Assembly: GCF_024706985.1 (NCBI RefSeq) | Contig: NZ_JAMCCX010000094.1 | Span: 56,340 to 120,339, forward strand | DNA length: 64,000 nucleotides | Reading direction: 5' to 3' | From: Alicyclobacillus sp. SP_1 | GTDB lineage: Bacteria; Bacillota; Bacilli; Alicyclobacillales; Alicyclobacillaceae | Shown here: piece after piece, positions 1 to 64,000 of the stretch | Layout: each line of letters opens with the position of its first letter | Position numbering within the stretch: the first letter of the stretch is position 1 | Position numbers and translations under genes: made by a program | The notes under the pieces: model-generated | Databases searched by the model: none | Told to the model about the DNA's origin: nothing | The model's input: the letters and a program-made list of their open reading frames with translations, nothing else

Positions 1-1026
1 AAAGCCTTTCGATGATACGCGGATGTCTCCGCCATGGTCCGCCACAATTCTCTGGCAGATAGGCAGCCCCAGCCCAGTACCCTTCTCTTTGGTGGTATAA
101 AACGCATCAAAAATCTTATCCATTTGATAATACGGAATGCCCGGACCCGTATCGGCCACCAAAATCTCGCAGTAAGAGTCTGTACGGCGCAAAGAGATGG
201 TCAACTGGCCTCCAGCGTCCATCGCTTCCATCGCATTTTCGGCCAGATGTTGGATGACACGACGAATCATTCGCACATCCACAAACAACCGCGCATGGTA
301 ATCGACATTCCAACGACAGTCAATTCCGCGAATTTCCGCCTCCAGTTCAATCGCGGACTGCAACGCTTGAATCAAATCAAGAGCAGTGCACGTCTCTGCG
401 ACGACTTTGCGCGGACGCGCGAGAAGGAGCAGTTCTTCCACCAACTCGTCCACTCTCTCGACTTCCATCAGCATCATCCGAGCGACGCTCTTGTCATCAG
501 TATCTCCAGCACGAGCCGACCTCCGCTCCATCACTTGCAAAAAACCTTTAATGGTAGTAAGTGGGTTGCGCACTTCATGTGCAATGCCCGCCGCAACCTT
601 CCCAATGACCGCAAGCTTTTCATCTCTCTGCATCTTCTGGTCGAGAACCCCAAAGTTCCCCAAGTCTTTCATTGTGACGTAAATGCCGAGGAACTTGCCG
701 GATGCATCGTGTTCCGGAAACGAGTCCACCAACAAGTGCAAAAGCTCCCCATGCTGCTCCCAGGTAACAATGACATCCCGATAGGCACGGCGCTCACGAA
801 TCATTTCCGCGAGTAGGTGGTATTCTTCCGAGTCCGAGTGCAGACAGCGGCTAAGTGCAACGGGCGGAGCGAGTATCTCTGCATGGTCGAACAAACGACA
901 TGCCGCAACGTTATAGAAAACCAACTCTTCGCGCAGCGAGATGAACAGGACCGCCGCGTTGAGAAGATGTAAGGAAGGCGGAGGAACATCTGAAAACGGT
1001 TGTTTTGAGGCGGCCAAATAGGTCAT
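1..1026 (-). CDS. PAS-type sensor histidine kinase (3' end outside window)
   Basis: The gene enters from the left edge on the minus strand; 342 residues are present and the stop lies outside. The ATG at 1026 follows a GGAGG. The N-terminal ~120 residues look like a PAS-type sensor with no membrane segment. A HisKA box follows, GIAHEVRNPLTTIKG, with the phospho-acceptor His near residue 150. The HATPase_c N box (HLAENAMEAMDAGG), G1 box (VADTGPGIP) and G2 box (GTGLGLPICQ) are all visible. Soluble PAS kinases of this build in spore formers often feed the Spo0 phosphorelay (KinA/KinE-like), but no partner regulator is in view, so the target is unknown. It follows the SRP RNA gene, where Bacillus has dnaX. 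Confidence 0.9.
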   Translation of the reverse strand, partial: MTYLAASKQPFSDVPPPSLHLLNAAVLFISLREELVFYNVAACRLFDHAEILAPPVALSRCLHSDSEEYHLLAEMIRERRAYRDVIVTWEQHGELLHLLVDSFPEHDASGKFLGIYVTMKDLGNFGVLDQKMQRDEKLAVIGKVAAGIAHEVRNPLTTIKGFLQVMERRSARAGDTDDKSVARMMLMEVERVDELVEELLLLARPRKVVAETCTALDLIQALQSAIELEAEIRGIDCRWNVDYHARLFVDVRMIRRVIQHLAENAMEAMDAGGQLTISLRRTDSYCEILVADTGPGIPYYQMDKIFDAFYTTKEKGTGLGLPICQRIVADHGGDIRVSSKGF

Positions 1027-1200
1027 GAAATAGCCTCCATCCAAAGTGAAAGTCCTTCTCTGAATGGACTATTAACCACGACCATGAGACATTCCTTCCA
1101 CCAGACAAAAAGACAAGGATTTCGACACTGTGTGACACCTGTTCGCACATCGGACTCGTTCATAAGCGACGAATGTCTGCGCAAAAAAAGAGCCACATGC

Positions 1201-1325
1201 TTTCACCAAAAGCCGAACCAGGTACCCCTACATCACCCAGAAGGTCTCCCTTAGTGCTGCTTCCGTCAGGATCTGACACGGTTCGTGAGTTTCCGTCGCG
1301 TAGGACCCGGCTCAGCCTTTGGTGA
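1201..1325 (-). ncRNA. ffs: Signal recognition particle RNA, small bacterial type
   Basis: Read on the minus strand, the segment contains the conserved SRP domain IV core GTCAGATCCTGACGGAAGCA followed by GCACTAAGG. The ends pair (CACCAAAGGCTGAGCC with GGTTCGGCTTTTGGTG) to close a ~120-nt hairpin, and a run of seven T follows at about 1192-1186. I see no Alu domain, so this looks like the short form rather than the ~270-nt Bacillus scRNA. The order tadA-tRNA-SRP RNA matches the yaaJ-scr region of Bacillus. Confidence 0.92.
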
Positions 1326-1402
1326 AAAAATGCGGCTTAGACACTCATGCTTTTCGTAAAAAAGAAGCAGGGACAAGACGGGCAAACTTCGCCCGTCCGT
1401 GA

Positions 1403-1492
1403 TGGCGGAGAGAGTGGGATTCGAACCCACGAGACCCTTACAGGCCTACTCGCTTTCGAGGCGAGCTCTTTCGACCACTCAGACATCTCTCC
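1403..1492 (-). tRNA. tRNA-Ser (anticodon CGA)
   Basis: Acceptor arms GGAGAGA and TCTCTCC pair. The anticodon stem-loop CTCGC-CTCGAAA-GCGAG gives anticodon CGA. A long variable arm and T arm GTGGG-TTCGAAT-CCCAC are present. Discriminator G and the CCA end are encoded. The 5' end overlaps the last 14 bases of tadA, whose TGA stop lies inside the tRNA D-arm side. Confidence 0.95.
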
Positions 1493-1994
1493 GCGGTCGC
1501 ATCGTTTGACGAACTTCCTGAAAGAAGTTCTTCAGTACTATACCACACTCCTCCGCCAAAATGCCACCAGTGACAGCTGGATGATGGTTCCACCCGGGCG
1601 ATTGATAGAGCTGAACTTGTGAGACGATGGCACCACCCTTGGTATCGACCGCACCATAGTACAAATGGTCAATCCGCGCCTGCAAAATCGCCCCAGCGCA
1701 CATTGCGCAAGGCTCGAGCGTGACGTACATCTGACAATCAAACAGGCGCCACCCACCTCTTCGCAGAGCCGCCTGCCGCAATGCAATGAGTTCTGCGTGC
1801 GCAGTGGGGTCTCGCCACGTCTCTCGAAAGTTATGTGCACGACTGAGCACTTCATCGCCCTGCATGACCACTGCTCCAATGGGCACCTCGCCGAGTCTGG
1901 CGCCGCGCATGGCCTCCTCAAGCGCAAGGCGCATCCCAAATTCGGGAGACCACTCGGCCTCTCGGTCGGATTCCAAGTCAGTCCATACGGTCAC
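1479..1994 (-). CDS. tadA: tRNA-specific adenosine deaminase TadA
   Basis: This is a 171-residue zinc deaminase that converts A34 to inosine in tRNA-Arg(ACG). The catalytic signature is intact: the HAE motif (TAHAEL) supplies a zinc ligand and the proton-shuttle Glu, and PCAMCAGA supplies the two Cys ligands. The GTG start overlaps the stop of the upstream comFB-like gene (GTGA), so the two are translationally coupled. The C-terminus (MRPRRDV) is encoded inside the tRNA-Ser gene, so mRNA and tRNA maturation compete for the same transcript. A Bacillus yaaJ equivalent by sequence and context. Confidence 0.95.
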   Translation of the reverse strand: MTVWTDLESDREAEWSPEFGMRLALEEAMRGARLGEVPIGAVVMQGDEVLSRAHNFRETWRDPTAHAELIALRQAALRRGGWRLFDCQMYVTLEPCAMCAGAILQARIDHLYYGAVDTKGGAIVSQVQLYQSPGWNHHPAVTGGILAEECGIVLKNFFQEVRQTMRPRRDV

Positions 1995-2266
1995 TTCGAT
2001 GTACCCTGATGGCGTGGATTCTGCTGAACTTTGGTCAGGGCCACCGCGAGCTCTCGGACAATGTCCATTTGCAATTGGGAATTCATGTACTGTGCTTTGA
2101 CATAAGCTTGTCCTCGGTCGGTCGAAACGTACCGAGAAGGCAGCTGATTGAGTGCGATGGCCATAATGTCATCGCGACACTGCTCACACGCGCACGGCAT
2201 TCTCGACTCCCACTCATGTTCCTCCAGCGTATGACGAACCAACAATTCTGTCACATTAACCAACAT
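1991..2266 (-). CDS. ComFB-family late competence protein
   Basis: A 91-residue protein with the ComFB family layout: N-terminal VNVTELLVRHTLEEH helix, a CACEQC cysteine pair and DIMAIALNQLPSRYVST, then a K/Y-rich stretch. ComFB in Bacillus lies between comFA and comFC; cyanobacterial members bind c-di-AMP or c-di-GMP. The ATG at 2266 has a GGGGGG seven bases upstream; a TTG two codons earlier is less likely. It is coupled to tadA, so this copy is not in a competence operon and its role is open. Confidence 0.8.
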   Translation of the reverse strand: MLVNVTELLVRHTLEEHEWESRMPCACEQCRDDIMAIALNQLPSRYVSTDRGQAYVKAQYMNSQLQMDIVRELAVALTKVQQNPRHQGTSK

Positions 2267-2345
2267 AACCAAGCCCCCCCAGCCGCGCCAATATCCGTCG
2301 TCCCATGCATAAGATGCGAAGAGTCTTGTTGAAGGAGGAGTACCG

Positions 2346-3206
2346 ATGGAAAACGGTCATCTTGACGAACAGCGAAAATTTATAGACAAATGGCAGATGC
2401 ATATTCTACTTTCTCGGCACACAGTACCCGACCTTCACCTGCCATACACTGCACTTTGGAGCAAAGAGGCATTGCACTCCTTCTGTGAACACTATCGTTG
2501 TCTATACATTAAGCCGACAGACACGTGGGGCGGCCAGGCCATCGCGCGCATCCAACAGGTGCAAGGGCATTGGATTGTAAAATCGCCCTCTGATGAACCC
2601 ATCCTCTTGTCTTCAGTTGAAGAAATTTGGAATGTGTTGAATCCACGCTATCAAACCAAGACCATTATACAGCAGTGTGCACCGGTCGCTTCCTGGATGG
2701 GTCGACCGCTCGACATCCGCGCACTGCTCCAGCGAGACGAGTCCGACCGATGGATTTGGAGTGGTATGTTGGTACGAATCGGCGGTGAAAACAGTGTTGT
2801 CTCGAACGTTCAAGTAAGTTTTGGGAATGTTCAACCGCCCAATCAAATATTACCACACATTCTTAAAAGTCGCGCTCTCTATCCGCAAGTCGTCGAAAAA
2901 ATTCAAACTATCTCATATGCTCTCTGCTCCAAATTGGACGAAATCCACTTTTTTGAGGAAGTCGGTATCGACTATGGCGTCGGCAGGCACGGCGACCTCT
3001 GGCTCTTTGAGGTCAATACCAACGATGCGCTCGGTGGACCAAGTCACGAACTGTTCGCACAGTTGCAGGACAGGCGCCTCTATGACGAAATCGAAGCACG
3101 CTGGCGGAGTCGACAAATGAATGTCGCTCGAGAACTGTGGAAAGACCTGTTTCATTCGGCCGAAGCGGACAACACTTCCGATGCGTCTTCTTTGGGTGAC
3201 TTGTGA
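2346..3206 (+). CDS. YheC/YheD-family endospore coat-associated ATP-grasp protein
   Basis: A 286-residue protein whose ATG follows AAGGAGGAGTACCG. It starts with a short divergent segment (KWQMHILLSRHTVPDLHLP) followed by an ATP-grasp fold: YIKPTDTWGGQAIARI for nucleotide binding, DIRALLQR in the middle, and the metal-binding end LWLFEVNTNDALGG. These are features of the YheC/YheD family, found in the spores of Bacillus. The gene is shorter than the two-domain YheD proteins (~450 aa). Its last 55 bases overlap the 3' end of the convergent thioesterase gene. Good evidence for an endospore-forming host; the substrate is unknown. Confidence 0.82.
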   Translation: MENGHLDEQRKFIDKWQMHILLSRHTVPDLHLPYTALWSKEALHSFCEHYRCLYIKPTDTWGGQAIARIQQVQGHWIVKSPSDEPILLSSVEEIWNVLNPRYQTKTIIQQCAPVASWMGRPLDIRALLQRDESDRWIWSGMLVRIGGENSVVSNVQVSFGNVQPPNQILPHILKSRALYPQVVEKIQTISYALCSKLDEIHFFEEVGIDYGVGRHGDLWLFEVNTNDALGGPSHELFAQLQDRRLYDEIEARWRSRQMNVARELWKDLFHSAEADNTSDASSLGDL

Positions 3207-3685
3207 CGCTGTTTATAAAAGTGAGCCATCGCCATCGCCACCACCTCGCCATCCTCGTTGTAGGCAGTCGTATGGAAGACGATGATCGTCTTACTGTTTT
3301 GTACGACTTCTACGGCCGCTCGGATTTGTCCAGGCAGTCCAGGTTTGATGAAATCGACGTGAATATTAAGCGTGAACGCACGTTCGACTGTCGTGTCAAT
3401 CAGGAATGCCGTCTCCGCCATCGCCGTGTCCAAAAAAGCGGTCATCAGTCCCCCGTGTAAAATGCCATAGCGATTGAGCAGCTCATCCGCGACGGTCATC
3501 TCAAATTCATATTGTCCATCTTCCAACTTACCAAGAGAACGGAATTTCATAATGGCCTGAATAAATGCCAGCGGTTTATGATAGGTTGCTTTTTTTGCTC
3601 GCACCAGACCAAGCACATGATGAAGCTCGTCTTCGGGCAGATGTTCTAGTTCCGACAACAGTTGGGACATGATGTTCGAATTCAC
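3152..3685 (-). CDS. PaaI-family hotdog thioesterase
   Basis: A 177-residue hotdog-fold protein. The signature is NRYGILHGGLMTAFLDTAMAE, the HGG motif of PaaI-type acyl-CoA thioesterases, followed by a typical strand pair (LNIHVDFIKPGLPG). The GTG start at 3685 has GAGGAG eight bases upstream; an ATG five codons further in (3670) lacks such a site. An N-terminal helix of ~45 residues precedes the fold. It probably hydrolyses a small aromatic or acyl CoA ester, but the substrate is not readable. Convergent with and overlapping the coat-protein gene. Confidence 0.85.
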   Translation of the reverse strand: MNSNIMSQLLSELEHLPEDELHHVLGLVRAKKATYHKPLAFIQAIMKFRSLGKLEDGQYEFEMTVADELLNRYGILHGGLMTAFLDTAMAETAFLIDTTVERAFTLNIHVDFIKPGLPGQIRAAVEVVQNSKTIIVFHTTAYNEDGEVVAMAMAHFYKQRHKSPKEDASEVLSASAE

Positions 3686-3953
3686 AAGCGTTCTCCTCTC
3701 GCATCGGCGCAGGCCAGCCACTCGTCTATCCGTGCGACACACTTCTTCTTTGCCGTCATTTCGGACATGAGAAATCAGCAGACTGCCGCACTCTACTCCC
3801 CCATTCTACCGCAATGTCTTTAGGGTTCGTCAGAGCACATTCTCACATCGAACCGCTATGGCAAAGCGAACAGTTTGTCACATTCCAACCGCTCACTCCG
3901 TCTGATTTTACACGAGACTTCATTTGGCTGAGAAAAGAGGAGGGAGCGGGCAC

Positions 3954-6095
3954 ATGAAACGATTTCTCCGTTGGGCATGTCCAATTATGGCGATGAGCCT
4001 CCTCGTCAGCGCTTGTGCCACTGCCCCACAATACTCAGAACACGTCAATACCTTAGAAAATGCATCGCCTGTCCAGAATCAGCCGTTGCACTTCCATTCA
4101 TCATTACTGCAGCCTCTGCATAAGACAGCAACCATCGAAGGTTTACCGATGCATCCATCTCCCGCCGTAACTCAGTTGGACTTTGTCACTCGCGCCGTCG
4201 GCTTTGCCATCAACGACAGAGGGGGATTAGAGGAATCTGTGGACGGCGGGCGGCACTTTCGCTTGCAAAACAAGATGCCCGGTCTGCCATTGCAATCTCT
4301 GTCGGCAGTCGGCTCCAAAACACTCTTTGCCGTGGCATCCACTGCAGACGAACAAAGCAGCCCCTCCGTCGCACAAAAGCTCTTATACAGCGAGGATAGC
4401 GGCGTCCATTGGACGACGCTCGCCAGCGTCAAGGAAAAGGCCAGTCCCACCGCTTTTCAAGTTCAACCTACCCTTCAAATCGTTTCGTCTGACCGTGGTT
4501 TTGCAACTTTCGCCGGCGAACTCTTGACGGGCCATCCCGTCAAGAGTCACTGGCACTCCATTGCCATTCCACACCATTGGGCCGTTTTGTCATCTTATTT
4601 TTTCAATGACCGTCAAGGCGTCATTCTCGCCACCCCGCGACTGCAAAAGAACCAGCCTCTCAGGAAAGTCAGCCTCTATCGAACAACCGATGGTGGACAT
4701 GACTGGACATACATGCGCGCGTTTGGACGCTCAGCACACACGCTGGACAACGTCTTTCTTTGCGGCACCCCCAACGGTCAAGTTTGGGTACTCTTCCAAA
4801 GTCTCTACTCGATGTCTCTATGGATAGCGCACTCATCCGACGGAGGCATCGATTTTTCTCTACAAAAAGCACCATCCGTCGGTGCTATTCACCATGTCAT
4901 ACCCTCGACCGTGGACGTCACGTCGGCCGTAGCAGGAGCCCATGGACGTCTCTATATCACGACTGCGTCGGCACAGTCGGCTGGAGGAATTGCCGTCCTC
5001 AGCCAAGGCGGAAAGCAAGTGCTGTCTTCCGACGGATGGCGTTCCGGCTGGGAGATGACGGATATTGACAGGGTTGGAGTGCACGACTGGATGGCTACCG
5101 GAAACACCTTGCTAGGTGAGTCTCTCATCCTTCACGCGACCCATGCCACTGGCCCTTGGCAACAGCTTTCCCCGGCCATGACTCCAACTCGACAAATCGA
5201 CTTTATCTCCGCAAATGTGGGTTTTGGGCTCGGTAACGCCATGGACCCGAATGCACTTTTGTCGACCGCCAACGGTGGTCAGACGTGGTCCGTCGTGACC
5301 ACTTCAAGCGGTCCATATGCTCGTCAACCGTTTCATAAGATCGACACCGTCCGCTTCCTATCCCGCCAAATCGGTTGGATGGAAGTAGACACATGGACAG
5401 AGTCCAACAGAACGCCCAGCGTCTCCCTCTGGATGACACACACCGGAGGCGTGTCGTGGCAGCCCATATCGATGCAAATACTCCCTCATGCCATGCAACA
5501 AGAAGCGCAATCGGGTAACCTGTTATTTCTTCACAATGCACTCGAAGTTTTCTCTAAAAATCGGCTACTCCTTCAGATTGGCGGATTTCCGACGTATGAA
5601 TTTCGCTTCAGCGACAACGGCGGGAAAACGACACATGCCTTCTTCACTGGCCGCAAAGCTCCAGCCAGTTGGGCGAGTGTCTCGTTTCCGCAGCCAGAAA
5701 ACGGCTACCTGCTCACTACGACCAACCGGGACAACCTGCCGCGGGCTCAGCTGTATCAAATTCGGCCCAAAATGACTGCTACTCGGCTATATCGTTGGAA
5801 AAACGATGTTGCTGGAGAAGGACTGTCTTTCCCTCAGCCACAAATCGGATATGCTTTGCTCGCCAAACACCCCTTCTCCGAGCACCCGCTCTTTCTCTTG
5901 GAACGCACGACAGACGGCGGGCGCACGTGGTCAGTGGAAACGTTCCCGCCGACTGTGACATTCCCTCCCATTGCAAATCGAAATCATCCGGAGCTCCAGT
6001 TTATCAATCAAATGGACGGCTGGATTTTAACCAGCGACGGTATTTGGCGAACGACAGATGGCGGTATTCATTGGACTTTTCTAGGCGGTGCATAA
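3954..6095 (+). CDS. Large secreted lipoprotein with BNR/YCF48-like beta-propeller repeats
   Basis: A 713-residue exported protein. The N-terminus MKRFLRWACPIMAMSLLVSAC is a lipoprotein signal with lipobox LVSAC, so it should be anchored outside the membrane. The rest is a chain of sialidase/Asp-box-like repeats: RTTDGGHDWT, HSSDGGIDFS, STANGGQTWS, MTHTGGVSWQ, RTTDGGRTWS and RTTDGGIHWT. These predict one or two beta-propellers resembling YCF48/BNR proteins. No catalytic residues of sialidases were recognised. The ATG at 3954 follows GAGGAGGG. Nothing next to it explains the ligand; an assembly or sensing role is possible. Confidence 0.82.
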   Translation: MKRFLRWACPIMAMSLLVSACATAPQYSEHVNTLENASPVQNQPLHFHSSLLQPLHKTATIEGLPMHPSPAVTQLDFVTRAVGFAINDRGGLEESVDGGRHFRLQNKMPGLPLQSLSAVGSKTLFAVASTADEQSSPSVAQKLLYSEDSGVHWTTLASVKEKASPTAFQVQPTLQIVSSDRGFATFAGELLTGHPVKSHWHSIAIPHHWAVLSSYFFNDRQGVILATPRLQKNQPLRKVSLYRTTDGGHDWTYMRAFGRSAHTLDNVFLCGTPNGQVWVLFQSLYSMSLWIAHSSDGGIDFSLQKAPSVGAIHHVIPSTVDVTSAVAGAHGRLYITTASAQSAGGIAVLSQGGKQVLSSDGWRSGWEMTDIDRVGVHDWMATGNTLLGESLILHATHATGPWQQLSPAMTPTRQIDFISANVGFGLGNAMDPNALLSTANGGQTWSVVTTSSGPYARQPFHKIDTVRFLSRQIGWMEVDTWTESNRTPSVSLWMTHTGGVSWQPISMQILPHAMQQEAQSGNLLFLHNALEVFSKNRLLLQIGGFPTYEFRFSDNGGKTTHAFFTGRKAPASWASVSFPQPENGYLLTTTNRDNLPRAQLYQIRPKMTATRLYRWKNDVAGEGLSFPQPQIGYALLAKHPFSEHPLFLLERTTDGGRTWSVETFPPTVTFPPIANRNHPELQFINQMDGWILTSDGIWRTTDGGIHWTFLGGA

Positions 6096-6211
6096 GGTTA
6101 AGGACCCTCCGCGCACGCCCTTCTGTCCAACTGCATAGTGTGTCGAAGGGCCCATGGGCCAATGCACAGCCAGTCCGTTCGGCGTCTCAGAACGATGGGG
6201 GGAATTCACAC

Positions 6212-8059
6212 GTGTGTGGAATTGCAGGTTGGGTGAACTGGTCGCGCGACTTATCGCACGAGGAAACTACCGTGCGCCCGATGGGAGAATCGCTCGCCGC
6301 GCGCGGCCCCGATGCCGCAGGCGTCTGGCTCAGTGAGCACTGTGCGTTTGCACATCGTCGACTCATCGTGGTCGATCCGGTCGGTGGCGCACAACCTATG
6401 ACTCGCCGCTTCGGCGACCGCACCTTCTGCCTCGTCTACAACGGGGAACTCTACAATACAGACAGTCTGCGGCGTGATTTGATAGAGCGTGGATACGCGT
6501 TTCATTCTTACTCCGACACGGAGGTGGTCCTCGTCGCCTACGCGGCTTACGGACCAGCCGCCGTAGAACGTTTCAACGGCATTTTCGCTTTCGCCATCTG
6601 GGACCAGCAGGAGCAAACACTCTTTCTGGCCCGGGACCGGCTTGGCGTGAAGCCGCTCTTCTACAGTCCTGTCGATGGCGGCTGGTTGTTTGGTTCCGAA
6701 ATAAAAGCCATTTTGGCCCATCCGCAAGCCTCCCACCAAGTCGATGCGGAAGGCCTCGCCGAAATCCTCGCCGTGGGTCCGGCGCGGACACCCGGACACG
6801 GCATTTTTCGCCACATTCATGAGCTTCGGGCAGGTCACACGGCGAGGATTTCGAAGTCAGGTTGTGCCCTCCATCCCTACTGGAAGCTCACAAGTTACGA
6901 GCACACGGAGGACGAAGAGACGACCGCACGCACGGTTCACGACCTAATGGTCGACACGGTCGAGCGGCAACTCGTCTCCGACGTACCAGTGGCCACTTTT
7001 CTTTCTGGCGGTCTTGACTCATCAGTGGTCTCTGCCATTGCCGCTCGGTATTTTCAGCGGGAAGGAAAGTCGCCTCTGCACACCTTTTCGATTGAATTCG
7101 CAAATATGGACCAGTTTTTTCAGGCCAATGAATTCCAGAAAAGTTTGGACGGCCCCTGGGCCCGCAAGGTAGCAGATTTTCTGTCCACGGTGCATCACTC
7201 CGAGATCTTCGATACGCCAGACCTTGCTAAGTACCTTCTTCTCACGTTGCCCGCACGCGACTTGCCTGGTATGGCAGACATCGACACTTCGCTCTTTTTG
7301 TTCTGCGAGCGGATCAAACAAAAGTTTACGGTCGCCCTGTCTGGTGAATCTGCAGATGAAGTATTCGGAGGGTATCCATGGTTTCATCGCCCGGAGTCAC
7401 TACAGGCCAAAACTTTCCCCTGGGCGCTTCGGACGGCAGATAGAATGAGCATTCTTCATCCAGACACAATCGCCAAAACCCGACCTTACGAATACGTACA
7501 GAGCCGATATGCCGATGCGCTCGCCGAAGTGCCCCGATTGCCGGGAGAATCTGCCGAAGAAGCGCGCATTCGAGAAATCTCCTATCTCTCCATCACCCGC
7601 TTTTTACCTACTCTGTTGGACCGAAAAGACCGGATGAGTATGGGCACAGGGTTGGAGGTGCGCGTACCATTTTGCGACCACCGTTTGGTCGAATACGTGT
7701 TCAACATACCTTGGCATCAAAAGACGGCAGGGAATCAAGTGAAAGGCATTCTTCGCAAAGCTATGAAAGGTTATCTGCCGGACGACGCACTGGAGCGCAA
7801 AAAGAGCCCGTACCCTTCGACTCCACATCCCGACTACGTGGACTTAGTGAGGACCTCATTTCAAGACCGCATGTCGCAGCCTGACTCGCCGTTGCGCCCG
7901 CTCTTGAATATGGAAGCCATCTCCGACTGGGTGCAAGCAAGCTATCAAAAGTCAGAGCATCGACCATGGTTTGGTCAAATTATGGCCATTCCACAGATGT
8001 TTCACTATCTTATGGAAGTGGATGACTGGCTTCGCACGTATCGCGTGGAACTCGTTTGA
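6212..8059 (+). CDS. asnB: Glutamine-hydrolysing asparagine synthetase
   Basis: A 615-residue two-domain enzyme. The GTG start is followed at once by TGT, so Cys2 becomes the N-terminal nucleophile (VCGIAGWVNW) of the glutamine amidotransferase domain; RGPDAAGVW, HRRL and YNGELYN motifs follow. The synthetase half has the PP-loop FLSGGLDSSVVSA near residue 270 and SGESADEVFGGY. It makes Asn from Asp, Gln and ATP; it is AsnB/AsnO-like and might instead amidate another substrate. An open frame extends far upstream inside the lipoprotein gene, but Cys2 and the G-rich ribosome site fix the start here. It follows the lipoprotein gene by 116 bases. Confidence 0.93.
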   Translation: MCGIAGWVNWSRDLSHEETTVRPMGESLAARGPDAAGVWLSEHCAFAHRRLIVVDPVGGAQPMTRRFGDRTFCLVYNGELYNTDSLRRDLIERGYAFHSYSDTEVVLVAYAAYGPAAVERFNGIFAFAIWDQQEQTLFLARDRLGVKPLFYSPVDGGWLFGSEIKAILAHPQASHQVDAEGLAEILAVGPARTPGHGIFRHIHELRAGHTARISKSGCALHPYWKLTSYEHTEDEETTARTVHDLMVDTVERQLVSDVPVATFLSGGLDSSVVSAIAARYFQREGKSPLHTFSIEFANMDQFFQANEFQKSLDGPWARKVADFLSTVHHSEIFDTPDLAKYLLLTLPARDLPGMADIDTSLFLFCERIKQKFTVALSGESADEVFGGYPWFHRPESLQAKTFPWALRTADRMSILHPDTIAKTRPYEYVQSRYADALAEVPRLPGESAEEARIREISYLSITRFLPTLLDRKDRMSMGTGLEVRVPFCDHRLVEYVFNIPWHQKTAGNQVKGILRKAMKGYLPDDALERKKSPYPSTPHPDYVDLVRTSFQDRMSQPDSPLRPLLNMEAISDWVQASYQKSEHRPWFGQIMAIPQMFHYLMEVDDWLRTYRVELV

Positions 8060-8076
8060 CCACACTTAGCACCGCT

Positions 8077-8688
8077 CTATCGGTAACGAGAGCGCCACAA
8101 ATATTCGAATAGAAACTCCATCGCTTCGAGATGACGCCGCGCTGCGCCCGGCGTCTCTCCGAACGCGTAAATACCGTGGCGCACCACCAATACCCCCGGG
8201 CAATCTGCAGATGCAGCCGCATGGACCGCTTGTGCCAGTTGATGCAAGTCTGCGTGATTCGGCACAATTGGGACGCGAAGCACTGCGTCTTCCTGCCAGT
8301 GGCCGAGCGCTTTCAACAGCTCGTGCTGTCGAAACTCCACATATCCTTCGGACTCGCACAAATTCGACATCAGATTGTTGAACAGGGTATGCACGTGAAT
8401 CACAGACCCGCAGTCCAACCTTTCATAGAGCTTCAAGTGAACCTCCGTCTCTGCAGATGGTACTCCTTCATCGGGGGACTCAACGCTCATGTGCTCGTCC
8501 ACCACAATCACATCGGCTTCCTTCAAAGCCGTCTTATCCACGCCGCTTCGTGTCACCGCGAAGAAGAGCGAAGGACGGTTGGTGAGGCGTACGGACAAGT
8601 TGCCGCTGGTGGCTGGTAGCCAGCCCTTTCTCGAGCAGAATTCGGCCAATTCCAAAACTTGCTGTTTCGCGCGCACCCTATCCGACAT
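8077..8688 (-). CDS. mtnB: Methylthioribulose-1-phosphate dehydratase
   Basis: A 203-residue class II aldolase-fold enzyme of methionine salvage. It dehydrates 5-methylthioribulose-1-phosphate to the diketo compound used by MtnW. Visible features are ATSGNLSVRL (phosphate loop), the catalytic Glu in SAETEVHLKLY, and the zinc histidines in VIHVHTLF and a later VVRHGIYAFG. The ATG at 8688 has GGAGG upstream and lies inside the last codons of mtnX (11-base overlap). The order mtnW-mtnX-mtnB is as in Bacillus. Its 3' end faces asnB across 17 bases. Confidence 0.92.
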   Translation of the reverse strand: MSDRVRAKQQVLELAEFCSRKGWLPATSGNLSVRLTNRPSLFFAVTRSGVDKTALKEADVIVVDEHMSVESPDEGVPSAETEVHLKLYERLDCGSVIHVHTLFNNLMSNLCESEGYVEFRQHELLKALGHWQEDAVLRVPIVPNHADLHQLAQAVHAAASADCPGVLVVRHGIYAFGETPGAARRHLEAMEFLFEYLWRSRYR

Positions 8689-9355
8689 ATTGATGAACCT
8701 CCGCTTCCGAAGAACTCCATTCGCGAATGATGTCGTGGAACGTTTCAAAGGTGGTGTGCGAAATGCCTTCGTCCTTGAGTCGATCCGCTAAAATCCCCCG
8801 AGCAAAGACGTAATCAGCCAATCGAGCAGACTTGAGGTCGGTAATACCATCGCCGATGACCACCACCTTATATCCGGCAGCTCGGTTCTTGCGAAGAATC
8901 GCGGGCTTACAAAGGCCACACCCGCCGTTACATTCGTCATCGCACCCATAGGGCCAAACCACATCCAAAAATCCGTCGCGGGCACGCACGCGATTGCAGT
9001 ATATGTCGATAAAAGAAGCTACTGGCATGAGGGCCGGACGAACAAAAAAGTCAAATCCGCCACTAACTACAGAAAATTTCCACGAATTTTTCATAGCGTA
9101 GTCAATAAGAGCAAAAACACCCGGCCTCAAAACCGTTCTCTCGCGCGCATAGCGCACCATATCCGGGTATTTGTCGGCAGGTATCAGGCGAAACATCTGC
9201 GTCACTCCGTCCCGCACCGTCATGTCTTGGCGTTGGATGGACTCAATCAAAGCACGACTTCCTTGTGGAGCAAACTCCAAGGATACAGCTGCCACCATAT
9301 CGCGAATCGATATGGTGCCGTCAAAATCACACAAGATGGATACAGGCGCGTTCAT
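8678..9355 (-). CDS. mtnX: 2-hydroxy-3-keto-5-methylthiopentenyl-1-phosphate phosphatase
   Basis: A 225-residue HAD-superfamily phosphatase. Motif I is CDFDGTIS, motif II is VVSGGFDFFV and motif III/IV is VIGDGITDLKSARLAD. The cap carries a Cys-rich stretch (CDDECNGGCGLCKP) that is typical of MtnX. It removes phosphate from the MtnW product to give the acireductone used by MtnD. The ATG at 9355 overlaps the mtnW stop as ATGA, indicating translational coupling. Middle gene of the salvage operon. Confidence 0.93.
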   Translation of the reverse strand: MNAPVSILCDFDGTISIRDMVAAVSLEFAPQGSRALIESIQRQDMTVRDGVTQMFRLIPADKYPDMVRYARERTVLRPGVFALIDYAMKNSWKFSVVSGGFDFFVRPALMPVASFIDIYCNRVRARDGFLDVVWPYGCDDECNGGCGLCKPAILRKNRAAGYKVVVIGDGITDLKSARLADYVFARGILADRLKDEGISHTTFETFHDIIREWSSSEAEVHQYVG

Positions 9356-10596
9356 CCTACCATACCCCATTTCGCAATGGCCCTGTGCAGGGGCTCGGAC
9401 TGCAGAGCCGCGTCGGATAGCGATTGACCGTTTTCGAGCGCGTCTATGGCCGCTCGAAATGCCAATCCTCCCGCAGTTATTCCGTCGGGATGTCCATGAA
9501 TCCCCCCGCCTGCTGCCAACAAAAAATCGCTTCCCAAATCACGATAAAGGTTCGGCAACATCCCTGGGTGCAATCCTGCAGACGGCGCTGGCATCACCGC
9601 ACGATGCACCGCCGGACGCCGAAGAGCCTCAACAATCCTCGCACATTCGTCTTCGGCGAGCGTCACGCTACCGTAGCTCGACGGATATAACACAACGTCG
9701 GCACCCGCCATTCGCAGCAGGGAACCGAGCAGGATATGAGCAGAAATGCCTGTATCAACGGAAGCATACATGGCGCCCGAAACCGCAGGATGTGCAAAAA
9801 TAGGGACGCATACATAACGGTCTTCAGCAATTTCCCGAAGCACGTCTAACCCGTAAGCAAATCCATTAAACAAGAGGGCGTCCGCTCCCAAATTGACGAG
9901 CCGTCTGGCACGAGCGAGCAAACCCGAGACAGGGCCCGAGAGATGGACTGCGTAGTGCGTGCGAACACCCGTATCTTCAAAGACTTCCATGGCCGCGCGC
10001 CGGAATGCTTGTACCCGCTGCTCTGGAGTCGCATTAGATTCATCAAAAAAAATCTCGTCGTCCTTTACAAAATCTACTTTACCAAGCGCTTGTGCTCTAA
10101 AGTTCTCCGTCAAATCCGCAAGAGATTGACCGATGCACGATTTAAAAATACTCATCACCAAAGGTCGAGAGGTAATACCCACCTGTTCTCGAAGGCCGAG
10201 AGACCCAAAGGACGGGCCTCGGAACTGACGCTGCAACTGCTCAGGAATGCTTAACTCAACGAGGCGAATGCGACCATCCATCGAGAGTTTCCCAAAAACT
10301 GTAGTGAGGATGGATGCTACAACAGGGGTAAAGTTGACAACAGGATACCCAATGGAGATTTCGGCGATAGCCAGTCCGTCTCCCAATCGACGCAAGACGG
10401 AGATGTGTTCCACTCGTCCTGCATGTTCCATCACTTGTGTCCGACGCAGTTCGGGAAGGTCTGTCCAACTGCCTACCGTGAGCCCAACAGCGATACCTTC
10501 CGCCAAAGAAGTGAGCTTGGCCTCCTGAGCCTCAACCCTATAAACCGCAACAACGTACTCCAACTTTGTATACCTCCCGTTGCCCTGTACGCGCAT
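9352..10596 (-). CDS. mtnW: 2,3-diketo-5-methylthiopentyl-1-phosphate enolase (RuBisCO-like protein)
   Basis: A 414-residue type IV RuBisCO-like protein. It carries GLTVGSWTDLP at the N-terminus, GKVDFVKDDE (the lysine/acidic metal cluster), AHPAVSGAMY and the phosphate-binding AAGGGIHGHPDG. It tautomerises the diketo compound in methionine salvage and does not fix CO2. Two starts are possible: ATG 10596 with AAGGAGG five bases away, or TTG 10563 with GGGAGG nine bases away. The TTG start gives an N-terminus that aligns better with Bacillus MtnW. First gene of mtnWXB; I see no SAM riboswitch or T-box upstream. Confidence 0.94.
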   Translation of the reverse strand: MRVQGNGRYTKLEYVVAVYRVEAQEAKLTSLAEGIAVGLTVGSWTDLPELRRTQVMEHAGRVEHISVLRRLGDGLAIAEISIGYPVVNFTPVVASILTTVFGKLSMDGRIRLVELSIPEQLQRQFRGPSFGSLGLREQVGITSRPLVMSIFKSCIGQSLADLTENFRAQALGKVDFVKDDEIFFDESNATPEQRVQAFRRAAMEVFEDTGVRTHYAVHLSGPVSGLLARARRLVNLGADALLFNGFAYGLDVLREIAEDRYVCVPIFAHPAVSGAMYASVDTGISAHILLGSLLRMAGADVVLYPSSYGSVTLAEDECARIVEALRRPAVHRAVMPAPSAGLHPGMLPNLYRDLGSDFLLAAGGGIHGHPDGITAGGLAFRAAIDALENGQSLSDAALQSEPLHRAIAKWGMVG

Positions 10597-10673
10597 AGAC
10601 CCCTCCTTCGCATTATAACGGAGTTCCCTCTAAATTTCTGCCAATTTTCACAATCTGGGCGAAGAAAGTACAA

Positions 10674-10713
10674 AGCGGATGGATAGGTCGCCATAGCGAC
10701 TTATCCATCCGCT
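10674..10713 (-). terminator. Strong hairpin terminator after the TDT transporter
   Basis: AGCGGATGGATAAGTCGC and GCGACCTATCCATCCGCT pair almost perfectly around a TATG loop. On the minus strand the hairpin is followed by TTGTACTTT. It separates the transporter gene from mtnW downstream on the same strand. Confidence 0.8.
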
Positions 10714-10740
10714 CCCGAAACGAATCGAGGTTGACTCTAT

Positions 10741-11841
10741 TTACGCCACGCGCCGATGCGCAGACAATCTAGGCTTGCGCCAAGTAATTAAAGACCCGTC
10801 TATCACCCCGCGCAATGTCCGATAGAACACAATGGCAAAGCAGAACCACAGAATTCCAAGTTGCAAAACGCCAGCCACCTGAAAGAACACCGCATGCGTG
10901 AGGTGGGCAATGGCATACGTGCCAGTGGTGAAGCTACCAATGGGGAACACATAGCTCCACCAGCCGAGATTGAACGGAATTCCTTCACCATGTTTGCCCA
11001 AATGCATCAGAGTGTGCATGGACGATATGACAATCCACCATACTCCCACTCCCCACATGCTGATGGCAAAGAGCAGGCCCACAATATGCAACCCCGCTGC
11101 ATAGGGCGCAAGAAGAGCAGGCATTTTAAAGGGTAGCGTGCTAAAGATAGCCATAGACATCCCAATGGGCCCAATTTCCACCCACAGACTCGGAACGACA
11201 TCTCCGCTCAAACGGCGATGAAATACGAGTCGAGAATAGACCAATGCACTGACCATCAAGAAAAGGAAGAAGGTCATGCCGAACATCGCAATGATGACGA
11301 ACAACACAGCCGCCTGCAGAGACGGACCACCCCACAGCGGAATGAGATTGGTTCCGGTCGCTGCTGCGACGATCGGCGGTACTACTGGAATCAGCCAACT
11401 TGCAAGCGCATCCTGAGGAGACACTTCATGTTTGGTAAACAGCAGGTAAGGAACGACAATCACAGTAAAAATGGAGACAGTCACACCTGCTACCCACAAG
11501 CCTTTGCTGATGTCGAAAGCGAGAGACGACGGAAGAAAGCGGGATCCGATAATAAAATAGGCGTTTCCGACCACATTGATACCCATCGCTAGAGCTCCGT
11601 AAAAGAGCGCTCTCGTCGGATGTGAGAAGTCAGCGAGAGCTTCGTCCGTATGCAGGATCCAACGGGCAGCCCACAAAGACAGTGCGACCACAAAGATGAG
11701 ATTGACGAGAACAAAGAGAATTTCCCCCAAGCCGTGCTGGAAAGGAAAGTGCACTGGCGATGCATACGTCAATGCAGAAACGATGCCCACACCCATGACC
11801 GTAGTAAACCAGTTGACTCCAAATTGACGGGCAATTTTCAA
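10741..11841 (-). CDS. TDT/SLAC1-family transporter (TehA-like)
   Basis: An integral membrane protein of 366 residues with about ten hydrophobic segments. The opening FGVNWFTTVMGVGIVSALTY is typical of the tellurite-resistance/dicarboxylate transporter (TDT) and SLAC1 family, as is the later WWSYVFPIGSFTTGTYAIA. Family members move small anions, sulfite or C4-dicarboxylates, or act as anion channels; the substrate cannot be read here. TTG 11841 is preceded by GAGGTGAT at good spacing; the GTG three codons upstream overlaps that site. It stands alone between terminators. Confidence 0.85.
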   Translation of the reverse strand: MKIARQFGVNWFTTVMGVGIVSALTYASPVHFPFQHGLGEILFVLVNLIFVVALSLWAARWILHTDEALADFSHPTRALFYGALAMGINVVGNAYFIIGSRFLPSSLAFDISKGLWVAGVTVSIFTVIVVPYLLFTKHEVSPQDALASWLIPVVPPIVAAATGTNLIPLWGGPSLQAAVLFVIIAMFGMTFFLFLMVSALVYSRLVFHRRLSGDVVPSLWVEIGPIGMSMAIFSTLPFKMPALLAPYAAGLHIVGLLFAISMWGVGVWWIVISSMHTLMHLGKHGEGIPFNLGWWSYVFPIGSFTTGTYAIAHLTHAVFFQVAGVLQLGILWFCFAIVFYRTLRGVIDGSLITWRKPRLSAHRRVA

Positions 11842-11957
11842 CGATATCACCTCGCGAAGAGTTGGTCCTGAACTGCCTCTATCATGCGCCGCGGTCTTAG
11901 ATAAGTAAAATATTGATTATTGATAAGTTGTATAATAAATAATTATGATTGAGCCGC

Positions 11958-11980
11958 AGAGGGAGAATGTTTCTCCCTCT
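11958..11980. terminator. Perfect short hairpin between transporter and esterase
   Basis: AGAGGGAGAA-TGT-TTCTCCCTCT is a perfect 10-bp stem with a 3-base loop. It lies just past the 3' end of the esterase gene and probably ends it, although no T-run follows. The AT-rich stretch to its left (11890-11945) is the likely promoter region of the transporter gene. Confidence 0.5.
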
Positions 11981-12003
11981 CTGTTCAAATCATCCTCTGC
12001 ATC

Positions 12004-12939
12004 TTAACCGAGATGTCGTTTTAGTACGTGGGCAATCTCGACCAGTGCCTCCTTTGCAGGCGATAAAACAGAGTCCATGGAGAGAAATCCATGGATCATC
12101 CCCGGAAATCTCCGAACTTCTGCGACGACGCCTGCGCTCTGCAACTTCTCAGCATATGCCTCTCCCTCATCCCGAAGCGGGTCGTACTCTGCCGTCACAA
12201 CGTAGGCGGGCGGCAAATGCGAGAAGTCTTTCGCCAACAAGGGCGATGCCATCGAATTTTTTGCGTCTTCAAGGTTTGGCAAGTAGTGATTTCGAAACCA
12301 TATCATTGTATCGGCGTCGAGAAAATACCCATTCGCGTTCTCTCGTTTAGAAGCAGACTGCCCAACTAAATCGACCGACGGGTATAGAAGAAGTTGAAAC
12401 ACTGGAAGATGACCACCTCTGTCCCTCGACAGTTGGCAGACAACCGCAGACAGATTGCCACCTGCACTGTCTCCGCCAACCGCCGCCCGCGAGGCGTCCA
12501 CATCAAGACGATTCGCGTGCTCCATGACCCATTGTGTTACGGCATAGCTTTCCTCAACCGGGTCAGGAAAAGGATACTCGGGTGCCAATCCATAGTCGAC
12601 AGAGATGGTCACGCACCCTGCATGGTGAGTAAAACCACGGCATAAGTTGTCATATTGCTCGAGATCTCCGAATACCCATCCCCCGCCGTGGAAGAATATG
12701 AGGCAGGGGAATGGGCCTTCCCCCTTTGGATAATAGATGCGTATTGGCGTTTGTCGCTTAGCATAGACCGACCATACTTGGTCTTCTACACGTGCCACCG
12801 GGAGCCCGGGTACACGCATCATCTCGTAGGCGGCTGCTTGACCTTGCCGGACCTGCTCTGGTGTCAGGGAAGACATCGGCGGCAAATGTTGCTGTTGAAT
12901 TTGTCGCAACATGGCTTCTACCTCTGGATGTAGCGGCAC
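12004..12939 (-). CDS. Alpha/beta hydrolase, HSL-family esterase
   Basis: An esterase of 311 residues. The hormone-sensitive-lipase family marks are clear: oxyanion motif FFHGGGWVFG, nucleophile elbow GGDSAGGNLS, acid TAEYDPLRDEG and catalytic His in GMIHGFLSM. An N-terminal cap helix precedes the fold. It should hydrolyse short-chain acyl esters in the cytoplasm. GTG 12939 has GTGGAG five bases upstream; an in-frame ATG further up lacks a ribosome site. It stands alone, transcribed away from glpD. Confidence 0.92.
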   Translation of the reverse strand: MPLHPEVEAMLRQIQQQHLPPMSSLTPEQVRQGQAAAYEMMRVPGLPVARVEDQVWSVYAKRQTPIRIYYPKGEGPFPCLIFFHGGGWVFGDLEQYDNLCRGFTHHAGCVTISVDYGLAPEYPFPDPVEESYAVTQWVMEHANRLDVDASRAAVGGDSAGGNLSAVVCQLSRDRGGHLPVFQLLLYPSVDLVGQSASKRENANGYFLDADTMIWFRNHYLPNLEDAKNSMASPLLAKDFSHLPPAYVVTAEYDPLRDEGEAYAEKLQSAGVVAEVRRFPGMIHGFLSMDSVLSPAKEALVEIAHVLKRHLG

Positions 12940-13040
12940 TGTTCTCCACCCTTTCGATACGCTATTTTGTTTCCAATGACCATTTTTCTCCAAAAAGTGA
13001 TCAAAATCAAGTTTCTACAGACATCTTAGCGATTCATGGG

Positions 13041-13082
13041 GTCACGTAATGACGTGACTTCTCAGCCGAAAGACCGTATAAT
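13041..13082 (+). promoter_or_regulatory. glpD promoter with overlapping palindrome
   Basis: A consensus -10 TATAAT lies at 13077-13082, with GTGACT 17 bases upstream as a weak -35. The -35 is embedded in a near-perfect palindrome GTCACGTAATGACGTGAC (13041-13058), which looks like an operator. The protein that binds it is unknown. Confidence 0.5.
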
Positions 13083-13173
13083 TTACGTGAAAAGATGGAT
13101 GGAAAACGTTTTTCATAAGGAATAGACGCGCGTGACAAAGACAAGTTAATAGCGTGGATGGAGTCCAGGAGAT

Positions 13174-13219
13174 ACGCCACATTCTTTATGCTTTGGCATA
13201 GAGTTTGTGGCGTTTTTTT
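13174..13219 (+). promoter_or_regulatory. Leader terminator/attenuator upstream of glpD
   Basis: ACGCCACA (13174-13181) pairs with TGTGGCGT (13206-13213), with an inner stem CTTTATGC/GCATAGAG, followed by seven T. This is a complete rho-independent terminator ending 13 bases before the glpD ribosome site. Bacillus subtilis glpD has the same arrangement: glycerol-3-phosphate-bound GlpP antiterminates the leader. GlpP control here is inferred from position and family knowledge. Confidence 0.85.
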
Positions 13220-13249
13220 GAAAAGATTTTTCGAGGAGGTTGCAACACT

Positions 13250-14968
13250 GTGAGTGAACAAGACTCGTTGCATAGAACCGGATCGACCCTAGACGATGCT
13301 GCGTCTAAAAACCCATGGGATGTCCTGATTATCGGCGGAGGCATCACGGGCGCAGGCATCTTACTCGACGCAGTGCAGCGCGGACTGAAGGCCATCCTGA
13401 TTGAAATGCAGGACTTTGCTGAAGGTACGTCCAGCCGCTCCACCAAACTAGTGCACGGCGGTCTGCGCTACCTGAAGCAGTTCGAGATAGGTTTGGTAGC
13501 AGAGGTGGGGAAAGAACGAAGGATTGTCTATGAGAATGCGCCTCATGTCACCACGCCAGAGTGGATGCTGTTACCTTTGCTTGAAGGCGGTTCGTACGGA
13601 GTCCTAGCCGCCTCTTTTGGCATCCGCCTGTATGATTACTTGGCAGGCGTAAAGCGAAGTGAGCGACGCCAAATGTTAAGCCGAGAACAGACCCTGCATC
13701 GCGAGCCGCTACTTCGCACAGAAGGTCTCAAAGGGGCCGGAACCTATGTGGAATACCGCACGGATGATGCTCGATTAACCTTGGAAATCATCAAAGAGGC
13801 GGTCGCCCGTGGCGGCACTGCACTCAACTACACCAAAGCGACGCGTTTACAGAAAGAGGACGGGCGCGTGATTGGAGTTGAGGCGCAAAGCACCTTACAC
13901 AGGGAGACGATGACCACTCTTCTGGCGACTCGAATCATTAACGCGACCGGACCATGGGTAGACGTGTTGCGTGAAATGGACGGTTCGAAACAAGGAAAGA
14001 CGCTCCATTGGACAAAGGGCGTGCATCTCGTGGTGGATGCTTCCAAGTTCCCGCTATCCCATCCTGTCTATTTTGACGTGCCCGATGGGCGCATGATCTT
14101 TGCCATCCCCCGGGACGGCAAAACTTATATTGGCACGACGGACACAGACTTTCATGCAGACCTATTGCATCCACGAATGACTGTCACGGACAGAGATTAT
14201 TTACTCGACGCTGTACAGTTTATGTTTCCCAGCGTTGTTTTAAGTCAAAATGACGTTGAGTCTAGTTGGGCGGGAGTGCGCCCATTGATTCATGAAGCGG
14301 GTAAAAATCCATCAGAAATCTCGCGCAAAGATGAAGTCTTCGAGTCTCAAAGCGGCCTTATTACCATAGCGGGTGGCAAGCTCACCGGGTATCGCAAGAT
14401 GGCAGAAAAAGTGGTGGACTTAGTCACAAAGCGACTGAGCGCCGTCCACCAAAAGTCATATCCCCCTTGTCAGACAGAGCATCTGCGACTGTCGGGAGGT
14501 CACTTTTCATCTTCTGCGCTGTTTGCATCGTTCATCCGCGAACAAACCGAAAGAGGTGTAGCTTTGGGCTTGTCCGCCGAAACTGCAGAAAAGTTAGTAC
14601 GCCGTTACGGATCGAACATAACGGATGTGTTCTCTTACCTTGAACACGACCGACCTGAAGTAGCTCGGGACTTATCTCAAGAGGTCTATGCAACGCTCCA
14701 ATACGGGATGGACCACGAGATGGTTTGCACGCCTTCCGACTACTTCGTTCGGCGGACAGCCAGCCTTTATTTTAATATTGCCTTTGTACGCGAGTGGATG
14801 ACACCGGTCGCGGCGTATATGGCACAGCGACTGGGATGGACTGACGCGGAGCGGGATTGCATGGAGAAAGACTTACAAGTACATCTTGAGGAGGCGACCG
14901 TTCCCGTCTCTGCAGAGCACGCTCCATCAACACGGAACGAAGCAAAGGAACCCGTTCCCCTCGGGTAA
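13250..14968 (+). CDS. glpD: Aerobic glycerol-3-phosphate dehydrogenase
   Basis: A 572-residue FAD enzyme that oxidises sn-glycerol-3-phosphate to DHAP at the membrane and passes electrons to menaquinone. It carries the FAD dinucleotide fold DVLIIGGGITGAGILLDAVQ near residue 25, the GlpD signature GTSSRSTKLVHGGLRYL, HWTKGVHLVVD, and the C-terminal GGKLTGYRKMAEKV. GTG 13250 is preceded by GAGGAGGT at nine bases. No glpF or glpK adjoins it. Expression is probably controlled by antitermination in the leader. Confidence 0.95.
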   Translation: MSEQDSLHRTGSTLDDAASKNPWDVLIIGGGITGAGILLDAVQRGLKAILIEMQDFAEGTSSRSTKLVHGGLRYLKQFEIGLVAEVGKERRIVYENAPHVTTPEWMLLPLLEGGSYGVLAASFGIRLYDYLAGVKRSERRQMLSREQTLHREPLLRTEGLKGAGTYVEYRTDDARLTLEIIKEAVARGGTALNYTKATRLQKEDGRVIGVEAQSTLHRETMTTLLATRIINATGPWVDVLREMDGSKQGKTLHWTKGVHLVVDASKFPLSHPVYFDVPDGRMIFAIPRDGKTYIGTTDTDFHADLLHPRMTVTDRDYLLDAVQFMFPSVVLSQNDVESSWAGVRPLIHEAGKNPSEISRKDEVFESQSGLITIAGGKLTGYRKMAEKVVDLVTKRLSAVHQKSYPPCQTEHLRLSGGHFSSSALFASFIREQTERGVALGLSAETAEKLVRRYGSNITDVFSYLEHDRPEVARDLSQEVYATLQYGMDHEMVCTPSDYFVRRTASLYFNIAFVREWMTPVAAYMAQRLGWTDAERDCMEKDLQVHLEEATVPVSAEHAPSTRNEAKEPVPLG

Positions 14969-14989
14969 TGCCAATCGATTTAGCACATA

Positions 14990-15100
14990 CTATCCACAGC
15001 ATCCACAGCCGGACCATCCTTACAATCCGAAGAAAACTGGCACTTGCCAACAGAGTTATCCACATGTGAACAGGAGTTATTCACCGATAACTGTGGATAA
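14990..15100. other. Cluster of DnaA-box-like sequences
   Basis: Within 111 bases there are two perfect DnaA boxes in opposite orientation (TTATCCACA at 15056-15064; TGTGGATAA at 15092-15100). Near matches are CTATCCACA (14990-14998), GCATCCACA (14999-15007) and TTATTCACC (15078-15086). No dnaA, dnaN or AT-rich unwinding element is nearby. It lies just upstream of the sulfide-operon promoter. Confidence 0.7.
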
Positions 15101-15119
15101 CTCTTGCAATCTCTCCTTC

Positions 15120-15147
15120 TTGACATATACCCCTATGGGTATATAAT
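15120..15147 (+). promoter_or_regulatory. Sulfide-operon promoter with CstR/CsoR-type operator
   Basis: TTGACA (15120-15125) and TATAAT (15142-15147) form a consensus promoter with a 16-base spacer. The spacer is occupied by the perfect palindrome ATATACCC-CTAT-GGGTATAT (15125-15144). That is the operator type of the CsoR family, including the persulfide sensor CstR. The downstream genes are persulfide-handling enzymes, which favours CstR over copper-sensing CsoR. No csoR/cstR gene is in the window. Confidence 0.85.
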
Positions 15148-15231
15148 GGCGTTAGTCGCATCGCTGACGACGTTATCCTCACGCAAAGGATGCGCAAAAT
15201 ATATTCCCGTGTGGAAAGGATGGATTTTCTG

Positions 15232-15531
15232 ATGTTGCAATGGATGCCCGTTGATTTGAAAGAACACATGGCTAAGGACAAGTCGCTCCAAATTATCGAT
15301 GTGCGCGAGCCTGGAGAATTTGCCAGTGGACATATTCCTGGTGCCAAGAACATTCCGCTCGGGCAACTGCAGGAGCGGCACCGTGAAATCAATCCAGACA
15401 AGCCAGCCGTGATGGTGTGCCTGAGTGGTGGTAGAAGTAGTCGCGCTTGTGAATGGCTGGAATCAAAAAAGTACCACAAGATTTACAATTTACTGGGTGG
15501 GATGTCTAGATGGGACGGGAGCGTCGAATGA
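15232..15531 (+). CDS. Single-domain rhodanese sulfurtransferase
   Basis: A 99-residue rhodanese domain with the active-site loop MVCLSGGRSSRA, whose Cys carries the persulfide, and the standard IDVREPGEFASGHIPGAKNIP entry strand. The ATG at 15232 sits eight bases after AAAGGATGG; an ATG four codons earlier is too close to a ribosome site. It is followed one base later by the multidomain persulfide dioxygenase, so the two act together in sulfane-sulfur transfer. The arrangement resembles the staphylococcal cst operon. Confidence 0.92.
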   Translation: MLQWMPVDLKEHMAKDKSLQIIDVREPGEFASGHIPGAKNIPLGQLQERHREINPDKPAVMVCLSGGRSSRACEWLESKKYHKIYNLLGGMSRWDGSVE

Positions 15532-15532
15532 T

Positions 15533-16972
15533 ATGCTGCTAAAGTATTTCTACGATACAAAACTGGCGCAGGCTTCCTATTTGGTCGGTTGTCAAAAAAC
15601 CGGTGAGGCTATCGTGGTCGATCCCGCTCGCGACATCACCCCTTACCTCGCCACTGCCAAGGCGGAAGGTCTGCGCATTGTCGGAGCAGCGGAGACGCAC
15701 ATCCATGCCGATTTCGTCTCGGGTGCGCGCGAGTTAGCAGAGCAGGGAGCAACGCTCTATTTGTCCGACGAAGGTGGAGAAGGTTGGCACTATGAATACG
15801 CTACACAGTACCACCATGTGCCCCTCAAGGACGGCAGCGTCTTTACAATTGGCAACATTAGATTTGAAGTTCTCCACACTCCAGGTCACACGCCAGAACA
15901 CATTTCGTTTGTGGTGACCGATGGTGGAAACGCACAAACATCGCAACAGCCGCTCGGCATCTTTTCTGGGGACTTCGTCTTTGTCGGCGACGTCGGGCGC
16001 CCGGACTTGCTGGAGAAGGCTGCGGGTGTCAGCGGATCGACCAACATGCTGGCAAAAAAGATGTTTGAATCGCTTCAGCGGTTCAAAATGCTACCTGACT
16101 TCCTACAACTGTGGCCTGGTCACGGCGCAGGCAGCGCCTGCGGAAAAGCACTCGGCGCCATTCCGTCGAGCACCGTCGGCTACGAGAAGATGACGAATTG
16201 GGCACTGCAGACAGAGGACGAAGCGACCTTCGTGACCAACCTTCTGGCTGGTCAACCCGAGCCACCGCGGTATTTTGCCAAGATGAAGGAAATTAACCGG
16301 ATGGGGCCAACTCTGTTGTCTTCCGTCGGCGTACCGGACCGCTCTTCAGTAGACTGGAAGACGGCCGTACATTGGGCATCCGAAGGGACCCTGCTTGATG
16401 TTCGCAAAGCAGTCGACTTTGCCTCGGCGCATATACGAGGCAGCATCAACATTCCGGCCAACAAGTCATTCGTCACCTGGGCCGGATGGTTGTTGCCGTA
16501 CGACCAACCCATTTACTTGCTCGCAGAGGAATCGACGGTAGAAGCCATCCTCCACGACCTGTCCTCTATCGGGCTGGACAATGTGGCCGGAATTATGGAC
16601 AGTTCTGTTGTTGATGCTGCGCCCCCCGATTCGGACAACATCAGCAGTTATCAGAACGTGTCTGTGGAGGAAGCCCGGGACCGCATTGCGTCTGGTGCGG
16701 TACACCTTGTGGACGTGCGCAATTTGTCGGAATGGCAGGCAGGTCATGTAGCCACGGCACATCATCATATGCTCGGCGAACTACTCGCACATGTGGGAGA
16801 ACTGCCGCGCAACAAGCCCATTTTACTGCAGTGCCAAACTGGCGGTCGATCCGCCATCGCGTCGAGTCTACTGACCGCCCACGGTTTTTCTGACGTGGAG
16901 AACTTGGCAGGTGGCTATGAAGCTTGGCGCATGTCGGAGCAAAAAGCCGCTATGGCCTCCTCCGTTTCATAA
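15533..16972 (+). CDS. CstB-like persulfide dioxygenase fused to two rhodanese domains
   Basis: A 479-residue protein. Residues ~1-240 are a metallo-beta-lactamase-fold persulfide dioxygenase: ETHIHADFVSGA, LHTPGHTPEHISF, FSGDFVFVGDVGRPDL and LWPGHGAGSACG supply the single-iron ligands. A middle rhodanese domain (LLDVRKAVDFASAHIRGSIN) lacks a cysteine in its loop (LLAEEST) and should be inactive. The C-terminal one (VDVRNLSEWQAGHV) has the intact loop LLQCQTGGRS. This order (dioxygenase, pseudo-rhodanese, rhodanese) is that of CstB, which turns low-molecular-weight persulfides into thiosulfate. Its start is one base past the stop of the preceding rhodanese gene. Confidence 0.93.
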   Translation: MLLKYFYDTKLAQASYLVGCQKTGEAIVVDPARDITPYLATAKAEGLRIVGAAETHIHADFVSGARELAEQGATLYLSDEGGEGWHYEYATQYHHVPLKDGSVFTIGNIRFEVLHTPGHTPEHISFVVTDGGNAQTSQQPLGIFSGDFVFVGDVGRPDLLEKAAGVSGSTNMLAKKMFESLQRFKMLPDFLQLWPGHGAGSACGKALGAIPSSTVGYEKMTNWALQTEDEATFVTNLLAGQPEPPRYFAKMKEINRMGPTLLSSVGVPDRSSVDWKTAVHWASEGTLLDVRKAVDFASAHIRGSINIPANKSFVTWAGWLLPYDQPIYLLAEESTVEAILHDLSSIGLDNVAGIMDSSVVDAAPPDSDNISSYQNVSVEEARDRIASGAVHLVDVRNLSEWQAGHVATAHHHMLGELLAHVGELPRNKPILLQCQTGGRSAIASSLLTAHGFSDVENLAGGYEAWRMSEQKAAMASSVS

Positions 16973-17000
16973 TCACAGTCTGTCCATGACACTTTGCGCA

Positions 17001-17040
17001 AAGAGCGCCAGCAAGCCATTCGTCGGCGCTGGCGCTCTTC
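17001..17040 (+). terminator. Terminator of the sulfide operon
   Basis: AGAGCGCCAGC (17002-17012) and GCTGGCGCTCT (17028-17038) form a perfect 11-bp stem, followed by a T/C-rich stretch. Confidence 0.75.
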
Positions 17041-17212
17041 TCCATCTCCACTACCTGGTGCCCGTCCCCATGTTCGTCATTCTGACATAAAGTGTCGCTT
17101 TTTGTACCTGTTACAGAACTGCTAATGGTGCTACTGTTATCTCATCCGGAACTACCGGTGCACAACGTACATCCACCGTTGGAGCAGAACCAAATGCTTG
17201 TCGTTGGGAGCC

Positions 17213-17230
17213 TTGTGAATTTGTTCACAA
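17213..17230. promoter_or_regulatory. Rex operator 1 upstream of cydABDC
   Basis: TTGTGAA-TTTG-TTCACAA is a perfect match to the Rex consensus (TTGTGAA-N4-TTCACAA). Rex represses cyd genes when NADH is low relative to NAD+. cydABCD is a known Rex (YdiH) target in Bacillus subtilis. Confidence 0.93.
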
Positions 17231-17245
17231 ATTATACACAGCACT

Positions 17246-17263
17246 TTGTGAATCGATTCACAA
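17246..17263. promoter_or_regulatory. Rex operator 2 upstream of cydABDC
   Basis: TTGTGAA-TCGA-TTCACAA is a second perfect Rex palindrome. It begins 33 bp after the first, so both lie on about the same face of the helix, which suits cooperative binding. It ends 45 bases before the cydA start. Confidence 0.93.
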
Positions 17264-17308
17264 AAAGTTCTTTGATTCTATGCTGAACTCTGAAGGAGGC
17301 GGTGCACC

Positions 17309-18685
17309 GTGACGGTGCTACTAGCGCGCTGGCAATTCGCTGTGACAACCATTTATCACTTTTTGTTCGTCCCACTGACCATCGGTTTGGTATTCCTCAT
17401 CGCAATCTTAGAGACAATGTACTATTTTCAAAAAGATGACCGTTACAAACAGTTGGCTAAATTTTGGGCAAAATTGTTACTCATTAACTTTTCCGTCGGC
17501 GTGGTTACAGGGATTTTCCAGGAGTTTCAATTTGGGATGAATTGGTCCTCTTACTCTCGTTTTGTTGGAGACGTCTTCGGTGCACCACTTGCTATTGAAG
17601 CACTTGCGGCATTTTTCCTTGAATCAACTTTTCTTGGGATTTGGCTGTTTGGCTGGGAGCGCATTCCACGTGGACTGCACGCGATTTCCATCTGGATGGT
17701 CGCACTCGGCACCACACTGTCTGCATTTTGGATTTTGTCCGCCAATGCTTTTATGCAGGAACCGGTCGGGTACACCATTCGCAACGGTCATGCGGAAATG
17801 AGTTCGTTCGGGGCACTCTTGACAAACCCTCAGTTATGGGATGAATTCCCACACACGTGGCTTGCTGCCATCGCTACCGGGTCGTTTTTCATGGCTGGCA
17901 TCAGCGCGTGGTACGTCTATCGGCGTTACCACACAGAACTGTTTCAACTGACGTTGCGACTGGGAATGACATTTGGCCTAGTCTCCAGTACCTTGGTCGC
18001 ATTCGTAGGCGACAAGATGGCGAAGCACTTAGTCAAAGCGCAGCCCATGAAAATGGCCGCTGCCGAAGCTCTCTGGCACACCAGTCCCTTGCATGCGCCG
18101 TGGAAGCTGGTTGCGGGCATTGACAGAGCCACACACTCTAACACCTTTGCCATCAAAATACCGTATCTGCTGAGCATTCTTTCGTACAACCGCCTGAGTG
18201 GTAGAGTGACGGGAATGGATGAATTGCAGCATCAATTTGTTCAGAAATACGGTCCGGGAAACTACATTCCCCCGGTCGATCTGACCTTTTGGAGTTTCCG
18301 CATTATGGTCGGCGCAGGCATGTTGATGATTTTTCTATCATTGCTTGGCATGTGGTTCATTCTCCGCAATCGGGAAGTGGAGCGCCGCTGGTTTTTGCGC
18401 ATTCTTCCCTTCGCGATGATTCTTCCTTACCTGGGCAATACCTTTGGCTGGATTATGACCGAAGTGGGTCGGCAGCCGTGGGTCGTGTATGGGTTATTAA
18501 AGACCGATGTGGCGAACTCTCCGAACGTCAGCAGCGGGATGATTCTCTTTACGCTGATTGGTTTCGCCATCGTTTACGTGGCCATGGCGGTAGTGGCCAT
18601 CTTCTTGGCCCTGCGCACCATTCGTCAAGGCGTAGAACCTCACGAAGAAGTATCGATGACGAGTGACATATCTCTCGGATTGTAA
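17309..18685 (+). CDS. cydA: Cytochrome bd oxidase subunit I
   Basis: A 458-residue membrane protein with about nine helices. His17 in TIYHFLFVPLTIG is the expected haem b595 ligand. The conserved GRQPWVVYGLL and the short periplasmic Q-loop point to the Bacillus-type bd quinol oxidase. It oxidises menaquinol and reduces O2 with high affinity. The GTG start follows AAGGAGGCGGTGCACC. First of four genes (cydA-B-D-C) controlled by two Rex sites just upstream. Confidence 0.96.
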   Translation: MTVLLARWQFAVTTIYHFLFVPLTIGLVFLIAILETMYYFQKDDRYKQLAKFWAKLLLINFSVGVVTGIFQEFQFGMNWSSYSRFVGDVFGAPLAIEALAAFFLESTFLGIWLFGWERIPRGLHAISIWMVALGTTLSAFWILSANAFMQEPVGYTIRNGHAEMSSFGALLTNPQLWDEFPHTWLAAIATGSFFMAGISAWYVYRRYHTELFQLTLRLGMTFGLVSSTLVAFVGDKMAKHLVKAQPMKMAAAEALWHTSPLHAPWKLVAGIDRATHSNTFAIKIPYLLSILSYNRLSGRVTGMDELQHQFVQKYGPGNYIPPVDLTFWSFRIMVGAGMLMIFLSLLGMWFILRNREVERRWFLRILPFAMILPYLGNTFGWIMTEVGRQPWVVYGLLKTDVANSPNVSSGMILFTLIGFAIVYVAMAVVAIFLALRTIRQGVEPHEEVSMTSDISLGL

Positions 18686-18714
18686 ATGCCATATCTCCAG
18701 GAGGCGATAGACGC

Positions 18715-19725
18715 ATGCTAAACACGGTCTGGTTTGTGATGATTGCAGTTTTATTCACAGGTTTCTTCGTACTGGAAGGATTTGATTTTGGTGTTGGCAT
18801 TCTCGCACCGTTCCTTGGTAAAACCGATACCGAGCGAAGACTGCTCATCAACACCATCGGCCCGTTTTGGGACGGCAACGAGGTCTGGTTTGTGGCGGCC
18901 GGTGGCGCGATGTTCGCGGCATTTCCAAATTGGTACGCCACGCTCTTTAGCGGTTTTTACATCGCACTCTTCCTACTCGTGTTAGCCCTTATCTTACGCG
19001 GAGTAGGATTTGAATTTCGCAGCAAAGTAGCGCACGCCAAATGGCGGACTTTCTGGGATTGGGCTATTTTCTCTGGAAGTGTCTTCCCTCCCATGCTCTG
19101 GGGTGTGGCGCTCGCAAACATGATGAAAGGTATTCCCATCAACGCACAAATGCAAGACGTGGGCACTTTTTGGCAACTGCTCAGCCCGTACAGCATTGCC
19201 GGCGGATTGGCGATGACGCTTCTCTTCATGTTACACGGTGCCATCTTCCTAACCCTCCGCACGCACGATGACATCCGCGTGCGAGCCCGAAGCATCGCTC
19301 GAAAAGTAGGAGTTTGGACGACCATCATGATGTTTGTGTTCATCATCCTGAGTTACTTCTACACCAACATGTTCACTAAGGAGGGCATTGTCCCAGGACC
19401 GACCCCGGTGCTGGCAGGCTTTACTCTTGTGTCCCTACCCTTTTTGATTCGCTACGAGAAGGATGGTTGGGCCTTTCTAATGAGCACGTTCACGGTCATT
19501 TTATCCAGCGCGACGGTGTTTCTCGACTTGTTTCCGCGCGTCATGGTCTCCTCGCTCAATCCGGCTTGGAGTCTAACCATCTACAATGCGGCGGCCAATT
19601 CGTACTCACTCAAAGTCATGACCATTTGTGCTCTGACGCTGTTGCCCTTCGTGCTCGCATATCAAGCATGGACTTTTTGGATTTTCCGCAAGCGCCTGTC
19701 TATCCATGACGAACTCGACTACTGA
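18715..19725 (+). CDS. cydB: Cytochrome bd oxidase subunit II
   Basis: A 336-residue polytopic membrane protein. The opening VLEGFDFGVGILAPFLG, the following IGPFWDGNEVWFVAAGGAMF, and LILRGVGFEFRSK are hallmark CydB segments. It partners CydA in the oxidase. The ATG follows CCAGGAGGCGATAGACGC. The gap from cydA is 29 bases. Confidence 0.96.
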   Translation: MLNTVWFVMIAVLFTGFFVLEGFDFGVGILAPFLGKTDTERRLLINTIGPFWDGNEVWFVAAGGAMFAAFPNWYATLFSGFYIALFLLVLALILRGVGFEFRSKVAHAKWRTFWDWAIFSGSVFPPMLWGVALANMMKGIPINAQMQDVGTFWQLLSPYSIAGGLAMTLLFMLHGAIFLTLRTHDDIRVRARSIARKVGVWTTIMMFVFIILSYFYTNMFTKEGIVPGPTPVLAGFTLVSLPFLIRYEKDGWAFLMSTFTVILSSATVFLDLFPRVMVSSLNPAWSLTIYNAAANSYSLKVMTICALTLLPFVLAYQAWTFWIFRKRLSIHDELDY

Positions 19726-19733
19726 GGTGTGCC

Positions 19734-21455
19734 ATGAGCATCCAATCCCGTTTAATGCGCGAAGTTCCTGCTGCGAAATCCATTACGGTCGTGGCCACGG
19801 TGTTGGGCCTCTGCAGCGGCCTTACGCTCATCTGGCAAGCGGAAGCACTGACTCAGTTGATTGCTGGAGTATTTCTCGGCCACTCTTCTCTTCCAGAGGA
19901 GTGGCATCACGCGGAGTCATTTCTCGTCGCACTCGGCGTGCGCTCCGCGTTGATTGCACTGTCCGGCATATTCGCCAGTCGACAAGCTGCCAAGGCAAAA
20001 GCCGCACTGCGCTCGGCATGGATGCGACAAACGCTCTATCGTCGCAAAGCTCGGACGAGCGACGATGCAACAGGCGACATGGTGACTGCAGCCGTCATCG
20101 GCGTAGACCGACTGGAGACCTACCTCTCCAGATACTTGCCTCAAGCGGCGTCGGCTGCTGTCATTCCGGCTGTTCTCTGGTTATTCATCGTTCGCTTGGA
20201 CTGGATTTCCGCGCTGTTGCTCGCCATTGCAGCACCACTGCTCGTCTTTTTCCTGATTCTCGTCGGGAAGGGTGCCAACGCGGCTGCAGAGAAGCAATGG
20301 TCGATTCTTGGACAGTTGTCGGCTCGCCTCTTAGAGAGAATTGAGGGCCTGCAAATTTTGGTTTTGTTTCATCGTGAAGCGGACGCGGCGCACGGGTTGC
20401 GTCGCTTAGGCGAACAGCACCGGCGCGCAACCATGCAAACGCTGCGCATTGCCTTTCTCTCGTCGTTTGTTTTGGAGTTGTTCGCAACTCTAGGAACAGC
20501 AGGAGTGGCACTCGCCTTAGGGCTTCGCTTGACATCGGGGGCCATGATTTTCCCGACGGCATTTGCAGTCTTGTTGCTAACTCCAGAATTTTTTACACCA
20601 ATCCGTGCACTCGGTAGCGAGTTTCACGCAGCACTTGACGGTCTGTCGGCGGCAGAGCAACTGTTTGCCACATTGGACGAAAGCTCCCCCGCGCAGGCCA
20701 GCGCTCCCGTAAAAGGTCGATTGGACGCCACGACCGATGTCGAGTTGCACGACGTTCATTTTCGCTATCCACTGCGCAGACCCGCGAACAGCGACTTGGT
20801 GGAGAAGTCCCGAGACATTCTCGACGGCGTTTCCATCTCGCTCCCAGCCGGTTCGAAAACGGCCATTGTCGGCCCTAGTGGCAGTGGCAAATCCACCCTC
20901 CTCTCAGTCCTGGCTGGTGAACTTCAGCCAGTCTCCGGAGATATCCAGGTTGGTCGAGAGGTGGTAGACTCGCTGACTCGTGCAGAGTGGCGAAGCCAAG
21001 TGACCTTGCTGCACCAACACCCGTATCTCTTTGCCGATACCATCGCGAACAATCTACGCATCGCCGCGATGGAGGCAAGCGACGCAGACCTTGAACGCGC
21101 ATGCCAGGCTGTCGGTCTGACCGATTGGTTGAAGCGCCTTCCAGACGGCTTGCAAACGCCGATTGGCGATGGTGGGTGGCCAACGAGCGCGGGGGAGGCG
21201 CAGCGCATCGCCATCGCCAGAGCATTGCTTTGCAACACCCCCATCTGGCTACTGGACGAACCGACGGCACATTTGGATCCGATTACAGCACAGCAGATTC
21301 GACAGTTGCTTTTGAACACTTTCCATCGGCGGACGGTCGTGTGGGTGACCCATAACCAAGAGGAAACCATGACACTTGATGCCGTTTATACCCTAGAGAA
21401 TGGGCAACTCAGCCAAGACATTGGTGGTACCACGGAGAGGAGACTGTTGTCGTGA
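19734..21455 (+). CDS. cydD: ABC transporter CydD, needed for cytochrome bd assembly
   Basis: A 573-residue half-transporter: a membrane domain of six helices (~1-300), then an ATPase domain with Walker A VGPSGSGKSTLLS, signature-region SAGEAQRIAIARALL and Walker B WLLDEPTAHLD. With CydC it exports glutathione/cysteine or handles haem in E. coli; in Bacillus the pair is required for bd oxidase assembly. The ABC signature reads TSAGEAQ rather than LSGGQ, a mild divergence. The ATG is eight bases after cydB. Confidence 0.94.
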   Translation: MSIQSRLMREVPAAKSITVVATVLGLCSGLTLIWQAEALTQLIAGVFLGHSSLPEEWHHAESFLVALGVRSALIALSGIFASRQAAKAKAALRSAWMRQTLYRRKARTSDDATGDMVTAAVIGVDRLETYLSRYLPQAASAAVIPAVLWLFIVRLDWISALLLAIAAPLLVFFLILVGKGANAAAEKQWSILGQLSARLLERIEGLQILVLFHREADAAHGLRRLGEQHRRATMQTLRIAFLSSFVLELFATLGTAGVALALGLRLTSGAMIFPTAFAVLLLTPEFFTPIRALGSEFHAALDGLSAAEQLFATLDESSPAQASAPVKGRLDATTDVELHDVHFRYPLRRPANSDLVEKSRDILDGVSISLPAGSKTAIVGPSGSGKSTLLSVLAGELQPVSGDIQVGREVVDSLTRAEWRSQVTLLHQHPYLFADTIANNLRIAAMEASDADLERACQAVGLTDWLKRLPDGLQTPIGDGGWPTSAGEAQRIAIARALLCNTPIWLLDEPTAHLDPITAQQIRQLLLNTFHRRTVVWVTHNQEETMTLDAVYTLENGQLSQDIGGTTERRLLS

Positions 21456-23269
21456 GCTCCCCGAGCGTTGCATCCCAGAGACCAGCCACCCTTCTGCTTT
21501 GGAAATGGCTTCGTCCGTACACATGGCGCGCCATCTTCGCAGCCTTTTTGGCCTTGTTGACGTTTGCTTCGAATTTTGGACTGCTCGGAGTCAGCGGACT
21601 CCTCATCAGTAAAGCGGCGCTCCACCCGGCCAACATTCTGCTACTCTTTGTCCCACTGGTGGCCGTCCGCTTCTTTGGCTTGGCTCGGGCGGCATTTCGT
21701 TACGCCGAACGCTACGTGGAGCACGACTTCGCCTTTCGCGTACTCGTAGACATTCGCGACTGGCTCTACCGCACCCTCTCGGTCCGCGTGCCGCTGCTCC
21801 ATCAAACCCATCAAGGCGGCGATGTATTGGCCGCTGCTGTCGATGACATCGACACGTTGCAATTTTTCTACATCCGCACTGTGGCCCCAGGTATGGCAGC
21901 CTTGGCGGGCATCGTCCTCGCCAGCCTGACCCTCGGATTTCTCCTTCCTGGCGCTGGTTGGACCGTTGCCGCAGGCCTCTCCATAGCTGGCTTTGGTCTA
22001 CCCCTCATGTTATTTATCTATCGTCGGCGCCTTGGACGAACATCCCGCCAGAAGCGCGCGCAATTGTCCGCACTTTTGACGGACGCGGCACACGGACTCC
22101 GCGACATCCAGAATTTTGGCCGCGAAGAATGGTTCCAGTCCCGCTTGCAGGCACTCAGTGAGGACATTGCAGTCTGCGACATGCGCCTCGGTACCATAGA
22201 GGCAATAGCCCGCGCTGCATTTTCGGCGGGTCAAGGAGTGACCGTTTTTACCGTTGGCATCATGGGTGTGCGAGCCGTCCTCGACCAACACTATCCTGCG
22301 GTCGATTTGGCAATGGTCGTCCTGTTCACGATGGCTGCTTTCGAATCAGTCAGCCCTCTCTTCAGCGCTTTTGAACAAGCCGGCCAGACCCTCGCAGCAT
22401 TACATCGGGTGCATCAACTCGGCGACATCCCGGCTCGGACGACGGTACCGAACCCCGCGACAGATGCTTCGTTCAAAGCAGGAACTGTGTCCGATCTCGC
22501 TCAACCAACCGAAGACAAGAAGCCACACCCCGTGGACCTCTCCCTGACCGACGTTTGTTTTCGCTACCCAAAATCGCGCGTAAATCAATTACAGCACATT
22601 GACCTCCATATCCCTGCTGGTAAAAAGGTGGCGATTGTCGGCGCGAGCGGCTGTGGAAAATCGACTTTACTGAAAGTCATTCTCGGACTTTGGCCTGCCA
22701 CATCTGGACAGGTTACCAGAAATGGACACCTGTTAGAGGAGGTCCCAACTGAGACGTTGCGAGAGACGTTTGGTGTGGTAACGGAAGCGGATCGACTGTT
22801 TCGCCTGTCCATTGCCGACAACATTAGACTCGGACGGCCTGACGCAAGTTTGCAAGAAGTTCGCAATGCGGCCCGAATGGCCCACATTGACGACGCCATT
22901 GAGAGCCTGCCGGACGGATACGACACGGTGTTGACCGAAGGTGGACTGGATTTTTCGGGCGGGGAGCGGCAACGAATGGCGCTCGCTCGCGCCCTTCTGA
23001 CGAAAGCACCCATTTTGATTTTCGATGAGCCGACTGCACATCTGGACGACCAAACTGAACGAGCATTCTATGCCACGCTGAAGGTGGCTAGTGCGGGCCG
23101 GTCGATACTCCTCGTGACCCATCGAGAACAGGGACTGAGAGATATGGACGAAATCCTCGTGATGGACAATGGTTCCATCGTAGAGCGCGGAACGTACACA
23201 GAACTGACCAAGTCGAACGGTTACTTCGCGAGGCTTTATGGACAATCGCCGATGCGGCGCTTATCATAA
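21452..23269 (+). CDS. cydC: ABC transporter CydC, needed for cytochrome bd assembly
   Basis: A 605-residue half-transporter with an N-terminal six-helix domain and a C-terminal ATPase. Walker A is VGASGCGKSTLLK, the signature is DFSGGERQRMALARALL, and Walker B is ILIFDEPTAHLDD. The GTG start overlaps the cydD stop as GTGA, so the two halves are coupled in translation, as expected for a heterodimer. It ends the cyd operon; mtnD begins 34 bases later and may be co-transcribed. Confidence 0.94.
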   Translation: MSSPSVASQRPATLLLWKWLRPYTWRAIFAAFLALLTFASNFGLLGVSGLLISKAALHPANILLLFVPLVAVRFFGLARAAFRYAERYVEHDFAFRVLVDIRDWLYRTLSVRVPLLHQTHQGGDVLAAAVDDIDTLQFFYIRTVAPGMAALAGIVLASLTLGFLLPGAGWTVAAGLSIAGFGLPLMLFIYRRRLGRTSRQKRAQLSALLTDAAHGLRDIQNFGREEWFQSRLQALSEDIAVCDMRLGTIEAIARAAFSAGQGVTVFTVGIMGVRAVLDQHYPAVDLAMVVLFTMAAFESVSPLFSAFEQAGQTLAALHRVHQLGDIPARTTVPNPATDASFKAGTVSDLAQPTEDKKPHPVDLSLTDVCFRYPKSRVNQLQHIDLHIPAGKKVAIVGASGCGKSTLLKVILGLWPATSGQVTRNGHLLEEVPTETLRETFGVVTEADRLFRLSIADNIRLGRPDASLQEVRNAARMAHIDDAIESLPDGYDTVLTEGGLDFSGGERQRMALARALLTKAPILIFDEPTAHLDDQTERAFYATLKVASAGRSILLVTHREQGLRDMDEILVMDNGSIVERGTYTELTKSNGYFARLYGQSPMRRLS

Positions 23270-23303
23270 ACTCACGTAATGCAAAGAGAAGGAGGTGTGG
23301 ACG

Positions 23304-23846
23304 TTGGCGACGATCCGCGTGCAGAAGACTGGACTTAACCTTCAAGAAGAGGCAGACGTTCTCTCGTTTCTGGAAAGTAATGGAGTTTACTACCACCATT
23401 GGAATGTGACCAAGTTGCCTGATGACCTTTGCGGACAATTTCAACTGACCGACGAAGACAAACAGAAGGTACTGTCCTCGTTCGAGGAGGACATTCAGGC
23501 GCTGGCACAAGAGCGCGGTTACAAGTGGTGGGACGTCATTGCGCTGTCCGAAGCCACCCCAGACCTGCCCGCCTTACTAGCCAAGTTTGAGCAAGTGCAT
23601 ACTCATGCGGAGGATGAAGTGCGGGCGATTGTATCAGGCAGCGGCACGTTTATCATCAAGGGGCGGGACGGTGCATATTTCGATGTGCGTCTGTCTCCAG
23701 GAGATGTTATCTCGGTGCCGGAAGGCAATCCTCATTACTTCACCTTGACTGAAGAGAGGCAAGTTGTCGCTGTGCGTCTCTTCATTGAACCATCCGGCTG
23801 GGTATCGACCCCTTACGAAGAGAGCACTTTTTCCCCGGGTAGTTGA
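23304..23846 (+). CDS. mtnD: Acireductone dioxygenase
   Basis: A 180-residue cupin. The metal site is intact: HTHAEDEVRAIVSGSG (His, His, Glu) plus the later His in PEGNPHYFTL. It oxidises the acireductone made by MtnX to 2-keto-4-methylthiobutyrate and formate (Fe form) or runs the off-pathway CO-releasing reaction (Ni form). TTG 23304 lies eight bases after AAGGAGG. It is 13 kb from mtnWXB and directly behind cydC, an unusual split of the salvage genes. Confidence 0.93.
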   Translation: MATIRVQKTGLNLQEEADVLSFLESNGVYYHHWNVTKLPDDLCGQFQLTDEDKQKVLSSFEEDIQALAQERGYKWWDVIALSEATPDLPALLAKFEQVHTHAEDEVRAIVSGSGTFIIKGRDGAYFDVRLSPGDVISVPEGNPHYFTLTEERQVVAVRLFIEPSGWVSTPYEESTFSPGS

Positions 23847-24027
23847 CGCCCACATGAACCTGTTGTCGATACGGACAGACTGAGAAAACTTGGAACCCTC
23901 CGGACTTGAACCCGATGCGCCACCAACGGAAGACCTCATAGTCCTTGTCCATAGGGACGCAGACTTCTTCCCTTGGTGCGCGTCATTCGTTCTGCCGCTC
24001 TGAACGAGGAAGGGAGTAACTCGTCGC

Positions 24028-24609
24028 ATGACCGAGCAAAAAACGCGCCAAGAAGCATTGTCGTTGCTGCATGAATACACACAGTCCGAATCACTGCTCC
24101 GGCATGCGTATGCCGTTGAGGCAGTTTGTCGCGCCTATGCAAGACAGTTTGGGGAGTCCGAAGAGTGGTACGGGCTGGCCGGACTGCTGCACGACTTCGA
24201 CTATGAACGATATCCAACGCCAGAGGAGCATACGGTCGTCGGCGCCCGCATTTTGGAGGAACATGGATACCCACCGGAAGTCATTTATGCGATTCGCGCG
24301 CACGCAGACTATAATCACTTGGAACGCAACACACTGCTCGCCAAAGTTCTCTTTGCTGCCGATGAAGTGTCTGGATTTGTGATGGCTGTCACCATGGTTC
24401 GACCAACGAGAAACCTCGCGGAACTCGAAACGAAAAGCGTTCTGAAGAAACTTAAGGACAAGGCATTTGCACGCGGAGTTCATCGCGAAGATGTGTATCA
24501 AGGCGCCGCGGAATTGAACATCCCCCTTGAACAACACATCGATTTTGTCATTGAAGCGCTTCGCCCAATTGCCAAGGAACTGGGACTTGATGGGAGCGCA
24601 GCGGAATAG
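24028..24609 (+). CDS. HD-domain phosphohydrolase of unknown substrate
   Basis: A 193-residue HD protein. Metal ligands are visible in LLRHAYAVEAVCR, GLLHDFDYERYP (the HD pair) and IRAHADYN, with a further Asp in FAADEVSGF. This arrangement is common in small HD proteins of Firmicutes annotated as predicted phosphohydrolases. The ATG follows GGAAGGGAG. It stands downstream of mtnD and before a large hairpin. No substrate can be assigned. Confidence 0.82.
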   Translation: MTEQKTRQEALSLLHEYTQSESLLRHAYAVEAVCRAYARQFGESEEWYGLAGLLHDFDYERYPTPEEHTVVGARILEEHGYPPEVIYAIRAHADYNHLERNTLLAKVLFAADEVSGFVMAVTMVRPTRNLAELETKSVLKKLKDKAFARGVHREDVYQGAAELNIPLEQHIDFVIEALRPIAKELGLDGSAAE

Positions 24610-24641
24610 TTGAGCCAAATATCATACTGACGCTACAACTG

Positions 24642-24682
24642 CAACAGAGGCCAGCATTTTGGAAGAATGCTGGCCTCTGTTG
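24642..24682. terminator. Bidirectional hairpin between convergent genes
   Basis: CAACAGAGGCCAGCATT pairs perfectly with AATGCTGGCCTCTGTTG around a 7-base loop. It lies between the HD gene (plus) and the small spore-peptide gene (minus) and can serve both. T-runs are weak. Confidence 0.7.
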
Positions 24683-24693
24683 CGGTTCATGGA

Positions 24694-24801
24694 TTAATAA
24701 GCAGCGCCGTTCGCAGCGGCAGGAACAAACAGGAAGAACAACACAAAGATAATTAGGAACACAACTGCCCACCGGGTATACCCGCCAAATACGCCATACA
24801 T
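24694..24801 (-). CDS. YjcZ/SscA-like tiny sporulation membrane peptide
   Basis: A 35-residue peptide, MYGVFGGYTRWAVV followed by a hydrophobic segment FLIIFVLFFLFV and a short tail. A glycine/tyrosine-rich start ahead of one membrane helix is typical of the YjcZ-type sporulation peptides found in many copies in Bacilli. The ATG has a strong AAGGAG nine bases upstream. It is too short for most gene callers. Expression in sporulation is inferred from the family only. Confidence 0.75.
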   Translation of the reverse strand: MYGVFGGYTRWAVVFLIIFVLFFLFVPAAANGAAY

Positions 24802-24934
24802 GGAACAACATCTCCTTTTTCGTGGGATGATGTAATGTATGCCGAATTGTTCCCCAAGGGATGGGGCGAATGCCCGGAGAGATAAGCCCATCCAAAAAAG
24901 CGGCTCGTCTTCAGCCCAACTGTCCTGTTTCCTC

Positions 24935-25288
24935 TCATCCGTCCATACGCGTACACGAGCGGATATGCTCTGCGTTATCCGCGACAATTTCTTTCGCGAG
25001 CTGCACAATCTGCCGCACGCGAACGTCTGAAATTCGATACAACACATATTTTCCGTCTTGACGCGAGTTCACGTAGCCACACCACTTCAAACAAGCGAGT
25101 TGATTCGAGACCTGACTCTGAGTGGCTCCGAGCAACTCCACTAATTGTGTGACACTCTTCTCTCCATCCAAAAGCAACTCGACGATACGCAGGCGCGTAG
25201 GATTCGACAATCCGTGAAAAAACTTGGAGTATATTTCAATCTGATTGGTTGCTTCGTCTTTTGGCGTCACTAATGTGCTCTTCGACAT
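24935..25288 (-). CDS. ArsR/SmtB-family metal-responsive repressor, CmtR-like
   Basis: A 117-residue winged-helix protein: GLSNPTRLRIVELLLDGEKS, then recognition helix ATQSQVSNQLACLKWCGYV. Two cysteines sit in that helix as Cys-x3-Cys (ACLKWC) and another in the tail (RSCTRM). That pattern matches CmtR, which binds Cd(II)/Pb(II) through two helix cysteines and one C-terminal cysteine. The ATG at 25288 follows GGAGGGGGAAG. No metal exporter adjoins it, so its target is probably elsewhere or is its own promoter. Confidence 0.85.
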   Translation of the reverse strand: MSKSTLVTPKDEATNQIEIYSKFFHGLSNPTRLRIVELLLDGEKSVTQLVELLGATQSQVSNQLACLKWCGYVNSRQDGKYVLYRISDVRVRQIVQLAKEIVADNAEHIRSCTRMDG

Positions 25289-25405
25289 CCTTCCCCCTCC
25301 TTCCCAACACGGCGAATCGAGTACAGATTTCGAAAGTCGTCGATAGTCGCACACACCATCGGCCGTTTTGTTTAGGCCGAAATCATGCTTTTAATCCATT
25401 GTCTA

Positions 25406-25654
25406 TTACGCAGGTCCCTGGTGGGGTCCAACGTCCTCGTTCGCCATCTCTGCGGTGATGTCTACCTCGGCAATTTGTGGCACAAAGGGCCTACCTTCTC
25501 GTTCGCGTTCTGCCAGGAACCGCGCGGCCATCCGCTTACAGTCTGTCATGGCGTGGCCTTTGTTATGGCGCAACACTTGGCACATGGGAATTTCCGCACA
25601 AGTGGCAACATGCATTCCATCGGGCATTTGAAAAATCGAAATGTGTAGCTTCAA
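25406..25654 (-). CDS. HicB-like small protein, no toxin partner visible
   Basis: An 82-residue protein. The layout is a short strand (MKLHISIFQM), then VATCAEIPMCQV, then a helix ending AARFLAEREREG, followed by a tail PQIAEVDI. This is the pattern of the HicB/ribbon-helix fold (strand, cysteine-bearing PGC-like turn, helix), although the match is loose. The TTG start has AAAGGAGG nine bases upstream. No HicA-like toxin is next to it. The function is unknown. Confidence 0.5.
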   Translation of the reverse strand: MKLHISIFQMPDGMHVATCAEIPMCQVLRHNKGHAMTDCKRMAARFLAEREREGRPFVPQIAEVDITAEMANEDVGPHQGPA

Positions 25655-25717
25655 AGCGTCTTGGCCTCCTTTAATCTTAATATGATGGTACCCCTCCAGT
25701 GCGCTTGCGGCAAGATT

Positions 25718-26035
25718 CTAATCAGATTCAGTGAGCAATAAAATGTCAGCCTTCTGTAAATGGCACAGAGACAAGGTACGTTCCAACTCCACTTGAAGGC
25801 TTTCGAGGAAAGGCTTTACCTCCGCCTCAGAAACCGGATCCTCAAACTGCAACTGATGATTCAATAAGAGATGGATGGAACTAACGACCATTGGCCGCAC
25901 ACGCATCGGCTTTCCCAAAATACGATAGTTGGTATGGGCACAGATATGCAAAACTAACATTTGCAACAAATGGCGTTCCCGGTCTGTCCACGCATTGCCC
26001 GGGTCTGTCAATTGCAGGTGAATCGTTTGAATCAT
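25718..26035 (-). CDS. Hypothetical protein, 105 residues
   Basis: I do not recognise this gene. It is mostly helical, with MIQTIHLQLTDPG at the start and WTDRERHLLQMLVLHICAHTNYRILGKPM in the middle, and no membrane segment or signal. The ATG follows GAGGGAG at good spacing, which argues it is expressed. It is in a run of small minus-strand genes (24.7-26.6 kb) that could be co-transcribed. Confidence 0.55.
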   Translation of the reverse strand: MIQTIHLQLTDPGNAWTDRERHLLQMLVLHICAHTNYRILGKPMRVRPMVVSSIHLLLNHQLQFEDPVSEAEVKPFLESLQVELERTLSLCHLQKADILLLTESD

Positions 26036-26222
26036 GGTTGAACTCCCTCTTGCAACGAAGTGGGAAAGACATCCGTCTCCCCCACTCGTCGCAGGCTCTA
26101 CATTTCATTGTACAATGGAATGCGCCCGAGGAGTGCTAGTGAATGATGTGTACAATTCTTGAATGTGGAATTTGTCATGAAGCCCTGGCCATCACGAGGT
26201 TTCTTCGCATATTCCGGAATTT

Positions 26223-26558
26223 CTAGTGCATGCCTTTCTTGTTCTTTCGCCGCCCTTCTAAAATCCACTGATGCAAGGGAACCGCGTCTTCTTTCCCCTC
26301 GACATAATGTCCGTAGGGAGCCACATAAGCAACTTGCCAGCCTCGCCTTTGGCCTTCATCCAAAACTTGTGCTGGACTACCGTGCCCGGACACGGGATGT
26401 CCCTTGCCATCCGTGTCCACCACCCAGTAATTATTCGCAGGATGCTCTGGATTGGTGACACTCCATTCTCCCACATATGCGTTGATAATCGGCAAATCCT
26501 CGTCTCGGAAGTGAAAACCCAATTCAGACAGTGTCGTATGATGTTCTTCTGTACTCAA
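26223..26558 (-). CDS. Hypothetical acidic soluble protein, 111 residues
   Basis: I do not recognise this gene. The protein has a compact aromatic-rich core (NAYVGEWSVTNPEHP, NNYWVVDTDGKGHPVSG, GWQVAYVAPYGHYVEG) and a basic tail (EGRRKNKKGMH). No cysteine, signal or membrane segment. The TTG start has GGAGATGATGAG just upstream. The beta-rich pattern resembles small proteins that pair strands around an aromatic core, but no family can be named. Confidence 0.55.
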   Translation of the reverse strand: MSTEEHHTTLSELGFHFRDEDLPIINAYVGEWSVTNPEHPANNYWVVDTDGKGHPVSGHGSPAQVLDEGQRRGWQVAYVAPYGHYVEGKEDAVPLHQWILEGRRKNKKGMH

Positions 26559-26717
26559 CTCATCATCTCCAGTTCTAAGTTCCTATCTAGGGGCAGTATG
26601 ATCCGTCCGTAGGAACATCATGCAGAAATCGTCCCCGTTGAGCGGCGATTCGACATTGAAATCTTGACCAAAACATGAGAGCATGGAACTCGCAAGTGAA
26701 AAGATGGGGGATAGATA

Positions 26718-27974
26718 ATGACACCACACTCAACAGCTCCGACCACCCAGTGGACTTCGGTGGTGCTGAAGCGCAATCGAAAGCGACGATTGGAGGCTGG
26801 ACATCCTTGGATATTTTCGTCCGAAATTGATGAAATCCAGGGACCCTTCGAATCAGGACAGTTAGTCCACATCCTCAATCATCAAAACCTCTACATGGCT
26901 ACTGCTTATGCCAATCCATCTTCGCAAATTGTCTGCCGAATCCTCAGCTACAACGAGTTCGATGACATAGACCTGGAATTTTTCAAAACGCGCGTACGGC
27001 AGGCGAAAGCTCTACGCGAGCGATTGCTGGGGTCGGCAGAAGGCTACCGCCTTATCTACGGTGAAGCAGATTTTTTGCCGGGATTGGTTGTTGACCGATA
27101 CAAAGATATTCTAGTGGCACAGATTTTGACTGCAGGCATGGAACGATTCAAAGAGTGGATTCTCGAAGCACTCGTTGAAGAGTGTCGGCCAACCGGGGTT
27201 TATTGGCGAAATGATGTCTCGGTTCGAAAATTGGAAGGACTTTCGCTCTATACAGAGGTCGCGTATGGAACGGTGCCCAAGCCAATACTCATCGTTGAAA
27301 ACGGACTAAAGTTTGACATTGACGTATACAGCGGGCAAAAAACCGGTCATTTCTTTGACCAACGCGACAATCGCCGACTCATTCGTCCTTTCGTCGCACC
27401 TACGCACAGCGGACGCGGAGCTAAAATGTTGGAATGTTTTTGCCATACTGGAGCTTTCACCGCTCATGCGCTTGCTTATGGAGCAAACCATGTGACTGCG
27501 GTCGACATTTCACAGACGGCGTTAGACGCGGCACACCGTAATCTCGAGTTGAATGGCCTCGAGGACCGGGCCACGTTTATCTGTGCCAATGCGTTTGACT
27601 ATTTACGAGAGTTAGAATCTGATGGAGAGAGATATGATGTCATTCTGCTTGACCCACCTGCTTTCGCAAAGTCAAAAAACGCAGTTGAGGGTGCTTTACG
27701 TGGATACAAGGACATCAACTTAAGAGCGCTGAGGTTACTTCATGAAGGAGGTTTTCTCATCACGGCGAGTTGTTCATCACATGTGACGGCAGAGATGTTT
27801 CAAGACACAGTGCTGGACGCAGCTGTCGATGCGCATCGATTGGTGCGCCTTATAGAATTTCGCGGGGCTGGTCCGGACCATCCAGAGTTGGCCGCTGCTC
27901 CGGAGAATAATTACCTCAAATTTGCAGTGTATGAAGTCCGGTCACGAGGTCCTAAAAAGGGACGGGGACGGTGA
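26718..27974 (+). CDS. rlmI: Class I rRNA large-subunit methyltransferase, RlmI/RlmK type
   Basis: A 418-residue protein with an N-terminal PUA domain (RLEAGHPWIFSSEIDEIQG, ~20-90) and a SAM-dependent methyltransferase domain. Motif I reads MLECFCHTGAFTAHALAYGA, with a cysteine-rich centre. Motif IV is LLDPPAFAKSK, the signature of RlmI-type m5C methyltransferases. ASCSSHV may hold a catalytic Cys. The family methylates 23S rRNA C1962 in E. coli. The PUA-MTase fusion favours this assignment; the exact site in this host is inferred. Bacillus YwbD-like. Confidence 0.85.
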   Translation: MTPHSTAPTTQWTSVVLKRNRKRRLEAGHPWIFSSEIDEIQGPFESGQLVHILNHQNLYMATAYANPSSQIVCRILSYNEFDDIDLEFFKTRVRQAKALRERLLGSAEGYRLIYGEADFLPGLVVDRYKDILVAQILTAGMERFKEWILEALVEECRPTGVYWRNDVSVRKLEGLSLYTEVAYGTVPKPILIVENGLKFDIDVYSGQKTGHFFDQRDNRRLIRPFVAPTHSGRGAKMLECFCHTGAFTAHALAYGANHVTAVDISQTALDAAHRNLELNGLEDRATFICANAFDYLRELESDGERYDVILLDPPAFAKSKNAVEGALRGYKDINLRALRLLHEGGFLITASCSSHVTAEMFQDTVLDAAVDAHRLVRLIEFRGAGPDHPELAAAPENNYLKFAVYEVRSRGPKKGRGR

Positions 27975-28050
27975 CGGCATAAGCCGTCATCCATCCCCAT
28001 CAGTCCGCGGCCCGCGAGGGCCTTGCAAAACCGTAAAGCCCTATAAACTT

Positions 28051-28230
28051 TTACGCCTGTCGGTCTTCGACTAATTTGTGCTCTTGCACAATGTGCGTAT
28101 ATTCATACCCGTGGGTACAATGTTCACAGTGAACACGAACCACCTGTTCGCCTACCGGCGCCTTCACGTGATTCAATTTCCCGCAACGCGGACATTCCGA
28201 GTCAAATTCCCAATGTTGGTGAAGAGTCAT
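28051..28230 (-). CDS. Small zinc-ribbon protein
   Basis: A protein of 59 residues with two CxxC knuckles (ECPRCGKLNHVK and VHCEHCTHGYEY) spaced 21 residues apart, a minimal zinc ribbon. The tail is charged (HIVQEHKLVEDRQA). The ATG at 28230 follows GGGGGGAACGCCG; an ATG five codons upstream is too close to that site. The family cannot be named from sequence. It may be a nucleic-acid or protein-interaction adaptor. Confidence 0.6.
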   Translation of the reverse strand: MTLHQHWEFDSECPRCGKLNHVKAPVGEQVVRVHCEHCTHGYEYTHIVQEHKLVEDRQA

Positions 28231-28452
28231 CGGCGTTCCCCCCATTCATTTCCCTTACCCATTCTACAACAAATCCAACCAATAAACGAGAGGAAATGAG
28301 GACCTCCATTTCCTTTGTATTGTGGATATGCTGTCCAAACTCGGATGAGAACTGCCGGACGCATAACATCGTCCAAATGACACACACTATCCATGCCGGA
28401 TTACACAAATTCATCATGCGGCAATTTGGATGCGGATTGGAGGAGGGTGCAG

Positions 28453-28695
28453 ATGAAAACCATAGCGGTGGAACAAGGATTGTCTCCTGTCAAACAGTAT
28501 CTATGCTCCCAAGGGTGCGAGGTGGTGGATGTCCAAAACGACAATTCTTTGTCACAAGGGGCATCCGTCATGGTTGTGACTGGATCAGACAAAAATTTAA
28601 TGGGAATGCAAAGCGTAACACAAAACATCCCCATCATCTCTGCCGATGGCCTGTCTCCCGAAGAAGTATACCAACGCGTCCAAAGCTACGTGTAG
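28453..28695 (+). CDS. YkuS-family protein (UPF0180)
   Basis: An 80-residue protein. MKTIAVEQGLSPVKQYLCSQGCEVVDV, then MVVTGSDKNLMGMQS and an end of PIISADGLSPEEVYQRVQ, follow the YkuS/UPF0180 consensus (AVE.GLS.VK, VVTG.D.NLMG). Members occur in Bacilli and have no known function. The ATG follows GGAGGAGGGTGCAG. It is followed by a clear terminator. Confidence 0.85.
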   Translation: MKTIAVEQGLSPVKQYLCSQGCEVVDVQNDNSLSQGASVMVVTGSDKNLMGMQSVTQNIPIISADGLSPEEVYQRVQSYV

Positions 28696-28765
28696 TCTCG
28701 TGCAGCAATATTCATCATGCTTGAAAGACTTCCAGAAAGACAATAGAAATTCCGTTTGTAGACAC

Positions 28766-28808
28766 AAGTCCCTTCCCAGAGATTGCTCTGGAGAGGGACT
28801 TTTTCTTT
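28766..28808 (+). terminator. Rho-independent terminator of the ykuS-like gene
   Basis: AAGTCCCTTCCCAGAG pairs with CTCTGGAGAGGGACTT around ATTG and ends in TTTTTCTTTG. It also separates this gene from the convergent glucokinase gene. Confidence 0.9.
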
Positions 28809-28838
28809 GACAGCATCAAGATGAGGTAACGCGATTTC

Positions 28839-29789
28839 TCATGCTTCCGAATCTGCAAACTGCCAAGCGAGGCGAGCTGCACCGAGCATTCCAGCGCTCG
28901 ACCCGAGTTCAGCCGCAACGATTCTACACCCATTGGCCACACGATGAAGGGCCGCCCGCGAAAATTCTACTCGGAGCGGGCCGAGCAACGCATCACCAGC
29001 ATTGACTAAACCACCAGACACAACGATGGTGTCTGGATTGAGTGTGTTTGCCACCGTGCTGAGGCCTACGGCAAGCCAGTGAATCATGGTGGACAGGACC
29101 GTCTGTGCCGCTTGGTCCCCACTCTCCGCCAATTGAAAGACATCTTCTGCGCTGAGGGGTTCATCATGGCCCCGCGGAGACTGGAGTCCAGCCCTCACCC
29201 CGTCTCGGACGAGTGCTGTTGCGGAAGCCAAAGTCTCCAAACACCCGTAGTGTCCGCAGTTACACAATTCGCCATCCGGTTTAATCGAGATATGGCCAAT
29301 TTCACCAGCCATCGTGGTCACCCCGCGATACACCCGACCATCTAGGACAATTCCGCCGCCAACCCCCGTGCCAAGAGTGACACAGAGCGCACTTTTTGCA
29401 TTTTTACCGGCACCCTTCCATACCTCTCCAAGGGCAGCCAAGTTTGCATCGTTGTCGATCATCACAGGTAAGTCCAGCTCTGCTGTAACGAGATCGACAA
29501 TCGGTACGTCCGTCCAATGTAAATTAACTGCCTGTTCGATGATTCCTTTAGGAACGTCCAAGAAGGCTGGAAGTCCAATCCCAACAGACGCCACATCTGC
29601 CTTATGAAGCCCAGCTTCTTTTAATAAATTTTCCAAACGATGGTGGAGCGTCTTTGCAAAAGCCTCCGGTCCCGCCTCCGCCTCGGTCGAATAAGAGACC
29701 GAAGCAACCACCCGACCATCTTTTGCAACAAGAGCCGCCTTTACGTTCGTTCCGCCCACGTCCACTCCAAGTACGATTGCACGACTCAT
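28839..29789 (-). CDS. glcK: ROK-family glucokinase
   Basis: A 316-residue ROK sugar kinase: GVDVGGTNVKAALV (phosphate loop), catalytic Asp in DNDANLAALGE, GTGVGGGIVLDGRVYRG, and the ROK zinc motif GEIGHISIKPDGELCNCGHYGCLE. It phosphorylates glucose with ATP; the ExGH and CxCGxxGCxE motifs support the ROK/GlcK assignment. The ATG follows GAGGGGAATTC. pgi lies 177 bases upstream on the same strand, so both may be co-expressed as the entry to glycolysis. Confidence 0.9.
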   Translation of the reverse strand: MSRAIVLGVDVGGTNVKAALVAKDGRVVASVSYSTEAEAGPEAFAKTLHHRLENLLKEAGLHKADVASVGIGLPAFLDVPKGIIEQAVNLHWTDVPIVDLVTAELDLPVMIDNDANLAALGEVWKGAGKNAKSALCVTLGTGVGGGIVLDGRVYRGVTTMAGEIGHISIKPDGELCNCGHYGCLETLASATALVRDGVRAGLQSPRGHDEPLSAEDVFQLAESGDQAAQTVLSTMIHWLAVGLSTVANTLNPDTIVVSGGLVNAGDALLGPLRVEFSRAALHRVANGCRIVAAELGSSAGMLGAARLAWQFADSEA

Positions 29790-29966
29790 GAATTCCCCTC
29801 ATTTTCTCAATACAAAGTGGATGCATTACAAATAACTATTTTGCACCTTCTTCATTTGAACCCGGACCAGCATCTTTGTCCAATGACATTTTACCGCGCA
29901 CAAAGACAGCATACGGACGTGGGCGGAGCCAAATGCATCTGGACCAAGTCCCCAGAGCGAGCCAGA

Positions 29967-31241
29967 CTAGCGAAGACGCGATTGCATCTCTTGTTTATAA
30001 GCTTCCACTCCAGGCTGGTCGAACGGATTGACTCCCGCCAAATACCCACCTATCGCGCAAGCAAATTCAAAAAAGTACACCAGCTCTCCAAACACCTGCT
30101 CCTTGGGTCCCGACATCCGAACGACGACATTCGGCACACCCGCGTTGACGTGAGCGGCTACCACAGATTCCACCGCAACGTCTTGAAGTTCTTCGAACGT
30201 CTTACCAGCGAGATACTGACTTTGTTCATCCAAATCCTCTGGCAGTACAACCGTATTGATTTCGTCCGCAAAGTGGACATCCAGCACCGTCTCCATAAGA
30301 AATTTGCGGGAATCTTGAACGTACTGCCCCATGGAATGAAGGTCTGTCGTGTACTGTAACGTAGTTGGAAAAAGGCCAGTGCCATCTTTACCTTGGCTCT
30401 CACCAAACAATTGTTGCCACCATGCAGCAAAGTGTGCAACTTGAGGTTCGTAGGTCACCATCACTTCTGTCGTAAAACCCCGCATGTACAAGAAGTGGCG
30501 AAGCGCCGCATACATGAACGCCGGATTAGTCATAATCGGCGTGCTTCTCATCGCGTTATACGCGTCAGCGGCACTGGCCATCACTTCATCCACATCCAAC
30601 CCGGCAATGGCCATCGGCAACAGTCCAACGGCTGTGAGAACCGAGTATCGCCCTCCAATGTCGCGCGGAATGGGTAACACAGAATATCCTTTGAGACGCG
30701 CAAAGGCATTCAGGGCTCCCTTGGATTCATCCGTAATGGCACAAATTCTCTCTTTGGAATTCTCGCCATACCGCTCTTCCAAATAATCTCTCAGAACGTG
30801 AAACGCCACTTGCGGTTCCAAAGTTCCGCCCGATTTCGATATTACGACCAGCGTGACCTCGTGGTCATCCAAATAACGCAACAAGTCTGTCATATACTGC
30901 GAACTCAACTGATTTCCCGCAAACAAAATTCGGTCCACGTCTTCAGGATAGGGGAAACTTGACCCCATCATCGACAGTGCTGCTCTCGCTCCCAAGTAAC
31001 TCCCGCCAATTCCCACAACGACGGTAACATCTGACATTTGGCGAAATTGATTCGCAATGGTGAAAACTTGTTCCAAAAGGCGCTTGTGGTCTTCTGCGGG
31101 CCAATGCAACCATCCTTTATTGCCTTTATGTACATTCATGTCCCACAACAGTCGATGCGCCAATTCTAATTGTCCGATCATATTTTGCATATGGGTCTCT
31201 TGGAACCAATGATCAACTGGGGCCAATTGAAGCTGTAACAC
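29967..31241 (-). CDS. pgi: Glucose-6-phosphate isomerase
   Basis: A 424-residue phosphoglucose isomerase, the short bacterial type. VVVGIGGSYLGARAAL is the sugar-phosphate loop; VISKSGGTLEPQVAFHVLRDYLEE and the C-terminal FAGNQLSSQYM region, GESQGKDGTGLFP and the Lys in VEAYKQEMQSRL are all conserved family segments. GTG 31241 is seven bases after AAAGGGGAT; an ATG upstream lacks a site. Upstream of glcK on the same strand. Confidence 0.93.
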   Translation of the reverse strand: MLQLQLAPVDHWFQETHMQNMIGQLELAHRLLWDMNVHKGNKGWLHWPAEDHKRLLEQVFTIANQFRQMSDVTVVVGIGGSYLGARAALSMMGSSFPYPEDVDRILFAGNQLSSQYMTDLLRYLDDHEVTLVVISKSGGTLEPQVAFHVLRDYLEERYGENSKERICAITDESKGALNAFARLKGYSVLPIPRDIGGRYSVLTAVGLLPMAIAGLDVDEVMASAADAYNAMRSTPIMTNPAFMYAALRHFLYMRGFTTEVMVTYEPQVAHFAAWWQQLFGESQGKDGTGLFPTTLQYTTDLHSMGQYVQDSRKFLMETVLDVHFADEINTVVLPEDLDEQSQYLAGKTFEELQDVAVESVVAAHVNAGVPNVVVRMSGPKEQVFGELVYFFEFACAIGGYLAGVNPFDQPGVEAYKQEMQSRLR

Positions 31242-31321
31242 AATAAACATCCCCTTTGGCAAACATATTTTTTAGTGTAGCGTAACGGCTCCTTCAGGAC
31301 AATGATCCAGAAAAGAGATAA

Positions 31322-31348
31322 AGCTCCTCAGCGCACGTCCGAGGAGCT
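31322..31348 (-). terminator. Terminator after the HAD phosphatase gene
   Basis: AGCTCCTC and GAGGAGCT pair around an 11-base loop, followed on the minus strand by TTTATCTCTTTT. It lies about 115 bases past the HAD stop codon. Confidence 0.65.
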
Positions 31349-31463
31349 CTCGTCGATTCTCACGGTCCGCCGTTCTCACCGTTCGAGACCCATACCGAGG
31401 CTTGTCTGCCAGTCGCAGCAGACACATGTGACATTCTGAACGCTCGGTTCGAAACACAGTGCT

Positions 31464-32255
31464 TTATCCAAAAACCTCTAAAAGAGTGCTCGCTAGTTGT
31501 CCTGGGTGCGTCAGTTGTAACGTCAACTCTGGATGAGGTTTCCGGATGTATCGATCAATATAAATGGTGGCTATGCCCAATTCTGTCGCGGGAGACATTT
31601 CATTTCGATAATGGTCCCCTACACTAGCCATTAAATTCAAAGGTACATCAAAGGATTTACTCCAACCGCGAAAAAGTTCGCGAATACGATGAGGTTTTTG
31701 CGACAGAAACGAGTGGTCTTCAAAGAGGTCGTCCAATTGAAGTTTTCGGAGTAGAGCCCGACTGTCCGGCTCGGGACTATTCGTAGCCAATACCAAATGC
31801 ACGGAAAGTGACTTCATTCGAAGGAGGGCTTCTCTCAACCCCTTCATCGGCTTCATGGAGAACTGGTCCGAGGCCATGTGCTCTCGTGTCGTCAGAAATG
31901 CTTCTGCTAGTCCTTCCGGAGTAATCCCGTGATACAGTGCGAGTGCCGCATAGACACCCCATGGGTCGTCAACATGAATGAGTCTGCCCGCATCCACGCC
32001 TTCCGGAAGGTCCATCCCCTGTGCAAAGTAGCGACCGTTTCCCGCATCAAAGCTACCCCCAAACGCCAATTCCCCTTCCTGCCTCAAGGCTGCACCAGCC
32101 GTCGCCCGAAAACGCTGCTGCCGCTCGCCTGGCAGTCGATTCGCCAGTTCTTCGCCATAGACGTGAAAGTGATTTGTCTCCTCGTAGACAGTGCCGTCCA
32201 AATCAAATACATATAATCGACAATCTCTCAACCGCTGCCTGACCGCTTCCTGCAC
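31464..32255 (-). CDS. HAD-family hydrolase
   Basis: A HAD phosphatase of about 263 residues. Motif I is VFDLDGTVYEET, motif II is LVLATNSPEPDS, and motif IV is MASVGDHYRNEMSPATELG with the Lys in SFLSQKPHRI. The phosphate-binding core and the C1-type cap between motifs I and II are complete. The start is uncertain: GTG 32255 or 32258 each have GGGGG upstream; an in-frame ATG further up has only a weak site. Substrate unknown. Confidence 0.78.
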   Translation of the reverse strand: MQEAVRQRLRDCRLYVFDLDGTVYEETNHFHVYGEELANRLPGERQQRFRATAGAALRQEGELAFGGSFDAGNGRYFAQGMDLPEGVDAGRLIHVDDPWGVYAALALYHGITPEGLAEAFLTTREHMASDQFSMKPMKGLREALLRMKSLSVHLVLATNSPEPDSRALLRKLQLDDLFEDHSFLSQKPHRIRELFRGWSKSFDVPLNLMASVGDHYRNEMSPATELGIATIYIDRYIRKPHPELTLQLTHPGQLASTLLEVFG

Positions 32256-32504
32256 CACGTCATCCCCCTGAAGGTTGTCTCTGTGTACCACTTTCATCTC
32301 GTCACATTGTGCCAAAATACGCATTTGCGACCGCACCACGGAACCGAGTCACCAAATTCGTTCAGACGCTTCCAGAAAAATCCGCTTGTCTTATTCACGC
32401 ACTGTGTTCACGCACTGTCAGTCCAGCGACGTGACATGAATCGTCTGCGGCTCCATACGCCATATTACCATCCTAGGTCAGTCCATTTCTCTCGGACAAG
32501 TTAA

Positions 32505-32531
32505 GATTTTGTAAAGCCTCTTTACAAAATC
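32505..32531. repeat. Perfect palindrome upstream of the RNase J-like gene
   Basis: GATTTTGTAAAG-CCT-CTTTACAAAATC: twelve base pairs with a 3-base centre. It sits in the divergent intergenic region of the HAD and MBL genes and looks like an operator; no regulator adjoins it. TTTACA-N5-GTTACA spacing in its right part also resembles PhoP direct repeats, but only weakly. Confidence 0.7.
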
Positions 32532-32639
32532 GTTACATGCCATGCACCATTTCCGCAGAATGCTTGTGCTATTCTGGACTCTGCGCAACGCGCGTGGGTG
32601 GAAAATTTCCATTCAGCTGTTCGAGGAGGGTGACTCTAG

Positions 32640-33983
32640 TTGTCCACACAATTCACATTGCACGGTGGGATTGACACCATTGGCGGTACGATTATCGCCG
32701 TGATGTGCGAAGGGCATCGCTTGATTTTTGATATGGGCCGAGTCCATCATGCCAAACTCCCTGCATTCGACGCCGTTCTTTTGCCGAGGAGCATCCGCGA
32801 TTTGCAGCACAGCGGAAACGCACCGCAACTTCACGGAGTATTTCAAGGCGACGAAGAGTGGGATGGAAAGACGCTCTTAGCGCTTTCGCACAATCATCTT
32901 GACCATACAGGCTTGTTACCGTACGTTCAGCCACAGATACCCATTTTGGTGTCACCAGACACCCATCACATGATGACCGCACTAGACTTAGTGTCCGACG
33001 GATTTCGGAAACCATTAAACTACGAAGAAATCCCTTTCGGACAAGTGCGGGAGTTTGGTCCCTTTCGAATTCTCTTGACCCCGGTCGATCACGATACGCC
33101 AGGCGCATCAGCCATGCTTATTGAGACCCCCGACATGCGCATGGTCTATTCCGGCGACCTGCGGCTGCACGGGCTCCATCCAAACTGGACCGAAGACTTT
33201 GCCGCAATGGCCTCTGCCTTCAAACCAGATGTACTCTGGATTGAAGGAACGAGATCGCCCGCAGTCAACAATGACAATATCCTCAAAGAGCGAGACATAG
33301 AGCCTGCTCTGGTCGAAGGACTGCACACGGCCACTGGCGCTTATTTCACTTTCTATCCACGTCATCCAGAGCGCGTTCACAGCTTCTTGAACGCAGTCAA
33401 GGCGACATCTCGAACACTGGTATTGACCGCCGAGAGCGCGTACTTATTTGACGAATTTGAAGGCCCCACTGCGAGCGACACGTTTCTCCTTCTGTCTGAC
33501 GATGAACAGACTTGGTCACCTGCACTGGCACAGCGTGTCAAGGAACGAGGGTGGAAGACCATTTCCAGCCGGGAATTGCACGGCCGCGACCGCGAATTTT
33601 TTGTACAATTGCCCTATCCGCTCCTTGGCTCTCTGATTGATATCAAGCCCGCTCAGGGCTCCAAATTTTTTCACATGAACGGCAACCCGCTTGGCCCCCA
33701 TGAACTGGCCTGGGACAATTTACATCGATGGCTTCAGTATTTCGGAGTGGACTTCGTCTATACCGGATCGACCGGACACGGGTCGCGCAGCGACATCCAT
33801 CAACTGATTTTACAGATCGATCCGCGCGTGGTCATGCCCATTCACTCACTCCAGCCACAGCGTATCGGCGTGAGCCACATTGCAAGAATTCTTCCCGTTT
33901 TAGGAAAGGCGTACACGCAAAGTGACCTGCAAACAGCCGGTTGTCCGACACAGGCGGAGTTGGACGCAGCCAATGCAGACTGA
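32640..33983 (+). CDS. Metallo-beta-lactamase-fold hydrolase, RNase J / beta-CASP-like
   Basis: A 447-residue protein with MBL metal motif LSHNHLDHTGLLP, then VYSGDLRLHG and LWIEGTRSP for the later metal ligands. A beta-CASP-type module follows (YFTFYPRHPERVHSFLNAV, VYTGSTGHGSRSD, VMPIHSLQPQRI). The HIS-to-metal pattern resembles RNase J and related beta-CASP enzymes, but the C-terminal domain of RNase J is missing and the length is short. The TTG start at 32640 follows GAGGAGGGTG. It acts on a nucleic acid or phosphodiester by inference only. Confidence 0.75.
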   Translation: MSTQFTLHGGIDTIGGTIIAVMCEGHRLIFDMGRVHHAKLPAFDAVLLPRSIRDLQHSGNAPQLHGVFQGDEEWDGKTLLALSHNHLDHTGLLPYVQPQIPILVSPDTHHMMTALDLVSDGFRKPLNYEEIPFGQVREFGPFRILLTPVDHDTPGASAMLIETPDMRMVYSGDLRLHGLHPNWTEDFAAMASAFKPDVLWIEGTRSPAVNNDNILKERDIEPALVEGLHTATGAYFTFYPRHPERVHSFLNAVKATSRTLVLTAESAYLFDEFEGPTASDTFLLLSDDEQTWSPALAQRVKERGWKTISSRELHGRDREFFVQLPYPLLGSLIDIKPAQGSKFFHMNGNPLGPHELAWDNLHRWLQYFGVDFVYTGSTGHGSRSDIHQLILQIDPRVVMPIHSLQPQRIGVSHIARILPVLGKAYTQSDLQTAGCPTQAELDAANAD

Positions 33984-34059
33984 CGCCTCGATAGCAACGG
34001 ACCGTCTTACTCGCGTGTGACATAACTAAAGGGCAGAGAACGGTCCTCCGAAGAAAAAT

Positions 34060-34106
34060 AACGAGCAGGATAAACACGGTCTATCAGCCCGTCCATCCTG
34101 CTCGTT
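34060..34106. terminator. Bidirectional terminator between MBL and SCP2 genes
   Basis: AACGAGCAGGAT (34060-34071) pairs with ATCCTGCTCGTT (34095-34106). On the minus strand it is followed by ATTTTTCTTC, so it best serves the SCP2 gene, but it can also end the plus-strand gene. Confidence 0.75.
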
Positions 34107-34126
34107 TCGCCACTCTGCCTTCTGCA

Positions 34127-34462
34127 CTATGCTTGGAGCGACTTCAACAAACTCTCCAATTTCATCGCAAGTCCCAAATTACCCTCGATTTTCAATTTGC
34201 CCATCATGAATGCCGTGGTTCCATTCAGGGAGCCGTCCATCATTTTGGAAAAATCCGAGGCAGAGATGTTGAGCGTGCAGTCCGCATCTTCAGCATTTCC
34301 TTCCGCGACCTCTGCTTTTTCCTCGCGAATTCGAATATAGAAATGTCCTCCGTCATCCCCCGACAAGTTCAACTGATAAACGGCGTCTTTTTGACCGGAT
34401 GGAACTCCCTTTTTTGCAAGTCCAGACTGAACCGCAACATAAATTTCGTGAGCAGTAGCCAT
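34127..34462 (-). CDS. SCP2 sterol-carrier domain protein
   Basis: A 111-residue single-domain SCP2 protein: YQLNLSGDDGGHFYIRI, ADCTLNISASDFSKMMDGSLNG and MMGKLKIEGNLGLAMKLESLL are the standard SCP2 strands and helix. Such proteins bind a hydrophobic acyl ligand in the cytoplasm. The ATG follows AAGGAGGCGAGGAA. The gene is monocistronic and ends at a strong terminator. The ligand is unknown. Confidence 0.88.
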   Translation of the reverse strand: MATAHEIYVAVQSGLAKKGVPSGQKDAVYQLNLSGDDGGHFYIRIREEKAEVAEGNAEDADCTLNISASDFSKMMDGSLNGTTAFMMGKLKIEGNLGLAMKLESLLKSLQA

Positions 34463-34697
34463 TTCCTCGCCTCCTTGATGAGATTCAGTGCACGAAACTC
34501 ACTCCACCATTCACTATACCAGGAAAATGACATCGCATCATCCGTTCATCCGTTAATTTTTCGCGACTTCCTCCAAATCGCGCGAATTGCGCGTATAGTA
34601 TGAGGTATAGACGAAGTGTCACGATGTCGTTTTCGCTCAACCTTTTCTCGAACAGCGAAGATATCGTGGCACAAACGACCACCTGGAGGTGACCCGA

Positions 34698-35765
34698 GTG
34701 AGTCTCCCCTTGACTGAAACCAGAGGAGAAACTGTGGAACGGAATTGGCCTTATGACGAAAGCGACATCGGTCAGACCGCGCTCTTTCCGCAATACCGTG
34801 CCGATTTACGTTCCCCGCATCCCACAGAACTAAACGCGTTTATCCAGGACAACATTGTAAAGGACTGGTCGTCTCTTACCTGGAAACAAGTTGGAAAGCC
34901 TTTCCGAGTGGTCAATTATGCGGAGGGGAAACGACGGTGGGAGGAGAAAAACGGAGACACGTTGCCAGTGCAAAAATCTTGGGAACTGTTCAATCAGTCC
35001 TTTCACACGTTATTCATGAAAGACGTTCCAACCGAGCGCAAACGGGTGATGACGGCCCTTCTCAAAAATGTCTCTCAGTTGCATTGGAAGCGGGCGGCGC
35101 GGGTGCTCGGCGAGTTGGAAGAGTTGACTCTCTGGAATACGGCGCACCGCATTCAAGATGCAATTTGGGATCCCAGGGGCAAGCGCGCACTCTTTCAGGG
35201 ACTCGATATTGACAAGCCGCGCGTCCTGTTTCTTGGCGCAGCAGACGGTTATGAGGCCATGCAGCTTTACGCGATGTATCCCGGCGGCGAAGTCGTATTG
35301 GTGGACTATGATGATTTTTGCAGAACGGACCGATTTGGGAAATTCCCGGAGCAATATCCATTCTTGGGAGTAGACCCGAATACCGGCTCCCATAAAGTCT
35401 GGTACAAAGACCAAATGAACATCTCATTCATCACCGACGACATCCGCAATCTCCCGTTTGGTCGAGAATTTGACATCGTGGTCAGTGTCGGATTGATTGA
35501 GCACTTTCCGGATGAGCACAAAGCGGAGGCCATCGACTTTCACCGCCGCTTTCTCAAGCCGGATGGTTATGCCATTCTGACCACACCCAGGCTGCAGTGG
35601 AAATCGCGCCTCTTCTATCATGTCTTAGCAGAATGGATGAACTACACGTATCGCGAACTGATGACGGTCCAACAGATGGGCCTCTATCTGTACGAAAGTG
35701 GATTTGAAATTCTTCGTCACGGCACCATCAAAGCGCACAACGGCATTGTCGCCCGCATCCGCTGA
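34698..35765 (+). CDS. Class I SAM-dependent methyltransferase
   Basis: A 355-residue protein. The N-terminal ~165 residues are a charged helical domain with no recognised fold. A Rossmann-type methyltransferase follows: motif I VLFLGAADGYEAMQL, motif II VVLVDYDDF, motif IV DIVVSVGLIEHFPDEHKAEA, then LKPDGYAILTTPRL. GTG 34698 lies eight bases after GGAGG. The substrate is unknown. Its 3' end points toward the guide RNA of the Cas12f-like gene, 40 bases away. Confidence 0.85.
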   Translation: MSLPLTETRGETVERNWPYDESDIGQTALFPQYRADLRSPHPTELNAFIQDNIVKDWSSLTWKQVGKPFRVVNYAEGKRRWEEKNGDTLPVQKSWELFNQSFHTLFMKDVPTERKRVMTALLKNVSQLHWKRAARVLGELEELTLWNTAHRIQDAIWDPRGKRALFQGLDIDKPRVLFLGAADGYEAMQLYAMYPGGEVVLVDYDDFCRTDRFGKFPEQYPFLGVDPNTGSHKVWYKDQMNISFITDDIRNLPFGREFDIVVSVGLIEHFPDEHKAEAIDFHRRFLKPDGYAILTTPRLQWKSRLFYHVLAEWMNYTYRELMTVQQMGLYLYESGFEILRHGTIKAHNGIVARIR

Positions 35766-35805
35766 GCAACCCGACCGTCACCTGTGTCGCCACCGCGCCA
35801 CTCTT

Positions 35806-35952
35806 CGTCTGTCGACAGTATACCTCCGAACCTTCACGGGTTTCGCGCGGACTTTGTGCGCGAAGTTTCAGGCTGCTAACGCAGCACTACCTTGACGAGA
35901 GCCCGCGGACACAAGCCGCTGGCTATCTCGTCTCTTCGCCTCTCGGCAGGCG
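35806..35952 (-). ncRNA. Guide RNA with Cas12f tracrRNA / omegaRNA-like scaffold
   Basis: On the minus strand this covers the last codons and the 3' side of the cas12f-like gene. In order: hairpin CGCCT-GCCGAG-AGGCG (35952-35937); GACGAGA...TCTCGTC stem-loop; AAGGTA; stem GCTGC-GTTA-GCAGC; TGAAAC; stem TTCGCGC-ACAAAGTCC-GCGCGAA; then AACC-cgtgaa-GGTT. From memory, the AsCas12f1 tracrRNA core reads AAGGTA, a stem, TGAAAC, TCCGTGC-ACAAAGACC-GCACGGA: same order, same loops, with compensating stem changes. The bases after the scaffold (35823-35806) are the putative guide. Overlap with the CDS 3' end is as in TnpB omegaRNAs. No CRISPR array adjoins it. Confidence 0.85.
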
Positions 35953-37194
35953 TTCCATCGGAAGCCGAATCAGATTTCGCAATGCATTCTCTTCCGTGGT
36001 GGACTGATAGTCGCAGTGTTCACAGTGGTAGTTCGGACCAGACGATTTCGATCCCGCTCCACACTGTGAGCACTGTCGTTCCAAAATGCGGGGGTCCATC
36101 TTGACGACGTCAATCCCTTTATCCGCAGCTTTGCGCAGTACCTGCATCTGTAAGTCAAAGTAGGTCCAGGCGCCTAAAAATGCCGAACCGCTCGACCGCA
36201 ACGACAAGTCATCCATGCGAATTGAGGAGCATCCTAAGCGAACTGCCGTATCGACAATTCTCCTTGCATAGGTGTGATTGACTGTGGCTCGAAAGCGGCT
36301 CACTTTGTCTTCCAGCTCAGTTAATGGCTCAAGACGCTTTTTGCGCCCATGCCCCGTTCGTCCGGACCCACAAACGCGAATTTGCCGCTGCAGCCGACGG
36401 CGTTTAGACTCCATAGCCAGGTGATGCTGCTTGACGGCCGAACCCTCGATGACACAACTCCAGTCCGGTCGGTCACTGACCACCATGACCGCTCGATTCG
36501 GGTCCGCCATACGCACTCCAAGGACGCGAGAATCGTGAGGCAACTGGCTCGATTCGACCGCGTAGGTCAAGTTCAAAAACCATTTGTGTTTCGTCTCCTG
36601 ATAAACGATGGAACTTTCCCGAATGGGTGTCTCCCCATTGATCCACTGTTCGAGAATGTGTCGAGCTAAATTTCGACCCGCATGAATTCTTACGGTATAG
36701 GTCGTACCCATCGCAGCGCGCTGCTCCTCGGTCCAATGTGGCAAAGAGCGCACCCACTGCTGACCGACTCGGCTGAGAAGACTTAGCTCCAACTCCACAT
36801 GCCGGCCATGGTCGACAAAAGCACCGTGACGAATGCTCGCTTTGTGCAGCAGAATAGGATTCGTGTTGCGAAAACTCGGGAAAGACTGGCGTCCCGCCAA
36901 GACAGCCTGGCGCGACTGATGCCAGACACGCTCAGCCTGAGTCACAGTCGATGTCAAGTTCTTCGCATGGACAATCCCAAATTCGTCGGAGATAACCTGA
37001 TAGAGCCACGTGCGAAACGGCTTATCCGTGGGTGCCACAGGCAAGAACTCCTGCTGGTAGCAGTATTGAACGACTCGATTTTTGAGTCGAAACGACTCCT
37101 GTTGAAGGGTCTTCAAAATGTACTGAAATATAGGCCATTCACAGGAGACGGGGCGAATGATTTCGTACTTCATCGACTTAATAATGGTTGGCAC
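35923..37194 (-). CDS. Cas12f1-like protein with substituted RuvC catalytic residues
   Basis: A 423-residue protein that follows AsCas12f1 (422 aa) along its length: N-terminal MKYEIIRPVSCEWPIFQYIL; GGHGR-type loop GRTGHGRKKRLEPLTEL; TVNHTYARRIVDTAVRLG; GAWTYFDLQMQVLRKAADKG; and zinc finger CSQCG...CEHC. The RuvC acidic residues are changed: GIDLG becomes GVRMA (D to R), QMEDL becomes RMDDL (E to D), and ADYNAARN becomes TEENALRN (D to E). DNA cleavage should therefore be lost while RNA and DNA binding may remain. GTG 37194 has GAGGAG six bases upstream. There are no cas1/cas2, IS ends or tnpA. The guide RNA overlaps its 3' end. Confidence 0.9.
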   Translation of the reverse strand: MPTIIKSMKYEIIRPVSCEWPIFQYILKTLQQESFRLKNRVVQYCYQQEFLPVAPTDKPFRTWLYQVISDEFGIVHAKNLTSTVTQAERVWHQSRQAVLAGRQSFPSFRNTNPILLHKASIRHGAFVDHGRHVELELSLLSRVGQQWVRSLPHWTEEQRAAMGTTYTVRIHAGRNLARHILEQWINGETPIRESSIVYQETKHKWFLNLTYAVESSQLPHDSRVLGVRMADPNRAVMVVSDRPDWSCVIEGSAVKQHHLAMESKRRRLQRQIRVCGSGRTGHGRKKRLEPLTELEDKVSRFRATVNHTYARRIVDTAVRLGCSSIRMDDLSLRSSGSAFLGAWTYFDLQMQVLRKAADKGIDVVKMDPRILERQCSQCGAGSKSSGPNYHCEHCDYQSTTEENALRNLIRLPMERLPRGEETR

Positions 37195-37229
37195 AGGCAA
37201 CTCCTCGCATACGTCTTCTCGCCTCTAAG

Positions 37230-37253
37230 ATTAGCATAAGTTGCCATGCTAAT
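37230..37253. repeat. Perfect inverted repeat upstream of the cas12f-like gene
   Basis: ATTAGCAT-aagttgcc-ATGCTAAT, an 8-bp perfect inverted repeat 35 bases before the GTG start. On the minus strand it overlaps a possible -10 (TATGCT). It could be an operator or an RNA hairpin in the leader. Confidence 0.6.
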
Positions 37254-37318
37254 TGACATCATTTCAAAAAGAAAATGCTCATCCAAACAAAAATAGTTTT
37301 GCTATTCAAGAAAAATAG

Positions 37319-37348
37319 TTGACCTCATTCGCCAAAGTCCAGTATACT
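37319..37348 (+). promoter_or_regulatory. Promoter of the c-di-AMP riboswitch / NlpC-P60 unit
   Basis: TTGACC and TATACT with an 18-base spacer, just upstream of the riboswitch. A direct repeat AAAAATAGTT at 37289-37298 and 37311-37320 (22 bp apart, about two helical turns) abuts and overlaps the -35, as for a tandem activator or repressor site. Confidence 0.75.
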
Positions 37349-37359
37349 TTCGCCAGACG
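37342..37359 (+). other. Candidate target site of the Cas12f-like guide
   Basis: GTATACTTTCGCCAGACG differs from the putative guide GTATACTGTCGACAGACG at only two of 18 positions (8 and 12). The first seven bases are identical, and the match ends on both sides. The site covers the whole -10 box (37343-37348) and the expected start of transcription. The base triplet upstream is CCA, so the usual NTTR motif of AsCas12f1 is not met as written. Confidence 0.65.
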
Positions 37360-37545
37360 CTGTCAAAAAACGCCGAACCCCGCTGGCGTCCGGGGATGGG
37401 GGATATTCATTTTGGGGCGAATCCTATTCTTGGCAGTTTAGCGGTTTTGCGCGAAACGCGCAAGACGCGAGCGGCACAAGATTAAGTAGGGAACTCACCA
37501 GCTGCTTGCCCGAGCCCGTCAACTAACCTCGTAGGCGAACAAGGA
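37360..37545 (+). promoter_or_regulatory. c-di-AMP riboswitch (ydaO/yuaA type)
   Basis: The leader contains the conserved ydaO blocks in order: CCGGGGATGGGGG, GGGGCGAATCCTATTCTTGG, the variable hairpin (GCGGTTTTGCGCG...), GGGAACTCACC, and the highly conserved TGCCCGAGCCCGTC followed by AACTAACCTCGTAGGCGA. It ends at the AAGGAG of the next gene. In Bacillus this class switches off cell-wall hydrolase and ion/osmolyte genes when c-di-AMP is high. Confidence 0.9.
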
Positions 37546-37553
37546 GCTCATCA

Positions 37554-38372
37554 GTGAAGAAGTCTGTCTCATTCGCCATGTCGGTCGCTTTGTTCGCCGG
37601 GTTGAACACTTCTGTAGCGTTGGCGGACACCCTGCACTATCGTGTCGAGTCCGGAAACTCTCTTTATCAGATTGCAGAAGAATATCACACCTCCGTCGTC
37701 AACTTGAAGACGTGGAACCACCTCGACAGCAACTTAATTGACGTTGGTCAAGAGTTGGTTGTACATGCAGACACGAACACCCAGTCGTCACAAGGAAGCA
37801 CGGTCACGGTAGAACCTGGGGACAGCATTTGGTCCATCAGCCAGGCACATGGAGTGACAATGGCGGAATTAGAGCGCTGGAATGGATTGAACAACGACAG
37901 TATCCTACATACAGGGCAAAAGCTTCGCCTTTACGGCACGAGCGGCTCGATGGTGCTCAGTGCTCGCGGAGACAGCCCGGCCAGCGCTCAACTTACAAAT
38001 GCCGTTCTCGGGGAACGAATTGCAGAATTCTCCAAACAATTCGAAGGTTATCCGTATGTGTGGGCAGGGACCAGCCCTAGTGGATTTGATTGCTCGGGTC
38101 TTGTCTACTTTGTCTATCTCCATTTTGGCATGAATTTGGGAGAGTCGAGTTACACTCAGTTTAACGAAGGTACGCACGTAGCCGAGTCGGATTTACAACC
38201 GGGGGACTTAGTGTTTTTTGATACGGACGGTGGCGGCGCTTCCCACGTTGGCATCTATCTCGGCAATGGGAGTTTCATCAGTGCGCAGACACCGCAGAGT
38301 GGCGTGCAAATTGCATCCCTCGACAACTCGTACTGGTCCAATCACTATGTCGGTGCCAGTCGAATCGTCTGA
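37554..38372 (+). CDS. Secreted LysM-LysM-NlpC/P60 cell-wall hydrolase
   Basis: A 272-residue exported enzyme: signal peptide (MKKSVSFAMSVALFAGLNTSVALA), two LysM peptidoglycan-binding domains (YRVESGNSLYQIAEEYH at ~29-72 and VEPGDSIWSISQAHG at ~85-125), then NlpC/P60 at ~145-272. Catalytic Cys is in SGFDCSGLVYFVYLHFG, His in ASHVGIYLGNG, and a third polar residue near ISAQTPQSG. It should cut D-Glu-mDAP peptide stems. GTG 37554 follows AAGGAG. Its promoter is overlapped by the candidate Cas12f-like target and its leader holds the c-di-AMP riboswitch. Confidence 0.93.
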   Translation: MKKSVSFAMSVALFAGLNTSVALADTLHYRVESGNSLYQIAEEYHTSVVNLKTWNHLDSNLIDVGQELVVHADTNTQSSQGSTVTVEPGDSIWSISQAHGVTMAELERWNGLNNDSILHTGQKLRLYGTSGSMVLSARGDSPASAQLTNAVLGERIAEFSKQFEGYPYVWAGTSPSGFDCSGLVYFVYLHFGMNLGESSYTQFNEGTHVAESDLQPGDLVFFDTDGGGASHVGIYLGNGSFISAQTPQSGVQIASLDNSYWSNHYVGASRIV

Positions 38373-38685
38373 AGACTGCATCCTCTCTTAGGTTCGGATG
38401 TGGGCTAGTAAACGATTTCGCTGTTCAAGGAATCCATAGGGAACATTTAAGACACATTGCAGCGAGTCCATCTGCTCGTTTGTCCGTAAACATCACAGAC
38501 GAGGCCAGATGGACCGCTCATTTGAACTTGCATACTACTATGCTTCTTGCGTATAGAAGCTCCCCAAAATGCTTTTCAAAGGCGTTACGAGAGTTGCTTT
38601 TAAGACCTCAGGCACTGTGCGAAAAGGTACACAAAAACCAGTTTCGTCTCTCGTCTCATGGTCGAATCTACTCTTCGACCGTGCC
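38373..38685. other. Intergenic stretch, nothing supported
   Basis: Between the NlpC/P60 gene and the convergent aldehyde dehydrogenase gene. Open frames here lack ribosome sites and family features. I see no clear terminator, RNA gene or repeat. Confidence 0.5.
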
Positions 38686-40233
38686 TCAAGCCTCATCGCG
38701 ACTCCGTTTGGTCAATTGGCGATACGCTTGAAGAAAGGCAAACCAGTTGCGCCGTTCGCCATAATAACTCCGAATCAATTGGCGAAAGAGTACGTATTTC
38801 CCCTGATACGGGAACCAAGTGGGTTCCCGCAAATTCACACCCCTGTCCACCATCACCGCGGTTTGTCGACAGAACATGCGAATTCCATCGGCGCCATGCG
38901 AACGGCCTAGTCCACTCGACTTTTCTCCCCCAAACGGGAGATGCTGGTTGACAATGGTGATGACTACATCATTGATCAACACATTGCCTGTGACCAATTG
39001 GGATGCGACGCGTCGAGCTTTGCCGAGATTTTTGCTCCAGACGCTGGCACTCAAGCCGTAAAGACAGTCATTGGCGAGGCAAATGGCTTCCTCTTCCGTG
39101 TCAAACGGGAGAATTGGCAAGACTGGACCGAACGTCTCATCCTGCAAAAGTGGTCCGTCTGCACGTGCGCCAGTGACAACCATCGGCGGTATAAAATAGC
39201 CGTTCTCTAAGTTCCAGGCATCTGGACTCTGGCCCGTCTCAAGTTGTGCATGGTGCTCCAACGCATCGCGCACATGTCGGGAAACCACTTCCACTTGGCT
39301 CCGGGATGTCATCGATCCGATGTCGGCATCGGGCCCCCTTCCTTGAACCAATTGCTGCGTTCTGGCGCTGAGTGTTTCTACGAACCGTTCGTATGCGGCA
39401 CGCTCTACATAAATCCGCTCGACCGACATACAGACCTGACCAGAATTCATGAATCCTCCCCACAATGCGGCCTCCACAGCTCGCTCCAACGGCGCGTCTG
39501 CAAAAACGATCATCGGGTCTTTACCGCCGAGCTCCAGGGTGGTAGGAATGAGTTCGCGCGCCGCAACAGCCGCAATCGATTGACCCGTTTGGACAGACCC
39601 CGTGAAAAAAATATAATCCGGATGACCTTCTACCAAGCTCGAGCCCAACTCTCGCCCACCGTGAGCCACTTGCAAAACGTGCTGAGGAAATTCTGCCGCT
39701 GCAAACACACTTTCGATGACTGTGCCGATGAGCGGCGTTATCTCCGAGGGTTTGAGAATGACCGTGTTGCCCGCGGCCAACGCGTTCAAAACTGGAATCA
39801 CTGTCAGTTGGAACGGAAAGTTCCAAGGAGCGATGATGAGCACTACGCCGCGCGGATGATATTCCACGAAAGATGCCTTGCCTTTCAACAACAGCGGCGT
39901 GCGAACCTTCTGTGGCCGCAAAGAATCCGCAAGAGATTTCTCGACGTGAGATATGGCCTCCAAGACAGGCAACACTTCAGTCGTCAGCGCCTCGACTTGC
40001 GGTTTGCCCGTGCTATCGGAAATTTGCTGGGATACTGCGTCTAAATTTTGCACCAGGTGAAGGCGCAACTTCTTGAACCTGATGAGGCGCTCTTCCACGC
40101 TTGTCTTCGACCACTGAGCAAACTCCGTTCGGGCGGTTCGATACAGGTCGGCCACTGCCGCAACAGGGGTCTCTTCCACCTCTTGCAAACGTTCAAGCGT
40201 AGCCGGATTTGTGGCGGACATGCGAGCGGTCAC
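38686..40233 (-). CDS. NAD(P)-dependent aldehyde dehydrogenase
   Basis: A 515-residue aldehyde dehydrogenase. Cofactor and active-site segments are present: APWNFPFQLTVIPVLNALAAGN, FFTGSVQTGQSIA, catalytic Glu in TLELGGKDPMIVFADA, nucleophile Cys in NSGQVCMSVERIYVE, and EETFGPVLPILPFDTEEEA. GTG 40233 follows GGAGGGAAAAATT; open sequence upstream has no ribosome site. The aldehyde is not readable; a broad fatty or aromatic aldehyde role is likely. Transcribed divergently from the PLP aldolase gene. Confidence 0.9.
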   Translation of the reverse strand: MTARMSATNPATLERLQEVEETPVAAVADLYRTARTEFAQWSKTSVEERLIRFKKLRLHLVQNLDAVSQQISDSTGKPQVEALTTEVLPVLEAISHVEKSLADSLRPQKVRTPLLLKGKASFVEYHPRGVVLIIAPWNFPFQLTVIPVLNALAAGNTVILKPSEITPLIGTVIESVFAAAEFPQHVLQVAHGGRELGSSLVEGHPDYIFFTGSVQTGQSIAAVAARELIPTTLELGGKDPMIVFADAPLERAVEAALWGGFMNSGQVCMSVERIYVERAAYERFVETLSARTQQLVQGRGPDADIGSMTSRSQVEVVSRHVRDALEHHAQLETGQSPDAWNLENGYFIPPMVVTGARADGPLLQDETFGPVLPILPFDTEEEAICLANDCLYGLSASVWSKNLGKARRVASQLVTGNVLINDVVITIVNQHLPFGGEKSSGLGRSHGADGIRMFCRQTAVMVDRGVNLREPTWFPYQGKYVLFRQLIRSYYGERRNWFAFLQAYRQLTKRSRDEA

Positions 40234-40333
40234 AATTTTTCCCTCCAACCAGTCGTTTGGTCTTCTCAACATACCATGTCTGGGGTAATATTCAATACAT
40301 GTTCTATTCAGAATCATACTAACCATTGGTGAA

Positions 40334-41617
40334 ATGAATCGCGAGACACAGTGGTCTTGTCACGCGCATACCGGGAGGAATGTTCTCAATGATATCCAAA
40401 TTGCATTTCTGCCGTCTCGGCATCTGCCGATGATGCCAACCTACACAGAGTACCGAGAACTGTTCGGTAAAATGCCGATGCCCTTTGCTTTTGTCAATCT
40501 CGATTTGTTTCAACAGAACGTGGAAGAAGTTGCCGCACGTGCTGCTGACAAGCAAATTCGCGTCGCCACGAAGTCGGTGCGCAGCGTTGCCATGCTTCGA
40601 CATCTTAAAGCTAGTTCCCTGCCGCTCTCCGGTTGGATGTGTTTCACTGCTCAGGAAGCCTTGTATCTAGCAGAGCAAGGGTTTGACGAACTTCTCCTCG
40701 GCTATCCCATATGGCATCCAGACGCCATTCAATCCGTGGCGAGAGCCATCGGAGACGGTCGGAGAATTACTCTGATGTTAGACTCGGTCGATCACGTTCG
40801 TCACATCGCCAACATCGCAGAACAGGTCGGGGTACGCATTCCGGTCTGCATCGACATCGACATGTCCACGGAACACGTGGGATTTCACTTTGGAGTGAGG
40901 CGGTCGCCTGTCCGGGCGCCAGAAAGTGCGCTCACGGTTGCTAAAGAAATTCTTGCCTCACCGTGGTTAATTCTCGATGCCATCATGGGCTACGAAGCCC
41001 AAATTGCTGGCGTCATTGACAACTTCCCTGGGCAAGCACCCAAGAATGCCATTATTCGTGCGCTTAAGAGGCAGTCTATCCCGCGCATTGCGGAGCGGCG
41101 CGCCAAAGTCGTCGCTGAGATTGAAGCCCTCGGAGTAAACTTGCGCGTTGTCAACGGAGGCGGAACCGGCAGCATGGTCTCCACATGCTCAGAATCATGT
41201 GTCACTGAGGTGACGGTCGGTTCTGGATTTTACAGCCCCGGTTTGTTTGATCACTACCGTCAATTTCGCTTTCAGCCAGCTGCTGGATTCGCCGTTGAAA
41301 TCGTACGTCGACCCGGGCCAAATCTGTACACCTGCGCGGGCGGCGGGTATATCGCCTCGGGAGCCGTTGGAGTGGAAAAATTACCTTTACCCTTTTTGCC
41401 GGAAGGTCTGCAACTGCTCCCATTAGAAGGTGCTGGAGAAGTTCAGACACCTCTGCGCTATGCGGGCAGCGAATTAAATTTGGGCTATCCTGTATTCTTT
41501 CGCCACAGCAAAGCAGGTGAGTTGTGCGAGCGATTTACGCACCTATATCTCGTCTCAGGAGGACAAGTAGTCGACAAAGTAACAACCTATCGGGGGGATG
41601 GCCAATGCTTTCTGTAG
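40334..41617 (+). CDS. PLP-dependent amino-acid deaminase/aldolase, alanine-racemase N-terminal fold
   Basis: A 427-residue type III PLP protein. VATKSVRSVAML holds the Schiff-base Lys; ICIDIDMSTEHVGFHFGVRR, MGYEAQIAG, and VNGGGTGSMVSTC are the phosphate-binding and Thr-aldolase-like segments. D-threonine aldolase-type proteins share this architecture. ATG 40334 lacks a good ribosome site; the double ATG at 40430/40433 gives a more usual N-terminus. It overlaps the downstream FAD lactone oxidase by 13 bases, a pairing also met in actinobacteria. The substrate is unknown. Confidence 0.78.
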   Translation: MNRETQWSCHAHTGRNVLNDIQIAFLPSRHLPMMPTYTEYRELFGKMPMPFAFVNLDLFQQNVEEVAARAADKQIRVATKSVRSVAMLRHLKASSLPLSGWMCFTAQEALYLAEQGFDELLLGYPIWHPDAIQSVARAIGDGRRITLMLDSVDHVRHIANIAEQVGVRIPVCIDIDMSTEHVGFHFGVRRSPVRAPESALTVAKEILASPWLILDAIMGYEAQIAGVIDNFPGQAPKNAIIRALKRQSIPRIAERRAKVVAEIEALGVNLRVVNGGGTGSMVSTCSESCVTEVTVGSGFYSPGLFDHYRQFRFQPAAGFAVEIVRRPGPNLYTCAGGGYIASGAVGVEKLPLPFLPEGLQLLPLEGAGEVQTPLRYAGSELNLGYPVFFRHSKAGELCERFTHLYLVSGGQVVDKVTTYRGDGQCFL

Positions 41618-42936
41618 AGGATGTCGTCCACAAATCGAGATACCGCTGGAGTAACTGGTCCGGCGTCTGTGTTACATCTCCACAAACGATTGTCTATCCC
41701 TCTACAGTCGAAGAGGTCGTGTCAGTGGTTCAAAGCTGTGCTGTTCGCGGTCAAAATCTGCGCGTAGTCGGAGCTGGACACTCATTTACTCCACTCGCCG
41801 CCACCCATGACGTACTCATGTCACTAGACCGTCTCTCCGGATTAGTCGACGTGCAAGTGGAAGAAAGAACAGCCACCGTCTGGGCGGGCACAAGACTCAA
41901 AACACTCGGTGAATTACTTCACCATCACGGATTGGCCCAAGAAAACCTGGGCGATATAGACGTTCAATCGATTGCTGGCGCCATCTCTACTGGAACACAC
42001 GGAACGGGCGGCAACTTCGGCACCATCGCCACCCAGGTCATTGGTTTGACGGTGGTATTGGCCTCCGGCGAAGTCGTCGATTGCTCAGAAACGAGTCATC
42101 CAGAGTTATTCTACGCCTTGCGCGTTTCACTCGGTGCACTCGGAGTGCTCGTCAAAGTCAAATTACGCCTAGTTCCATCCTTCCGAATGGTCTATGAAAG
42201 CCGTCGCATGCCGCTCTTGGAGTGCTTGAACCAATTGGATGAGTTAAAAGCGGATCATCGGCACTTTGAATTTTACTGGTTTCCACACACGGACATGGCG
42301 CAAGTCAAATGGATGGACGAGACGGCAGACGCTGTCCAAGTGCGCTCGATGAAAAAATATTTTCAAGACGTCGTGATGGAAAATCGAGTCTACGGCGCGT
42401 TGTCAGAATTGTGCCGAACCATGCCCACATTGTGCAAAACGGTCAGCCGCCTTTCTGCCAACAATGTTCCGGTGAGCAGAACGGTTGACTACAGCCATCG
42501 TTTATTTGCCACACAGCGACTCGTTCGGTTTAATGAAATGGAGTACAATCTGCCGAGTGCGGCCATGCGAGAAACGGTGCTGGAGATGGAGGAGGAAGTA
42601 AGACGCGCCAAATTTGCCGTGCACTTCCCCGTTGAGTGCCGTTTTGTCCGCGGCGACGACATTTGGTTGAGTCCCGCCTATCAACGAGACTCTGCGTACA
42701 TCGCTGTGCATATGTACAAGGGTATGGAATATGAACCCTACTTTACCGCGATGGAACGCATTTTTCGCACGAAAAACGGCAGACCTCATTGGGGAAAATT
42801 GCATACTCAACGCGCAGAGACTTTGGCCGGACTCTATCCACGCTGGAACGATTTTCAGCGGATTCGTGCTATAGTGGACCCTTCTGGAATGTTTCTGAAC
42901 GATTACTTGAATGCCCTGTTTCATCCTACACCCTGA
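41605..42936 (+). CDS. FAD-binding D-arabinono-1,4-lactone oxidase-type enzyme
   Basis: A 443-residue VAO-type flavoenzyme. The FAD domain has IVYPSTVEEVVSVVQ, RVVGAGHSFTPLAATHDVLMSL and IAGAISTGTHGTGGNFGTIA; the C-terminus has the ALO signature PHWGKLHTQRAETL and PSGMFLNDYL. HSFTP with a non-His residue next to it suggests the covalent FAD His (GAGHSFTP) is present. It oxidises an aldonolactone or sugar alcohol with O2. ATG 41605 follows GGGGGGATGGCCA. It is co-transcribed with the PLP aldolase gene. Confidence 0.87.
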   Translation: MLSVEDVVHKSRYRWSNWSGVCVTSPQTIVYPSTVEEVVSVVQSCAVRGQNLRVVGAGHSFTPLAATHDVLMSLDRLSGLVDVQVEERTATVWAGTRLKTLGELLHHHGLAQENLGDIDVQSIAGAISTGTHGTGGNFGTIATQVIGLTVVLASGEVVDCSETSHPELFYALRVSLGALGVLVKVKLRLVPSFRMVYESRRMPLLECLNQLDELKADHRHFEFYWFPHTDMAQVKWMDETADAVQVRSMKKYFQDVVMENRVYGALSELCRTMPTLCKTVSRLSANNVPVSRTVDYSHRLFATQRLVRFNEMEYNLPSAAMRETVLEMEEEVRRAKFAVHFPVECRFVRGDDIWLSPAYQRDSAYIAVHMYKGMEYEPYFTAMERIFRTKNGRPHWGKLHTQRAETLAGLYPRWNDFQRIRAIVDPSGMFLNDYLNALFHPTP

Positions 42937-43147
42937 CCAAGTCGTCTTTAAAAACGGAAAGAGAGCGGTTTCCCGCTCCCTTTCCGCTAATACCATGTAA
43001 GGTCTGCAGTGAATGTTTTCATGGCAACCACACCCTCAACTCGAAGTATTCGCGTTTTCGGTGAGCTTGTTCATCACACATCACCTTCCCTTACGAACCG
43101 TAGTATGCCCGCCTCGACACGTTTCATACAAAAGGGGGACATTTTTT

Positions 43148-44041
43148 GTGAAAATCGGCGCCATCGAAGCGGGTGGTACAAAATTCGTCTGCGGCATTGG
43201 CGATGAACATGGGCAGGTAGCAAAATCCATCACATTCCAGACCACCACGCCCGAAGAAACTTTGTCACACGTGCACGCCTTCTTCCAGAGCGAACACATC
43301 GACGGACTGGGTGTGGGTGCATTTGGCCCGCTGGAATTGGATAGACAATCGCCTCTCTATGGTCACATCACCACGACCCCCAAGCGACACTGGCAGCACT
43401 TTAACCTGCTAGGAGCACTGAAGGACGAGTTTTCATGTGATATATACCTGGACACCGACGTAAACGCGGCCGCCCTCGGCGAAGCTTCTTGGGGAGCAGC
43501 AGCGGGGCATCAAAATTGCATATACATCACCGTCGGTACCGGGATTGGCGCTGGGTTGCTTGTGGAGGGTAACTTGGTGCATGGATTGCTACATCCAGAG
43601 GTCGGTCACATGCTGGTCCGCCGTCGCGCAGGAGACACATTCTCCGGGTGTTGCCCGTACCATCAAGACTGTTTGGAGGGGCTTGCGTCAGGTCCGGCGA
43701 TTCAAGCACGTTGGGGTGAGGAAGCCTCTCTTCTCGCCAACAATGACGCGGTCTGGATGTTGGAGGCTTACTATTTAGGACAGGCACTGACGAATCTAAT
43801 TCTCACCGTATCTCCAGAAAAAATCATTCTCGGTGGTGGCGTCATGCAGCAGGCACAGTTGCTTCCCCTCATTCGACGGGAGGTACAGACATTCCTTGCT
43901 GGATACGTCGAGAAAAGGGAGCTCGGTCAAACCATAGACCAGTATATTGTCGATCCCGGTTTAGGCCAGATGGCTGGTCTCAAAGGCTGTCTCGCCTTGG
44001 TCGTTCGGGGGTCCCGCTCACATAGTCCGGCTTCGCAATAA
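43148..44041 (+). CDS. scrK: ROK-family fructokinase
   Basis: A 297-residue ROK kinase of the fructokinase subgroup. GAIEAGGTKFVCGIGDEHG is the phosphate loop, DTDVNAAALGEASWGAA holds the catalytic Asp, and HPEVGHMLVRRR...CCPYHQDCLEGLASGPAIQ is the zinc-binding motif of that subgroup. GTG 43148 follows AAAGGGGGACATTTTTT. It stands alone. Fructose is the expected substrate; mannose is possible (GmuE-like). Confidence 0.88.
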   Translation: MKIGAIEAGGTKFVCGIGDEHGQVAKSITFQTTTPEETLSHVHAFFQSEHIDGLGVGAFGPLELDRQSPLYGHITTTPKRHWQHFNLLGALKDEFSCDIYLDTDVNAAALGEASWGAAAGHQNCIYITVGTGIGAGLLVEGNLVHGLLHPEVGHMLVRRRAGDTFSGCCPYHQDCLEGLASGPAIQARWGEEASLLANNDAVWMLEAYYLGQALTNLILTVSPEKIILGGGVMQQAQLLPLIRREVQTFLAGYVEKRELGQTIDQYIVDPGLGQMAGLKGCLALVVRGSRSHSPASQ

Positions 44042-44181
44042 CGCGAGGCAACGCCCAGGTCACAAAGGCCCTAGTGCGTCATTCTGTGTGACCCGCGGTT
44101 ATAAAATCATTCATGACCTTTAAGGCCGCAGTTTAGAAGAAAATGCAGGTCGACTTTGTTGACATTCTTGCACCAAAAACC

Positions 44182-44207
44182 AGGCGCTCGGCCCATGCCG
44201 AGTGCCT
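44182..44207. terminator. Bidirectional terminator between scrK and SDR genes
   Basis: AGGCGCTCGGC-CCAT-GCCGAGTGCCT, then TATTTTCGTCT on the plus strand and GGTTTTTGG on the minus strand. Confidence 0.8.
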
Positions 44208-44219
44208 ATTTTCGTCTGC

Positions 44220-44936
44220 TTAGGCAAGGAGCGCGCCGCCGTCAATTTGGACCACAGTGCCAGTCGTAAACCGACTTTTCATGAGATACAACGCTGTCTC
44301 TGCAATGTCTTCCGGCTGCCCAACGCGCTTCGCTGGCAAACTTGCCCCCACTTGAGCAAACATCTCATCGCGACTGGTTTTGTCCATACCGTCATACATC
44401 GGAGTGACCACAAGCCCCGGAGCGATGCAGTTGACTCGCAGCGGGCTTAACTCGACCGCCAACGCCCTGGTCAGACCCTCCACCGCCGCATTAGTGGCAG
44501 CTAACGCCGCTGCTCCCGACGCAGGACGACGAGAGAAGGAGCCTGAGAAAAACGTGATGCTGCCTCCCTCCGCGATGGACGGCGCAGCGATTTTGGCGGA
44601 CATATACTGACCCCAAAACTTGCTGTCAAAGACTGCTTTCGCTGCCTCCACCGACGTCGTTACAAAACCTCCCATCGGCGTTTCTCCAGCCGTCACTACC
44701 AAGTGATGGAACTTGCCTACCTGTGCGAAAAAGTCGCGAATAGACTCTTCTTTCATCACATCGACCGTATATCCTTCGGTGCCTGCCCCAAGCGTATTTA
44801 AAGCACGCTTTACGCGCTGTTCGGTGCGGCTCGCAACCACAACCTGTAGCCCTGCTGCGACCGCCTTCTCTGCTACGGCAAGACCAATGCCCGACGTTCC
44901 GCCAACAACCACTACTTTAGTCCCACGCTCGCTCAT
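44220..44936 (-). CDS. Short-chain dehydrogenase-like protein without the Tyr/Lys pair
   Basis: A 238-residue SDR. The cofactor loop VVVGGTSGIGLAVAEKAVAAG and the structural NAG-like VVTAGETPMG are intact, with SPLRVNCIAPGLVVTPMYDG after the active site. Where classical members have YxxxK, this one reads GAAALAATNAAVEG: the Tyr position is Leu and the Lys position is Asn. The Ser (SGSFSRRP) remains. It may therefore bind NAD(P)H but not catalyse the usual reaction, as in some atypical SDR subgroups. ATG 44936 follows AAGGAGTGGAACGA. Confidence 0.85.
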   Translation of the reverse strand: MSERGTKVVVVGGTSGIGLAVAEKAVAAGLQVVVASRTEQRVKRALNTLGAGTEGYTVDVMKEESIRDFFAQVGKFHHLVVTAGETPMGGFVTTSVEAAKAVFDSKFWGQYMSAKIAAPSIAEGGSITFFSGSFSRRPASGAAALAATNAAVEGLTRALAVELSPLRVNCIAPGLVVTPMYDGMDKTSRDEMFAQVGASLPAKRVGQPEDIAETALYLMKSRFTTGTVVQIDGGALLA

Positions 44937-45179
44937 TCGTTCCACTCCTTCGCTCACACAACGCCTTATCTGCCTTTCCCTGATGCAAAACGGCACATGA
45001 AGCTCCGCCTCTACGCTCTAAATTTCTGTCATTATTGTACCAGATGCGACCACTGGCAGAAGCCGCATGTGCATCTTGTTCTCTCTACAGACATAGTATC
45101 GCGCGCTTTGCACCACACTATCATCACTTGGCACAATTGCCAGTGCGGTAGCGCAGAGTAACATCCATAGAGAGGACGG

Positions 45180-46403
45180 ATGGGAATGACCACAGAAAGC
45201 ATCGGTTTACCGGCCGTGATGGTGCCAGTTGATGGATTGGCCTCGCCTGAGGCACGGCTCAATCCTTTCTCCTTTTACTCCCGCATGCGCATTCTCACTC
45301 CCGTCCGGTATGACGAAACACGAAAGACGTGGGACGTTTTTGCTTACCATGACGTGCATCACGTACTCACCCATCACCAGTTATTCTCATCAGAACGCCC
45401 AAAAACTGGACCTGTCTTGCTCGGTAGCATCATCGGCAGCAATCCTCCACGGCATACCAAGCTGCGCACCATTGTCAGTAGTGCGTTCACACCGAAGATG
45501 GTTAAAGGCTTGGCCCCCCGCATCGAATCCATCGTCGACTCACTTTTGAAACACAATCTGTTCAAGGGTCAGATGGAATTCGTGCACGACTTTGCCGTTC
45601 CACTGCCTATCATCGTCATCGCGGAGCTGCTTGGTGTCCCCTCGTCAGATCACGCTCTGTTCAAACGCTGGTCGGACGTGATTGCAAAAGGTGCAGCCGA
45701 TAACACGCAAGCAGCGGCCGAAATGTTGCTTCATGACAAGGAGCGAGCCAAGACAGAACTGGACGATTACTTTCGAGTTTTATTGCGAGATCGACAAAAC
45801 CGTCCGCAGGACGACCTTATATCGCGATTGGTTCAGGCCGAAGTCGACGGCGAGAGACTCTCTGAAGAAGAAGTATTGGAGTTCTGCATCCTGCTCTTGG
45901 CTGCTGGCAACGAGACCACCACCAACCTACTGACCAACGCCGTGCGACGATATGTGGAAGATTACGGACTTCAAGACCAACTCCGCCACAATCCCAATTT
46001 AATTCAAAGCAGTACAGAGGAGGTTCTTCGTTATTACTCTCCGATTCAGGCGACGAATCGATATGCACGCGAAGACGTTTTACTCGGGGAGCAAAAAATC
46101 TCGGCCGGCGAACAACTTGTGGCCTGGATTGGGTCTGCCAATCGCGACGACTCTGTTTTTGACAAAGCGGAGGACTTTGTTCCAGACCGACAACCCAATC
46201 GCCACTTAGCATTTGGTCACGGAATTCATTTTTGTCTAGGTGCTCCTTTGGCTCGACTGGAGGCGGAAATTGCTCTTCCAGCACTACTTCGTTCTACTGA
46301 GGAAATGCGGATGATAGCGGGGCACGGACTCAAACCCATTCTCAGTTCCTTCGTGTACGGAGTCAGTGAACTCTCCATTCAGTTCATCCCGCGTGAGTCA
46401 TGA
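45180..46403 (+). CDS. Cytochrome P450
   Basis: A 407-residue soluble bacterial P450. The I-helix reads LLLAAGNETTTNLL (oxygen activation), the K-helix holds EEVLRYYSP (ExxR), and the haem loop is FGHGIHFCLGAPLARLEAEIA with Cys as thiolate ligand. The family cannot be fixed by eye; the pattern is close to CYP107/109-like fatty-acid or terpene hydroxylases. ATG at 45180 follows AGAGAGGACGG; a second ATG two codons later is also possible. A palindrome TGGCA-CAAT-TGCCA lies upstream (45129-45142). No ferredoxin or reductase adjoins it. Confidence 0.93.
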   Translation: MGMTTESIGLPAVMVPVDGLASPEARLNPFSFYSRMRILTPVRYDETRKTWDVFAYHDVHHVLTHHQLFSSERPKTGPVLLGSIIGSNPPRHTKLRTIVSSAFTPKMVKGLAPRIESIVDSLLKHNLFKGQMEFVHDFAVPLPIIVIAELLGVPSSDHALFKRWSDVIAKGAADNTQAAAEMLLHDKERAKTELDDYFRVLLRDRQNRPQDDLISRLVQAEVDGERLSEEEVLEFCILLLAAGNETTTNLLTNAVRRYVEDYGLQDQLRHNPNLIQSSTEEVLRYYSPIQATNRYAREDVLLGEQKISAGEQLVAWIGSANRDDSVFDKAEDFVPDRQPNRHLAFGHGIHFCLGAPLARLEAEIALPALLRSTEEMRMIAGHGLKPILSSFVYGVSELSIQFIPRES

Positions 46404-46490
46404 CGAGGATGTAGTGGTTGCGTGGATTCACACGCGCCTGCCCCCCGTGGATGTATGGAACCGCAACCAGACCGAGCTGATTCCAAATTC

Positions 46491-46682
46491 TCAATGGGTT
46501 GGTTGCGGACCGTCTCTTTGCAAGGTCCGAAAAGTAATAACCAAAACATCCTGATGCCTTCGCACATCCACGATGCGAATTTCGGAGCGGGCGACCCGCT
46601 CTTGAAGTTCTTTCAGCAATATCTGATTTTGGGCACTATCGGCACGCGAAAACGTCAACGTTTCAAACCAGACTCGGTTCAT
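46491..46682 (-). CDS. Hypothetical small protein, 63 residues
   Basis: I do not recognise the family. MNRVWFETLTFSRADSAQNQILLKELQERV is followed by a strand-like IRIVDVRRHQDVLVITF and a short tail. The ATG at 46682 follows AGAGGAGGGATGGCTGGA. The alpha/beta look and good ribosome site support a real gene, but I have no other evidence. It lies in an otherwise gene-poor 580-base stretch between the P450 and chemoreceptor genes. Confidence 0.5.
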   Translation of the reverse strand: MNRVWFETLTFSRADSAQNQILLKELQERVARSEIRIVDVRRHQDVLVITFRTLQRDGPQPTH

Positions 46683-46814
46683 TCCAGCCATCCCTCCTCT
46701 ACCATCGTACTCAGCAGAAACCACAGTCTATTTCGCTACGAAAGTAGAAAGCATCCAAAGCGCCGTTGTTATGTATACTCACTATAATGATTGACAACCC
46801 TTCAAATCAAGAAG

Positions 46815-46837
46815 ATTTGTTATATAATCTAACAAAT
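46815..46837. repeat. Perfect palindrome around a TATAAT, upstream of the chemoreceptor gene
   Basis: ATTTGTTA-TATAATC-TAACAAAT, 8-bp arms. The centre carries TATAAT, and a TTGACA lies at 46791-46796 (26-base spacing, too long for a simple promoter). Probably a regulated promoter; the regulator is unknown. Confidence 0.55.
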
Positions 46838-46983
46838 TGTGTTTTGACGTGTAGACTTTTTGTCAGAAGTGGGGACAAAACATTTTTCGGGCCAAGCAGG
46901 ATTTTATAAGCGCCGAGAGAAATCGTCTTTCGAAGAAAGTCTTGATTCTTCCGAATTTATACTACTCGAAAGGTGACTAAAGC

Positions 46984-48312
46984 ATGACGCCCACCGTTTC
47001 TCTTCGAGCTTATCTCCTGCGAACCATCCTCACCGCTGCTCCATCCGCGAGCATTCTCGGTATTCTCGTTTCTCTCGTCAATCACTCACGAAGCGAAGAA
47101 ATTGTCTGGAACCTCGTCATCGCGATGGGGGGCGGTATCGTCATCGGGGCAGTCATTGCTGGGCTCAACTATCGTCGATTCGTCAAACCAATCCACTCCA
47201 TTGTTGTGTACATCCACGAGTTGGAAAGCGGAAATTTAGAGGCAGAATTGTCCCTTGAGCAAACAGGCCACCTCCGCTCCATCGGCGTGTCGCTCACACG
47301 GTTGATGTCAAAGCAACGTGCTTTATTAGAGGAAGCGTTCACACTCTCTCACCAGTTAGACCAGCAAAATGAGTTGCTGACAACCCTAGCCGAAGAGTTT
47401 ACCGCGACGACCCGACAGACCGCCTCTGATGCGACCGCTCTTCATCACGAAACACGGGAGACCCTACTGCAACTAGAAAAGGCCCAAGACAACGTACGCG
47501 GATGGCGACAACAGGTAGACGGCGTTCTCGGCACATCGGCCACAGAGTCGCAAGATTTTGACCAATTGTGTGCCAGTTTGCTTCAATCCAGTAACCTGCT
47601 GGAGAATGTATCTCAACAAATCACAGATACCAACGAATGGATGCGGTCATCTACATCCCATATGGGTGAGTTGTCTGCCTCATCGAATCGCATTCAAAAG
47701 GCCGTTCAACAAATTCAACAATTTGCAGCACAGACAAATTTGCTTGCGCTTAACGCGTCCATTGAGGCCGCACGGGCCGGCGACGCAGGGCGGGGATTCA
47801 CCGTGGTGGCCAGCGAAGTTCGCAAATTGGCCCTCAGTTCGGCAGAAGCTTCGCGGAACATACAAAGCGTCACGAGCGTCATGGCCGAAGTGACCAGCGC
47901 CGTGACACAGTCGCTCGTTCAAACTGCAGAGCAAGTGGAGAACAGTCATCGCTGGATGATGGAAGTGGTGCGCGCTACCGCAGAAGTCACCGAGCGACTC
48001 CACCGGATGGAGCAAAGCCGCCAAAACATTCAAGCGACACTTCGAGAAACGGCGGCAACGACGACCCATTTGGATGAATGGATGGACACCTTGTCCAGTC
48101 AGCTCCAAAGGACCTCGGGCCATATGACGGCATTACTGGAAGCATCCACAGAACAGGTGGAACATGCTCGTCACGTGCACGGTACCGCACTCGTCATGAA
48201 GGAGCATGCAAACCATCTGCACCAACTCTTGGAATGGGAATCGGAAGAAGACCAACCAAGTATGAGCCAAGAGGAGGAGCTGGAGCGTACCTCCGCCATC
48301 CAGGTCATGTAG
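46984..48312 (+). CDS. Methyl-accepting chemotaxis-like protein without an extracellular sensor
   Basis: A 442-residue protein. Two membrane segments near residues 14-31 and 42-60 are separated by only a short loop, so there is no periplasmic ligand domain. A HAMP-like linker and a long coiled coil lead to the signalling tip [34 protein letters not shown]. It should signal through CheW/CheA, sensing something in the membrane or cytoplasm. The C-terminus ends in an acidic tail ([20 protein letters not shown]). The ATG follows AAAGGTGACTAAAGC. No other chemotaxis genes are in the window. Confidence 0.88.
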
Positions 48313-48331
48313 CTCCCCCTTGGACCGAACG

Positions 48332-48882
48332 TTACGTCATGCGGAGAATCGTATCTCGGTGCTGTGGATACGCGGACAACAGGGTATCTCGGTCGAACAA
48401 CTCAAAGTCATCGAAGGAGAACCCTGGATTGACCATGCACCCAACTAGGCTGAAAGCATCCGGAGAAGACGGTTTTTCGAGGTAGGCTCCGAAAATAGTA
48501 CCTCGCGGAACCACAATCTGCGGCCTTTGTCCGCGTGAGACCGCCAGCCCGAGCGGTACCTCCGTAAGCTGGCCGTCTGGCGACAACATCACCACGATCA
48601 AACTCTCCCCCGCATGAAAATACCACAGTTCATCGGATGTCAAACGGTGCAAACGAGATACATCCGATGCCGTGAGGAGAAAATAGATACTCGTGGCAAG
48701 CCGTCTCGGGGCTGCTAAGTCCCTTACTTGTTGTGCATCTTCTCGCTGAACAGAGGTCACCCACTCACGAGACTGATAAAACTCCGCGTAATATCCGCCT
48801 TCGGGATGGGGCTCCATGGACAGCTCGGACACAAAGCGCTCTGCTTCTGCGGAAAGCGGGCGTCGATGAACTCCGTTCGAAC

Positions 48883-48886
<4 letters not shown>
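48332..48886 (-). CDS. DUF985-family cupin
   Basis: A 184-residue cupin. The N-terminal [18 protein letters not shown] is the hallmark of the DUF985/cupin_5 family, followed by [30 protein letters not shown]. Family members are small stand-alone cupins of unknown substrate. The start overlaps the aldo/keto reductase stop as ATGA, so they are translationally coupled. Confidence 0.85.
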
Positions 48887-49869
<983 letters not shown>

Positions 49870-49925
49870 CCAGACGTCCTCCCTCTTCACAAATTCGACC
49901 TCAGTGTACCAAATTCACGAAGTGA

Positions 49926-51062
49926 CTACGAACCGTAGTACACGTTAATACTCCCAAGAGTGGCATTCAATTGAATTTGGTTCGATCCGTTACCGAGCGT
50001 GGCCGACCCATATTTGTGGCTTTTTTGACTCCATGGAATGTCTCCGCTCACGGCGCCGAGCCCTGTAGTAGCTGTGATGGTCGCATTGGTCGACCTCGGC
50101 ACAGACAAATCAATTTGTCCATTCCCCGTGCGTATATCCCAAGCTCCTTCCACTTCGGACTGCACGCGAATCACGCCATTCACGGAAGATGAGTGGATGC
50201 TTCCATCGATGGACCGTAAGGACATGATGCCGTTGATGGTATTCGCCTTCACTTTTCCACTGACCTGAGAGATTTTGAGGGTTCCGTTGGTCGTTTGTGC
50301 ATCGACATTTCCTCGGATGTCCGCAATCGCCACCGTCCCGTTCGTCACATGAAGATTCACCCCCGCCAGACCACGGATGTCCATCTGTCCGCCATCAAGC
50401 ACCTTGACATCCCCGACGAGTCTCTTTGGTGCCGTCACGTCGATATAAGTATCGTCTTGATAAGGGATGGTCATTGAATACGGGGCATTCCAAACCAGTT
50501 TCAGGACGTTTCCCACACGAGTGACTGTCCACTCACGATGCAGTGCACTTGACGATGGAACATCCGATGCAAGAGCTGTCAGTTGAGCGTGATAGGAAAG
50601 CTGGCTAGTGGCCGATCCTTGGACATTCACATGTCCATACGGAAGTTTGACTTCAATAGTGGAGATGCCACTCGAAACGAATTGACTACCCTGAATGTTG
50701 GTAGATACCGCAGGCCCAGACGAGTTCCCACCGTTGCCGAACATGCCACTATGCACAAACACCCCTGGATTTCCAACATAACGACGGACAAAAGCGTCCG
50801 CACGATGTGCTCCTTCAATGGAGACGGTGAGAAGAATCAGCAATATGACGAAGGTGACTCCCCACCCAGACAGTCGAATGCGCGCATCTCGATAACGATA
50901 GTGGGTCCACAGCAGTTCTACGCCGAAGAAAATGATAAAAATTGGCCATAGATACTCCCATACGCTCCAAGAGACCACGTGAAACACTTGCAACAATACG
51001 ACCACTCCAACGACAATCAGTTCGATGGAAGCGGTCCACAATCCCACCTTGCGAACAGCCAT
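49926..51062 (-). CDS. Membrane-anchored DUF4097 beta-helix protein
   Basis: A 378-residue protein. The N-terminal ~80 residues hold three hydrophobic segments (DUF5668/LiaF-like). A beta-helix-like DUF4097 region follows with regular repeats (GVNLHVTNGTVAIADIRGN, DAQTTNGTLKISQVSGK, KANTINGIMSLRSIDGS). It ends the sigma/anti-sigma operon. Similar proteins are often encoded with cell-envelope sigma factors, so an envelope-stress role is likely. The ATG follows GGAGGGAACGGAG. Confidence 0.85.
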   Translation of the reverse strand: MAVRKVGLWTASIELIVVGVVVLLQVFHVVSWSVWEYLWPIFIIFFGVELLWTHYRYRDARIRLSGWGVTFVILLILLTVSIEGAHRADAFVRRYVGNPGVFVHSGMFGNGGNSSGPAVSTNIQGSQFVSSGISTIEVKLPYGHVNVQGSATSQLSYHAQLTALASDVPSSSALHREWTVTRVGNVLKLVWNAPYSMTIPYQDDTYIDVTAPKRLVGDVKVLDGGQMDIRGLAGVNLHVTNGTVAIADIRGNVDAQTTNGTLKISQVSGKVKANTINGIMSLRSIDGSIHSSSVNGVIRVQSEVEGAWDIRTGNGQIDLSVPRSTNATITATTGLGAVSGDIPWSQKSHKYGSATLGNGSNQIQLNATLGSINVYYGS

Positions 51063-51083
51063 CTCCGTTCCCTCCTGTGTTCA

Positions 51084-51635
51084 TCATCGGCGCTTCCAAT
51101 TGGTCCGAATCAGCCATATGCCAAAGCCAACTAACAACAGTGCCAGTACGACCCCATCCATATGAACCATTTCAAACCATTGCCACAACTGAGGCAGAAG
51201 CAGCCGCAACAGGGCAAGCACGCCGATGACCACGAGTGCCACACCAAGCCATACATACGACGAAGGTCTCGCTCGCAACACACGTTGAATTGGGTCAGGT
51301 AAGGCATCGAGATCGTTCAAAGAGGGCTTTTCTATTCCTGATTTCGGCGGAGTGTCGAAAGTGTTCGAATGAACATCAGGAAATGGCCTAGGCATCTGAC
51401 CCGCCAACTTTAGATTAATGATGGTCGCCTGCTGAAGCGCATCAAACAGTGCATAGAACCAGATGACGGCGAGAAGAAACGGGAAGATGAACGTCAACAG
51501 CCACGAAAATGCGATGCATGCGAAGAAAGAAATCATAAAGGAAAGTCCGCGACGCTGTAGCCCCAGATAGAGATGGCCCAATCCGGGGACGAAGACCGAC
51601 AACAGAAAGGTGACAAACTTACTCTTTGGCGTCAT
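51084..51635 (-). CDS. Polytopic membrane protein of the sigma-factor operon
   Basis: A 183-residue protein with hydrophobic segments at about residues 5-22, 30-48, 50-66, 125-140 and 155-175. The N-terminal SVFVPGLGHLYLGLQRRGLSF looks like the TM2/DUF5683-type double helix. The ATG overlaps the anti-sigma stop (ATGA). It is probably part of the envelope-stress response with the sigma factor and the DUF4097 protein; no specific function can be given. Confidence 0.75.
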   Translation of the reverse strand: MTPKSKFVTFLLSVFVPGLGHLYLGLQRRGLSFMISFFACIAFSWLLTFIFPFLLAVIWFYALFDALQQATIINLKLAGQMPRPFPDVHSNTFDTPPKSGIEKPSLNDLDALPDPIQRVLRARPSSYVWLGVALVVIGVLALLRLLLPQLWQWFEMVHMDGVVLALLLVGFGIWLIRTNWKRR

Positions 51636-52102
51636 CTCAGATTCCCCTTCTGCAGGAAGTGGCTCGCTATGACCACGGCACCTGCGACATGATTGCTCAG
51701 CGTGTAACTAACGCGCAAAACATTTGGCAATATGTGCTGAAAAACTCCGAAATAGAACAATGCTGCCGTCAGAGACGCCGCCAAACTGTAGTGATACAGT
51801 GTTCCCGGAATGCGCCGTCGAGAGGGACGCGGGCGTTGTGGCGTAAGCTGCTCAGGCACCGCACGGTCAGAAAGCGGCAAGGACTGACTCCACATCTGCC
51901 AACTGTCGTCGAGAATCTCTTTCCATTCTCGGCAGTGCGCACAACTCTCTAAATGCTCGCACACCGATTCGGCCAACCTGTCATACGCCAGCGATGAATC
52001 GTCTGCCGTTGAAGACTCGCTGCGGTTTTCGAGACCAGACGTTTCTTCCCAGTCCTCCGTCACATGCTCCAGAAGCCACTCTTCCACTTCAGCGCAATTC
52101 AT
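51632..52102 (-). CDS. Anti-sigma factor with one membrane helix
   Basis: A 156-residue protein. An HxxxCxxC zinc anti-sigma-like motif (CEHLESCAHCREW) sits after an N-terminal Asp/Glu-rich stretch. One hydrophobic segment lies near residues 106-125 (YSLAASLTAALFYFG), with a short tail outside. Its start overlaps the sigma-factor stop by 14 bases, the usual genetic coupling of sigma and anti-sigma pairs. It should hold the ECF sigma factor at the membrane until signalled. Confidence 0.85.
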   Translation of the reverse strand: MNCAEVEEWLLEHVTEDWEETSGLENRSESSTADDSSLAYDRLAESVCEHLESCAHCREWKEILDDSWQMWSQSLPLSDRAVPEQLTPQRPRPSRRRIPGTLYHYSLAASLTAALFYFGVFQHILPNVLRVSYTLSNHVAGAVVIASHFLQKGNLR

Positions 52103-52625
52103 CTCGCATCGCCTCCTCCCTCAGTAACTTCCGTGCCCGGTACAATTGCGATTCTACGGTCTTTTCCGTGACGCCCGTCCGCTCGGCAATCTGCTGATAC
52201 GTGCACCGTTCGAAATAGTACATCTGAACGACCCGACGGTATGGATGCTGCAGGGCCTCTACCCAGCGCCGCACGCTACTGTCCTGCTCACGTCCCATCA
52301 GTTCCACACCTGGCTGTAGCGGACTATCCTCCGCTCCGCACAGAGGCAAACTCTCTACGTCGACCGTATTGCCGTGGCGAGCCAGCCAGCGCCGATGGTC
52401 CAAACAGCGGCGCATGGCGATTTGGTAGAGCCACGTAGAGAAGGAGGACTGCCCGTGAAATTCCGGCAACGCTCGAATCGCCCGAAGGAACGTGTCCTGC
52501 GCCAAGTCGTCCGTTACGTCGCCACTTCCCGCAGCACGCGCGCAGACGGAGTGGACCAACCGCTCATAGCGGCGAATGAGTTCTGTCCAGCACTCTGCAT
52601 TGCCACTTTTTGCACCTTCAATCAA
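52089..52625 (-). CDS. ECF-type RNA polymerase sigma factor
   Basis: A sigma factor of about 178 residues. Region 2 reads CWTELIRRYERLVHSVC...DLAQDTFLRAIRALPEF, with FSTWLYQIAMRRCLDH after it; region 4 has YYFERCTYQQIAERTGVTEKTVESQLYRARKLLREE with the helix-turn-helix. TTG 52625 follows GGAGGAACGTGAG and gives the normal ECF N-terminus; an ATG 28 codons upstream has no ribosome site. First gene of the operon sigma, anti-sigma, membrane protein, DUF4097. It likely controls its own operon. Confidence 0.87.
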   Translation of the reverse strand: MIEGAKSGNAECWTELIRRYERLVHSVCARAAGSGDVTDDLAQDTFLRAIRALPEFHGQSSFSTWLYQIAMRRCLDHRRWLARHGNTVDVESLPLCGAEDSPLQPGVELMGREQDSSVRRWVEALQHPYRRVVQMYYFERCTYQQIAERTGVTEKTVESQLYRARKLLREEAMRDELR

Positions 52626-52769
52626 CTCACGTTCCTCCAGACCCTCTCCCCCCTCGCCGCATTCTCTCTGTTTGACGATGGAAACTTCGACATCCCTGCA
52701 GAAATTCATTGTGCCATTTGCATGAGTTGATAAAATAGGCTAAGAACCGTTTGGCATTCGCCAACATCA

Positions 52770-53957
52770 TTGCGCTCGCGAGCGACCTTGGGGGAGAGGC
52801 TCCTGTTCAGCTACTGTATGCCTACGAAAATTCACTTTGGTGTCGGTCAAGCGCGTGACCTGTCTGCCCACCTTGCTGCCGAGGGCCTCGGCCCCAGCCT
52901 GTTTTTGGTCGCAGACCCAGGCGTCGTCCGCGCCGGTCTCGTCGACTCTATTGAGCGAGCCCTACAGGACGATGGATATCAAATTGAGCGGTTTACAACC
53001 ATCGCCGAAAATCCGCGCGAGAGCGACTGCCAATTGGGCGCCGAAGCCTGCGCTAAATTTGGCGCGGAAGCCGTCGTCGCCATCGGTGGTGGCAGCACGA
53101 TGGATACCGCCAAGGCGATTGCCCTCCTGAGCCGCACACCGGGCTCCATCGAGGCATTTGCGGGCGGGCACCTGCCCTATGAGGACGTGCTACCCGTCGT
53201 CTGTGTGCCAACCACCGCCGGCACTGGCTCCGAAGTGACTCGCTCCGCCGTCATCACCGACGACCGCAGTCACCGCAAATACACGCTGAAAGACGCCCGG
53301 TTGCGGCCCGTATTGGCTGTGCTCGATCCGCTTTTGACCGTGACCGCCCCCGCTGGCGTATCCGCCGCTACCGGCGTAGACGCCCTGGTCCACGCCATCG
53401 AGGGCTACACCTGTAAACAAGCGTCCCCCATCGTCCGGGCGTTTGGCGCAGCTGCGATGCGCCTGATTGTCCCCTGGTTGCCGCGAGTCATGGCGGATCC
53501 ACAAAACATGGAAGCTCGCACACACATGCTTGAAGCCAGCCTGCTTGCCGGCCTCTGCTTCGGTTCCGCAGACGTTGCCGCAGTCCACTGCCTAGCCGAG
53601 GCGCTTGGTAGCGTCTACGATACGCCGCATGGCGTGGCAAACAGCATCTTTCTTCCTCATGTGCTGGCTTTTAACGCCCCAGCAGCACCCGAGTTGCATG
53701 CTGAAGTGAGCCGACTGATGGGCTTTGCGAGCGATTCATCTGCGACCGAAGAAGCCGTCGAAGCGATGATTTCAGCACTTCCAAAGTGGACGGCAGAACT
53801 CGCCATTCCACGCCTGTGCGACCTAGGTTATGTCCAAGTCGACGACTTTGACCAACTGGCGAAGTTGGCAATGGAGAACAACTCCACGCCGAGCAACGTA
53901 CGAGACATTCGCGAAGAGGACTACCGAAAGATTCTTGATGCAACATACGCCTACTGA
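52770..53957 (+). CDS. Iron-containing (group III) alcohol dehydrogenase
   Basis: A protein of about 395 residues. YCMPTKIHFGVGQARDL is the usual beta-strand opening. GGGSTMDTAKAIALL binds the cofactor. VPTTAGTGSEVTRSAVI and the metal ligands DALVHAIEGYT, HCLAEALG and DTPHGVANS follow. It oxidises a primary alcohol or reduces an aldehyde with NAD(P). The start is uncertain: TTG 52770 is the upstream limit, and ATG 52818 lacks a close ribosome site. Followed 27 bases later by the RocB-like gene, probably one operon. Confidence 0.85.
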   Translation: MRSRATLGERLLFSYCMPTKIHFGVGQARDLSAHLAAEGLGPSLFLVADPGVVRAGLVDSIERALQDDGYQIERFTTIAENPRESDCQLGAEACAKFGAEAVVAIGGGSTMDTAKAIALLSRTPGSIEAFAGGHLPYEDVLPVVCVPTTAGTGSEVTRSAVITDDRSHRKYTLKDARLRPVLAVLDPLLTVTAPAGVSAATGVDALVHAIEGYTCKQASPIVRAFGAAAMRLIVPWLPRVMADPQNMEARTHMLEASLLAGLCFGSADVAAVHCLAEALGSVYDTPHGVANSIFLPHVLAFNAPAAPELHAEVSRLMGFASDSSATEEAVEAMISALPKWTAELAIPRLCDLGYVQVDDFDQLAKLAMENNSTPSNVRDIREEDYRKILDATYAY

Positions 53958-53984
53958 CAGGCAGACGAACAGGAGCAGAGCCGC

Positions 53985-55556
53985 GTGACATCATCCACAT
54001 CTCTCAGCTTGGCCACCCGTAACTTGACGCTCGACCTGGTTGCCATACCGTCCGTCAACGGCAGTGCCGGGGAATCGACCATCGTCGAGTTTTTGCACCA
54101 TCGCCTCTCGCGCCATCCGCGCTACGGACGCGGCGATTTTCAGTTGTTTCTGGTTCCTTCGACGGACGATCCGCTCTTTCGTCCAACCCTCATCGCGCAC
54201 CGCAAAGGGCGGTCACAACGCGGAATTTTGCTGTTCGGACACACCGACACGGTTGGCACTTCCGACTACGGAGCGCTGGAATCGCTGGCGTATCGACCGA
54301 TGGAACTCACAGAGTTGGTCAAAGATGGAGTTTTCGGAGCAGCCGCAGCGGCGCGCGCGAAAAGTGGGGAATATCTGTTTGGTCGAGGAATTCTGGATAT
54401 GAAATCGGGGGTGGCTGCTGCACTGACTGCCTTTGAGCACCTGCTCGACGCAGATGTCGAAGACCACTTGTTTTTTGCGGCTACGCCCGACGAAGAGGTC
54501 AGTTCCCTCGGCGTCAAGACGCTTTCCGCATGGCTAGACCACTATCTCGAAACGCACGGCATCGTCTTGACTGCCGCCATCAACACGGACTATGTCAAAG
54601 ACCCACCATCCTCCGCTCCGCATCCGGTCTATCTTGGCAGCATTGGCAAATTGTTGCCAGCCGTATACGTTCGCGGCGTGCCCAGCCACGCAGCAGAACC
54701 AGAAGCAGGCCTAGACCCGAATTTTGTGCTCGCCCACGTCACGGCGCGCATTGTTTACAACGAGGATCTGTGTGATGCAGAGGGAGATGAACGCTCGCCA
54801 CTGCCTGTATCGCTCAGTCAAAAAGACGGCAAACCATACTACGATGTGCAAACTGCGGTTTCTGCCACGGGGTATTACAATCTATTTCATATGCATCGTA
54901 CCCCGACGGAACAATTAGCTCGGTTTCGAAGTGAGGTGGAGAGTGCGGTTCAGACGGCCATGAAACATGCCACGCGCCGAAGTGGGAGCCATACCACTCA
55001 TCAGGTGCCCGTTTACACCTACGCAACACTGTGGGAGATGGCAAACGAGGAGGTTCGCCAAGGCGCACAGCACTATGCTTCGTCGCTCACATTTGGGGTA
55101 GATCTGCGGGAGCGCTGCCGTCTGTTGGTAGAATACTTGGTAGAACAAGTTCAACATCAGCGGCAAGAGACAGGCCCGGTAGTCGTGGTCTACTTCGCCA
55201 ACGGACTCATTCCTCGAGTGGATGCGGGCAAACTTGTAGAAACCAGCCTCGTTCATGGCCTGATGCGCTTTGGCAGGGAAGCCGACTTGCAATTTGAGGT
55301 TCGCCGCTATTTCCCGTACATATCGGATCTCAGTTTTTTGACGTCTTCTCCGGACTGGGACGACCCTACCTTCTCGGCCAATTTTCCGACCGACGCATTC
55401 GCGACTGCGGGCCCCAAACGAACGTTGCCTACTCTGATGGTCGGTTCCACCGGTATTGGCGCTCACCAGCCAGATGAGTCCGTGCATACGCCGTACACTT
55501 TCAACAAACTGCCACATTTGCTCTGTCTGCTTGCGACCTGTTTGGAAAGGGGATGA
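53985..55556 (+). CDS. M20-family metallopeptidase, RocB-like
   Basis: A 523-residue zinc exopeptidase. LLFGHTDTVGTSDYGALE holds the first metal His and Asp, FGRGILDMKSGVAA the bridging Asp, and TPDEEVSSLGV the catalytic Glu-Glu pair. GVPSHAAEPEAGLDPNF is the dimerisation-domain segment. The length and domain arrangement match RocB of Bacillus, an arginine-catabolism protein of unknown exact reaction. GTG 53985 has AGGAG upstream. Downstream of the Fe-ADH gene and followed by the YunG-like gene. Confidence 0.83.
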   Translation: MTSSTSLSLATRNLTLDLVAIPSVNGSAGESTIVEFLHHRLSRHPRYGRGDFQLFLVPSTDDPLFRPTLIAHRKGRSQRGILLFGHTDTVGTSDYGALESLAYRPMELTELVKDGVFGAAAAARAKSGEYLFGRGILDMKSGVAAALTAFEHLLDADVEDHLFFAATPDEEVSSLGVKTLSAWLDHYLETHGIVLTAAINTDYVKDPPSSAPHPVYLGSIGKLLPAVYVRGVPSHAAEPEAGLDPNFVLAHVTARIVYNEDLCDAEGDERSPLPVSLSQKDGKPYYDVQTAVSATGYYNLFHMHRTPTEQLARFRSEVESAVQTAMKHATRRSGSHTTHQVPVYTYATLWEMANEEVRQGAQHYASSLTFGVDLRERCRLLVEYLVEQVQHQRQETGPVVVVYFANGLIPRVDAGKLVETSLVHGLMRFGREADLQFEVRRYFPYISDLSFLTSSPDWDDPTFSANFPTDAFATAGPKRTLPTLMVGSTGIGAHQPDESVHTPYTFNKLPHLLCLLATCLERG

Positions 55557-55564
55557 AGTGACCC

Positions 55565-55936
55565 GTGCTACACAACCAGTTGGAAAGCATTTTGCGCGTT
55601 TTAGAGGCATGTTGGTCGAAAGAAACGAGTTCTAATTATACGCCTGACCTGCCTTCGCGAGGCCAGGGGGCGGTCACCGCTCTCTTTCTTCAAGACTTGC
55701 TCGGCGGCGAATTGTTGCGTACCCGAGTCGACCAAGAGTGGCACTATTACAATCGAATTGATGGAGACCGGGTCGACTGCACAGCCACCCAGTATACGGA
55801 GCGCGTTGTCTACGCGGACGAACGTTGCCCGCGAACCGAACTAGAGGCGCTGGTCAAACCTGAAGAGTCCATGGCCCTGCGCCGCGAGTTTTTTCATCGT
55901 TGGTTGGAGACGAACTCCAATGGTGTATCTTCGTAA
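55565..55936 (+). CDS. YunG-family protein
   Basis: A 123-residue protein. GQGAVTALFLQDLLGGELLRTRVDQEWHYYNRIDG matches the YunG consensus (GQCAVTALLVQDYLGG...HYYNRLDG); the first Cys position is Gly here, so a proposed catalytic Cys may be missing. The tail has RREFFHRWLE. YunG is a conserved Bacillus protein of unknown function. GTG 55565 follows AAGGGGATGAAGTGACCC. It ends the ADH-RocB unit. Confidence 0.8.
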   Translation: MLHNQLESILRVLEACWSKETSSNYTPDLPSRGQGAVTALFLQDLLGGELLRTRVDQEWHYYNRIDGDRVDCTATQYTERVVYADERCPRTELEALVKPEESMALRREFFHRWLETNSNGVSS

Positions 55937-55944
55937 GTCGCGGC

Positions 55945-55974
55945 GGGGCCATACGCACGCATTGGAGCGGCCCC
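55945..55974. terminator. Possible bidirectional hairpin
   Basis: GGGGCC and GGCCCC are separated by 18 bases, between the convergent YunG-like and hydrolase genes. Only a 6-bp stem; weak T content. Confidence 0.4.
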
Positions 55975-56005
55975 AAGGAGTTGCCACCACACCTCTAGCT
56001 CTAGC

Positions 56006-56827
56006 CTATAACGATGGAATATCCACCTTGCGCAACCAGTCCATCATGTCTGTGAGGACGGTCTCCCGCTCCGGCTCATTCAACAGTTCGTGATAGCATG
56101 TCGGGTAGACCTTATAGCGCTTCTGCGGAGCATTTAAGCGCTCCATGAAGCGCTTGTTAACCTCGGCGGAAACCAATCTGTCCGACCCGGCCTGGCACAA
56201 CAAGACCGGCACTTCGACACTGACAGGTGCCGCGACGGCTGCATCCATCGCGCGAAAAAATTCATCGAGAAATCGCACCGTGACCTTGTGTAAAATCCGT
56301 TGGTCCCGCGCGTAAACTTCGCGAATTTCGGCACTCCGACAGACATCTTCCGGTTGAATGCGCGTAGATTGCAACAACGTTGGCGACACTCGACTCATGG
56401 TACGCACGACCCTCATCAGCGCTGGCGAGACTTGCACGGTCGTCTGAAGACTCGGTGAACTGAGCAAAACAGCGTGTAATTTGGGCACAGAGCCGGGTCG
56501 ATAGCGCGTCTGCAAATACCGGATGACTATCAGCCCACCCATGCTGTGACCAAACAAAACAATCGGAACGCCAGGATACTTCTGCTCAGCTCGCTGACAC
56601 TGTTCGTCGACAACATCGAGAAAATCATCAAACCGCTGAATATGCCCACGCCGCCCTGTGGACTCGCCATGTCCCGGCAAATCGCCGGAGAACACGGCAT
56701 AGCCCGAGCGGCGAAACTCCTCGGCCGCCCAATCATAGCGCTCACTGTATTCGCCGAGGCCATGCATGAGAATGAGCACAGCCTGCGGGCGTTCACAGAG
56801 CCAATCACGAAAAACGCTACTTGACAT
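56006..56827 (-). CDS. Alpha/beta hydrolase, monoacylglycerol-lipase type
   Basis: A 273-residue hydrolase. LILMHGLGEYSERYDWAAEEF is the oxyanion strand, LFGHSMGGLIVIRYLQ the nucleophile elbow, AGSDRLVSAEVNKRF the acid, and YPTCYHELLNEPERE the catalytic His. The arrangement is that of bacterial monoacylglycerol lipases. ATG 56827 follows GAGGGGGGAGTGACG. Last gene of the fatty-acid operon; it may release the acyl chains that the two dehydrogenases oxidise. Confidence 0.9.
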   Translation of the reverse strand: MSSSVFRDWLCERPQAVLILMHGLGEYSERYDWAAEEFRRSGYAVFSGDLPGHGESTGRRGHIQRFDDFLDVVDEQCQRAEQKYPGVPIVLFGHSMGGLIVIRYLQTRYRPGSVPKLHAVLLSSPSLQTTVQVSPALMRVVRTMSRVSPTLLQSTRIQPEDVCRSAEIREVYARDQRILHKVTVRFLDEFFRAMDAAVAAPVSVEVPVLLCQAGSDRLVSAEVNKRFMERLNAPQKRYKVYPTCYHELLNEPERETVLTDMMDWLRKVDIPSL

Positions 56828-56841
56828 CGTCACTCCCCCCT

Positions 56842-57663
56842 CTACAAGGTACCTTCGACGACTCGTGCAGAGTGGCCCTCTACAGTTCTGTCGGAACGGT
56901 CACAGCCATACCATCGCGAAAGCCGACCGGACGCATCCAATAGGATGTTAGCCGTCTTAGTCACAACTTCTGGCGAGAGCTGAGACGAGACGGCCAAACA
57001 TGCAACTACCAACTCCACCTGCCGGCGGCGATTAAAAATGGGGACCGCAATGGAAGAAAAACCCGGCATTAGTTCGCCGTGCGAGACAGCATAGCCAATT
57101 TCTCGGATATGCCGCAGGTGACTCTCGGACGAACGAGAAGAGCGCTGGCTGTGCGGTGGGTCTGGTCGATCCGGTCTTTCCTCCGTCCGCCGCGCCGACT
57201 CTAGTTCGGTCTCGAATGCCGCAAAACATTGCCCGAAAGCGCCCCTAGACTCCGGAAACTGTTGTCCCACCGAGACCTCAATCCGTACCTCCTCATTATT
57301 TGGCGCCGCTGAAGCAATATAAATGAGACGCTGATTTTGAAGCCGCTGAACGAGCACCACCGTCAGTCCAACATCCTCAGCAACGCGCGGCAATTCCGCA
57401 ATCGCCGCGGACACCACGTCCCCCATCTCCGCCGCGCGATTGCCGAGCGCAATGAGGTATGGGCCTAAACGGTATTTGCGCGTGTCCGGGTCATAGCATA
57501 GAAAATCCTCCTGCTCGAGCGTGCGCAACACACGCAAACAAGTCGTTTTATTAAGTTGAAGAGCTTCCGCAATCTCCGTCAAAGAACTGTTAGAGTGCCG
57601 ATATCGGCTCAACAACTTGAGCACTTTAGCCGCAGCCGCAACCGATGGCACATGGTAGCTCAT
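56842..57663 (-). CDS. IclR-family transcriptional regulator
   Basis: A 273-residue regulator. The N-terminal winged helix reads SSLTEIAEALQLNKTTCLRVLRTLEQEDFL, followed by a GAF-like effector domain (YRLGPYLIALGNRA, GYAVSHGELMPGFSSIAVPIFN). IclR proteins bind small carboxylic acids or acyl-CoA signals. It sits between the thiolase and hydrolase genes in the same operon, so it probably controls it. A 16-bp palindrome at 61460-61475 is a candidate operator. Confidence 0.92.
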   Translation of the reverse strand: MSYHVPSVAAAAKVLKLLSRYRHSNSSLTEIAEALQLNKTTCLRVLRTLEQEDFLCYDPDTRKYRLGPYLIALGNRAAEMGDVVSAAIAELPRVAEDVGLTVVLVQRLQNQRLIYIASAAPNNEEVRIEVSVGQQFPESRGAFGQCFAAFETELESARRTEERPDRPDPPHSQRSSRSSESHLRHIREIGYAVSHGELMPGFSSIAVPIFNRRRQVELVVACLAVSSQLSPEVVTKTANILLDASGRLSRWYGCDRSDRTVEGHSARVVEGTL

Positions 57664-57701
57664 TCCACCACACGCTCCCCTCTGTCACGTTCGTCAGACG
57701 C

Positions 57702-58907
57702 TCAGTCGGTCAGAGGATCTACGCGTTCGAGTATGGTTGCCACCCCCTGGCCTACCCCCACGCAGAGAGTAGCTAGGCCGTAACGTCCACCGGATCGACC
57801 CAATTGCCGTGCCAATGTGCCAACTAGGCGCGCCCCGGAACAGCCGAGCGGATGACCGAGAGCTATGGCTCCACCGTTGACGTTGACCTTCTCGGGCGGA
57901 AGACTCAATTCGCGAATGCACGCCAGAGACTGAGCCGCAAACGCCTCATTCAGTTCAATCACATCTAAGTCAGAAACATCCATGTTAGCCTTGGCCAATG
58001 CTTTTCTTGTGGCAGGTACTGGACCAATCCCCATTGTTCGCGGATTGACGCCAGCCGACGCAGAAGCCACGTAACGAGCTAGCGGACGCAGTCCCAGACG
58101 CCGCCCGACACTTTCGGAGACCAGCAACAGTGCAGCCGCCCCATCGTTGATGCCAGAGGAATTGCCAGCCGTCACACTGCCCCCCTCACGAAACGCGGGA
58201 CGCAGCTTGGAGAGTGAATCCACGGTCGTTTCTGGGCGGGGATGCTCATCCTCTGTCACCATCACCTCCGATTTCTTCTGGCGGACGAGAACGGGGACAA
58301 TTTCTTCCGCAAAAATTCCAGAAGCCGTAGCGGCAGCTGTCTTTTTCTGGCTCGAGAGAGCAAATGCGTCTTGGTCAGCCCGAGAAATGCCAAACTGCTC
58401 CGCCACGTTTTCTGCGGTCTCACCCATACTCTCCGTCGGATAAGGGAAATTGGGATTGGCCATCCGCCACCCCAGCGTCGTATCCCACATCGTCTGATTG
58501 CCACGCACATATTCCATCTCAGGCTTTTGCAACACGAGCGGAGCACGCGTCATGCTCTCCACACCGCCTGCAATGGCCATATCCATTTCGCCGACCATGA
58601 TGGCGCGGGCCGCCTGATTGAAGGCCTCCAAACCGGACGCGCAGAGTCGATTGACTGTGACTCCTGGCACGCTCTCCGGAAGCCCCGCCAACAACAGAGC
58701 CATCCGCGCCACATTCCGGTTGTCCTCACCAGCTTGATTGGCGCAGCCAAAGAACACCTCTTCCACCATCGATGCGGCTACACCCGCTCGTTCAATGACG
58801 GTGCGAATGACAAGCGCCGCCATATCATCCGGGCGAACCTGCTTCAGCACCCCGCCTTGACGGCCAATCGGTGTTCGTACATACTCCACAAGCCACACTT
58901 TTTCCAT
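57702..58907 (-). CDS. Acyl-CoA thiolase (beta-ketoadipyl-CoA/acetyl-CoA type)
   Basis: A 401-residue thiolase. The nucleophile Cys is in [20 protein letters not shown], and the second half holds [19 protein letters not shown] and [16 protein letters not shown] for the acid/base His and Cys. [20 protein letters not shown] is shared with beta-ketoadipyl-CoA thiolases (PcaF/PaaJ) as well as FadA-like enzymes. It cleaves 3-ketoacyl-CoA to acetyl-CoA. The neighbouring dehydrogenases favour fatty acids over aromatics. ATG 58907 follows GAGGAGAGTGAATGAG. Confidence 0.92.
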
Positions 58908-58956
58908 CTCATTCACTCTCCTCTAACCCGTGCCAACCGATGGCCGGGCTGCCATG

Positions 58957-60126
58957 TCACCGAGCGCCAGAATTGCACCGTTCTGCTTCCTTGCGAAGTT
59001 GCGCGGCGATGATGTTTTTCTGTATTTCTGACGTACCCTCATAAATTCGTGTGATACGCGCGTCACGGTAAAACCGCTCTATCGGATAGTCCGCGATGTA
59101 GCCAATTCCACCGTGAATCTGCACGGCTTTGTCCGCCACTCGATTGTAAACTTCGGAACCGTACAGTTTCAGCATGGCAGCCTCTTTCACCACGTTCTTT
59201 CCCGCGTCCGTCATCCATGCCACTCGGTACATCATCCAGCGCAAGGTCTCAATCTCCGTCGCCATGTCCGCCAAATAGTGTTGAATAATCTGCTGCTCAA
59301 AAATTGGATGACCGAATTGCTCTCGCTCCAATGCATATTGGAGCGAGCGTTCCAACAAGTACTGACAGGAGCCCAAACAGCGGGCTGCCAATCCAGCTCT
59401 CCCATTGGCAAGAATTTTCAGAGCATTGACATATCCTTCGCCTTCTGCACCGAGCACGTTCTCGATGGGAACTTCCAAGTCTTCAAAGTACAACTGTGCC
59501 GTATGCGACCCGTGCAGGCCCATTTTCTTCTCCACACTGCCGACAGAAAATCCCGGAAAGTCTCGCTCCACAATGAAGGACGTAATGCCCTTGGCACCGC
59601 GCGTTGCATCCGTCATTGCCATGACGGTGAAGACATGTGCGTAGGGAGCGTTGGTGATGTAGATTTTCTGCCCCTGAAGCACATAGCGGTCACCTTTTCG
59701 CACAGCCGTCGTCTTTAGCGCGGCAGCGTTCGATCCCGCTTGTGGCTCGGTCAACGCAAACGCTCCAATCCACTCGCCGCTCGCCATCTTGGGCAAATAC
59801 CGTCGCTTTTGTTCCTCGCTACCGAATTCCACAAGCCCAACCGAACCGATTCCATTGTGCGCTCCCAAAATCGTCGTGTAACCGTTGATCGTCGCGCCTA
59901 GCTCCTCGAATAGAGCGCATTTGCCCAGCATGGACAATCCCATGCCACCGTACACTTCAGGCACACTGAGCCCAAACAGCCCGAGTTTCCGAGACTTCTC
60001 GAGAATCTCCTCTGGCACCTCGTCCTCTTCCTCAATCTGCATCGCGTAAGGCTCGACTTCCGCGGCAATAAAGTCACGAAGGGTCTCCTTCATCGCCAAT
60101 AGTTCCTCGGACAGCGTAAAATCCAT
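58957..60126 (-). CDS. Acyl-CoA dehydrogenase (second of two)
   Basis: A 389-residue FAD enzyme. GAFALTEPQAGSNAAAL and ITNAPYAHVFTVMAMTD are the flavin and substrate segments; FGHPIFEQQIIQHYLADMATEIE contacts the acyl chain; the catalytic Glu is in RIYEGTSEIQKNIIAAQL. It is close to medium/short-chain dehydrogenases. The ATG follows AAAGGTGGGTGCCCC. It lies 71 bases behind the first dehydrogenase in the same operon; the two probably differ in chain-length or branching preference. Confidence 0.93.
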   Translation of the reverse strand: MDFTLSEELLAMKETLRDFIAAEVEPYAMQIEEEDEVPEEILEKSRKLGLFGLSVPEVYGGMGLSMLGKCALFEELGATINGYTTILGAHNGIGSVGLVEFGSEEQKRRYLPKMASGEWIGAFALTEPQAGSNAAALKTTAVRKGDRYVLQGQKIYITNAPYAHVFTVMAMTDATRGAKGITSFIVERDFPGFSVGSVEKKMGLHGSHTAQLYFEDLEVPIENVLGAEGEGYVNALKILANGRAGLAARCLGSCQYLLERSLQYALEREQFGHPIFEQQIIQHYLADMATEIETLRWMMYRVAWMTDAGKNVVKEAAMLKLYGSEVYNRVADKAVQIHGGIGYIADYPIERFYRDARITRIYEGTSEIQKNIIAAQLRKEAERCNSGAR

Positions 60127-60196
60127 GGGGCACCCACCTTTCTACCGATTGTTCCTCAGCTAAAAGTACTGTCCATTCACTCAACTGCCCCAGCGC

Positions 60197-61396
60197 TCAG
60201 TTGTCGTCCGGGCCTCGCCACGCGGGCAACATGCGATTGAGTGGTTTGTCTTGCCGCTCGCCAAGGACGTACTCGGCTTGCATCAACGTGTGGATTTCCC
60301 GTGTGCCTTCATAGAGCACCAGCGCCTTGGAGTTGCGCAAATATCGCTCTACCGGGTATTCGTTTGAATACCCATAGGCCCCATGGATTTCAATCGCATC
60401 GGAAGCACTTTCAAAGGCCCCGTTGCAGGCTATCCACTTGGCTAGCGATGTCTCGCGGGTGTTCCTCAGCCCTTGGTTTTTCAACCAGCCGCTCCGGTAG
60501 ACCAGCAGTTGCGACGTCTGATAGGCGGCCTCCATTTTCGCCAGCATCTGCTTGACCAATTGGTGCTGCGCAATCGGCACCCCGAACGTCTGACGTGCCT
60601 TCGCATACGTCACAGATGCATCTAAGCAGGCCCGAATCAGTCCGGTTGCCCCTGCCGCGACCGTGAATCGCCCATTGTCCAGCGCTGACATGGCAATTTT
60701 AAAACCCTCTCCCTCTTCTCCCAGCCGATTCGCCACCGGAACCCGCACTTCGTCGAGAATCACTTCTCCCGTGTCCCCACCGTGAATTCCGAGCTTGCCT
60801 CGAATCGGTCTCGTAGACACACCCTTCATCGTCCGCTCCACGAGAAACGCAGTGACCCCTCGGTGCTTTAACTCTGGAGCGACCGTTGCGAAAACCAGAA
60901 AGTTGTCAGCATAGTCGCACATCGAAATCCATATTTTCGATCCGCTGAGGATATACTCATCTCCATCCCGTCGCGCTGCCGTTCGCAACGCCCCCGCATC
61001 CGACCCTGCGTCCGGTTCCGTCAGCGCGAATGCTGCCAGTTGCTTCCCTTGAGCTTGTGGCACGAGATACTTCTGTTTCTGCTCCTCCGTCCCCCACTGC
61101 AACAAGGTCATACTGTTCAACCCCGTGTGGACGGATACGGCAGTCCGGTAGGCCGTATCGCCGTACTCCAGCTCTTCACAGACAATCGCGAGCGAATTGT
61201 AATCCATACCGGCTCCACCGTACTGTTCGGGAATACAAACACCCATCAAGCCCAACTGGCCTAGTTTTTTCACCACTCCGAGTTCAAAGTGATGACGTTC
61301 ATCCCACTCTCGCATGTTCGGCACAATTTCTGACTTCGTAAATTTCCGCACCATCGTCTGCAACTCCAACTGCTCTGCACTGAGGGAAAAATCCAT
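60197..61396 (-). CDS. Acyl-CoA dehydrogenase (first of two)
   Basis: A 399-residue acyl-CoA dehydrogenase. AFALTEPDAGSDAGALRTAA, KIWISMCDYADNFLVFA, FGVPIAQHQLVKQMLAKMEA, and the base Glu in LVLYEGTREIHTLMQAEYVLG are in place. Sequence around the active site leans toward glutaryl-CoA or branched-chain members. ATG 61396 has GAGGAGGCGATAAGGTCG upstream. First gene of the operon acd-acd-thiolase-IclR-hydrolase, with a palindrome 64 bases upstream. Confidence 0.93.
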   Translation of the reverse strand: MDFSLSAEQLELQTMVRKFTKSEIVPNMREWDERHHFELGVVKKLGQLGLMGVCIPEQYGGAGMDYNSLAIVCEELEYGDTAYRTAVSVHTGLNSMTLLQWGTEEQKQKYLVPQAQGKQLAAFALTEPDAGSDAGALRTAARRDGDEYILSGSKIWISMCDYADNFLVFATVAPELKHRGVTAFLVERTMKGVSTRPIRGKLGIHGGDTGEVILDEVRVPVANRLGEEGEGFKIAMSALDNGRFTVAAGATGLIRACLDASVTYAKARQTFGVPIAQHQLVKQMLAKMEAAYQTSQLLVYRSGWLKNQGLRNTRETSLAKWIACNGAFESASDAIEIHGAYGYSNEYPVERYLRNSKALVLYEGTREIHTLMQAEYVLGERQDKPLNRMLPAWRGPDDN

Positions 61397-61459
61397 CGAC
61401 CTTATCGCCTCCTCATAGGCTCTCCGACGGCAAACGAAGAAATGAGTTGCCCTATTCAA

Positions 61460-61475
61460 ATTTCATATATGAAAT
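61460..61475. promoter_or_regulatory. 16-bp perfect palindrome upstream of the fatty-acid operon
   Basis: ATTTCATATATGAAAT, perfect. It lies 64 bases before the first dehydrogenase start. Candidate operator for the IclR regulator of the operon or for a FadR-type repressor encoded elsewhere; IclR sites are usually short palindromes of this size. Confidence 0.65.
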
Positions 61476-61569
61476 GACGTTTCCATACGTAAATAAAGGA
61501 TATCGAATCAACGAAAGCGCTGTCAATGGCTTCGGGACTCTATATGTCCAAACGGACAGAAGACCACCC

Positions 61570-61597
61570 TTGGACTGTCTGTATTTGTGGGTATAAT
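61570..61597 (+). promoter_or_regulatory. Promoter of the small lipoprotein gene
   Basis: TTGGAC and TATAAT with a 16-base spacer, ending 43 bases before the GTG start. Confidence 0.6.
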
Positions 61598-61640
61598 AGA
61601 GGGGCAAAACTTTGGCTTGCAGGGACAAGGAGGAATTTCA

Positions 61641-62108
61641 GTGAATCGACTTAAGATGGGCATGTTGCTCTTGGCCGCGCCGCTCCTGACCGTCTTGCTC
61701 GTGACTGGCTGTGGCTCGACACCTGCTACACCATCAACATCAACCAGCGCAAGCAGCCAAAGTCTCGGTCAAGGACCAGCATTGACAAACCCGAAGGAAG
61801 TCGTTGCAAGTCCTGCTTGGAAAGCACTGGACATCATTTTCATTCACACCAAGCCAAATTCGATTGTCAAAGAGGTCGAAAGCCTTACTGGCTATCCAGA
61901 ATACGTCGGAAAATCTTCATACCCTGGCCACGTGCGAATTACCCGTGGACCGAGTGGCACGCATTACATCGACTGGACACTCCGTTCTCGGCTCAGTGGA
62001 CCATTTTGGGGGCGAGATCAACAGGTCACTTTTCAATTTCAAGTGTCCGCCCACAATCACCGCGTGCGCGGTGTCAATGCTCAGGGGTCGGCTATTGTCA
62101 GTTATTAG
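61641..62108 (+). CDS. Small secreted lipoprotein
   Basis: A 155-residue protein. The signal MNRLKMGMLLLAAPLLTVLLVTGC ends in lipobox LVTGC. A Ser/Thr-rich linker is followed by a compact domain (WKALDIIFIHTKPNSIVKEVESLTG, HVRITRGPSGTHYIDWTLRSRL). I do not recognise the domain. GTG 61641 follows AAGGAGGAATTTCA. The stop codon lies in a 13-base tandem duplication. Confidence 0.82.
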   Translation: MNRLKMGMLLLAAPLLTVLLVTGCGSTPATPSTSTSASSQSLGQGPALTNPKEVVASPAWKALDIIFIHTKPNSIVKEVESLTGYPEYVGKSSYPGHVRITRGPSGTHYIDWTLRSRLSGPFWGRDQQVTFQFQVSAHNHRVRGVNAQGSAIVSY

Positions 62109-62122
62109 AGTCAGTTATTAGA
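62097..62122 (+). repeat. 13-bp tandem duplication at the lipoprotein stop codon
   Basis: GTCAGTTATTAGA occurs twice in a row. The lipoprotein gene stops (TAG) in the first copy; the second copy is out of the gene. It looks like a recent slippage duplication with no functional sign. Confidence 0.9.
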
Positions 62123-62364
62123 GTCATTGAGCAGACCCTGTCTATTCCGTTCGTCTAAGATTTCGGGCTCCGTGCCTATGCCACCAACACGGGTGTCTTG
62201 TTGGTACCCGCCTAATTTACAGTACGGATGGGGACCACAGGACGAACAGCAACATCTCCAAGTCAATAAATCGAGATCGAAAAGAACAACTCCTCGACAA
62301 AACCATCCATTAGTGTCGTATCATGTATACTGATGGTGATGCTTCATTATGAGGAGGTTTTTTG

Positions 62365-62700
62365 ATGGATGAATCCGAAAATAAGAAGCGGAAAATTTTC
62401 TGCGAACGGTGTGACGATGAAATTACCTCGCGTGGAGATCTCATAACCATTCTGCAATTCCCGGTCATCATAGCCGCCTATCACTTGACATGCTATTCGA
62501 AACAAGCACTTGGGTGGAATCCTCGACTCACGCCACTGAACGGCATCGCAATGATTTGGCTCATAATTGTCTTCGGTGTGACTTGTCTCATCATGTTTGC
62601 AGTAACCCATCTCATTCTTTTCCTTATCGTAGCATGTATCATACCTGTCCTACGACTCTTGTCTTGGGTTATGGTGGAACGAATACTACCAAAATCATAG
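62365..62700 (+). CDS. Small membrane protein with a CxxC motif
   Basis: A 111-residue protein. A cytoplasmic part with a cysteine pair (KIFCERCDDEITSRGDL, with a later C in HLTCYSKQALG, LIM/zinc-finger-like) is followed by two hydrophobic segments (IAMIWLIIVFGVTCLIMFAV and LILFLIVACIIPVLRLLSWV). ATG 62365 is seven bases after GAGGAGG. The function is unknown; the zinc-knuckle-plus-membrane layout suggests an anchored adaptor. Confidence 0.75.
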   Translation: MDESENKKRKIFCERCDDEITSRGDLITILQFPVIIAAYHLTCYSKQALGWNPRLTPLNGIAMIWLIIVFGVTCLIMFAVTHLILFLIVACIIPVLRLLSWVMVERILPKS

Positions 62701-62884
62701 CGTGTCTATTTGTGTATTGGATAATGGCGACTGAATGTTTTCAATGAGCTTTAAATACAGTGACTGGAGTTGTCACATCTTTCGCCGTAATTCCTTTGGG
62801 TAGTGTCCCGTCAAATGGTGTCCCGTCAAGTGCAACTGCTTAGTGCAACGATTTATGCAAGACGGACGTTCGCGCCAGCAATGG

Positions 62885-63545
62885 CTATTCGTCGGTGCCG
62901 GTGAGTTTGGCCATGGACCCTTGGATGCGGTAGCCTCTGGTGACCATCCAGTCATCATTTTGCTCTTGGAGAAGGCGGCCTCGAGACGAAGGACGGATTC
63001 TCGTCTAGGGAAGATACCCGCCTCATCGGGCATCGCCTAAGTTCACAGTTTACAAGCTCTAGCGGGTTCCTCGAGCATATCCGCCTCCACTGCTCCCTCG
63101 GAAAATGCCATGTACACCAATACGTCTGCCTTAGCCCGTACTGACACATCCACCAGCTTTCGGAACTGCTCTTGAAGTCACTCCACAACGACTGTCAGTT
63201 GCTGTTTGGTGGCACCTGCGCTGGTTAAGCAAAAATCGTCCGAACAATCGGCGATACCATGGACTGTGACGGCCTTGGCACCTGGCTAAGGATTTTGCGC
63301 ATTGTGTGAACACGGCAACGCTGCCACGTTGCTCCGGTCAGCGCAGAGCCAATCGCCCTGCGAAGTCCTGTGTGCATAACCCATCGCTAACCGCACACCA
63401 CTTAGCCCAAGTGCGACCAGACTACGAAAGAACGTCAGCCAAAACGAACCGTCCTCGCTGGCGCCCATGTCGAACCCCAATACTTCACTCTCGCCAGTGT
63501 CTCCTACTCCAATCACAATCACCAACGCCATACTCCGCACCATTC
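62885..63545 (-). pseudogene. Decayed IS256-family (mutator type) transposase
   Basis: Fragments in different frames read in order as an IS256 transposase: VLGFDMGASEDGSFWLTFFRSLV and LGLSGVRLAM (core), then FTQCAKSLARCQG, VYMAFPREQWRRICSRNPLELVN, and DEAGIFPRRESVLRLE followed by the C-terminal MAKLTGTDE. At least three frameshifts and stops separate them, and the N-terminal half is missing. No terminal inverted repeats were found. An old insertion. Confidence 0.85.
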
Positions 63546-63774
63546 CACACTATCTCGCTTTAGGTAATATAATCTAATTCACACATATGGGTGCTTGTCC
63601 TCAAACGGACAGTTCTTGAAGGTCTGCACGACGTCGTCGAACTCCTCACAGCGGCGAGAGACCGCGCTGTTTTCCGCAACTGAAAAATGAAGAAGAAAGT
63701 GGCGTCCGTGATGCCGGATTCTTCATATTTATGCAGTTTGGAACGGTCGTCCTTACTGCGTACTCGCCTCCGTA

Positions 63775-63810
63775 TGTTCAACAAGGTAGCCCATGGGCTA
63801 CCTTGTTGAA
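63775..63810 (-). terminator. 36-bp perfect palindrome after the right-edge gene
   Basis: GTTCAACAAGGTAGCC-CATG-GGCTACCTTGTTGAAC, 16-bp arms. It begins four bases past the stop of the surface-anchor remnant (minus strand) and probably ends it, although no long T-run follows. Confidence 0.7.
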
Positions 63811-63814
63811 CGTG

Positions 63815-64000
63815 CTTATATTGTTCGAAAACTGCGCCGAGACAATAGCAGCAATCCGAGTACAACCACCACGAAACCTGTAGCCCCGATGACGCTTGAC
63901 GAAGGAAACCATTGTCCAAACGCGTTAGAGTCTCAGGTAGTGGTGTAAATTCCACGGCTAGATCTTGACGAAAAAGCCATCGAGTGCAATCTACTAAAAG
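63815..64000 (-). pseudogene. C-terminal end of a cell-wall-anchored protein, apparently frameshifted
   Basis: From the right edge a frame reads ...RQDLAVEFTPLPET; a one-base shift continues as SNAFGQWFPSSSVIGATGF, then a hydrophobic VVVVLGLLLLS and a basic tail RRSFRTI before TAA. LPxT motif, hydrophobic span and basic tail form a sortase signal, but a TGA at 63935-63933 interrupts the frame of the anchor. Either a broken gene or a base error at this spot. The rest lies outside the window. Confidence 0.5.

Follow-up and report, generated by a model that had tools for sequence, protein, structure and literature searches.

A Cas12f1-family protein with replaced catalytic residues and a predicted guide RNA matching the promoter of a divergent cell-wall hydrolase gene in Alicyclobacillus sp. 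SP_1

Background

Natural RNA-guided regulators include the TldR proteins, reportedly first described in Nature in 2024, and the dCas12f-sigma activators, in which a sigma-factor gene lies beside dCas12f. We take the nuclease-deactivated Cas12f of PDB entries 9n9c and 9n9m to be linked to sigma-factor recruitment. TldRs stem from transposon TnpB (IS200/IS605 or IS607) and work with an omega-RNA; according to PMC13418256 they form a RuvC-dead, RNA-guided family in which the guide RNA is encoded directly behind the gene, the guide matches a promoter and a non-transposon gene is associated. The same source states that repression needs a seed of 6 nt, that TldRs repress with guides down to 6 nt and that natural guide-target mismatches are tolerated.

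AsCas12f1, a type V-F nuclease of Sulfoacidibacillus (PDB 8dzj and 8j12; L091/L154 in our set), has a YTTN PAM and an RNA made up of a 169-nt tracrRNA plus a crRNA, and according to PMC8548392 RuvC aspartate-to-alanine changes abolish cleavage, DNA binding by these enzymes is PAM-dependent and dead SpCas12f1 was employed in DNA-binding assays. The AsCas12f1 variant D225A alone is a dead enzyme in use (PMC12702181). In Corynebacterium glutamicum, a c-di-AMP riboswitch of the class discussed below precedes an NlpC/P60 peptidase gene, and the accessible part of that report (PMC9960051) mentions no RNA-guided protein for this riboswitch-peptidase unit.

The system described here lies in a 64,000-nt stretch of contig NZ_JAMCCX010000094.1 of Alicyclobacillus sp. 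SP_1 (the window). It is TldR-like in its predicted working but built from Cas12f1. With the TldRs it shares an inactivated RuvC, a predicted guide RNA directly behind the gene, a guide that matches a promoter over a short seed and with mismatches, and an associated non-transposon gene. Unlike the TldRs it has its nearest relatives not among TnpB proteins but among Cas12f1 proteins with a tracrRNA. Its scaffold is of the tracrRNA type and its origin a CRISPR effector of the AsCas12f1 branch; its predicted target is the cell-wall hydrolase of the same locus. It resembles AsCas12f1 in fold, in sequence (about 30% identity) and in the tracrRNA core and its stems, but the three RuvC acids are replaced and the locus has no array; where the AsCas12f1 locus continues with an anti-repeat and a separate array, this locus has a short linker and then the guide fused behind the scaffold. 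The 9n9c and 9n9m proteins likewise are natural dead Cas12f with guide RNA, but their sequences are distant from it (1.2e-06 over 210 residues), and the window system is without a sigma gene and predicted to repress. In the open-licence literature that we searched, we saw no nuclease-dead Cas12f1 described for this bacterial family. The reading that we favour, with a probability of roughly 0.6, is that the dead Cas12f1 and a single guide RNA would repress the divergent LysM-NlpC/P60 gene by occupying its -10 box.

Results and discussion

The Cas12f1-family protein

The gene (35923..37200, minus strand; assigned through PDB, PADLOC and alignment) starts with TTG and encodes 425 aa, the database entry P0001 starting 2 residues later. 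AsCas12f was the best PDB relative by sequence (3.3e-60), AsCas12f complexes were the best by fold comparison of a structure model (pLDDT 80.7, pTM 0.58), the best PADLOC model was Cas12f (4.7e-78), and the homology with Cas12f1 runs over the length of the protein. The NCBIfam model guided_TnpB gave 84.4 bits, under its cut-off of 100. In the alignment R230, D330 and E403 occupy the AsCas12f1 positions D225, E324 and D401, so that the RuvC triad reads R/D/E instead of D/E/D. This alignment places the protein in the AsCas12f1 branch of Cas12f1, its RuvC acids being changed at all three places, in line with the earlier note on this DNA, which had called it a dead Cas12f.

A protein of this kind could also be an immunity relic: an active Cas12f1 locus would have lost its array and decayed, a guide match would be chance or the trace of self-targeting that selected for nuclease loss, and nothing would be regulated today. 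We consider this unlikely. The 425-codon frame is open, all four zinc-ribbon cysteines have survived along with most of the fold, the RNA stems described below are intact, and all three catalytic residues have been replaced while the remaining protein aligns end to end. On the other hand, the window protein is on a long branch, as a decaying gene also would be: in a tree without P0001 and without a phage copy that duplicates the G036 row, it is the sister of the intact P0002 (96/94) with a branch length of 1.4 versus 0.21. Decay is also favoured by the lack of a close orthologue in the other genomes searched, for only 6 of the 41 family genomes have a match at E 1e-15 and the next best is 38% identical. 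A protein search returned P0001 (its own cluster, with 8 near-identical members), P0002 (43%) and P0003, and a scan of the genome contig collection with the protein (from which its own genome is possibly left out) gave no close orthologue.

The scaffold and the linker

Behind the gene we found a guide RNA scaffold (35842..35932, minus strand) by comparison with tracrRNAs and with a covariance model. It consists of stem 1 (GACGAG/CTCGTC), AAGGTAG, hairpin 2, CTGAAAC and stem 3 with the conserved loop ACAAAGTCC, in that order, and the 5' stem extends into the 3' end of cas12f, stop codon included. The window scaffold has the elements GGTAG, TGAAAC and the loop ACAAARNCC in common with five other RNAs: the AsCas12f1 tracrRNA (L091), that of an active, array-bearing relative (L090) and those of three dead relatives (L092-L094). 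Stem 1 pairs at all 6 positions in 5 of 5 sequences, with the type of pair changing at two, and stem 3 is paired in 41 of 42 cells, with changes of type in 5 of its 7 pairs; the arms were picked by hand, and G028 (for stem 3), G017 and G002 (for stem 1) and L167 (a near copy of L166) were omitted. MAFFT alignments, which put the first stem in the wrong place for some rows, were kept out of these counts.

The 109-nt scaffold had a z of -3.2. The covariance model matched 35893-35842 with 58.3 bits, the window sequence being one of the six from which the model was built. Its only copy in the SP_1 genome adjoins cas12f; copies were found in 5 of the 41 family genomes under a strict filter that may lose weak ones, and all 8 scaffold places found share a contig with a Cas12f relative. 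The scaffold named in the earlier note is thus supported, the RNA being homologous to the AsCas12f1 tracrRNA, in its core only, and having covarying stems.

The scaffold is followed by the 18-nt linker ACCCGTGAAGGTTCGGAG (35824..35841, minus strand), which has a weak predicted 3-bp hairpin and replaces the repeat:anti-repeat duplex, and by the predicted guide GTATACTGTCGACAGACG (35806..35823, minus strand), the exact start of which is putative. We infer that linker and guide are a natural tracr-crRNA fusion. The RNA might be transcribed with the cas12f mRNA, or cut out of it, and serve as a natural single guide RNA whose guide, about 18 nt long, begins near 35823. No direct-repeat family, and hence no CRISPR array, was detected in the window between 30000 and 44000, and a consensus scan near the guide gave no minus-strand promoter and no terminator. 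A convergent methyltransferase gene (34689..35765, plus strand) ends 40 nt beyond the guide.

The match between guide and promoter

Divergent from cas12f lies a gene for a LysM-LysM-NlpC/P60 protein, a putative cell-wall endopeptidase (37554..38372, plus strand; NLPC_P60 2.6e-33, LysM 2e-28) with an N-terminus that by eye is signal-peptide-like. It is preceded by a c-di-AMP riboswitch (37361..37551, plus strand; RF00379, 59.5 bits with a cut-off of 38), one of three of this class in the SP_1 genome, and by a sigma-A type promoter TTGACC-N18-TATACT (37319..37348, plus strand), assigned by its match to the consensus, in which TTGACC (37319-37324) is paired with TATACT (37343-37348) over a spacer of 18.

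The predicted target site GTATACTTTCGCCAGACG (37342..37359, plus strand) matches the guide, read from 35823 to 35806, in 16 of 18 bases, namely at positions 1-7, 9-11 and 13-18. Recomputation confirmed what the earlier note had said of this match, i.e. its coordinates, the mismatches at 8 and 12 only, the end of similarity on both sides (GAG versus CCA before, AAG versus CTG after), the location of the -10 hexamer within the site, and the caveat that CCA precedes it (TCCA at 37338-37341). Outside TATACT, which is common to many promoters, 10 of the remaining 12 bases match by count. Only four places in the 3,395,104 bases of the genome match the guide with at most 3 mismatches: the guide's own position, the target with 2 mismatches and two further places with 3, so that besides the guide itself the target is the sole place within 2 mismatches.

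As a control the 353-bp intergenic region was shuffled with its dinucleotides preserved and compared with 18-mers from 1, 9 or 25 guide registers; in each of the three settings 0 of 4000 shuffles reached 16 of 18 (best scores 14, 15 and 15). Where the guide register is the expected one, the match therefore exceeds chance. A register-blind test of the 326 nt downstream versus the whole intergenic region is weaker: its score of 12 equalled the maximum of 100 simple shuffles, with 11 as the 95th percentile. The significance of the match hence rests on the rough position of the guide, which the scaffold comparison supplies within several bases. For an immunity relic this register-blind outcome is a point in favour, as is the flank TCCA in place of the YTTN PAM; a register-aware chance below 1 in 4000 and the position of the match on the -10 box argue against it. 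A predicted guide RNA beside the gene and a guide matching a promoter, the combination seen in TldR systems, occur together here in one genome.

The simplest reading is that the complex occupies the promoter and represses it, guide positions 1-7 being matched over the -10 box. In this single-guide CRISPRi reading, of which we infer the expression, binding and repression, the protein-RNA complex would open and hold the promoter DNA without cutting and keep RNA polymerase out. The hydrolase would then be under two controls, an RNA-guided one at initiation followed by the predicted c-di-AMP riboswitch. Against repression speak the flank TCCA where AsCas12f1 would need YTTN, the mismatch at guide position 8, the lack of a minus-strand promoter and a terminator in the consensus scan, the lack of a second case with a readable target, and the indirect placing of the guide start.

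The uncertainty of that start also leaves room for an RNA-guided complex that regulates other sequences, for example foreign DNA or a remote gene, and for which the hydrolase promoter would be a side match. A 15/18 match over another TATACT, directly upstream of lepA (L003 1501-1518), could be read in this way, but it is at chance level (by our own estimate about 2 genome places are expected at 3 mismatches), the neighbouring promoter is the best match in the genome and the viral collection holds no exact match of the guide. We thus deem another target improbable. As there is no riboswitch at lepA, we rejected a second riboswitch promoter as the meaning of that match.

Nuclease-deactivated Cas12f complexes in the PDB (9n9c and relatives) bring to mind RNA-guided activation as in dCas12f-sigma, with the complex bringing RNA polymerase to the hydrolase promoter. 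This seems very improbable, since Pfam revealed no sigma factor among the 11 neighbouring proteins and a complex bound over the -10 box itself would exclude polymerase.

Conservation of the predicted target site

In the sole congener compared (G001), a search at E 1e-15 gave no Cas12f relative. Its hydrolase orthologue is 62% identical, the riboswitch is kept, and so are both promoter elements, their spacing and 17 of the 18 site bases, while the sequence of the promoter spacer has diverged. The one difference is at position 9, where the window but not G001 has the guide-matching base (a single base). Because G001 has the site without the Cas12f system, conservation of the site says nothing for the guide; to judge from this comparison, the site may either be a conserved promoter start that a guide later came to match, or have been kept for another reason. 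We rejected the idea of a widely conserved promoter element, as within 1 mismatch the site was found only in the SP_1 genome and G001 among 37 loci.

Dead and intact relatives

Among 18 related proteins from a family-alignment search the first RuvC acid is lost in 4 (P0001, P0004, P0014 and P0018), and only in P0001, the window's own cluster, are all three changed. Dead genes were found in G016 (L092 8686-9966, first acid R), G017 (L093 2796-3980, R) and G002 (L094 9520-10731, S). In the tree their proteins form a separate group (98/98), and these separate places imply two or more inactivations of Cas12f1, provided that activity was never regained.

A tracr-type scaffold lies near each dead gene (downstream on the opposite strand in G016, upstream in G017 and G002), and the divergent neighbours encode an FMN-dependent dehydrogenase (G016) and COX15-CtaA (G017 and G002); no CRISPR array was seen in L092. 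Between the dead genes of G017 and G002 dN is 0.22 and dS 2.31 (NG86), a ratio of 0.10 with dS near saturation, which, with gene and RNA both kept, points to a kept function. In G017 a 70-bp inverted repeat (L093 2317-2386 and 4321-4252), of which the same genome has similar copies at other places (L113, L123), brackets the dead cas12f and the RNA.

Compared with the divergent intergenic regions, the candidate guides of G016, G017 and G002 did no better than shuffles (418, 509 and 1000 of 1000 reached the observed score), and they had no convincing match elsewhere in their genomes; in the genome search with guides of the other dead loci, reversed-pattern controls had 23 and 21 matches versus 19 and 15. 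As the guide starts are uncertain in these three genomes, we regard this as a missing result and not as a refutation of a promoter-targeting rule.

We give about an even chance to the wider proposal that a CRISPR effector, and not a transposon TnpB, was domesticated as a one-guide repressor: its tracrRNA would be fused with a spacer-like guide and shut a c-di-AMP-gated hydrolase promoter, and with inactivation at least twice in the family (the window; G016/G017/G002) dead Cas12f1 regulators may recur. If true, this would be a natural CRISPRi made from the compact Cas12f1 of genome-editing use, in which a CRISPR effector traded immunity for gene regulation and RNA-guided control became tied to cell-wall hydrolysis and c-di-AMP signalling. 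It would also provide a single guide RNA shaped by evolution, some 127 nt long with its guide as against the 169-nt tracrRNA plus crRNA of AsCas12f1, and a small DNA-binding protein whose need for a flanking motif may differ.

Of 18 viral relatives 16 have D/E/D, one (L186) has N/A/E and one (L173) was not scored, another frame having been taken. The L186 protein (2001-3110), from a viral contig with the same metagenome number (3300006674) as L167, is likely another dead Cas12f relative, to judge by these residues. Two viral contigs carry a full Cas12f-type scaffold with a repeat-like end (L166 10221-10273 and L167 6082-6134), with no Cas12f-like frame in the examined 13416 of 32590 and 6673 of 27357 bases, respectively; they perhaps encode solitary phage guide RNAs. 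Alicyclobacillus phage MMB025 (L168 3763-5341, PV686781.1) has an intact Cas12f relative, annotated as transposase, with a CRISPR beside it, and its row in the alignment is identical to the G036 copy. In G028, four scaffold copies (L090 6257-6310, 7972-8025 and 9606-9659, and C69:50421-50474) lie on one contig around an intact Cas12f with short arrays.
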